Below the pieces are notes generated by a model that was not told the DNA's origin, did not search any database, and saw only the letters and a program-made list of their open reading frames with translations. A stretch of DNA of 39,458 nucleotides. Source: Caldisericia bacterium (lineage in GTDB: Bacteria > Caldisericota > Caldisericia > UBA6126). Shown in pieces: positions 1 through 39,458 of the stretch. Both the position numbers and the translations under genes were made by a program. Numbering within the stretch: the first letter of the stretch is position 1; each line of letters starts with the position of its first letter. The stretch is taken from the NCBI GenBank assembly GCA_028700655.1, contig JAQVSG010000012.1, positions 1 through 39,458 of the forward strand, given 5' to 3'.

Positions 1-1718
1 TTACATTGGCATGGACCGATGCCCCAGCTACTCCTGGTGCAAATCCAGCACTCGTAAACAATCTTGATCTGAAACTTGTGACCCCTAGCGGAGACTATTA
101 TTTTGGGAATCGTTTCGATGCCCAAGGCGCTTCTTCACTTAACCCAACTTCTCCTGATGCCATAAACAACGTAGAAGTAATCCGAATTCCTGATCCCCAG
201 CCTGGGCAATATCGCATCGAAATCATTGGAGCCAATATTCCTACAGGCGTTCAGCCTTTTGCTGTAGCTTTTTCTGGGAATGTGATTTCCGGCAGTGAAC
301 CCGAACCACCTCCTGTAGAAGAAGAGCTAAAACTGAAAGTGAACCCAGATTATCGTGACGTACTTCGAGGTTCTGAGGGAGAGTATTCTGCTAGTGTTAC
401 CTCCGTTGGAGTTAGTGGAGACGTAACCGTATCGTTGGAATTTCGTCAATCCGGTGTCTTTAAAGAACCTTCTGAGCTTGGTATTACCTATACAATTACC
501 CCAGCTACTTACCCCATCAGTTCTGGTATTACCCTTAGCTCTCAAATCTCTATTAGTACTACCACCAATACCCCTTTGGGATACATTGATGTGATTGTTC
601 ATGCGTCCACTGCTACTCGTGCAGCAGATCCTGTTACAGTCATTATGAATATTATCGACGAGCCCTATTTTAGAATGCGATTCGAGCCAGCTACTGTATA
701 TGTTCGACAAACAGAAACAGCCGAAACAACCATTAGTATTACTCCCATGTTTGGATTTTCTGAACAAGTTGTTTTTGACGATATATATGGACTTCCTCTC
801 AATTCTGAAATTTCTTTCAAGCCCATGCCAACTGGTCCCAATACTCAATATCGATCCAAAGTTACTATTACAACAAGTTTAGATACACCTACTGGAACGT
901 ACATGATTTCAATTCGCGGTCGTAATATTACTTCTTCTCGAGATGTTTCTGTATATGAAGTTTTCAAATTAGTTGTTTCTCGAAGAGTGAACGTCTACAA
1001 AGCAGAAGTACATTGCAAAAGCGTTCCAGAAACAGTAGATGTGGGTGACGAAGTTCGATTCCGCTTCCAAATGAAGAATACAGGCAATGAACCATTGATT
1101 AACAATATGTTAGTTTTCCAATTAGATCCAAGCTTAGAGTTCCTTTATAGTGAACCTGCTGCAAATTATTCCGATGGGAAAATCTATATGGGAATCCGCG
1201 ATTTAGAAGCCGGAGAATGCTATCCATATGCTTGTTCAAGCATTGGATATCCTGGTATTTCTGACAAAGACGGCGACTATATCGTTATCAAGTGTAAAGT
1301 GAAAGATTCAAAAATGAATTCGGATTCCGCTTCTTACCAACTACAAAATACAGTAGAAGTGATTTCTGACCCTGCCTATAAGCGAACGTTTTCTATTTGT
1401 CCTGTTACAGTGCGACCAAAACAAGCTGGAGAATATCCCTTGTACTTCAAAGTCTACTTTGAAAATTTAGATTCTGATGGAGCCATTCAAGTAGGAAAAG
1501 AAGTAAAAGTTAAATTTCAGTTACAAGGTGGATCGGGTGATTATTTATTTAGCTGGGACTGGGCTGATGGGAATATGATCCAAGATCAAAAGGCAGATAT
1601 TGAAGAAATGGATCTTCGTCATACGTATGACAAAAAAGGACTTTACAGGATCATTATCACTGCACGAGATTCAAAAGGAAGATACAAAAAAGGTGAAGTT
1701 CTTTTACGAGTAAAATGA
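1..1718 (+). CDS. C-terminal part of a secreted subtilisin-like (S8, KP43-type) protease, 5' truncated by window edge; Ig-like repeats and C-terminal PKD domain
   Basis: The frame is open through the window edge (T-L-A-W-T-D-A-P-A-T-P-G-A-N-P-A-L-V-N-N-L-D-L). This is the typical beta-sandwich that follows the catalytic domain in KP43-like S8 proteases. PKD-like C-terminus 'YLFSWDWADGN...LRHTYDKKGLYRIIITARDSKG'. Stop TGA at 1716-1718. The catalytic domain itself is not in the window. Confidence 0.75.
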   Translation, partial: TLAWTDAPATPGANPALVNNLDLKLVTPSGDYYFGNRFDAQGASSLNPTSPDAINNVEVIRIPDPQPGQYRIEIIGANIPTGVQPFAVAFSGNVISGSEPEPPPVEEELKLKVNPDYRDVLRGSEGEYSASVTSVGVSGDVTVSLEFRQSGVFKEPSELGITYTITPATYPISSGITLSSQISISTTTNTPLGYIDVIVHASTATRAADPVTVIMNIIDEPYFRMRFEPATVYVRQTETAETTISITPMFGFSEQVVFDDIYGLPLNSEISFKPMPTGPNTQYRSKVTITTSLDTPTGTYMISIRGRNITSSRDVSVYEVFKLVVSRRVNVYKAEVHCKSVPETVDVGDEVRFRFQMKNTGNEPLINNMLVFQLDPSLEFLYSEPAANYSDGKIYMGIRDLEAGECYPYACSSIGYPGISDKDGDYIVIKCKVKDSKMNSDSASYQLQNTVEVISDPAYKRTFSICPVTVRPKQAGEYPLYFKVYFENLDSDGAIQVGKEVKVKFQLQGGSGDYLFSWDWADGNMIQDQKADIEEMDLRHTYDKKGLYRIIITARDSKGRYKKGEVLLRVK

Positions 1719-1760
1719 AACTTTTAGCCTTTTAAACGTATTATAATAAAGTCAAGATAA

Positions 1761-1798
1761 AACGAGAGCCTCTACAATTTGTAGTAGAGGTTCTTGTT
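1761..1798 (+). terminator. Long hairpin, probable intrinsic terminator or leader structure
   Basis: AACGAGAGCCTCTAC (1761-1775) pairs with GTAGAGGTTCTTGTT (1784-1798) over 15 positions with two G-U wobbles and an 8-nt loop. The following tract is T-rich but not a clean U-run. Confidence 0.55.
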
Positions 1799-1821
1799 AA
1801 TTTCTTCGAAAGGGGTGTCTT

Positions 1822-2688
1822 ATGAAGAATATGAAACGTTTTTTAGTTGTTTTTTTGGGAGTTTTAATGGGTGTAACCGCATTGTTTTCAGTAGGAGGGT
1901 TGCAAGCGAAAGAAAGTGCTGTTTCTCAAAATACCTTTTTTAAACCTTTATTGGTTTTATCTACAGCAGAACAAAATAGTGTATTTTTTTCCTTTACAAA
2001 CACTGCAAAAAAGCCTAGCAAATTGCAAGCAAAGTTGACTCACGAATATACCAAGCACTCTGATTCTGAGTGGATGGTCCAGTTTTGTTATTCCAATATA
2101 TGTTACCTTGACGAGGGAGAATCACCAAACACGGTGGATCCTGGGAAAAAAGAAGAAATGCATGTACAAATGTCTCCCTACGTCGCTTATAAAGGCGATA
2201 CTATAAAATGTACGCTAGAAGTATGGCCTGTTGTGGAACCCAAAAATGTTACAAAAGTTATGTTTTATGGTGTTGTTGTAGACGAAGGAAAAGTTGAACT
2301 TCGCATTGACAATCCGCAAGCAAAAGTAAACGATAAAGTGCAGACGCTTGATGCAGCACCCTTCATTTTGAACAGCCGAACAGTTGTGCCTTTGCGTTTC
2401 ATTGGGGAAGCTTTGGGCGCTGAAATTGGCTGGGATAACAACCAAAGAATGGTTAGTTATAAACTTGGGGATGAAATTCTTTATTTCTGGATTGACAAAA
2501 AAGAAGTTAAAGTTGTTATTGGGCCCTATTTTGCTAAAACAATACCACTGGAAGCTGCTCCTGTCATCCGTAGCGGAAGAACTTTTGTGCCCGTCCGTGT
2601 AGTCTCTGAACTATTAGGTGCAAAAGTAGGATGGGATGGTACTACTCGTACTGTAAGCATTGATTTCCCCGCACCCTATGAACATTAA
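1822..2688 (+). CDS. Secreted protein with C-terminal copper amine oxidase N-terminal ('stalk') domain
   Basis: N-terminal signal peptide (MKNMKRFLVVFLGVLMGVTALFS). Duplicated motif 'VVPLRFIGEALGAEIGWDNNQRMVSY' / 'FVPVRVVSELLGAKVGWDGTTRTVSID'. RBS-like AAAGGGG upstream. Confidence 0.85.
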   Translation: MKNMKRFLVVFLGVLMGVTALFSVGGLQAKESAVSQNTFFKPLLVLSTAEQNSVFFSFTNTAKKPSKLQAKLTHEYTKHSDSEWMVQFCYSNICYLDEGESPNTVDPGKKEEMHVQMSPYVAYKGDTIKCTLEVWPVVEPKNVTKVMFYGVVVDEGKVELRIDNPQAKVNDKVQTLDAAPFILNSRTVVPLRFIGEALGAEIGWDNNQRMVSYKLGDEILYFWIDKKEVKVVIGPYFAKTIPLEAAPVIRSGRTFVPVRVVSELLGAKVGWDGTTRTVSIDFPAPYEH

Positions 2689-2707
2689 TATAACCAAAGG
2701 GGTTTGT

Positions 2708-5700
2708 ATGATTGTTAAGAAGTATATTTCATGGTTTCTCTCCATATTGCTGCTCGTGGGTCTTGCCTATCCAATAGACATGCCAGTTTCTGCTACAGAA
2801 ACTCAGGAAGAAAGCAATATATCTATTATAGGAGGAGGCATACCTACAGGTATGTTCTTTGCTCCCACCTATTTAAATGTCCAACAGCAAAGGCTGTATG
2901 TATCGGATTCCAAGAATAACAGAATACAGGCATTTATCCGAGGTAATGTTTTTCAACTTGCTTTTGGTGGTTTTGGTCAAAATGAAAGAGAGTTTGACCA
3001 GCCTGCTGGTATTTGTACCACCGACGACGAGTTGTTTATTGTTGACTCCTTGAATGCTCGTGTTCAGATATTCGACTCCAAAGGGAATTATAAGTCTCAG
3101 TTTGGTGCTTTCGGTAATGAACCCGGTAATTTTAACACACCAACAGATATTGCCACAGATGGAACCAAACTTTTTATATTGGATACCGGCAATGCTCGTG
3201 TTCAGATATTCGATCTTGCTGGCACTTATATCTCGTCTTTTGGTGCGGCTGGAGTCGAAGATGGATTTTTTAGTAAACCCTTAGGCATAGAGATTGCTAA
3301 AGGTAAAATTTACGTGTCCGACACAGGAAACAACAGAGTTCAGATTTTTTCTACCGCGGGTACTTTCATCAGTGTTTTTGGGTTTAGCGGAACGGAAGAG
3401 AAAGCTTTCCACAAGCCAAAAGGCATCACTTTTCATGAAGAAAAAGTCTACATTGTAGACTCTGGCAACAAACGAATTCATGTTTACGACGAGAACGGTG
3501 TTTACCAATCGGTTATCGCATTGCCAGAATGTAAAAGTCCATATGGTATTTCCATCCTCGACAACAAGATTTTAGTTTCTGATATTACTACCAATGAAAT
3601 CTTGACCTATACCTACGAAGGTAAGCAAAACGGTTTCTTTGGAGAAAAACCTGACTATTCAGGACGATTTGTCAAACCTATCGCCATATCTGCTACTGAA
3701 AAGGAAATCTTTGTGTTGGATGCTCAATTGAAAAATGTTCAAATATTTGATGAGCACTTTGAACCGGTTAGACATTTTTCTTCTGAAGAAATGGAAAAAG
3801 CCGATTTATTAAATCCTGTAGATATGGCAGTGTATGGAGATAACATCTACATTGTAGACGAAATGAAGCCAGCCATCAGCATATTTACAACCGCTGGAAA
3901 ATTTGTCAAAAATATTGGATCGTATGGAACTGAACCGGGTACATTTATTTCTCCCCAAGGAATTAGTCTGTACAAAGATAAAATGTACATATCGGATGCA
4001 GGCAATTCAAGAGTACAAGTTCTTACCCTTCAAGGCGACACCTTGTTGACTTTTGGTTCTTTTGGATCAAAGAACAACCAGTTTTTTAATATGAAAGGTA
4101 TTGCCGTCATCGATGATACGATTTTCATCACCGATTCTGGTAATTCTCGAATCACTGTCTACGACCTAGAGGGGAATTATCTGAATTCCTATGGGAAAAG
4201 AGGGTTTGAAACCGGTAATTATTATGGTCCAAATGGAATACATGTCGATTTGTCCGGAAAAGTTTATATTGCTGACATGTTAAACAACCGTATACAAATA
4301 CTAAATTCTATTACCGATCAATCTAAGGTATTTGGGCAATTTGGTTCCATATTTCAAGATCCTGAGAATTATGCAAAAGGAAAAACTGACTACCGCTACG
4401 ATTTGATACCAGGATACTTTGTGTATCCATCCGATGTCACTGTTTTTCAGAACTATATTGCCGTTGTAGATCCTTTTAACGTACGGGTTCAAATGATACC
4501 TTTTTCTATGGTATTTGAGAAGAATCCTTTGGATCTGACCCCCGATTTTCTAGATTTTGGTTCTGTAGGTTCTTCTGCCACCGTTACTAGAACCTTTGTA
4601 TTACGCAATACTGGCGGAAATTACATTGAAGGTAACATCTCGTGCGATCAAGATTTTGTTACTATTGAGCCCACCCACTTTAAGGGATCTTCAGAAGAAA
4701 TCACTATTTCTGTGAAGGGGAGTTCATTAGAAGCTGGAAAATCCTACGAAGCAAAAGTGACGGCCACTCTTATGGATGGTCAATCTAAAGACCTTTCAAT
4801 TGTATTTACGGCGAGTAGTGAACCGGATTTTTATGCAGAAATTACCCCGTTTTTCGTGGCTTCTGCTGAAGAAGAATTACGAGTTCCTATTAAGGTATAT
4901 CCTCAAAATGGATTTGAAGGACTGATTACGTTCTCTGCTATCGAACTTCCGAAAAACACTTTGCCCACATTCGATCCTCCTTCCATCAATATACCTGAAT
5001 CGGATACTACATATCTGATTTTGAAGTCTTCCTCAGATTATATTGAAGCCGGAGAGTATCGAATTGAAGTACGAGCTGATTCTGCAAAAGGCAATAAATC
5101 GCACCACTTCAATTCTACTTTTGTTTTTAAGCAGAAATTGGATTTGGTACCCCACACTGTACTAGGTGAACTTTTCACCGCTACCTGGTGTTTAAACTGT
5201 ATTTATTCCCACATGGCCATGGATCAGTTGTATGAAGAGTTGGGGAAAGAAACTGTTACTTTTATAGAATACTATGTTGATTCTACGACCGATCATCCTG
5301 TTCCTCGTTTATCATGGATTGAAAGTGAACAACGGATGAAATGGTATATGTCTGACAAGGGTTTACCAACGATATTCTTTGACGGAACGGATTATTTGAA
5401 AGGTGTTTCCACCGACAATACTTCACCAGAGGCTAAAAGAGCCAGAATGTACAAGGATTATCGTGAGAAAGTCATTGAAAAATCGAAAGAGTCTTCTGCT
5501 GTTACTATTTCTGTGCGCAGTATTTTCGATTCAAAACGACGGATGGGGAAAGTGCATGCTTCTGTAAATGCTTTGGATAACCTTCCCTACAAAAACCCTC
5601 ATATCTACTTCGCGGTCATCGAAAGCCATATTCCCTACAATGCTGTCAACGGTGATAAATTTCATCATTTTGTTTTGCGTGATTTCATTACCCCTGTCAA

Positions 5701-7471
5701 CGACGACAAGCACGATTATCTAGGCACTCCTATGAAGTTGTCTTCAGGAGATACTTTTGGTACCAAGGGAGATACATTTGAAATCGATGTTGATTTTTCT
5801 CTTTTGGATTTCTTCAATCTTGCCAATATTTCTCTTGTGGTCTTTGTACAAGACAATGTTACTAAAAAAGTATTGCAATCAGCGACCTATCCAGTTAAAG
5901 TGATTAATTATCGCTCTTTTGATGTAATCTCCGATGGATCGTTGGTTCAAAAGAAAACCAAAGGCGAAACAGGTAGTATACAATTTGACATCATTAACGA
6001 TGGTACTATCCGCGACACCTATGAAGTCCGTGTATTAAATAAATCCCTCGAAAAATGGAACTATAGCATCTCTGTAGATGGCAAAAAACAAAATGTAACC
6101 ATTCCGAAAATCACTCTAGATGCATTTGAAAGGGCTTCACTCCAACTGCATTTCTCCATTCCCGCAGATGCTCCTGTGAATGCTGATCAAGAATTTGTAT
6201 TTCAAGTGGATTCTTCGACCTCTCATCATGCTAAAGAACTTAGAGGATACATTGAAGTGATTGAAAGTCGACCTCCCGGTTTCATATTAGAAGTACAAGA
6301 ACCGGCTGATTTGAACTTAATGGCTGGCAACGAAGGTTCAATAGGGATTCAAATAACCCCTGACCCCTATGTGGAAGACAATGTGGAACTCACCTTACTG
6401 AATGCTTCTGAAGACATTTCTTCTTATCAATTCACTCCTCCCACCGGACCGGCTCCTCTTGATTCTACACTTACCTTTACCTTTGCCGATACTACTACCG
6501 AAAAAGATATTGATTTGGTTATTCAAGCCAAAGCAGGTACCATTGTCAAAACGGCTATTGTGACCATTCATGTTCTTCGCAATCCCGATGCCGTTCCACC
6601 TCAGCTTAAAATTGCGTATCCTTCCGACAACCTATTAACAAATCAACCAGACATGACCATTACAGGCATGACTGACCCAACGGCTACGTTAACCATTAAC
6701 CAAGCTCCTGTCGAAATCACCAAAAATGGTTCTTTTGAATACTCTCTTACTCTTACAGAAGGTGTTAACAATATCGATGTGATTGCTGCAAATAGCAAGG
6801 GCCTCCAAACACAAGAAACTCTAACCATTACATTGGACGTTACTCCTCCCGTTCTCACCATAGAAACTGAGATCCCCGAAGAAACTACCAAACGAGAAAT
6901 TATTGTTGTAGGGAAAACCGAACTAAATTGTGTGGTTACTATTGGTGATCAAGATATTGTCCTTGAAGAAGATGGAAGTTTTACGTATACTGCTACACTC
7001 ACTCACGGATGGAATGGGATTTACATCACCGCCATAGATGCTGCTTCCAATGCAACTACCATTGAATACAACGTTATTGTTATCAATAAAATTGTATTGC
7101 AAATTGGAAATCAAACCGCGTCTGTCAATGACGAAAAAGTGGTACTTGAAGCCGCCCCTTACATCAAGAATGGTCGCACTATGGTACCTATCCGTTTTAT
7201 TGCTGAATCTCTTGGAGCAGAAGTAGGTTGGGACAATGTTACAAAATCTATCACCATTCAAAAAGGAGATATTACTATTTCCTTAAAGATTGGAAGTATA
7301 GAGGCTTTCATTGAAGAAGAGGGAGCTATTGGCCGTGAAAAAATAACTCTTGAAGCACCCCCTGAAATTGTTAGTGGCAGAACCTTTGTACCTTTACGAT
7401 TTGTAAGTGAAGCCTTTGGTGCTACCCTTGACTGGAATGGCGATACCAGAGAAATAACGATCAAACAGTAG
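2708..7471 (+). CDS. Large secreted multidomain protein: NHL beta-propeller repeats, Ig-like domains, Omp28/thioredoxin-like domain (CLNC), C-terminal stalk domain
   Basis: The ORF track starts at 2660, but ATG 2708 follows an AAAGGGG RBS and opens the signal peptide MIVKKYISWFLSILLLVG. Many 'G.F..P.GI.....IYV.D..N.RVQIF' NHL units. 'GELFTATWCLNC...KGLPTIFFDG' is thioredoxin-like. C-terminal 'MVPIRFIAESLGAEVGWDN...FVPLRFVSEAFGATLDWNGDTREITI'. Confidence 0.85.
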   Translation: MIVKKYISWFLSILLLVGLAYPIDMPVSATETQEESNISIIGGGIPTGMFFAPTYLNVQQQRLYVSDSKNNRIQAFIRGNVFQLAFGGFGQNEREFDQPAGICTTDDELFIVDSLNARVQIFDSKGNYKSQFGAFGNEPGNFNTPTDIATDGTKLFILDTGNARVQIFDLAGTYISSFGAAGVEDGFFSKPLGIEIAKGKIYVSDTGNNRVQIFSTAGTFISVFGFSGTEEKAFHKPKGITFHEEKVYIVDSGNKRIHVYDENGVYQSVIALPECKSPYGISILDNKILVSDITTNEILTYTYEGKQNGFFGEKPDYSGRFVKPIAISATEKEIFVLDAQLKNVQIFDEHFEPVRHFSSEEMEKADLLNPVDMAVYGDNIYIVDEMKPAISIFTTAGKFVKNIGSYGTEPGTFISPQGISLYKDKMYISDAGNSRVQVLTLQGDTLLTFGSFGSKNNQFFNMKGIAVIDDTIFITDSGNSRITVYDLEGNYLNSYGKRGFETGNYYGPNGIHVDLSGKVYIADMLNNRIQILNSITDQSKVFGQFGSIFQDPENYAKGKTDYRYDLIPGYFVYPSDVTVFQNYIAVVDPFNVRVQMIPFSMVFEKNPLDLTPDFLDFGSVGSSATVTRTFVLRNTGGNYIEGNISCDQDFVTIEPTHFKGSSEEITISVKGSSLEAGKSYEAKVTATLMDGQSKDLSIVFTASSEPDFYAEITPFFVASAEEELRVPIKVYPQNGFEGLITFSAIELPKNTLPTFDPPSINIPESDTTYLILKSSSDYIEAGEYRIEVRADSAKGNKSHHFNSTFVFKQKLDLVPHTVLGELFTATWCLNCIYSHMAMDQLYEELGKETVTFIEYYVDSTTDHPVPRLSWIESEQRMKWYMSDKGLPTIFFDGTDYLKGVSTDNTSPEAKRARMYKDYREKVIEKSKESSAVTISVRSIFDSKRRMGKVHASVNALDNLPYKNPHIYFAVIESHIPYNAVNGDKFHHFVLRDFITPVNDDKHDYLGTPMKLSSGDTFGTKGDTFEIDVDFSLLDFFNLANISLVVFVQDNVTKKVLQSATYPVKVINYRSFDVISDGSLVQKKTKGETGSIQFDIINDGTIRDTYEVRVLNKSLEKWNYSISVDGKKQNVTIPKITLDAFERASLQLHFSIPADAPVNADQEFVFQVDSSTSHHAKELRGYIEVIESRPPGFILEVQEPADLNLMAGNEGSIGIQITPDPYVEDNVELTLLNASEDISSYQFTPPTGPAPLDSTLTFTFADTTTEKDIDLVIQAKAGTIVKTAIVTIHVLRNPDAVPPQLKIAYPSDNLLTNQPDMTITGMTDPTATLTINQAPVEITKNGSFEYSLTLTEGVNNIDVIAANSKGLQTQETLTITLDVTPPVLTIETEIPEETTKREIIVVGKTELNCVVTIGDQDIVLEEDGSFTYTATLTHGWNGIYITAIDAASNATTIEYNVIVINKIVLQIGNQTASVNDEKVVLEAAPYIKNGRTMVPIRFIAESLGAEVGWDNVTKSITIQKGDITISLKIGSIEAFIEEEGAIGREKITLEAPPEIVSGRTFVPLRFVSEAFGATLDWNGDTREITIKQ

Positions 7472-7491
7472 TAAAAATACTTCTTGTTCAC

Positions 7492-7525
7492 AAAAAAAAG
7501 GCGCACCGAAAGTGCGCCTTTTTTT
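7492..7525. terminator. Bidirectional rho-independent terminator between convergent genes
   Basis: A8-GGCGCAC-CGAAA-GTGCGCC-T7: perfect 7-bp GC-rich stem (7500-7506/7512-7518), flanked by an A-run and a T-run, between converging 2708-7471(+) and hflX(-). Confidence 0.9.
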
Positions 7526-7558
7526 ATTCTCATCCCATACCTTTTACGGGGATATTCC

Positions 7559-8653
7559 CTAAGGTATTGAAAGAATTTTTTTCTGAATGGCGCTTTTCAA
7601 ATCCTCAATCCCCTTATTTTGTAAAGCAGATATTTGAATCAGAGGTTCCGAGGAGTCGGATAGGAATGGATCCAACGATATATCGGGGTGAATAGCATCC
7701 ATTTTGTTCAGGACTATCATGGATGGAATTGTGTCTGCCCCTAAATCTTGTAACGTTTCATTGACGGTTTCATAATGATGTAAGCATTGTTTATCACTTA
7801 CATCAATCACTTTTAGAATGAGATCCGATAGCAGTATTTCTTCCAATGTACTCTTAAAAGCTTCGATGAGTTCATGAGGTAGTTTACGAATAAAACCGAC
7901 GGTATCGTTGAACAATACTTCTCCCATTGAAGGGCTTAAAAAACCTTTACGTGTTCTCGTGTCGAGTGTATGAAATAGTAGATTGTCGGTAGGAAGGTCC
8001 TCTTTTGTTAAACAGTTAAAGAGAGTTGATTTCCCAGCGTTAGTATATCCAACTAAGGAGACTATAAAAAGAGAGGATGAGATACGTTTATTTCGCTTTG
8101 TAAAGCGTTGTTTCTCAATTTGTTGAAGAGCATTTTTCAGTTTTTTTAATCGTTGGAGAAGTTGTCTTCGGTTTAACTCAATTTTCTTTTCTCCAGGACC
8201 TTTGCCTCCAATAAAACCAGCCTGTTGGTCGAGGGAGGATTGTTGGTTGATTAATTCTGCTTTACGTCTTTGCAAAGTGGCAATTTCAACTTGAATTTGG
8301 CCTTCCTTGGTATGGGCTCGTTTAGAAAAGATTTCTAAAATGATCCTAGGTCTATCCAAAACAGGAACTTGGCAGGTTTTTTGAAGATTACGAATTTGAG
8401 AGAACTTCAATTCATCATCCACAGAAATTACGTCCACGGAGCCATTTTGAACATAGAGTTGAAGCTCGTTTAGTTTCCCTTTCGTAAGATAATTTCTTGC
8501 ATCGGGTTTGTGCATTTGGACAATAAAAATGAGTTCTGTTCGAATATCTAGAGTAGCCAGTAGAGATTCTAACTCTTTTATTGTATCCAGGGAGTTTTTA
8601 CGACCTACAATAACGGTCTTTAATACTTTAGTTTGGGGCGGATTTTGATGCAT
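7559..8653 (-). CDS. hflX: GTPase HflX
   Basis: G1 'GYTNAGKSTLFN', 'FNDTVGFIRKLPHELIEAFKSTLEE', N-terminal 'DARNYLTKGKLNEL'. ATG at 8653 (MHQNPPQ) is preferred over the 8680 start in the ORF track. Confidence 0.9.
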   Translation of the reverse strand: MHQNPPQTKVLKTVIVGRKNSLDTIKELESLLATLDIRTELIFIVQMHKPDARNYLTKGKLNELQLYVQNGSVDVISVDDELKFSQIRNLQKTCQVPVLDRPRIILEIFSKRAHTKEGQIQVEIATLQRRKAELINQQSSLDQQAGFIGGKGPGEKKIELNRRQLLQRLKKLKNALQQIEKQRFTKRNKRISSSLFIVSLVGYTNAGKSTLFNCLTKEDLPTDNLLFHTLDTRTRKGFLSPSMGEVLFNDTVGFIRKLPHELIEAFKSTLEEILLSDLILKVIDVSDKQCLHHYETVNETLQDLGADTIPSMIVLNKMDAIHPDISLDPFLSDSSEPLIQISALQNKGIEDLKSAIQKKILSIP

Positions 8654-10391
8654 GTAATACCATTTCCTTTGCGTGTTCAATAGCAGTTGGAGAGTTAATA
8701 TCTCCTCCCATCATCCGGGCGATTTCTTTCACTCTGTCCTGGGTATTTAGTTTGTTCACAGAGGATATTGTTGATGAACTCTCTGTAGATTTTTCTATAT
8801 AGTAATGCGAATCTCCGCAAGAGGCAATCTGTGGCAAATGGGTAATGCAAAGAGTTTGACTGAGAATGCTGAGAGATTTCAATTTGGTTCCCACCTTATT
8901 GCCTGTCACCCCGTTGATGCCTGTATCGATTTCGTCAAAAATGTAAACAACATTTTCTTGGTCGTTTTTCTTTAGAGTTGCTTTGATTGCTAGCATTATT
9001 CGAGATAATTCTCCTCCGGAGGCAATTTTGTTAATGGGCATGAGGGACAAATCAGGATTGGGTTGAAAATGAAACGATATATGGTCCAATCCGGTATCGT
9101 CTACTTTCACCTTTTCATTTTCGAAGAGAATATAAGCGGTATCATTTTCAGAGGCGATTTGGGAGGAAAAATGAAGGGCAAACAGTGCATTGGGCATAGA
9201 TAATTGGTGAAGGTTGTTTTCAATATCACGAGCCAAATTTTGGCTAGCTTGTACTCTTAGTTGATGAAGAAAAGAACATTCTTTCGTAAGAAGATTGCGA
9301 ATCTCATTTTCCCGTTCACACAATGAATCAATGTCGTGAGTCTGTTTTTCAATGTCTTCAAAACGATCTTTTTTTTGCTGATAGGTCTTTTGAATTTCTT
9401 CGTAAGAAGTTCCATAGCGAGAACGAATCGTTTGTAAGACATCGATTCTCTCTAGACATTGTTCAAGCCTAGCAGAGTCATAGTTAGATTCAAGCGTAGA
9501 CAGTTCTTGATGAAGTTCATGAGAAGCATCATTTAAAACCGAATCCACAGTTTCCAATGTTTGTAAATTCTCAGCGGCTACTTTTGAAAAGGAAGCGATC
9601 ATCGATAAAGCTTTGATACTTTTTTGGAGAAGATTTCGTGCTGTCTCTTGATGATCATCTTCTTCTGATAAAGACCGCAGTGAATTCTGCATTTCTTGAA
9701 TCAACTCTGTATGGTTTTCTAATCGATTCCTCTCTTCTTGCAACAATTCCCATTCTTGCGGTTCAATTTGGGCGGTTTCAATTTCATGCAGTTGGAATTG
9801 GAGGAGCTCTGCTTCTTGTGCCATGGCTTTTTCTTTTTGTTGGAGCGTGGTTCTTTCGTTCACGAGAGATACAAGTTGATTTCGAAGAGTATGAATTTGG
9901 TGTCGGGAAACCCTGGCTTCTTTCCCAATATATTTATCAAGATATTCCAGTTGTTTTTTGGGAATGAGTAACGATCCTGTTTCTCTTTGTCCATGGAAAT
10001 CAATAAGTTCGTTTCCAATCTCTTTGAAGAACTGAAGAGTGCAGACTTGACCATTGATGCGTGAACGGTTTTTGCCCTGACTTGAGAATGTTCTTTCTAG
10101 GATTAAGCAATCGTCTGTATCGCACTCGTAACCTTCGTTTTGAATAGTATTGTAGACGGATTTGGGAATCTTGGTGAATGTTAATCGAACATATGGTCTG
10201 GATTTTTCTTCCCCCATTGCTTCTTTGTGGATAGAATGTCCCAAACCAAACAAGATTGCATTCATCAAAAGAGTTTTCCCTGCTCCTGTCTCTCCAGTAA
10301 AAACATTGAAACCATCTTCAAGTGAAATTAAGATGTTCTTAGCAATCACAAAATTTTGAATAAGGATTTCTTTTAACACTACAATCCCCAA
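8628..10391 (-). CDS. recN: DNA repair protein RecN
   Basis: Walker A 'FTGETGAGKTLLMNAI', signature 'IASGGELSRIMLAIKATL', Walker B 'VYIFDEIDTGINGVTG'. Overlaps the hflX start and the nadK end. Confidence 0.93.
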   Translation of the reverse strand: MGIVVLKEILIQNFVIAKNILISLEDGFNVFTGETGAGKTLLMNAILFGLGHSIHKEAMGEEKSRPYVRLTFTKIPKSVYNTIQNEGYECDTDDCLILERTFSSQGKNRSRINGQVCTLQFFKEIGNELIDFHGQRETGSLLIPKKQLEYLDKYIGKEARVSRHQIHTLRNQLVSLVNERTTLQQKEKAMAQEAELLQFQLHEIETAQIEPQEWELLQEERNRLENHTELIQEMQNSLRSLSEEDDHQETARNLLQKSIKALSMIASFSKVAAENLQTLETVDSVLNDASHELHQELSTLESNYDSARLEQCLERIDVLQTIRSRYGTSYEEIQKTYQQKKDRFEDIEKQTHDIDSLCERENEIRNLLTKECSFLHQLRVQASQNLARDIENNLHQLSMPNALFALHFSSQIASENDTAYILFENEKVKVDDTGLDHISFHFQPNPDLSLMPINKIASGGELSRIMLAIKATLKKNDQENVVYIFDEIDTGINGVTGNKVGTKLKSLSILSQTLCITHLPQIASCGDSHYYIEKSTESSSTISSVNKLNTQDRVKEIARMMGGDINSPTAIEHAKEMVLHASKSAPN

Positions 10392-11221
10392 TTGAACTTT
10401 TGATTTAAGGTATCAAAGAAATTCTTCTTTTTTAAGTGAATAATGCGCAATTTCCTGGTTGATTTTTTAATTTGTATTCGGTCTTTATCCATCACAGTAT
10501 TGTGGAAAAAACCGTCTGTGATGAAAAGAGTGGGTCTTTGATGGCAATGAATAGAAACAGAAATCAGCCTGGAATCTGGTAAAACTAAGCAACGACTACT
10601 TAAGCGATGAGGACATAAAGGGTTGATAATAATGTCTGAACACTGAGGGTCTAGGATGGGTCCCCCAGAGGATAACGAATACGCAGTGGAACCAGTTGGA
10701 GTTGCAATGATGACTCCATCCCCTCGGAAATTCGCAATTTTCTGTTTATCAGAAAATATATCCAAGGAAATCATTTTGGACATAGGTTGTCTTTGAAACA
10801 ATACATCATTGACGGCATATCCTGAGCAGCAAACGTTTCCATTGCGAATCATTTCAAACTCCAAGGTCATACGGTCTTCTATATGATATTTTCCATGGAT
10901 TAAATCATGCAACGATAGTAGAACTTCTTCTTCCTCAATGGTGGTAAGAAATCCGGTGAAGCCATAATTAATCCCAATCAGAGGTGTACTTGTGTGAATA
11001 ACATTGTGGGAGGCTCTTAAAAAAGTACCATCGCCGCCTATGCTTATTAGAAAATCCAATTGCGGGAGCAGATCTTTTTCTATTACAGGTTCTGGAAAAA
11101 AATGTTGAATATCGGAATCTAAAAACACTTCAATATCGTTTGTTTTCAGGAACTGAATAATCTCGCTTGCGATATGGATCACTTCTTCAATTTGTTTTCG
11201 AAAAAAAATTCCAACCTTCAT
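10379..11221 (-). CDS. nadK: NAD kinase
   Basis: 'ISIGGDGTFLRA', 'GINYGFTGFLTTIEEEE', 'NDVLFQR', 'GDGVIIATPTGSTAYSLSSGGPI'. Confidence 0.93.
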   Translation of the reverse strand: MKVGIFFRKQIEEVIHIASEIIQFLKTNDIEVFLDSDIQHFFPEPVIEKDLLPQLDFLISIGGDGTFLRASHNVIHTSTPLIGINYGFTGFLTTIEEEEVLLSLHDLIHGKYHIEDRMTLEFEMIRNGNVCCSGYAVNDVLFQRQPMSKMISLDIFSDKQKIANFRGDGVIIATPTGSTAYSLSSGGPILDPQCSDIIINPLCPHRLSSRCLVLPDSRLISVSIHCHQRPTLFITDGFFHNTVMDKDRIQIKKSTRKLRIIHLKKKNFFDTLNQKFNWGL

Positions 11222-11270
11222 ACATCGTCCTTTTCATTTGTTCGTATGAAATAACATTCTCTTCCTTCAT

Positions 11271-11345
11271 TTTCGATAAATAGATAAGAAATTCAATGGT
11301 TCCGTTGGATCCCAAAACAGAGGAGTAAGAAAAGCTCTTTGGATG
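11271..11345 (-). pseudogene. Probable remnant of the C-terminus of TlyA (hemolysin A/rRNA methyltransferase family)
   Basis: The dxs-nadK gap, in a minus-strand frame with no start of its own, encodes HPKSFSYSSVLGSNGTIEFLIYLSK. This resembles the TlyA C-terminal 'SP..G..GNIEFL.YL' motif. The position matches the common dxs-tlyA-nadK-recN order. Confidence 0.5.
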
Positions 11346-11347
11346 GT

Positions 11348-13201
11348 TTATCGAGCCTCATCGTTTTCCAACATTTCTAGAATATGTTCTACAGTAAACC
11401 CTTCGTTTTTCAGAATGGAAGCTCTACTTTGTTGACCCAAGAAGTGTTCTTTTAATCCAAGAGAGGTTATTTTACATCCACATTGGGGCAATGAGCATAG
11501 ATAGCTTTGAACCATTTGAGCAAATCCACCTGTTTGAATTCCATCTTCTAAGATGACGATTTTCTTACAATTGGAGGCGATTGTTTGGAACATTTGTTTA
11601 TCAAAGGGTTTTATAAATCGTGCGTTCACAATACCAATATGAAGATTTTTCTGTAGGCATTTTTCTCGGACAGCTCGACTTAGATTTTCAAAAGGGCCCA
11701 CGAAAATTATATAGCCATCCGTCCCTTCTTCTAGATGGACGGATTTCCCAAGCTGAATGGGGCAGGAATCTATAACGCTTGAAGTGGTTTCTTTAGGATA
11801 TCGAATAAATGTAGGCATATGGAGGTTTTGAAGTGACCATTGTACCATATCCTTTAATTCGGTACCATTGGAGGGAGCCATTATTGTGACGTTGGGAAGA
11901 GGCAATAAAAAGGCAATGTCAAAGCTTCCTTGGTGCGTTGGACCATCTCCTGATACAGCTCCTGCTCTATCTATTGCGAAAAGGAGGGGTTCCGATTGGA
12001 TACAACAATCATGGATAACTTGATCATATGCTCTTTGTAAAAAGGTTGAATAGATACCTACGATGGGTATAAACTTTTTGTGAGCTAAACCAGCAGCCGT
12101 TGAAACAAGACATTGTTCTGCGATTCCAACGTCAATGAAGCGGGAAGGATATTCATTGGCAAAGGGTACCATATGTAAGCCTTCGCTCATGGCAGCTGTA
12201 AGAGCAACCATTTTCGGGTTTCGTTTTGCATTTTCCAACAAAGCCTCTCCAAAATAGGAAGAAAATGTTTTTTTTGGATCCGCGATTCGTATACACTCTT
12301 TATCCATAACAAAGGGAGGTGAACTATGAAATTGCGTAGAGTTGTTTTCAAAATGCGAGATTCCCTTTCCTTTTTTAGTAACTACGTGAACCAAGCAAGG
12401 TTTATTTTGTTTCCGAATCTGATGAAAAATTTCACTTAATACCTCTATATTGTGACCATTGTAGGGTCCAAAATAGGCAATCCCAAATTCTTCGAAAATA
12501 GATCGAGGGATAAAAAATTTTTTAGTGGCCATTTTAACTCGTTCTAAAAACGATACAGTTTTTTTCCCAATAGAACCCATTTTGCACAATTGACTTTTGG
12601 TACGGTTGTTAATAATCCTGTACAGAACACTGTTTCGAAGTCGATCCAATTCATGAGACAAGTACCCAACATTTCTGGAAATGGACATTTCGTTGTCATT
12701 TAAAACAATAATAATGGGAAGTTTATGATGTCCAATACAGTTAATTGCTTCAAAGTTTTCTCCACTCGTGAAGGACCCATCTCCTACAATAGCAATTGTG
12801 TGAGAGGGATCCTGAAGGAGTTTTTTTGCATATGCAAAGCCAAATGCAATGGACAATGAAGTTCCAGAATGCCCGGCAATAAACTTATCACTCTTACTTT
12901 CTTGAATATTGGGATAACCACTGATACCATTCTCTTGTCGAAGTGTATAAAACTGATCCCATCGATCCGTGAGCAGTTTGTATGTATAACATTGATGACC
13001 AACGTCAAAAAGAAAATCGTCTTTTTCTGGATGAAAAACTCGCAAAAGCGCTACGGTCAGTTCAACAACACCCAAATTAGAAGAGAGATGCCCTCCATTT
13101 TTGGAAACTGTTTCGATAATTTTTTCACGGACCGATGTGCAAAGTTCTTGTAGCTCAGAATACGTTAAGGAAGGGATCGCAGTGAAATTCATATCAGGCA
13201 A
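11348..13201 (-). CDS. dxs: 1-deoxy-D-xylulose-5-phosphate synthase
   Basis: 'FDVGHQCYTYKLLTDR', 'IVGDGSFTSGENFEAIN' (ThDP motif), 'DRAGAVSGDGPTHQGSFDIAFL', C-terminal transketolase domain. Confidence 0.95.
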   Translation of the reverse strand: MPDMNFTAIPSLTYSELQELCTSVREKIIETVSKNGGHLSSNLGVVELTVALLRVFHPEKDDFLFDVGHQCYTYKLLTDRWDQFYTLRQENGISGYPNIQESKSDKFIAGHSGTSLSIAFGFAYAKKLLQDPSHTIAIVGDGSFTSGENFEAINCIGHHKLPIIIVLNDNEMSISRNVGYLSHELDRLRNSVLYRIINNRTKSQLCKMGSIGKKTVSFLERVKMATKKFFIPRSIFEEFGIAYFGPYNGHNIEVLSEIFHQIRKQNKPCLVHVVTKKGKGISHFENNSTQFHSSPPFVMDKECIRIADPKKTFSSYFGEALLENAKRNPKMVALTAAMSEGLHMVPFANEYPSRFIDVGIAEQCLVSTAAGLAHKKFIPIVGIYSTFLQRAYDQVIHDCCIQSEPLLFAIDRAGAVSGDGPTHQGSFDIAFLLPLPNVTIMAPSNGTELKDMVQWSLQNLHMPTFIRYPKETTSSVIDSCPIQLGKSVHLEEGTDGYIIFVGPFENLSRAVREKCLQKNLHIGIVNARFIKPFDKQMFQTIASNCKKIVILEDGIQTGGFAQMVQSYLCSLPQCGCKITSLGLKEHFLGQQSRASILKNEGFTVEHILEMLENDEAR

Positions 13202-14054
13202 TTTGATTCCTTAGCCATTGAAAAATTTCCAAAAACGTTTGTGCCGTATGGGGTACAGCTTCTAATAATAGAGCCTCAGCTTGATCTAGTTCTGAAGAGA
13301 AGAATTGGATCATTGAGTCGGGGTCAAATAACTGAAATGCATTTGTTTTTTCGGTAGGGTTGTCTTGATCATGGAAATCATCTGCAAGCTGAAAGGCATT
13401 CCCAAAATGAAAACCAATCTTTTCAAACGATGCAATAATTTGTGGGGGTTGCAACGCACAAACACTACCCATCATAAAAGCGGCCGAAAAAAGTGCCGAT
13501 GTTTTTCGATGAATGATACTGAAAAACGTTTTTTGATCGATTTCAAATGCACTTTCTTGATAACATTCAAGAGCTTGTCCTTCAATCATTCCTTGGATAC
13601 CACCTTTCTCACATAGAATGCGGATAAGGTGTAATGTGGCAGAGGGAGGTAATACATTTTCGGGAATCGAAGACAAGATTTGAAAAGCGATGGCAAAAAG
13701 GGCGTCTCCTGTTAGAAGTCCAATGTCTTCCCCATACAACGTGTGGGTGGTTTTTTTCCCTCGACGATATTCGTCATTGTCCATACATGGTAAATCATCA
13801 TGTACCAATGAAAAACAATGCAATACTTCAAGAGCACAAGCTGCATCAAGGGCTGCGCGAAGTGGTTGGCGAGAGAGAGCTTCGAATGTATCCAGCAAAA
13901 GGATAGCACGAAGTCTTTTACCTCCTGCAAAAATGCTGTGCTCAATGGGAGCGTATAAAACAGATGTCGATTGTAGGAAAGATAACAGACCCGTTAAATG
14001 GTTTTCTAGAGTAGTTTTTTTCTGCAGCCAATCGTGAGTAAAGGGATTACTCAT
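13194..14054 (-). CDS. ispA: Polyprenyl (farnesyl/geranylgeranyl) diphosphate synthase
   Basis: First Asp-rich motif 'LVHDDLPCMDNDEYRRGKKTTH', second 'LADDFHDQ', 'GGKRLRAILL'. Likely start ATG 14054 (MSNPFTHDW) rather than 14186, which would run deep into nusB. Confidence 0.9.
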   Translation of the reverse strand: MSNPFTHDWLQKKTTLENHLTGLLSFLQSTSVLYAPIEHSIFAGGKRLRAILLLDTFEALSRQPLRAALDAACALEVLHCFSLVHDDLPCMDNDEYRRGKKTTHTLYGEDIGLLTGDALFAIAFQILSSIPENVLPPSATLHLIRILCEKGGIQGMIEGQALECYQESAFEIDQKTFFSIIHRKTSALFSAAFMMGSVCALQPPQIIASFEKIGFHFGNAFQLADDFHDQDNPTEKTNAFQLFDPDSMIQFFSSELDQAEALLLEAVPHTAQTFLEIFQWLRNQIA

Positions 14055-14517
14055 TTTTCGTCTCCTCCGTAACAATGCAATCTTCGTGAATACGGTATTT
14101 ACGAAAAACGGATCCCAAAATTCCATTGACAAATTTCCCAGAAGGAATTCCGCCGTATACTTTTGCCAATCGAATAGCTCGGTCAATGATGATGCCTGTT
14201 TTCATAGAAGGTTCATAGAGCAGTTCGTAAATTCCTATTCGTAGAATAATTTTATCAATCAACATGACTCGTTCCACTTTCCAGTTGCTTAAATGATCTG
14301 TCATAATTGTATCGAGTTTTTTTGAATTCTCATAGATTTTTTCAGCAAGGATCACGGGCGCATCTCCAAAATCCAACGATTCGGAGGTAAAAAAGTCTTC
14401 TTCGATCTGTCTATTGAGTTCTTTAATAGAAGCACTGTGAAATTCTTTTTGATAAAGAAGGATTAACAATCGTTCGTGCAATCGTTGGTTAAAGTGTGCT
14501 TCTAAGTTTTGTATCAT
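14047..14517 (-). CDS. nusB: Transcription antitermination factor NusB
   Basis: 'IDKIILRIGIYELLYEPSMKTGIIIDRAIRLAKVYGGIPSGKFVNGILGSV' is a canonical NusB C-terminus. Confidence 0.92.
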   Translation of the reverse strand: MIQNLEAHFNQRLHERLLILLYQKEFHSASIKELNRQIEEDFFTSESLDFGDAPVILAEKIYENSKKLDTIMTDHLSNWKVERVMLIDKIILRIGIYELLYEPSMKTGIIIDRAIRLAKVYGGIPSGKFVNGILGSVFRKYRIHEDCIVTEETKNE

Positions 14518-14518
14518 G

Positions 14519-15082
14519 TTATTGTATAGAGACCCGTTCTAAGTATTCTTTCGTGCGAGTATCCACTTTCACAATGTTTCCTTCGTCAATAAACAAAGGA
14601 ACTTGCACGACAAGCCCTGTTTCTAATGTTGCAGGTTTACTGCCACCTTGGGCAGTATCACCTCGTAAACCAGGATCGGTTTGTGCAACCTTTAATTCCA
14701 TACTGGCTGGAAGCTGGAGACCTATTGGATTGTCTTCGTAAAACAGCATATCAATATTGGAATTTTCCAATAAAAAATCTGCTTCTTCTTTACAATCGTC
14801 TTCCGATAAGGTGTATTGTTCAAACGTTACTTGGTCCATAAAAATGTACCCACCATCTTTGTAAAGATACTGCATTTTTTTGGTTTGCAAATAGGCATCT
14901 TTTATTTTCTCATCAGGACGAAACGTTTTTTCCATCGTACTTTTTTGTTTTAAACTACGCATTTTCACTCGGACAAAAGGAGAGCCTTTTCCGGGTTTGA
15001 TATGCTCAAATGAAGTGACAATCCATAATTGATCTTCATATTCACACGCTTTTCCTGGCCGAAGTTCGTTTGCTGTAATCAT
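14519..15082 (-). CDS. efp: Elongation factor P
   Basis: MITANELRPGKACEYEDQLW...HIKPGKGSPFVRVKMR...'GDTAQGGSKPATLETGLVVQVPLFIDEGNIVKVDTRTKEYLERV'. ATG 15082 is preceded by TTTGGAGGT (RBS); the ORF-track start at 15094 is a TTG lying in that RBS. Confidence 0.95.
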   Translation of the reverse strand: MITANELRPGKACEYEDQLWIVTSFEHIKPGKGSPFVRVKMRSLKQKSTMEKTFRPDEKIKDAYLQTKKMQYLYKDGGYIFMDQVTFEQYTLSEDDCKEEADFLLENSNIDMLFYEDNPIGLQLPASMELKVAQTDPGLRGDTAQGGSKPATLETGLVVQVPLFIDEGNIVKVDTRTKEYLERVSIQ

Positions 15083-15120
15083 GGTTACCTCCAAAGGAGT
15101 AGATTGTTTTCAAATATACT

Positions 15121-15149
15121 ATTATAACAATATACCAGATATATGGAAA
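15121..15149 (-). promoter_or_regulatory. Candidate sigma-70-type promoter for the efp-hflX operon
   Basis: Minus strand TTTCCA (complement of 15144-15149), 17-nt spacer, TATAAT (complement of 15121-15126), upstream of efp. Confidence 0.5.
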
Positions 15150-15268
15150 AATATGGAAAAGAACAACTCTACCCTCTTTTTTTAACTATTTCGTAATGAT
15201 TTTGTTATCTCATTATGGTTTAATAGCAGGTATTAAAGAATCGTAAACGTACAGAAGGGAGTTATGGT

Positions 15269-15598
15269 ATGGTTTCAAAAGAAAGATCTGATCAGAATAG
15301 GTCTGTGCAAGGCCATGCAGATCAGAAAACTACATTAAAAGAGAGAAGTCCAGGGAAGTGGTATCTTTTTGCTGGATTGATTGCTGTTTTTTTTATGATT
15401 ATCGGTACTACTGGGATTTTCCCAGGAGTAGAAGGACAATTGCCTGAAATATACAATACCGCTCTAACCCTTTGCTTGTCTTGTATTGGTCTTGGCCAGA
15501 TCAATTTCATGATTTTGGGCACTATGTTTTTTGCTTTTGTCGTATTCATGCTATTGTATGGATTAACCAAACACGATAAACCAGGAGAATACAAATGA
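15269..15598 (+). CDS. Small membrane protein with two predicted TM segments and a CLSC motif
   Basis: Hydrophobic 'WYLFAGLIAVFFMIIGTTGIF' and 'INFMILGTMFFAFVVFMLLYGL'; 'LTLCLSCIGLGQ' between them. ATGA 4-nt overlap with the next gene. RBS-like GAAGGGAG upstream. Confidence 0.75.
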   Translation: MVSKERSDQNRSVQGHADQKTTLKERSPGKWYLFAGLIAVFFMIIGTTGIFPGVEGQLPEIYNTALTLCLSCIGLGQINFMILGTMFFAFVVFMLLYGLTKHDKPGEYK

Positions 15599-16839
15599 AA
15601 TCGAAAGAAATACGAAAGAAAAACACAAAAATTTTCCATTCTGTTCAGTGGATTGGTTTTATCTTTGGTACATTTGGGTTCTATTGGTTGGCAACACTAA
15701 ACCCTATCTATTTAAAGCGATTTCCTATGCCCTGGATGGTTTGTTGGTCTGATCCTTTTACTCCTGGAGCTTGTCCAGCAGGTACTCTACAGCATTTTCT
15801 TACCATTGGTAATGGCGTCATACCATTTTTCGCTATCGGCATGTTGGCCCTTATTGGAGTCTTCTTTGGGAGAATGACATGTGGTTGGTTGTGTCCTTTC
15901 GGTCTTCTACAAGATCTAACCTACAAAATGAAACAATATGCCAAAACGATTGTTTTGATTGTTTTGGCTGTTATCATCGGGTATCTTTGTTGGACAGCTC
16001 CCATGTTTTCTGGTTATATCAGTCCTCGTACAGGCAATTTCACCAGTTTGTCTCTGCGAGATTTATGGGCATATGGAAGAATGGATAAGTTTTGGACCTT
16101 TTTTATTGCTCATTTGCTTTTATTTGGAGCTATATTTTCTTTGTTTTTCTTTAAATTTAAGAAATTCACGATTAGCAATAAGCTAGGGAACTGGGGACGA
16201 GCTTTCTTCTTTATTGTTCCTTTCATCGTATTGCCACTTTTAGTTTCCGATGCTCATTTGGCGACTCGAGGTCCATGGTTTTGCAAAATTTGTCCTGCTG
16301 GCAGTGTCTTTGCGGCCATTCCACAGTTTTTAGCCAATGCTCTTCCCAAAAGCTTTTTCCCTTTTATGGGTCTTCCTCAGGGATCTCCTCTTATTCCCTA
16401 TGGAATGTCTAGTTATCAAGACATACGAAGTATGGGACAAGCCATGTTTGCTATTAAAATTTCGATGGTAGTCTTACTTTTATGGGTAACCACTCTTTCA
16501 AAGAGAGTTTTCTGCAAATTTGCTTGCCCGATCGGCACTTTCTTTTCCTTTTTCACATATTTTTCTGCAATCCGTGTCGTAGTTGATAAAGATAAATGTC
16601 GTGGTGAAAGTTGCAATATTTGCAAAGCAGTATGTCCTATGGATATTAAAATTTACGAAGAAGGTTCCTTGTCTCATTGTATAGGATGTTTAGAATGCGT
16701 AAATCGATGTCCTCATGAAGCAGCTCAGGTATTACGACCATCGTATTTTAACTTTCTAATACCTCGATCACGATATACGATTGCTACTATTCCATCTCCT
16801 TCTGAAAATTCTTCTGTCTCGGACCAAACGAAAGCATAA
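15595..16839 (+). CDS. Polytopic membrane 4Fe-4S protein (NapH/YccM-like) with C-terminal ferredoxin domain
   Basis: C-P-x-G motifs: 'GACPAGTLQ', 'CGWLCPFGLLQDL', 'CKICPAGSVFA', 'CKFACPIGTFFSFF'. C-terminal 'CRGESCNICKAVCPMDI...CIGCLECVNRCP'. Multiple TM segments. Confidence 0.85.
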   Translation: MKSKEIRKKNTKIFHSVQWIGFIFGTFGFYWLATLNPIYLKRFPMPWMVCWSDPFTPGACPAGTLQHFLTIGNGVIPFFAIGMLALIGVFFGRMTCGWLCPFGLLQDLTYKMKQYAKTIVLIVLAVIIGYLCWTAPMFSGYISPRTGNFTSLSLRDLWAYGRMDKFWTFFIAHLLLFGAIFSLFFFKFKKFTISNKLGNWGRAFFFIVPFIVLPLLVSDAHLATRGPWFCKICPAGSVFAAIPQFLANALPKSFFPFMGLPQGSPLIPYGMSSYQDIRSMGQAMFAIKISMVVLLLWVTTLSKRVFCKFACPIGTFFSFFTYFSAIRVVVDKDKCRGESCNICKAVCPMDIKIYEEGSLSHCIGCLECVNRCPHEAAQVLRPSYFNFLIPRSRYTIATIPSPSENSSVSDQTKA

Positions 16840-16842
16840 TAC

Positions 16843-18321
16843 ATGTATCCTATGCGACTACGTTTTGCTCCCTCCCCTACGGGCGCTCTCCATGTTGGAA
16901 GCGCCCGTATTGCTATAGTGAATTACCTGATTGCGTTGCACTATCAGGCAGATATGATTCTCCGAATTGAAGATACAGACCAAGAACGATCCACAAAAGA
17001 GAGCCTAGACAATATTCTCCAAACACTCCAATGGCTTGGAATATCATTTCAAGAAGGGCCGTATTTCCAGAGTCAAAGAACATCCCTTTATCAAGACTAT
17101 GTTGCACGTTTGTTGCGTGAAAACAAAGCGTATCGGTGCTTTTGTTCCGTGCAAGACATGGAAACCATGAAAGAGAAACAAATTGCTTGCCATGAAGCAC
17201 CCGGATACGATGGTCGTTGTAGTACGTTGTCCAACGATACAGTACAAGAGTATTTGTCGGAAGGGAAACCCTATGTTGTCCGATTAAGAGTTCCTAAAGA
17301 GCCAATTGTGTTCGAAGATTTAATCAAAGGATCCGTAGTTTTTGATGGGACCCTGATCCCTGATTTTGTGATTGTTCGGCAAGATGGATCTCCAACCTAT
17401 CAACTAGCCGTTGTAGTTGACGATTATGAAATGGGAATCACACATGTTGTTCGTGGGGAAGACCATGTATCCAATACACCTAAACAAATTGCTCTTTATC
17501 AGTCATTGGAACTACCCATTCCCGCTTTTGCTCATATTCCTTTAATTATTGGGAGTGATCGTTCCAAACTAAGCAAACGTCATGGGGATACATCTATACA
17601 AGCATACCGAGAAAAAGGGTATCTTCCACAAGCACTTATGAATTATTTCGCTTTGTTAGGAAGTTCTCATGATTCTCAACAAGAAATCTTATCTTTGCAA
17701 CAAATTGCGCACAATTTTTCGTTTGAACACTTATCGAAATCCCCTTCTATGTTCGATATCAATAAACTGACCTGGATGAATCATTTGTATATTCAACAAC
17801 TTTCTACTGATCAGTATAGGAAGGACCTACAGCCTTTCTTGAAGAATATTCCTTTGGATTGCTCTACGATCGAAAAAATAGCAACTCTATCTCAAATGCA
17901 ACTTAAAACACTTCAATCGATACAAGAGGTTTGTGAGCCTTTTCACACATTTTATGTAGATTGGTCTGACAAACATGTTCAAAAACTTATTCATAAACCT
18001 TGTTTGATCTCATTATTGCAGCAGTTTATGCAGGTTTTAAAAGAGTCAACGTTGTTTTCAATCGCTTCTCTTGAATCTAAATTTGACCCCTTGTTTCAAG
18101 CACAAAATGTGAAGAAAAGGGATGCGATCCAAATTGTACGATTGGCTGTTACAGGCAAGTTGATTTCTCCTCCTCTTTTTGATACTTTATATCTGTTAGG
18201 GCAACAAAAAAGTATAGAAAGAATGAATCAATTTTTACAGGAAGTATCATGTCAGAGACAAGAAAGTCTGATGGAAAACGAAACCAAAAACATCGATGGA
18301 AAAGTGTTTTCAAGTGGATAG
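16843..18321 (+). CDS. gltX: Glutamyl-tRNA synthetase
   Basis: 'RFAPSPTGALHVGSARIAI' (HIGH region), 'SDRSKLSKRHGDTSI' (KMSKS region), 'LRIEDTDQERS'. Confidence 0.95.
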   Translation: MYPMRLRFAPSPTGALHVGSARIAIVNYLIALHYQADMILRIEDTDQERSTKESLDNILQTLQWLGISFQEGPYFQSQRTSLYQDYVARLLRENKAYRCFCSVQDMETMKEKQIACHEAPGYDGRCSTLSNDTVQEYLSEGKPYVVRLRVPKEPIVFEDLIKGSVVFDGTLIPDFVIVRQDGSPTYQLAVVVDDYEMGITHVVRGEDHVSNTPKQIALYQSLELPIPAFAHIPLIIGSDRSKLSKRHGDTSIQAYREKGYLPQALMNYFALLGSSHDSQQEILSLQQIAHNFSFEHLSKSPSMFDINKLTWMNHLYIQQLSTDQYRKDLQPFLKNIPLDCSTIEKIATLSQMQLKTLQSIQEVCEPFHTFYVDWSDKHVQKLIHKPCLISLLQQFMQVLKESTLFSIASLESKFDPLFQAQNVKKRDAIQIVRLAVTGKLISPPLFDTLYLLGQQKSIERMNQFLQEVSCQRQESLMENETKNIDGKVFSSG

Positions 18322-20786
18322 GGATCAGTTTCTCTATCTTTATTTTTGTGTGTGTGGTTGCTTTTTTTATTGTAAAAAATAGGTTGGAAGTATCTCTTCC
18401 AAGCATTCAGGATATTGCAGAAAATCCTCCCGTTGCCTCTCAGATATTCGATCGGCACGGTCGATTTATTGCAAGTGTTCAATTGGATGAATATAGAATT
18501 AATGTTCCCATCTCCGAAACGTCTCCTTTTATCCAAAAAGCGATTGTTGCATCGGAAGATGAAAGGTTTTATAGACACAAAGGTTTCGATATTATTGGTA
18601 TCACTAGAGCTTTCATCAATAATATTAAACAAGGAGACATTGGACAAGGTGGTTCAACTATAACACAACAGCTAGCCCGAGACTTATTTTTGAGTCTTGA
18701 AACATCCTATACCCGTAAAATCAAAGAAATATTGCTAGCTCTTGAGCTTGAAAAAAAATATACAAAGGATGAAATATTAGAATCCTTTATAAACTATCAG
18801 TACTTTGGACCAAGTCCTTCTGGAAGGTGCTTTGGAGTAGAAACAGCCGCGCGAAATTTTTTTGGAAAGCACAATAAAGATGTAACATTGGCAGAGGCAG
18901 CTATTATTGCTGGGACTCTTGATGCACCTTCGCTACGTTCTCCTTGGTATGATCCTGAGAATGCTATGAGCAGAGGGAATCTTGTCCTGGAAAAAATGTT
19001 CCGAAACGGCTTTATTACGGAAGAAGAACTGAAAACTTCCCACATAACAGGAATTCGACAGGAGCCACCAAAAGATGCAATAAAAGAGCCGGGGATTGTC
19101 TATTTAGGATCTTTTTCAACAGAATCAAAAACAGAATCCAAATATTACTTTGTTGACTATATCCGCGAAGAGGTCCAAAAATTATTCCCCGAAGGTGAAA
19201 AAGCATTGCTTCATGATGGATTAAAAATTTACACAACCTTGGATTTACGCGTCCAAGATATTGCAGATGAAGCCGTCCAAAAAATATTTTCCGAAGCCGA
19301 GAAAAAAAGACAGTTCAACCCTGCCTTAAAAGATGTATTTGACGTTGTTCAACCACAAGGCCAGATGGTAGTAATGAAGCCAGATACAGGTGAGATTTTG
19401 GCGATGGTCGGAGGTCGTGATTATGCCAACACCAAATTTAATCGATGTACAGCTTTCCGTCAACCAGGCTCTCTATTTAAACTTTTTGATTATACCACTG
19501 CGGTAGAATCTGGCGTATGCGGTACTGGCACTATGATTACAAGCGAATCCTTTCAGATGCAAGATAACGACAGTGTATGGGTACCTGAAGAATGGACAGA
19601 TGGGGATACTTTTTTTGGAACTTTGTCAGCACGAATGGCTTTGGTGAAATCTTCTAACATTTGTGCTATTCGAGTAGCCCAATGGTCTGGATGGAGTCGA
19701 GTTGCATATTATGCTGAAAAAATGGGAATTCAAAGACCGGTACTTCCCGTTCCTTCTATGGCTATTGGAAGTTTAGAAGTAAGTCCTATTGAAATGGCAA
19801 CAGCTTTTGGAGTTTTGGCCAATGGAGGGCTCCGAGCCGATCCAATTTGTATCACAAAAATAACAACCCACAACGATCGAACACTTTTTACCTATGAAAG
19901 TCATCCTGTACGAGTGATTCATGAAGCTACTTCCATATTAATGAACGACTTGTTTCATTCTGTCTTTTTAAATACTGCAGGTGTTTCTGTTCCTTTTGAT
20001 GCTGCTGGAAAAACAGGAACAGCAGAAGACTTTTTAAGTGGATGGTTTACGGGATATACGCCTGATATTGTTGCTTGTTCTTGGATTGGGAGAGATAGCG
20101 CAGATGTAAAGGTACCCAACGCGCGTATATGGGGATCTTCTTTTGCAGCTCCTCTTGTGAAGGAATTTTTATCCAAACTATACATTGCACAATCCTCTCC
20201 TGCCTGGGATTCTACGGAATATCTTAAAAAAACTCCCTTTCCTCGTACTAATGAAGATATCGATGGAGCTATGTTATGCAAAACATCAGGTCTGTTGGCA
20301 AATGATTTTTGCCCCGAAGAAGAACGTGTTGAAAGCCGCTATCGAAAAGGATATCTCCCTTCTTTTTACTGCCCTGTTCATCAAGAGGAGTTTATTGTAT
20401 TGAATATTTGTCCTTTATCTGGCAAGATCGCCGGTGAATGGTGTGCAAACCCTATTGAGAAAAAATTTCTGAAAGGCACTGAACCCACTGAAATATGTGA
20501 TCAGTGCAAAGTACCTATTGAAGTTGAAATGTTTACGGGTATCTTAGAAGAAGATCGAACCTATCGCGTTGGCAAACCAATTGAAATACATTTTCAGGTA
20601 CATGATCCCAAAGGAAATCGTATAGAGATCTATGTTAACAAAAGAAGAAAAGCAATACTTACCGAAGAACCTTGGTTTTATGAGTGGATTCCCGATCAAG
20701 CAGGCGACAACGCAATCATTGTTATTTTACGTGATACAGAATCCTTTATCTACCAATTGAACATCAATGTGGATATACAAGAATAA
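18249..20786 (+). CDS. Class A penicillin-binding protein (transglycosylase/transpeptidase) with Cys-rich segment and C-terminal Ig-like domain
   Basis: TG motifs 'ASEDERFYRHKGFD', 'GQGGSTITQQLARDLFL'; TP motifs 'RQPGSLFKLFDY' (SxxK), 'SSNICA' (SxN), 'AGKTGTAEDF'. RBS AGGAAG 4 nt before ATG 18249. Confidence 0.93.
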   Translation: MSETRKSDGKRNQKHRWKSVFKWIGISFSIFIFVCVVAFFIVKNRLEVSLPSIQDIAENPPVASQIFDRHGRFIASVQLDEYRINVPISETSPFIQKAIVASEDERFYRHKGFDIIGITRAFINNIKQGDIGQGGSTITQQLARDLFLSLETSYTRKIKEILLALELEKKYTKDEILESFINYQYFGPSPSGRCFGVETAARNFFGKHNKDVTLAEAAIIAGTLDAPSLRSPWYDPENAMSRGNLVLEKMFRNGFITEEELKTSHITGIRQEPPKDAIKEPGIVYLGSFSTESKTESKYYFVDYIREEVQKLFPEGEKALLHDGLKIYTTLDLRVQDIADEAVQKIFSEAEKKRQFNPALKDVFDVVQPQGQMVVMKPDTGEILAMVGGRDYANTKFNRCTAFRQPGSLFKLFDYTTAVESGVCGTGTMITSESFQMQDNDSVWVPEEWTDGDTFFGTLSARMALVKSSNICAIRVAQWSGWSRVAYYAEKMGIQRPVLPVPSMAIGSLEVSPIEMATAFGVLANGGLRADPICITKITTHNDRTLFTYESHPVRVIHEATSILMNDLFHSVFLNTAGVSVPFDAAGKTGTAEDFLSGWFTGYTPDIVACSWIGRDSADVKVPNARIWGSSFAAPLVKEFLSKLYIAQSSPAWDSTEYLKKTPFPRTNEDIDGAMLCKTSGLLANDFCPEEERVESRYRKGYLPSFYCPVHQEEFIVLNICPLSGKIAGEWCANPIEKKFLKGTEPTEICDQCKVPIEVEMFTGILEEDRTYRVGKPIEIHFQVHDPKGNRIEIYVNKRRKAILTEEPWFYEWIPDQAGDNAIIVILRDTESFIYQLNINVDIQE

Positions 20787-23313
20787 CTGTAGGCAGAGCT
20801 TATCAAAGAAAAAAAAGAGTCCCTTTCAGAAGATATTTTTATTTTTTTTCATTCTTTTTACCATTGCTTTTTTTGTCTCTGGTTTCTTTTTCTACAGAAC
20901 TTACAATCAGTTTTCCAAAGAGCTTCCTAAATCTGAAGATATTGTTATAACACGGGAAGAATCCTCTAGCATCTTTGATCGGGATGGAAATCTGTTAAAA
21001 GTTTTGTATTTAACCGAACAACGATTGTATGTTCCCCTAAAAGATATTTCAAAGGCCGCACAAAATGCTGTTGTAGCGTCAGAAGATGAACGGTTCTTTT
21101 TGCACGAGGGCGTTGATTATCGTGCAGTTTTTCGAGCTGTGTATGTGAATTTTTTATCAGGGGATATGTCTGAAGGTGGGTCCACGATCACACAGCAATT
21201 GGCAAGAAATGTGTTTCTGGGTCAAGAAAAAACCTTGACTCGCAAACTGAAAGAAATGATTTTATCGCTTCGCATAGAATCTGTTTACAGGAAATCTGAA
21301 ATATTGGAAATGTATCTCAACCAATGCTATTTTGGAGAAGGCTGTTATGGAATTGAAACAGCAGCTAGGAAATACTTTAATATCAACGCTTCCGAACTGG
21401 ATATTTCGCAAGCCTCTATTTTGGCCGCTGTGTTGCCATCGCCCTCCACTCTTAGCATTTATACATCTTTTGACCAAGTAAAGGCAAGGCAAAAATTGGT
21501 TTTGCAAAAGATGGTATCCAATGGGTTTATCAACCAAGACGAAGCGGACAAAGCATATCAAAAAAAGATTTCTATTTTTGAAGGTACCAGCATTAAAAAC
21601 AATGACATTATTTTAGAAAACAGTTTGGAATACTTCATTGATTATGTAGAAGATTTGGTTATCAATCAGCTTTCTGCCGACGAGTTGTACAAAGGAGGCT
21701 TAAAGATTTATACAACCATCTCTCAACCTGTACAAAAGGCTTGTTATGACGCAATGAAACAAGTTTTATTGGAAGGTGAATCTAGTGGAATATTGCCAAA
21801 GGATCGTCTGGATTCCTTGCATGTCATTCAACCCCAGGGAGCCGTGATAGCCATTGACCCTCAGACCGGAGAGATTTTGGCGATGGTGGGAGGACGAGAC
21901 TATATAAACACGAACTACAATCGGTGTTTGGCATCAAGACAACCTGGGTCAAGTTTCAAGGTTTTTGCCTATACCGCAGCTATAGATCGTGGTATTGTCG
22001 CCCCAGAAAGTAGAAGAGTTAGTGAATATATAAACGTTGAGGGGTGGAAGCCAAGAGAATGGTCTGGTAGCTTTTTTGGTCCCATGTCAATTGAACGAGC
22101 TGTTCAGATTTCTTCCAATATTGTTGCTGTTAAAGTTGCTTTGGAAACAGGACTTAACACCGTCATTGAATACGCAAAAAATATGGGAATAAAAACAGAA
22201 CTTCTTGCAGTACCTTCCATCGCCCTGGGTTCTGTTGACGTTCGTCCTATGGATATGGCATCCGCATTTGGCACTATTTCTAATGAAGGCAAACAAGTGG
22301 AACCTACCGGTATTATAAAAATTGTTAAGTCGGGCAATGTGGATCCGATTTATATTCATCAACACAATGAAAAACAAGTCATATCACCGCAAGCTTCATG
22401 GATTATGACGCAGCTTCTCCAGAAACCCATATTACCAGGGGGGACCGCCTCTTCTATAAAAGTAGCGGGTATTCATATGGCAGGGAAAACGGGAACCACG
22501 GAAAATTATAAAGACGGTTGGTTCGTAGGCTTTACAAAAGGACTATCTATAGCCGTCTATGTTGGATCTGATTCAAAAGAAGTTGATTTGTCTTACATAC
22601 GGAATTATGGATCCGAGTTTGCAGGGCATATTTTTAAAAAGGTGATTCAAACCGTATACGGTTCTTCGTTTCCAATTAAATTTTGCAATGAACCCTGGGA
22701 AAAACCAGAAGGAATTGTATCCGTTCGGATTTGCAACGAAACTGGCTTGCGCGCAAATAGTACGTGTCCTTACCATGTAGAAACTCGAATCAATGGATTG
22801 TATCCCTCATACTGTAGCAAACAGCATGTTTCTGAAGAAGAAAAAGCTGAAAAAGAAGAGGAAAAGAAAAAAGAAGAAGAACAGCAGAAAGAAGTACCGG
22901 ACCCAAAAAAGACAGACAAAGATTCTACAAACCCGAATGAAAACAACAATACTCCTTCTCCTGATCCGCAGGATCCACCCAAAGAAGAACCCCCACCATC
23001 TCCGAAGGCTCCAGACACTTCCTTCCAAAATCCTTTTATATCGGATACAGGTGATTTTTCTATTAGCTTTTCCTCACGAATTTTGGTTGAACAATCTCCA
23101 GTCACTATTGAGTTTTCAGTTTGGGATCCGCAAGCGGATAGTATTGAGCTGTACCTGAATGGATCCCTTGTTGCGATTCTCAATGAGTATCCTTATCGTT
23201 ATACTTTTGTACCACAAATGCCCGGAGAGAATATTGTGCAAGTTATTTTAAGAGATTCTTCGAACAACATTCTTGGTAACAAAATCATCCCTATCTATGT
23301 TTTTCCAAAGTAA
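20767..23313 (+). CDS. Class A penicillin-binding protein, tandem paralogue
   Basis: 'ASEDERFFLHEGVDYRAVFRA', 'GGSTITQQLARNVFL', 'RQPGSSFKVFAYTAA', 'SSNIVAVKVA', 'AGKTGTTENYKDGWFVG'. Charged/Pro-rich linker, then a C-terminal domain like that of its neighbour. Confidence 0.93.
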   Translation: MWIYKNNCRQSLSKKKKSPFQKIFLFFFILFTIAFFVSGFFFYRTYNQFSKELPKSEDIVITREESSSIFDRDGNLLKVLYLTEQRLYVPLKDISKAAQNAVVASEDERFFLHEGVDYRAVFRAVYVNFLSGDMSEGGSTITQQLARNVFLGQEKTLTRKLKEMILSLRIESVYRKSEILEMYLNQCYFGEGCYGIETAARKYFNINASELDISQASILAAVLPSPSTLSIYTSFDQVKARQKLVLQKMVSNGFINQDEADKAYQKKISIFEGTSIKNNDIILENSLEYFIDYVEDLVINQLSADELYKGGLKIYTTISQPVQKACYDAMKQVLLEGESSGILPKDRLDSLHVIQPQGAVIAIDPQTGEILAMVGGRDYINTNYNRCLASRQPGSSFKVFAYTAAIDRGIVAPESRRVSEYINVEGWKPREWSGSFFGPMSIERAVQISSNIVAVKVALETGLNTVIEYAKNMGIKTELLAVPSIALGSVDVRPMDMASAFGTISNEGKQVEPTGIIKIVKSGNVDPIYIHQHNEKQVISPQASWIMTQLLQKPILPGGTASSIKVAGIHMAGKTGTTENYKDGWFVGFTKGLSIAVYVGSDSKEVDLSYIRNYGSEFAGHIFKKVIQTVYGSSFPIKFCNEPWEKPEGIVSVRICNETGLRANSTCPYHVETRINGLYPSYCSKQHVSEEEKAEKEEEKKKEEEQQKEVPDPKKTDKDSTNPNENNNTPSPDPQDPPKEEPPPSPKAPDTSFQNPFISDTGDFSISFSSRILVEQSPVTIEFSVWDPQADSIELYLNGSLVAILNEYPYRYTFVPQMPGENIVQVILRDSSNNILGNKIIPIYVFPK

Positions 23314-23319
23314 CCACTC

Positions 23320-23940
23320 ATGAACTCAGGATTGTTTATAGTTTTTGAGGGCATTGACGGGTGTGGAAAGTCAACTCAAATAGGCTTCCTTGAAAATTGG
23401 CTTCATAGGCACCAATTGTCCTTCCAAATTACAAAAGAACCCACCGATTCATCGATTGGAAAAATGATTCAATCGTCTCTTACGAAGAACGAAAATGAAT
23501 TTTCTCCTCTGGTTCAATTGTTGTTGTTTACAGCCGATCGATTGCACCATGTGGAACAAATGAAGAACTGGATGTTGAGTGGGACCCATGTTATTTGTGA
23601 TCGGTTTCTCGATTCAACCTTTGCATATCAAGCTTCTACAGAGATGTTACGAGATGTTTTTGAATATCATGAGAAAGGAATTGCCCAGATCCTTCTTCCT
23701 GATATCACTTTTTTTTTAGATGTTCCTGTTGATGTTTCTTTAAAAAGGGTTTATAGCCGGGGACGTGTGGAGTGTTTTGAGAATGAATCTTTTTTAACCG
23801 ATGTTAGAAAACGTTATTTTGAAAGGATTCATACGCATCCAGAAAAATACTACATTATTAATGGAAATGCACCAGCCAATGTTGTTTTCTCTGACATTCT
23901 AAGGTATATATCTATGTACATAGGAGGAGATAGAAAATGA
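23320..23940 (+). CDS. tmk: Thymidylate kinase
   Basis: 'FEGIDGCGKSTQIGFLENWL', 'CDRFLDSTFAYQ', 'FLDVPVDVSLKRVYSRGR'. Confidence 0.94.
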   Translation: MNSGLFIVFEGIDGCGKSTQIGFLENWLHRHQLSFQITKEPTDSSIGKMIQSSLTKNENEFSPLVQLLLFTADRLHHVEQMKNWMLSGTHVICDRFLDSTFAYQASTEMLRDVFEYHEKGIAQILLPDITFFLDVPVDVSLKRVYSRGRVECFENESFLTDVRKRYFERIHTHPEKYYIINGNAPANVVFSDILRYISMYIGGDRK

Positions 23941-24266
23941 AATTTGTTATTTCTGTCATTCAAGAAGAAGATACGAAAAACGTTGTTGATATACTTCTTA
24001 ATGAAGGATTTAAGATTACAAAACTAAGAAGTATGGGAGGCTTTCTGGAAATCCACAATACCATACTTTTATCTGCTGTTGAGACAAAATGTCTGGATAC
24101 GTATTTGGATATTATAAAGAACAATTGTAAAAGCAGACAACGTTTTGTAGAGAACGTTCCTTTAAATATGTTGGAAGGAAGTCCTGGCTATAGTCTCCCT
24201 GTAAAAGTTACAGTGGGTGGAGCTCAGGTGTTCATTATCAACATGGAGGATTACAAAAAATACTGA
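23937..24266 (+). CDS. Cyclic-di-AMP receptor, PII-like (DarA/PstA family)
   Basis: MKFVISVIQEEDTKNVVDILLNEGFKITKLRSMGGFLEIHNTILLSAVE...'PVKVTVGGAQVFIINMEDYKKY' matches the PstA/DarA pattern (TKL.T.GGFL..GNT...GVE...VEVGGATVFVL). Located between tmk and holB as in Firmicutes. Confidence 0.85.
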   Translation: MKFVISVIQEEDTKNVVDILLNEGFKITKLRSMGGFLEIHNTILLSAVETKCLDTYLDIIKNNCKSRQRFVENVPLNMLEGSPGYSLPVKVTVGGAQVFIINMEDYKKY

Positions 24267-25249
24267 TGAGTCTTCAAAATATTGCTGTTGGACATCAAGA
24301 ATTGAAAGCATTTTTGCTGCGTTATTTACAAGGAAACCCCCAAGCCAATACGCTGTTATTTGCCGGACCACCTGGATCTGGGAAGAGTTTTTTTTTAAAA
24401 GCATTTGCAAAGGATTTTCTTTGTACGAAGAATTCTGGAGTTGCATGTGGGAAGTGTCCCAGCTGCAAAAGTTTTTCTATGGGCGTGATTCCTGATTTTA
24501 AAGAATGCAACGAACAAAAAAATCCGATCAAAATCCAGCAAATACGAAGCCTTCAACAGGATGCTTTATTGCACCCTGTATACAGCAACAAAAAACTAAT
24601 TGTATTGTATGGGGCTGATAATTTAACCCTCGAAGCATCCAACGCTCTTTTAAAAATGCTAGAAGAGCCAAATTTGTCAACTTGTTTCATCCTCGAAACG
24701 AATATGCCTGATAAAATTTTAAGCACGATCCGTTCTCGTTCTGTTCTATTTCGTTTTCAACCGTATTCTGATAGGGACATGAAATCTATTTTAGAATCGT
24801 CCAGTATCGAACAAGATTCCACAAAAATAAACCTTATTGCCTCTTTGGCTAATGGAAATGCTCACAGGGCTTTCAAACTTTGCAATGAAGAATATTTTTC
24901 AAAGCGCATTGAGTATTGCTCGAAATTTGAGACTATTGTTCTAGAAGAAAACGTAATACCAGAATTCCCTAAAAAAATGGAGAAAAATGAGTTGAATCAT
25001 TTTATCTTTGAATCTCAATCTCTTGTTGAAGATAGTATTCGTGTATCTTTGAATAAAGAAGCCCAAATAAAGAACAGAGATCAAATTCAACTCATTAAAA
25101 CAGTAGCGGAATCTTTTGAATTACCCAGTATTTTAAAACTTCAAGAAATTTTGTTACAATGTGAACAAATTTCAGATTCTTCTGCTGTACAGACGAACAA
25201 ACTACTATTGAAAGTAATGATGGACTGTAAAAAGTCCTTATATTTTTGA
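24266..25249 (+). CDS. holB: DNA polymerase III delta' subunit
   Basis: 'FAGPPGSGKSFFLKAFAKDFL', Zn motif 'CGKCPSCKSF', 'ASNALLKMLEEPN', 'LSTIRSRS'. Stop/start overlap (TGATG) with the preceding gene. Confidence 0.9.
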   Translation: MSLQNIAVGHQELKAFLLRYLQGNPQANTLLFAGPPGSGKSFFLKAFAKDFLCTKNSGVACGKCPSCKSFSMGVIPDFKECNEQKNPIKIQQIRSLQQDALLHPVYSNKKLIVLYGADNLTLEASNALLKMLEEPNLSTCFILETNMPDKILSTIRSRSVLFRFQPYSDRDMKSILESSSIEQDSTKINLIASLANGNAHRAFKLCNEEYFSKRIEYCSKFETIVLEENVIPEFPKKMEKNELNHFIFESQSLVEDSIRVSLNKEAQIKNRDQIQLIKTVAESFELPSILKLQEILLQCEQISDSSAVQTNKLLLKVMMDCKKSLYF

Positions 25250-25320
25250 AAAATTGTAACACTTGATGCTATGAATCGGTATACTAGTGTGTAAACTCTT
25301 TTAAAAAAAAGGAGCCCATA

Positions 25321-28300
25321 ATGAAAAAGCAAACCATAATTGTTATGGTTTTATCTGTGTTGGTTTTTTTGTCTGGTTTGTTTCCATCGAAAGCGAAAGG
25401 AAATACTGAAAAAATTAGCTCTTCATTTTATATGGATATTTGTTCAAAAACCCAGCTAATACCTGTTGTAATCGAATTCAATAAACCTTGTTCCTATCGT
25501 TACATTCGGGATACATTTCAACTTTCTAGCTTTGTATATACACAGGAAGAGATCTTGAAAAAATATGAATCGAGTCTTTCTTCCTATCAAAATCAACTCC
25601 TTCAGAAATGGCAAAATCAAGGGATTGGTGTATATGCAGATCAGCAGATTTATCATGTCATGAATGCTATTATTGGAGATATCAGAGGGGTGGATATCGA
25701 CCAACTGTTGAACAATCCTGGAGTAAAATATGTGTATGACAACCGTATAGAGTATACCCCAGAACGAACCATTGCTGCCTACACAACGCAAGTTGAACAA
25801 TTACGTGAAACGTTTCAATACACAGGAGAAGGCATTCGAGTTGGTATTTTGGATTCTGGTTTGGATCGAACTCATCAAGATTTCAGCTCCGATTTAGCAG
25901 ACGCAAACATAATGGACGCGAATGAATATGTGAAACAATCGCGGGTTTATATAGGAGAAGATTTCGCAGATGGAGACTCAGATTGGCACGATGATTTACC
26001 TGTTGGGATGCACGGGCACGGTCATGGAACTCACGTTGCCGGGATCGTCGGTGGTAATTCCTGGATTCACGATGATTCAATGGGTATGGCTCCTCAAGTA
26101 GAATTTTGTATATACAAAGTTTTTACCAAAGAAAAATCGGGAGCTAGAAATATTTTGGCAGCCATTGACAAAGCATTTACAGATCAATGCGATATTATCA
26201 ATATGTCTCTTGGCCACAGTGGAGGTTCTGCCATTGGTTCTTCGTATTACACTTCTCTTACTGAGAATATCAAAGAAGCGATTGAAAGCGGTGCCTTTTT
26301 TGTTGTTGCTTCTGCTGGAAATGACGGTACAAGAGGCAGAAAATTGAACTTTTCGACAGGTTCTCCCGCCAGCACCTATGATTTTTTTAGTGTGGCTGCT
26401 TCCAATGATAGACCTTTTGAAACCTTTCTTGTTTCTTTAGAGGGTATTGAAAGAAGCATTGATTTCACTCTATCTCCTCACTCTGGACCTTTTACAAACC
26501 AGATTCTCAAACAATCCATGATTCCCTGCGGTTTGGGGAAAAAAGAAGATATCCCCCAGGATGTGCATGGAAATATTGCTTTGATTGAAAGAGGGGGTAT
26601 GACGTTCCGTGAGAAAATGGACAATGCAAAAGAAAAAGGGGCCATTGCTGTTATTTTGTATAATCATAGCGCTGGATTGATAACCCCTGCCCTAGTTACA
26701 GGTAATGAAAGTCCAGACGATATCGAAACAATTCCTGTATGTATGGTTTCTAAAATTGACGGCCACTGGCTTTTGGACCACCGCGAGGAGCCTTTAGAAA
26801 TGACCTTGAAAGAAGGTCGCCAAATGACAATTGCTACTTTTTCTTCTTCTGGCCCCACTGTAGACGGATTCTTTAAACCAGAGATAACAGCTCCTGGAAC
26901 TGCTATTCTGTCATGCTTTCCTCCAAACTCTTACGCCAAAGCTGGCGGAACGTCTATGTCTGCGCCAGTTGTAACTGGTTTGAGTGCACTATTAAAGGAA
27001 GTTCATCCAGAATGGAATTTAATGCAAATTAAATCCGCTTTTATGAATACTGCCGAAATTTTAGTGAACCCTCTCACAAATCACACTATTGCACTGTCTA
27101 TGCAAGGGGCAGGAGAAGCAAGATTAGAAAATGCTTTGAATACTCCTGCTTTTATCGAACCACAAGCATGCATTGTACAACCTTCTATTGTCCAACCCCA
27201 TGGAATAACGGGCGACGAACCAATTCAATTTACGGTTACAAGTAACTCCGAGGAACCCATCACATTCCGTTTGTCAACAGAGATCTTTTCTCTACTGCCA
27301 GATGAACACATACCTTTTGAGTATGAATTAGAGAAAGAATTCATGACTCTAAAACCAGGCGAAAAAGGAACGTTTTCCATAGCTTTTTCTTTGGAGGCAG
27401 ATTCTCCTCAACGAGATCATTATGATGGATTAATATGGCTCGAAACAGAAACGGAAGAACAAAACCTACATATTCCCTTTATCGTATATCCAGAAGGTAT
27501 CTTAACTATTGATGCACCCATCTCCAATGTGCTTATAGAACCAAAACAATGGGACTATTCGTCCGAATGCATAGATCCTTTAAAAATGGGATTTTATTTG
27601 CATTCTGGAACGGAACAAAGCATTGAAGGCGAGACAAATTACAATAACTTTGCAAACGTGATGGTTTCTCTGGTTGATGAATCTGGTCAAGAATGGGCAT
27701 TGATTGACACACCATCTTCTCTTCTTGCAGGAGATTATTACTATTTTGAATGGTCTGGAAAAACGAAAAATGGTGGTTTGGTATTGTTTGATGGGGATTA
27801 TTATCTGAAAATCACGATTGACGGTTTTGTGTATAAAAATGGAGAGTTAATCCGAGAAATATCCTATAACTCAATGGATAAAGATAAAGAAAATGTACGA
27901 TTTGAGATTGCAAATTCTCCGGTTCCTCTACCCGAAAACATTATTATCTCGGCGAATCGTCTTTACAATGCCGATGAACCCATCCACATGGGTTTTATTC
28001 TTGAAAAAGCAAAGGATATCAATGGGGTTTGTTTTACCTATCGATATGATCCCCAAGCTCTTGATTTTGAAGGAGTTTCCTATGGGAAGGATATCCGTCT
28101 TCATGATACCGATCAATTTGTCGTTGATCACGATATTGATCATGGCATTTTACAATGCTTGATAGTGCAAGAGGATGAAAATTGGACGGGAGACTTTTTT
28201 CACATTCTTTCTTTTCAATTTCGATTAAAAGAAAGTGGAAAGCCTTTACTTTTTGACTTTAAAGATGGTTTTATTTTTGAATCTGGCCAGGAATCCGGTC

Positions 28301-28530
28301 GATTAAAGGCGTTTTACCCTGAGGTAAAAGGCACTCGACGTACGAGTTATTTATTATGTGACCTAAATGACGATCGAGTTGTCGATAAATATGATTTTAT
28401 GGAGTTCCAGAAGTATTTTGACAGTTCCTATGGCGACGAAAAATACAATGCAATTTGTGACTTTAATCAAGATCACAGAATCCAAGTCGAAGATTTAATG
28501 ATCCTAGGTTCGGAATATGAAGATAAATAG
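25321..28530 (+). CDS. Secreted S8 subtilisin-like protease with PA domain, FlgD-Ig-like, cohesin-like and C-terminal dockerin-like modules
   Basis: Catalytic triad 'GILDSGLDRTHQDF', 'HGHGTHVAGIVGG', 'GGTSMSAPVVTGLSALL'. PA insert 'IALIERGGMTFREKMDNAKEKGAIAVILYNH'. Dockerin-like 'CDLNDDRVVDKYDF...CDFNQDHRIQVEDLMILGSEY'. GGAG RBS. Confidence 0.92.
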   Translation: MKKQTIIVMVLSVLVFLSGLFPSKAKGNTEKISSSFYMDICSKTQLIPVVIEFNKPCSYRYIRDTFQLSSFVYTQEEILKKYESSLSSYQNQLLQKWQNQGIGVYADQQIYHVMNAIIGDIRGVDIDQLLNNPGVKYVYDNRIEYTPERTIAAYTTQVEQLRETFQYTGEGIRVGILDSGLDRTHQDFSSDLADANIMDANEYVKQSRVYIGEDFADGDSDWHDDLPVGMHGHGHGTHVAGIVGGNSWIHDDSMGMAPQVEFCIYKVFTKEKSGARNILAAIDKAFTDQCDIINMSLGHSGGSAIGSSYYTSLTENIKEAIESGAFFVVASAGNDGTRGRKLNFSTGSPASTYDFFSVAASNDRPFETFLVSLEGIERSIDFTLSPHSGPFTNQILKQSMIPCGLGKKEDIPQDVHGNIALIERGGMTFREKMDNAKEKGAIAVILYNHSAGLITPALVTGNESPDDIETIPVCMVSKIDGHWLLDHREEPLEMTLKEGRQMTIATFSSSGPTVDGFFKPEITAPGTAILSCFPPNSYAKAGGTSMSAPVVTGLSALLKEVHPEWNLMQIKSAFMNTAEILVNPLTNHTIALSMQGAGEARLENALNTPAFIEPQACIVQPSIVQPHGITGDEPIQFTVTSNSEEPITFRLSTEIFSLLPDEHIPFEYELEKEFMTLKPGEKGTFSIAFSLEADSPQRDHYDGLIWLETETEEQNLHIPFIVYPEGILTIDAPISNVLIEPKQWDYSSECIDPLKMGFYLHSGTEQSIEGETNYNNFANVMVSLVDESGQEWALIDTPSSLLAGDYYYFEWSGKTKNGGLVLFDGDYYLKITIDGFVYKNGELIREISYNSMDKDKENVRFEIANSPVPLPENIIISANRLYNADEPIHMGFILEKAKDINGVCFTYRYDPQALDFEGVSYGKDIRLHDTDQFVVDHDIDHGILQCLIVQEDENWTGDFFHILSFQFRLKESGKPLLFDFKDGFIFESGQESGRLKAFYPEVKGTRRTSYLLCDLNDDRVVDKYDFMEFQKYFDSSYGDEKYNAICDFNQDHRIQVEDLMILGSEYEDK

Positions 28531-28540
28531 GATGGTATGT

Positions 28541-31500
28541 ATGAAAAAGATCGTTTTTTCTCTATTTTTAGTAGGGTGTTTTATGGGTGTTTCTATATTC
28601 CCGGTACAAGGTGTTGTCAATACAAGCGCAACTCTTCAGACGGTTTTCGTTGAAGAAGTTGTGCAGCAAAAACAGAAAGATAATGCCCTAGTACCCATTG
28701 TTGTTGAACTTTCGGTACCTTGTGTTATTGAACAGAGTGATCGAAATGCTTCCATACGTTCTTTTTATGATAGCAAACAAGATTTTGTCCTTGACTACAC
28801 CTTTGAGCCCACTGTTTTGTCTCAGCAAAAATCATTTCTTTCGTTTCTGACCAAAAAAGGAATCAGTTTCCGAGATACAGAAATGAATTGTACCCTTGTT
28901 GCCAATTCTGTAGCTTTAGAAGTGAAAGGAACGGACATTGAACAACTCAAGGATTATCCAGGTGTTACGAAGATATGGTCCAATGAAATAAAGTATTACC
29001 CAACTCGTTATGTTGCTGCGCAAACTACCCATGCAATAGAAGCCTGGAAAGGGATTGCTACAAATAGTAGTGCCATGGGCAGTGGGGTGAGAGTAGGCAT
29101 TCTTGATAGCGGATTGGATAGTACTCATGACGATTTCCAAAAACGCGTTAAAGGCGGATTTGATTACGGAGATAATGATCCTGACTATAACGACAAAAGT
29201 GGTCACGGAACTCACGTAGCGGGTATAATTGGTGGAAAATCCGATGACAATAAGTTTAGTGTTGGGATGGCTCCAGACTGCTTGTTTTATATTTACAAAG
29301 TTTTTTCCTCCTCCTCTCCCGGGGCGAATACTCAGAATATTATCAAGGGAGTTGAACAGTCAATTAAAGATAAATGTGATGTTATCAATTTGTCGCTAGG
29401 TCATGAAAGCGGAGATCCAGCTACAACAACGGGGTATTACTCTGATGGCTTTAGAAATGCTAGTAAAACCGGAATGATGGTTGTAGTGGCAGCAGGTAAT
29501 GAAGGATCAAGAGGAAATAAACAAAAGTATGCCATTGGTTCTCCGAGTTCTGTTGATGCTTGCTTTAGCGTTGCCGCAACAGACGATCGATCTGGCCTTA
29601 GTTTTTCCGCTACTGCAAATGGTGAAAAACGTAGAATCGTTTCTAAATTAGCTCAATATTCTCCCTCTTTTTCAAATCAGCTTTCAAATGTGGCATTGGT
29701 CGACTGCGGTTATGGAAAACCCGAAACCATCCCGGAGGAAGTTCAGGGTAAAATTGCAATTTTACAACGAGGTCCTAAAAATTCTCAAATGACGTTTAGG
29801 GAAAAAATGGACAATGTGCGCAATGCCGGAGCCGTTGCCTTGATTATTTACAATTATCAAGGGGAACAAGCTATACCCCCCGCTATTGCTGTACAAGGTG
29901 AAGATCCATCTAACATTGATTTTATTCCCACATGCATGATTTCTTATTATGATGGACAATGGCTTTTGGAACATTCTGATGCAGTTTCTCTTGATTTTTC
30001 CCAAGGTACTAGTTCGGTGATGGCCACTTTTAGTTCACAGGGACCTGGAGCAGACGGGTGGTTCAAACCCGAAATATCCACACCAGGAACCAACATCATG
30101 TCCACAGTTCCAAGAAATTCGTATGGTTTAGCTAGTGGAACTTCCATGGCATCCCCTGTTATGGCTGGTTTAGTGGCGTTGCTGAAAAATCTTCAACCCG
30201 AGTGGTCTCCTGCACAGATAAAATCTGCCTTTATGAATACTGCAGATATCCTTTTAAACGAAGTCAATGGACTACCTGTAACATTTACTCTTCAAGGGGC
30301 GGGACAAGCCCTCATTGATAGGGCCGCTGAGACATCCGCTTTTATTTCTCCGCAGGCCTTGGTTGTAAAAAAGAATGAAATTCTTCCCTTCCAAACCGAT
30401 TCAACTAAGCCTGTCCAAATTACTATAGAAAATACAAAGCAGAAAACCATGCATTATGATATTCGCCATGAAGTGTTTCTTCTTCCTGGAGAAAACAATC
30501 CTGTTGATATAATCATTGATACAGAGAAGCTCTCCCTGGGTAAGAAAGAAAAAGGATCCATTTCTGTCACCTTTGATTGTGATTACAAATCTATGTCTAA
30601 GCCTAGATATGAGGGTGTCATTTATATAGCGGATCTTCATATTCCTTTCATTGTGTATCGAGATGGACCGAATTATGATGTAGAAGCTCTTTCAGATATT
30701 CGTGTAACACCGGAAGATTTGATGTTTACCCAAGAAAATGCTACAGAGGATATTTCTGTTCAGTTTTCACTCAACTCTGGTGAAGAACAAATCTGGGATG
30801 GATTTTCAGGGGGAAGCTCTTACTCTAATTATGGTAATATTAAAATTGCCGTTATAGATGAGTATGGAGAAGAATGGGGAACCATTGCTACTCTTGCAGG
30901 TCTTCTTATTGGAGACTATCAAATTCATTGGAACGGGAAAGACTCTTCGGGTAGATATCTACTACCAAAAGGAAAGTATCATATTGAAATCCGTGTGACA
31001 AACTGGAAAATTAACGGTGGAAAATATCAATATTATCAAGATGCTTACTCGTCTCAACATGCGATGAATGTTGTAGAATCCATTGTGCCAGAGCCAGGAA
31101 ACCTAATTGTTGCGGTACAAAAACTATTGTCTCCACGAAAGTATTTTACCGTTGATTTGATATTGGAAGATGCTGAAGATGTTGTTGGACTTGAGTATGA
31201 ATTCTCCTATAACGGAAACAAACTAATGTGCGAAGGAGCTTTCGACGGGGGATTCTTTAGTTCGGATGGAGCCGATGTCGAACTCGTTGAAGATATTGAT
31301 GATTCCGAAGATGGGCATGGTATAGTATCGTTGTATCGGTATGCTCAAAGAGATCAAGAAGAAGGTATTAGTGGACAACATGTAAAAATTTCAAGTCTTT
31401 CTTTCAAGCCTTTAGATTCTGGAAGAATGAGCATAAATTTGTTGAATTGCCAATTGATCTACACCAATGGGTCGAAAGCTAAACTTCGTTACAGAGGTGG

Positions 31501-31714
31501 ATCTTTTACAGTCTCTAAGGAATACGATTTCCTACTTTGTGACTTAAACAACGATAAAGTTGTTGATATGTATGACTGGCGAATCTTTAAAGAGCATTAT
31601 TTGACTGTGAAAACCGATAAGAACTACAACAAAGAGTGTGATTTTAATCAAGATGAACGTATTGATATCGAAGATTTAGTGATATTTGGTAGAGAATACC
31701 GAAAGATGCTTTAA
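28541..31714 (+). CDS. Secreted S8 subtilisin-like protease, tandem paralogue with the same domain architecture
   Basis: 'GILDSGLDSTHDDF', 'GHGTHVAGIIGG', 'SGTSMASPVMAGLVALL'. PA 'IAILQRGPKNSQMTFREKMDNVRNAGAVALIIYNY'. C-terminal 'CDLNNDKVVDMYDW...CDFNQDERIDIEDLVIFGREY'. ATG 28541 (MKKIVFSLFLVG) is the likeliest start; the track uses 28517. Confidence 0.92.
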   Translation: MKKIVFSLFLVGCFMGVSIFPVQGVVNTSATLQTVFVEEVVQQKQKDNALVPIVVELSVPCVIEQSDRNASIRSFYDSKQDFVLDYTFEPTVLSQQKSFLSFLTKKGISFRDTEMNCTLVANSVALEVKGTDIEQLKDYPGVTKIWSNEIKYYPTRYVAAQTTHAIEAWKGIATNSSAMGSGVRVGILDSGLDSTHDDFQKRVKGGFDYGDNDPDYNDKSGHGTHVAGIIGGKSDDNKFSVGMAPDCLFYIYKVFSSSSPGANTQNIIKGVEQSIKDKCDVINLSLGHESGDPATTTGYYSDGFRNASKTGMMVVVAAGNEGSRGNKQKYAIGSPSSVDACFSVAATDDRSGLSFSATANGEKRRIVSKLAQYSPSFSNQLSNVALVDCGYGKPETIPEEVQGKIAILQRGPKNSQMTFREKMDNVRNAGAVALIIYNYQGEQAIPPAIAVQGEDPSNIDFIPTCMISYYDGQWLLEHSDAVSLDFSQGTSSVMATFSSQGPGADGWFKPEISTPGTNIMSTVPRNSYGLASGTSMASPVMAGLVALLKNLQPEWSPAQIKSAFMNTADILLNEVNGLPVTFTLQGAGQALIDRAAETSAFISPQALVVKKNEILPFQTDSTKPVQITIENTKQKTMHYDIRHEVFLLPGENNPVDIIIDTEKLSLGKKEKGSISVTFDCDYKSMSKPRYEGVIYIADLHIPFIVYRDGPNYDVEALSDIRVTPEDLMFTQENATEDISVQFSLNSGEEQIWDGFSGGSSYSNYGNIKIAVIDEYGEEWGTIATLAGLLIGDYQIHWNGKDSSGRYLLPKGKYHIEIRVTNWKINGGKYQYYQDAYSSQHAMNVVESIVPEPGNLIVAVQKLLSPRKYFTVDLILEDAEDVVGLEYEFSYNGNKLMCEGAFDGGFFSSDGADVELVEDIDDSEDGHGIVSLYRYAQRDQEEGISGQHVKISSLSFKPLDSGRMSINLLNCQLIYTNGSKAKLRYRGGSFTVSKEYDFLLCDLNNDKVVDMYDWRIFKEHYLTVKTDKNYNKECDFNQDERIDIEDLVIFGREYRKML

Positions 31715-32196
31715 TGGAAATCATAGTAATTCCAATTTATAAGCCTGATGACTTAAATTTTATTTTGGGACAATCCCATTTCATTAAAACCGTGGAAGAT
31801 CTTCATGAAGCGTTGATACAAAGTTCTCCTGGAGTACGTTTCGGTATTGCATTTTGTGAAGCCTCTGGAAAATGTTTGATTCGCTTTTCAGGCAACGATG
31901 ATAAGCTTATTGAGCTAGCAAAACGTAATGCTGAGTTGATTGGTGCTGGTCACTGCTTTATCATTTTTATGGAAGGGATTTTCCCTATTAGTGTTCTGAA
32001 TCGGATCCAAGAGGTTCCAGAAGTATGCCATATCTTTTGTGCTACTGCCAATCCTACCCAGGTATTGTTGGTAGAAACAAAACAGGGGAGAGGCATTCTC
32101 GGTGTGGTGGATGGGAATTCTCCCAAAGGAATAGAAACAGAAGAAGATGTCATCGAGCGAAAGAGATTTCTTCGTACAATCGGCTATAAGCTATAA
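31714..32196 (+). CDS. Adenosine-specific kinase family protein (PAE2307-like)
   Basis: MEIIVIPIYKPDDLNFILGQSHFIKTVEDLHEAL...'GVRFGIAFCEASGKCLIRFSGND...GAGHCFIIFMEG.FPI.VLN...VPEVCHIFCATANPTQVLLVET..GRGILGVVDG'. Start overlaps the protease stop by 1 nt (TAATG). Confidence 0.85.
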   Translation: MEIIVIPIYKPDDLNFILGQSHFIKTVEDLHEALIQSSPGVRFGIAFCEASGKCLIRFSGNDDKLIELAKRNAELIGAGHCFIIFMEGIFPISVLNRIQEVPEVCHIFCATANPTQVLLVETKQGRGILGVVDGNSPKGIETEEDVIERKRFLRTIGYKL

Positions 32197-32207
32197 GGTT
32201 TTTGGCT

Positions 32208-32879
32208 TTATATCCAATACATAAATCCCCTGGAAATGCTTTCGATAATCCAGGGGAGTATGTATGTTATCATTGCGATAACCAATACAATTTCCCCAAA
32301 AAAACTTTCTTTCTCCAATTTTACCCTCTCTCCTCGTAATGCTTTCCACATGAGCCAACCATTTAAGGGTGGGATGGGCAATAACGACAAGAAGAAAATG
32401 AAAAAATTGATTTTCGCAAACAAGGCAATTTGACCGGCAAATGTGAGAGAAAATGATTCCACGGGATAGATCAGTAGCTGGGAAAGAACTGCCAATAAAA
32501 GATTGGCAATAGGACCACTAAGAACGATTCCTATCCGTTGTCCCTTTTTACTACCTGTTAACACTTTGGGGGAAGTAGTTGGGTTGCCCCAACCCATTCC
32601 AAAGATTGGAAAACATAGAAATCCAAGAATATCCAAGCTTCTTATATAGTAGGGGAGTGATTTTTTTTGAATTGCCAAACTAACATCTCCTGCTTTTCGT
32701 GCAAAATGATCTTGTATTGATCGTTGCAAAGATATACAGACGAAACCATAGACCATGGTAGCGAATATTGTGATATACCAGTCTGTTGAAAATGGATATT
32801 TGGGCCTTGCGAGCACAAACCCCCATACAACAATAAGTAGCAACAAAACATATCGGGCAATGATTCTATTTTTTGACAA
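32208..32879 (-). CDS. Site-2-protease-like (M50 family) membrane protein lacking HExxH; predicted pseudoprotease
   Basis: S2P-like spacing 'A..AGD', 'GMGWGNPTTSP', 'GIVLSGPIANLLLAVLS', 'FFLSLLPIPPLNGW'. The expected HExxH position reads QRSIQ and the expected LDG reads LNG. Multiple TM segments. Confidence 0.75.
   Translation of the reverse strand: MSKNRIIARYVLLLLIVVWGFVLARPKYPFSTDWYITIFATMVYGFVCISLQRSIQDHFARKAGDVSLAIQKKSLPYYIRSLDILGFLCFPIFGMGWGNPTTSPKVLTGSKKGQRIGIVLSGPIANLLLAVLSQLLIYPVESFSLTFAGQIALFAKINFFIFFLSLLPIPPLNGWLMWKALRGERVKLEKESFFGEIVLVIAMITYILPWIIESISRGFMYWI
32226..32257. repeat. Perfect 9-bp inverted repeat in the 3' end of the S2P-like gene
   Basis: TCCCCTGGA (32226-32234) and TCCAGGGGA (32249-32257), 14-nt loop. 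Confidence 0.7.
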
Positions 32880-32890
32880 ACCATGACTCC

Positions 32891-35518
32891 TTACTTCTGT
32901 GCATATCGAATGATCACTGTTTGGATTTCATCTTCTTTGCTTGGAATGAATCCATCTAATTTTAACATTTTTAATTCTTCTATGCAGTTGCCAAGATCTC
33001 TTTTTTCTAGCCCGGTCAGTGCTTTTATCTCATTGGCAGTGATCTCAAGGGATATTTTTTGCAATTTGCATACATAATGAAGAATTTTTTTTCTTACATG
33101 GATGGAAGAAAGACATAAGAATACTCCTAATTCATTGCTTGAAAATGGCTTTAGTGTTTGGTATAGATGAGAATTCTGTTTTATCGAGAGAAGTTCGTTG
33201 TTTAAAGAGGGGTACGATCGGTGTACCTTTTGTATCATGGCGATATCTTTATGGCTCATACGCAGACGTTCGCAGATGTCTAATGTGGATTCTAAGGGTA
33301 AAGAAATGGTCATAACAGCGATATATAGAATCCATTTTGGTCCAATATAATACTTTTGTAAGACGTTTTTACTTCGATTCAATGCAAAACGTTGTAGGTC
33401 GCCAAAAACAAATTGATCGGAAATCACTTGCAATGCGTCCAATTCTTTCATCAATTGGAAGGTTTTCACAATAGAAATTGGTTCTGTAAGTAGATTAATA
33501 AAGCTTGAAAGTATGCGAAAACGAGTCGTATTTTTAAACAATCCTGATTTCATGGCTTGTATAGCGAATTCTTTTGTTTGTTCTTCGATCGAAAAGTCAT
33601 AACGAATTGCATACACAATGGCTCTAAAAATCCGGGAAGGATCTTCAATAAAGCTTAAGTTGTGTAGAATACGAATTTTCTTGTGTCGTAGATCATCGTA
33701 TCCATGGTAGTAGTCTAGTAGGGTTCCAAATCGTTTTGGTTCTAGACTTATAGCTAAGCAATTAATGCTGAAATCTCGTCGTAGCAAATCTTCTCGAAGT
33801 GAACCGCTAGTAACTGTTGGCAATGCAGCAGGATATTCATAGTATTCGGTTCTAGTGCTTGCTAGATCCATTTCTGTATCGGGAAGCAATAGTTTGACTG
33901 TATGGAAGGAGGGATTTTTTATCAATTTGCAGGAGAAAATTGGCTGTAATAAGTCGGCCAATTTAATGGCATCTCCTTCCACTAGAAAATCATAATCCTT
34001 GCATGAGTATTCCAACAATAAATCCCGTACACAGCCCCCTACTAGAAAAGCTCTTTGATGTATGGAATCGGCGATTTTTCCTATCTGGCGGATAATTTTC
34101 AGGTGTTGTTTGGGGAAATAGGACTCAAACCACTGGTTCATTTGCATTCGATTGGGAACAGAAATGTAGTGTTTAAAGGGAGGAGTGGTGGTTTTGGATA
34201 TACCATACAAAGCTCGTAAAAGATCCGATCTGGTAAGGATGCCAACGATGTTTTGATCAAATACTACGGGCAGTCTACCAATATCTTTATCCACAATGAG
34301 TTTTTCTGCTTCTTTAAGAGATGTTTCTGGAGAAACCACAATAACATGCTTTGTCATATAGGATTTGACAGGACGCCTTAAAAGCTTTTCATCAGAAATA
34401 CGTTCGATGTCTTTTCTAGAAATAATGCCTGTAATTTTTTTGTTTTCATTGACAACAGGAAGACCTGTATGTCCATATCGCAGCATAATGCGTAAAGCTT
34501 CTTCTGCAACGGCGGAATCTTCGATGGTTTTAACAGGAGAGCTCATATAATCTCGCACCAGTTTGCTTACTTGACACTTTTTTTTGGCAAGCTTTAGCAA
34601 ATGAAGCGACCATTCGTTGAGACTCCGATCGTCTTCCTCTATAAAAGCAGAACCTGCTTGAGGGTGTCCCCCACCCCCTAATTGTTCCATAATGTTTCCA
34701 ACATGGATAATGTGGTCATCCTCAGATCTGGCAACAATAATGGTTTTTTTCTTTCGTTTTACAACTACAAAAAGTACGTCTACATCGATAGAATCTAAAA
34801 GTCTATGTGCCAAAAAAGATACACCGTTGACGTAATGAGGATAACACGCTCCTGAAATTGCAATTTGTACGCCTTTAATGGAGTAAACAGCGGTGGACTC
34901 AAGAAGAATTGAAAAGAGTTTTTTCTGTCTTTCTCCCAGAGGGGGAAAAATGAATTCTGAAATAACATTCAATTTGGCCCCATTGCGGAGGAAAAACGCT
35001 GCTGCCTCCAAATCCTTCGGAGTCGTGGAGGGAAACGTTAGAGAACCAGTATCCTCATAGATTCCAATAATAAAGAGAGTTGCTTCTATTGCATTGAAAC
35101 TAATTCTCTTCCGCTTTAATCGTTCATACATTAGCGTCATTACAGCGCCATAGTGTTTAAGATGAAGTTTATCAATATACGGATTTTCTTCGAGAGGATG
35201 GTGATCAAAACAAACAACTTTGATTTTTCTTGCCTGTAATTCCTTTTGCAAGGGTTTCATTTTCTCGGTGTTCTGGGTATCCGTTAATATGACGAGTTCA
35301 ACGTTTTCGAAAGAAATATCTTGAATAGGGACAAAAGAAAAGAAATCTCGATAAATGGCTAGAAATTTTTGCACTTCGTCTTCTACAGATGAATTTAAAA
35401 CAGGAACTGCATCTGGATACAATTTCGAGGCAGCAATGGTAGATGCAATCGCATCAAAATCGGAATATGAATGAGATATGCATAGAGCTTTTGGAGAAAT
35501 TTTCTTTAACTTTTTCAT
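32891..35518 (-). CDS. Fusion protein: DHH/DHHA1 phosphoesterase - CBS pair - class II tRNA nucleotidyltransferase/poly(A) polymerase
   Basis: 'VVCFDHHPLEENPY' (DHH), 'GGGGHPQAGSAF' (DHHA1), CBS 'VAEEALRIMLRYGHTGLPVVNENKKITGIISRKDI...DIGRLPVVFDQNIVGILTRSDLLR', NT 'FLVGGCVRDLLLEYSCKDYDFLVEGDA', 'RRDFSINCLAI', 'EDPSRIFRAIVYAIRY'. Confidence 0.92.
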   Translation of the reverse strand: MKKLKKISPKALCISHSYSDFDAIASTIAASKLYPDAVPVLNSSVEDEVQKFLAIYRDFFSFVPIQDISFENVELVILTDTQNTEKMKPLQKELQARKIKVVCFDHHPLEENPYIDKLHLKHYGAVMTLMYERLKRKRISFNAIEATLFIIGIYEDTGSLTFPSTTPKDLEAAAFFLRNGAKLNVISEFIFPPLGERQKKLFSILLESTAVYSIKGVQIAISGACYPHYVNGVSFLAHRLLDSIDVDVLFVVVKRKKKTIIVARSEDDHIIHVGNIMEQLGGGGHPQAGSAFIEEDDRSLNEWSLHLLKLAKKKCQVSKLVRDYMSSPVKTIEDSAVAEEALRIMLRYGHTGLPVVNENKKITGIISRKDIERISDEKLLRRPVKSYMTKHVIVVSPETSLKEAEKLIVDKDIGRLPVVFDQNIVGILTRSDLLRALYGISKTTTPPFKHYISVPNRMQMNQWFESYFPKQHLKIIRQIGKIADSIHQRAFLVGGCVRDLLLEYSCKDYDFLVEGDAIKLADLLQPIFSCKLIKNPSFHTVKLLLPDTEMDLASTRTEYYEYPAALPTVTSGSLREDLLRRDFSINCLAISLEPKRFGTLLDYYHGYDDLRHKKIRILHNLSFIEDPSRIFRAIVYAIRYDFSIEEQTKEFAIQAMKSGLFKNTTRFRILSSFINLLTEPISIVKTFQLMKELDALQVISDQFVFGDLQRFALNRSKNVLQKYYIGPKWILYIAVMTISLPLESTLDICERLRMSHKDIAMIQKVHRSYPSLNNELLSIKQNSHLYQTLKPFSSNELGVFLCLSSIHVRKKILHYVCKLQKISLEITANEIKALTGLEKRDLGNCIEELKMLKLDGFIPSKEDEIQTVIIRYAQK

Positions 35519-35601
35519 ACTAATGATTTTAAATACTTAATTGAAATGTAAAATAAAGAAAACAAATTTCACGATTTCGTGTTAACGAATGAGGAGGAAT
35601 T

Positions 35602-36528
35602 ATGCCAGAATCTTTGAAATCTTTCATCAACATCAGCGATTTAACTGAAAAACAACTGTATGATCTATTTGACATCGCAGATTCAATGCAAGAAATTCTT
35701 GATAAAAAAGAACCTTGTGACATCTGCAAAGGCAAAATCTTAGCAACGCTATTCTACGAACCCTCGACGCGAACAAGGTTGTCGTTTGAATGTGCCATGC
35801 TACGCTTAGGAGGTAAAGTGTTGGGCTTTTCGGATGCGTCTGGATCTTCTGTTTCAAAAGGAGAGAGTTTGGCTGACACAATCCGAACGGTAGCAGGGTA
35901 CTCGGATGTTATTACATTGCGTCATCCTCATGAGGGATCTGCAAGGGTGGCCACACTCTATTCTCATGTACCTATCATTAATGCAGGAGATGGCGGACAT
36001 CAGCATCCCACACAGTGTTTATTGGATCTTTATACAATTTTGAAGAAGAAAAATACTTTTGCGGGTCTAAATGTAATGATATCGGGGGATTTAAAATTTG
36101 GAAGAACAACCCATTCTTTAGCTATTGCTTTAGGAAGGTTAGGGGCCAATCTTTATTTTGCTTCTCCTCCTGGTTTAGAAATGCCTGATTATATTATTCA
36201 TCAGCTGGAATCGGATTTACATGTTCAACCTATCATATTCCACGACCTTCGTGAGCACATTGGTATTGCTGATGTTGTTTATATGACAAGAGTGCAAAGA
36301 GAGCGATTGGGAGAAATGGAGTACCTTAAATACCGCGGGAGCTACGTACTAGGTAACGAAACATTGCATGAAACGAAATCCGATGCCATTATACTTCACC
36401 CATTGCCCAGAGTGGGTGAAATCAAACCAGAGGTAGATGCAGATCCAAGAGCTATCTATTTTGAACAAGCTTACAATGGTGTGCCAGTACGAATGGCATT
36501 AATTGCAACATTATTGGGGGTCATCTAA
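35602..36528 (+). CDS. pyrB: Aspartate carbamoyltransferase catalytic subunit
   Basis: 'FYEPSTRTRLSFECAMLRLGGKVLGFSD', 'LKFGRTTHSLAIALGRLG', 'ILHPLPRVGEI'. RBS GAGGAGGAATT before ATG. Confidence 0.95.
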   Translation: MPESLKSFINISDLTEKQLYDLFDIADSMQEILDKKEPCDICKGKILATLFYEPSTRTRLSFECAMLRLGGKVLGFSDASGSSVSKGESLADTIRTVAGYSDVITLRHPHEGSARVATLYSHVPIINAGDGGHQHPTQCLLDLYTILKKKNTFAGLNVMISGDLKFGRTTHSLAIALGRLGANLYFASPPGLEMPDYIIHQLESDLHVQPIIFHDLREHIGIADVVYMTRVQRERLGEMEYLKYRGSYVLGNETLHETKSDAIILHPLPRVGEIKPEVDADPRAIYFEQAYNGVPVRMALIATLLGVI

Positions 36529-36959
36529 TGAAAAGTATGCATATTATTCACAACGGAACTGTCATTGACCATCTTCCTCCCGGAATGGGGATTCGATGTT
36601 TTGAGTTGCTTCAAAAAAGAAATATCGGGACAGAAGCCACGATCGTTTTTATGAATATGCCTTCATCCAAGTGTGCAACCAAAGATATGGTAAAGATTCA
36701 GGATTTTAGACTTGATGAAGAAACCGCAACCTATTTATCAATGCTAGCTCCAGAAGTTACCATTAATATTATTGAAAATGGGGACATTGTAAAAAAAATT
36801 AAACCTCAGATTCCTGACGAGGTTCAGAGTATTGTACCTTGCATTAATTCAAGATGTATTACAAACACTGAGGGGTATACCTCTGAGTTTTTTGTAACTT
36901 CAAAAAATCCTGTTCGACTAAAATGCAAATATTGCGAATTTGAGTTTAAACCTGAATAA
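36528..36959 (+). CDS. pyrI: Aspartate carbamoyltransferase regulatory subunit
   Basis: 'GTVIDHLPPGMGIRCFELL', Zn ligands 'CINSRCI...LKCKYCEFEF'. Overlaps the pyrB stop. Confidence 0.94.
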   Translation: MKSMHIIHNGTVIDHLPPGMGIRCFELLQKRNIGTEATIVFMNMPSSKCATKDMVKIQDFRLDEETATYLSMLAPEVTINIIENGDIVKKIKPQIPDEVQSIVPCINSRCITNTEGYTSEFFVTSKNPVRLKCKYCEFEFKPE

Positions 36960-36965
36960 TAAGGG

Positions 36966-38318
36966 TTGCATTTGAAAACTAATCCTGGATTAACATGGAA
37001 ACCTTTAATCCCATGTCTTTTTCATCTATCATGGCCAGCGATGCTGGCCATGTTGTTTCAATCGATTAATGGTGTCACAGATATTTTTTTCCTCCGTGTG
37101 ATAGGTACGGATGCACAAGCTGCTATTGGCATTTTTGCTGTATTGGAAATGTACTTAACCTTTTTCAATAGTATCATTGGCAATGGATCTATTGGGATTA
37201 TTTCTCAGTGTTTTGGCAAAGGCGATGTCGAGAGTGCAGGATATGCAACAGCACAAACTCTTTTTTTAAAGCTTTTTGGTTCCCTTCTTCTTACGATTCC
37301 TTGCTTGTTCTTTCTTCGTCCTTTGCTGCTTATGATTGGAGCTGAAGGGCAGGCTTTAGAAATGGCCATTGTGTATGGTAAAGTGATGTGTTTTGTAATC
37401 CCATTGCAGAACACAGGATTCTCTTTTAACACCGCTTTAAGGGCTGCTGGAGATGCATTAACTCCTATGTATCTAATGATCGGTAAAGTGTTTGTAAATG
37501 TAGTTTTAAATTGTATTTTAGTGGTGGGAGTAGGTCCTTTTTCTTCTATAGGAATTGTTGGAGTTGCGATTGCAGCGGGTGTATCACAAGTTTTTTTGTG
37601 TATCAGCGGAATGTATGTCTACCTTTCCAAAAAAACCATCTTATCATTTCAGTGGAAGGATTTTCTACATCCCGATAAACAATTTATTTACAAGATCATC
37701 AAAATTGGCATGCCAAAAGGATATCAACAAATTCTCATGAGTATAGCAAATTCCATCATCATAAAGCGGATCGCGATTTTTGGCATGACAAGTGTAGCCA
37801 TTTTTACAGTGGTGAGTCGAATCACTCACTTCATTATGATGCCAATATCGGGGCTTTCATTTGCAACATCTACGTTAGTAGGACAGAATATAGGAGCCGG
37901 AAGGAAGGATCGTGCCATTAAAGCAACAAACTATTCTTCGATTGCTGGACTTCTTTTTACTTGTTGTTTTTTTATTTTGGTTCTTGTTTTTCCGCAGTAT
38001 GTTTTAAAGATCTTTTCGAAAGATCCCGTTGTAGTTTCTATGGCTGTATTTCCCTTACTACTTTTTTCTTTCAATCAAATTTTAGTTTCACAGAGCTCCA
38101 TTTTTAATGCTCCCCTACTTGGAACGGGATATTTAAAAGCAAGCTTTTATATGAATTTTATATCTCTTTGGATTGTTCAAATACCACTTGTGCATTTTCT
38201 ACCGCTATATTATGGATTAAATGGTATATGGTTATCGTTTACAATCTCCATGGCCATTGACTTCTGTATGGTTTTACATGTGTTTCGAAAACAAAAATGG
38301 ATGCAAAGAATCGTTTAA
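36966..38318 (+). CDS. MATE family efflux transporter
   Basis: About 12 hydrophobic segments; 'FHLSWPAMLAMLFQSINGVTDIFFL', 'GLSFATSTLVGQNIGAGRKDRA'. TTG start (36966 or 36972). Confidence 0.88.
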   Translation: MHLKTNPGLTWKPLIPCLFHLSWPAMLAMLFQSINGVTDIFFLRVIGTDAQAAIGIFAVLEMYLTFFNSIIGNGSIGIISQCFGKGDVESAGYATAQTLFLKLFGSLLLTIPCLFFLRPLLLMIGAEGQALEMAIVYGKVMCFVIPLQNTGFSFNTALRAAGDALTPMYLMIGKVFVNVVLNCILVVGVGPFSSIGIVGVAIAAGVSQVFLCISGMYVYLSKKTILSFQWKDFLHPDKQFIYKIIKIGMPKGYQQILMSIANSIIIKRIAIFGMTSVAIFTVVSRITHFIMMPISGLSFATSTLVGQNIGAGRKDRAIKATNYSSIAGLLFTCCFFILVLVFPQYVLKIFSKDPVVVSMAVFPLLLFSFNQILVSQSSIFNAPLLGTGYLKASFYMNFISLWIVQIPLVHFLPLYYGLNGIWLSFTISMAIDFCMVLHVFRKQKWMQRIV

Positions 38319-38423
38319 AATGGATTTTTTTTTGCGCAACGAAGAATAAAAACTATAATATGATTTGAAATTAGATTTGGCTTGTAGTTTTTCGGTAGAC
38401 TCTATATTGTAGGAGGACTCGCT

Positions 38424-39458
38424 ATGAGGAAAATAGTCTCCTGTTTAGTTGTTTGTTTTATGCTATTGACTACTTTTACAGCCTTTGTCAGTGTTTCACC
38501 AACAGAAGCTGCAAAAGGAAATCAACCTGCAACATTTATTGCAAATCGTTTTGTAAAGGTAGGTTTTGACCGCGATGGTTTACCCCTTTACCCAGCGAAA
38601 ATGTTTCCATGGCAGACTAGCTCTGATATGCCCGTATGGGGACGACCAGATGCAGGATACCCGATGCCTAATGCGTCGCAGGCTGTTGCACTTTATGACA
38701 GCATACACAGTGAAAAATGGTATCATTACTCTTTCAATTTTCCTGCTATTGGGAAGAATTCTCCCTATCTTGGAATGGATGAGAATGCAGAACCAAATCT
38801 GACAGATGTCGTGCCTGTGGCATGGACGGATGTCTATCTATCTGTACAACCAGATGGAGGCAGATCTCAAGAATATGACCATTGGTATGTTGTTTTGGAT
38901 TCTGCTGGACAAATCTGGTTTGATCCCGATGGGACTTTCCATGATTCTCGAATCAATCCTTTTACCCACCCAGAATCACCTTTGTACAACGAATCCGATG
39001 AAAACCTTTTATTAGAAGGGACAAACGAGATTGGTTTTACCTATATTCCCACCTCAAATCCCTATTATGACCCATATTACAATGATGCTGTCTGCAAACG
39101 GTATGGAACAGATATTAATGGAGTTTTTCGATATTCTATCGATCCGATTTCCAATAACAATACACAAGGCCCCTATATCATCAATGATTTCCATAACCTA
39201 TATGGTCATACCCAATGTGTAGTCAACGAAAACTATCCGAGCTACCGATCTTTTGCAAACTGGCAAAACATGGATCAAACCGGTAGAAGAGGCGATATCG
39301 ACCCTCGATTTGCTCTTGTGTTTGAAACAGACACCCGCTATGGTACTCGTAAATGGCAAATTGGGTGGTCCGACATGGTGGATTATCCTCCCATGCGCAA
39401 CATCTATGATCCTAGTGCCACTTATGAGAATCGTCCGAACGATCAGGATGCTGTTTCG
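38424..39458 (+). CDS. Secreted protein of unknown function, 3' truncated by window edge (absent from the ORF track)
   Basis: ATG 38424 preceded by AGGAGGA. Signal peptide MRKIVSCLVVCFMLLTTFTAFVSVSPTEA. The frame stays open for about 345 codons to the window end (…KGNQPATFIANRFVKVGFDRDGLPLYPAKMFPWQTSSDMPVWGRPDAGYPMPNASQAVALYDSIHSEKWYHYSFNFP…). Confidence 0.88.
   Translation, partial: MRKIVSCLVVCFMLLTTFTAFVSVSPTEAAKGNQPATFIANRFVKVGFDRDGLPLYPAKMFPWQTSSDMPVWGRPDAGYPMPNASQAVALYDSIHSEKWYHYSFNFPAIGKNSPYLGMDENAEPNLTDVVPVAWTDVYLSVQPDGGRSQEYDHWYVVLDSAGQIWFDPDGTFHDSRINPFTHPESPLYNESDENLLLEGTNEIGFTYIPTSNPYYDPYYNDAVCKRYGTDINGVFRYSIDPISNNNTQGPYIINDFHNLYGHTQCVVNENYPSYRSFANWQNMDQTGRRGDIDPRFALVFETDTRYGTRKWQIGWSDMVDYPPMRNIYDPSATYENRPNDQDAVS

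Follow-up and report, generated by a model that had tools for sequence, protein, structure and literature searches.

A probable site-2 protease pseudoprotease under purifying selection, encoded beside an A-adding tRNA nucleotidyltransferase-type gene in Caldisericia

Pseudoproteases have reshaped the current thinking on rhomboids. Within the site-2 protease (S2P) family, the plant protein EGY3 has been called the only homologous pseudoenzyme (PMC9355673), and our search of the open-access literature found no inactive bacterial S2P. The protein described here resembles mjS2P (3b4r) and the minimal bacterial and archaeal S2Ps in predicted fold, size and helix order, and has several motifs in common with them (a Gly-Asp pair after the first active-site helix, GW, S/A-G-P-x-x-N and LPIPPL-x-G). 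It differs from them in that both the HExxH motif and the LDG aspartate are replaced, and in the loss of the residues at positions T67, H81, N165 and S175. Our reading is that some Caldisericia carry a selected S2P pseudoprotease with a non-proteolytic function at the membrane that is tied to the adjacent enzyme, and to this statement as a whole we assign a probability of roughly 0.75.

The window (the whole stretch of 39,458 nucleotides analysed) makes up contig C58 in a draft genome that is 1.95 Mb long and 88.6% complete. In what follows, f1 to f7 are families in Caldisericota and G-numbers are draft genomes, G000 being that of the window. The features on which the analysis is centred are these:

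32208 to 32879, minus strand: S2P-family gene, very probably of a pseudoprotease, 223 aa, TTG start (open reading frame, PF02163, orthologues and AlphaFold model).
32712 to 32726, minus strand: former HExxH zinc and catalytic site, now Q52-R53-S54-I55-Q56 (alignment columns; H/E/H in 67 of 67 intact relatives).
32361 to 32363, minus strand: former third zinc ligand (the LDG Asp), now Asn173, giving LNG (Asp in 67 of 67 intact relatives).
32442 to 32459, minus strand: E141-x-x-S-L-T segment, preceding the helix 145-166 (alignment; helix boundaries from the AlphaFold model).
32887 to 32892, minus strand: AAGGAG, a ribosome-binding site that shares bases with the upstream gene's stop codon and is separated from the TTG by a 7-base spacer (sequence).
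32891 to 35518, minus strand: upstream partner, a DHH-CBS-polyA fusion of the A-adding tRNA nucleotidyltransferase type, 875 aa (NF041569, conserved gene pair).

The reading frame of the S2P-like gene is uninterrupted over its 223 codons, and its product matches Peptidase_M50 (PF02163) with an E-value of 9.5e-8 and 32.1 bits, above the gathering score of 27.2, so that both the family membership and the kept frame that had been proposed from the sequence are borne out. The product of the upstream gene matches NCBIfam NF041569 (A-adding tRNA nucleotidyltransferase) with an E-value of 6.6e-153, under the family's own equivalog cut-off. Contig C58 is syntenic with genomes G002 and G003 (pyrB, pyrI, the A-adding gene, the S2P gene, an adenosine-specific-kinase-like gene, subtilases and more), which makes contamination of this locus unlikely. 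The convergent neighbour at 31714-32196 (plus strand) matches Adenosine_kin (PF04008, E-value 4.9e-75) and has counterparts of 60-65% identity at the corresponding site in G002 and G003. Adjoining the locus, at 25288-31711, the window encodes a tandem pair of subtilases that carry PA and dockerin type I domains, and subtilases (tandem or single) are found at the equivalent position in the same two genomes. At some distance, the large protein encoded at 2657-7468 contains a repeat-like segment, TPPQILQGRTVVPLRFISEAFGANV, which we take to be copper amine oxidase N-terminal-like and which is common to proteins beside an intact-S2P locus, on contig C66 of the window's genome (L039:1-321) and in relatives; the proteins with this segment are possibly a family of surface proteins.

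In the window protein the HExxH motif reads QRSIQ and the third-ligand aspartate is Asn173, and the motif is also gone in nine orthologues. The original prediction had placed these replacements, QxxxQ for HExxH and LNG for LDG, at exactly the codons listed above, and it had raised an intact HExxH elsewhere in the protein as one finding that would speak against it. No such motif was found in the whole 223-residue protein, and the conserved G64-D65 pair lies at identical, gap-free spacing from the active-site columns in every row of the alignment, so a misalignment masking the true site was ruled out. The structural residues G64, D65, D83, G86, G96, G122, P168 and G195 are invariant while the residues of the pocket change: T67, invariant in intact S2Ps, is altered in ten of ten inactive orthologues, and H81, N165 and S175, likewise invariant in intact S2Ps, are altered in most of the f1/f2 pseudoproteases. 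The valine of the PVPVN segment after the GW motif, plausibly a substrate-facing strand, is also altered in most inactive orthologues, which weakens a pure substrate-trap model. A new feature is the E141-x-x-S-L-T segment, invariant across the f1/f2 pseudoproteases and unconserved in intact S2Ps.

Judging from the residues lost, proteolysis by the window protein is highly improbable. It might be argued that the protein is still a protease with an altered metal site (with Gln or Asn ligands, for instance) or another set of residues, since the orthologue in G005 retains one His and the Asp, and that in G002 one His. We consider this very improbable: the general-base Glu is absent in all ten inactive orthologues, the ligand positions are varied (Q, H, R, N or S at the first, Q, K or R at the second and D, N, P or A at the third), and in SpoIVFB the E44Q change alone kills activity (PMC11486902).

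The AlphaFold2 model of the window protein is confident (pLDDT 91.5, pTM 0.87). Its top Foldseek match in the PDB is mjS2P (3b4r; probability 0.99), with a TM-score of 0.46 and an E-value of 0.07 that are both weak, and the second is SpoIVFB. An intact f4 orthologue, modelled as a control, matched 3b4r with a TM-score of 0.40 and an E-value of 1.1e-4, the latter better than that of the window protein. Since the TM-score of the intact control is similar, a low value is not a mark of degeneration, and a bad fold was dropped as the explanation for the modest score. The top match to mjS2P and the similar TM-score of the control indicate that the S2P transmembrane fold is kept, and the alignment profile also retrieves RseP, mjS2P and SpoIVFB when compared with PDB sequences.

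The loss of the site is common to orthologues from three families, all with open reading frames. Four close orthologues, from two genera of the window's family and one sister family, are likewise inactive, having no catalytic Glu and a Gln at the second His in all cases; these f1/f2 genes lie directly downstream of the A-adding gene, and the HExxH equivalent reads HRYIQ in G005, HTNVQ in G002 and RRLSQ in G003 and G004. Five f6 orthologues at the same locus (G009, G013, G017, G021 and G025) read NCYxK/R or SSYVK. The position of the LDG aspartate holds D or N in the f1/f2 pseudoproteases and P or A in f6. The expectation that orthologues would share QxxxQ and LNG was thus right as to the loss itself and as to Q56, which is fixed throughout the f1/f2 pseudoproteases, and wrong as to the exact residues, which differ. 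In total, the site is lost in 10 of 10 orthologues of f1, f2 and f6 at the A-adding locus versus 0 of the 67 other S2Ps in the alignment. The linked S2Ps of the sister family f4 (G007, G011 and G019) are intact, with HEVAH or HEFFH and LDG, as is a close homologue in G023 that lies on another contig piece. Within Caldisericota, the inactive S2Ps are always linked to the A-adding gene (10 of 10), and the intact S2Ps checked in f3, f5 and f7 are unlinked. Relatives were also sought in viral contigs and plasmids, and none was found there.

We also weighed whether the gene might be a decaying pseudogene or the product of a sequencing or assembly error, a reading to which the long branches of the f1/f2 orthologues (26-37% identity) lend some colour. 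The nonsynonymous to synonymous rate ratio (dN/dS, Nei-Gojobori), proposed at the outset as a check, is well below 1 in the sister genera and in f6, where it was measured (0.05-0.13). In the one congener (G001) the contig ends inside the upstream gene, so the absence of the gene there is not readable as gene loss. Between G003 and G004 the pseudoprotease gene has a ratio of 0.128, the intact paralogue one of 0.163 and the A-adding gene one of 0.114; among the f6 pseudoprotease genes the ratio ranges from 0.048 to 0.081 (six pairs among four species). Such values argue for a gene that is selected and not decaying. Furthermore, the frames are open in ten genomes, the ribosome-binding sites are good (seven loci were read, each showing a clear Shine-Dalgarno sequence and a start codon placed between -19 and +12 bases relative to the upstream stop) and independent assemblies share the loss. 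With the shared loss, the intact frames and the dN/dS values, decay or error was ruled out as an explanation, and it keeps hardly any credibility. The second finding that the original prediction had named as adverse, orthologues with HExxH that would mark this copy as disabled or misread, was thus not made. That f1, f2 and f6 carry an S2P pseudoprotease under purifying selection is, in our judgement, very likely.

How often the site was lost depends on the S2P tree, in which long branches meet. The f1/f2 pseudoproteases form one clade (support 100/99) and those of f6 another (99/96), and in the best tree, calculated with the active-site columns omitted, a single change of state suffices, on a branch with support 84/71. 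Trees of independent loss, placing the f1/f2 pseudoproteases with the metK-locus S2Ps (p-AU 0.34) or f6 with f4 (p-AU 0.31), were not rejected; because of this and of the meeting long branches both histories stand, and the number of losses would be one or two. Family f6 (L029, L068, L070, L071, L179), whose genomes are without another small S2P, may represent a second, independent loss of the active site, the LDG aspartate included.

The pairing of S2P and A-adding genes extends far beyond Caldisericia. The original prediction stated that S2P homologues are often found next to DHH-CBS-polyA genes, and indeed an S2P lies in the available downstream flank of 36 of 80 A-adding loci from GTDB species genomes of many phyla. 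The loci were those that best matched a query from Caldisericia, so they are no unbiased census. One of the 36 is G005's own record; the remaining 35 S2Ps all retain HExxH and come from Bacillota, Thermodesulfobacteriota, Myxococcota, Nitrospirota, Atribacterota, Armatimonadota and others. In 34 of these 35 the end of the A-adding match and the start of the S2P frame are no more than about 550 bases apart, and mostly no more than 100, the exception (L113) being at 4 kb. The gene pair is old and widespread.

As to function, one alternative is a dominant-negative regulator of a remaining active S2P (the C66 paralogue or RseP), acting through substrate competition or heteromers. The f1/f2 genomes do hold, besides the inactive protein, RseP and a second S2P, which is intact and falls in the same size class (in the window's genome the paralogue on contig C66), and rhomboid pseudoproteases are described as inhibiting rhomboid-dependent signalling (PMC3149277). 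We regard such regulation as unlikely: in the five f6 genomes the sole other M50 protein is of the RseP type, so RseP would have to be the target, the substrate-side valines are altered, and the gene's constant neighbour is the A-adding gene, not an active S2P gene. A second, intact small S2P occurs in many Caldisericota genomes (L020-L033, L041-L043, L039); in f1/f2 it occupies a different conserved locus, with a metK-like gene nearby in G001, G002 and G003.

Given that the inactive gene always accompanies the A-adding gene and that f6 has no further small S2P, we prefer an adaptor or anchor to a regulator of active S2Ps. The pseudoprotease would be a non-proteolytic, membrane helix-binding protein, working with the neighbouring A-adding enzyme or with a membrane partner common to both, and this role may go back to intact ancestors at the locus, where it would have existed alongside proteolysis. 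For the E44Q variant of SpoIVFB, inactive by that change alone, a structure with Pro-sigmaK has been obtained from purified protein (PMC11486902), which shows that an S2P can lose its activity and go on binding a client. A specific adaptor role of this kind is put forward tentatively, at somewhat less than even odds, since the partnership is suggested by gene adjacency, which alone does not prove physical contact. The narrower proposal, that the protein now serves as the dedicated membrane adaptor of the tRNA 3'-end A-adding enzyme, or as its anchor, is doubtful; if true, it would suggest that the A-adding-linked S2Ps across bacteria share an unrecognised function in tRNA 3'-end maturation or membrane RNA quality control.

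A prokaryotic clade that has lost the zinc site yet keeps fold and gene position and remains under strong purifying selection would separate a proteolytic from a non-proteolytic job of S2Ps, and it points to their widespread, unexplained link with the DHH-CBS-polyA A-adding enzyme. The S2Ps beside such genes in Bacillota, Thermodesulfobacteriota, Myxococcota, Atribacterota and others have the same locus and gene order as the Caldisericia pseudoprotease, but differ from those of f1, f2 and f6 in their intact HExxH (35 of 35 sampled). iRhoms and derlins likewise keep an intramembrane protease fold without catalysis, although theirs is an unrelated serine-protease fold and the likeness is one of analogy only. 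The nearest parallel is plant EGY3 (PMC9355673, PMC10978774), which, like the Caldisericia clade, is a lineage-conserved S2P homologue without HExxH for which a non-proteolytic role has been inferred. As described in those papers, EGY3 is located in the thylakoid and is plant-only, whereas the Caldisericia proteins belong to bacteria, are minimal in size and are encoded beside the A-adding gene. S2P pseudoenzymes were thus already known from plants, and a bacterial clade of S2P pseudoproteases, as recognised here by sequence, appears to be new.
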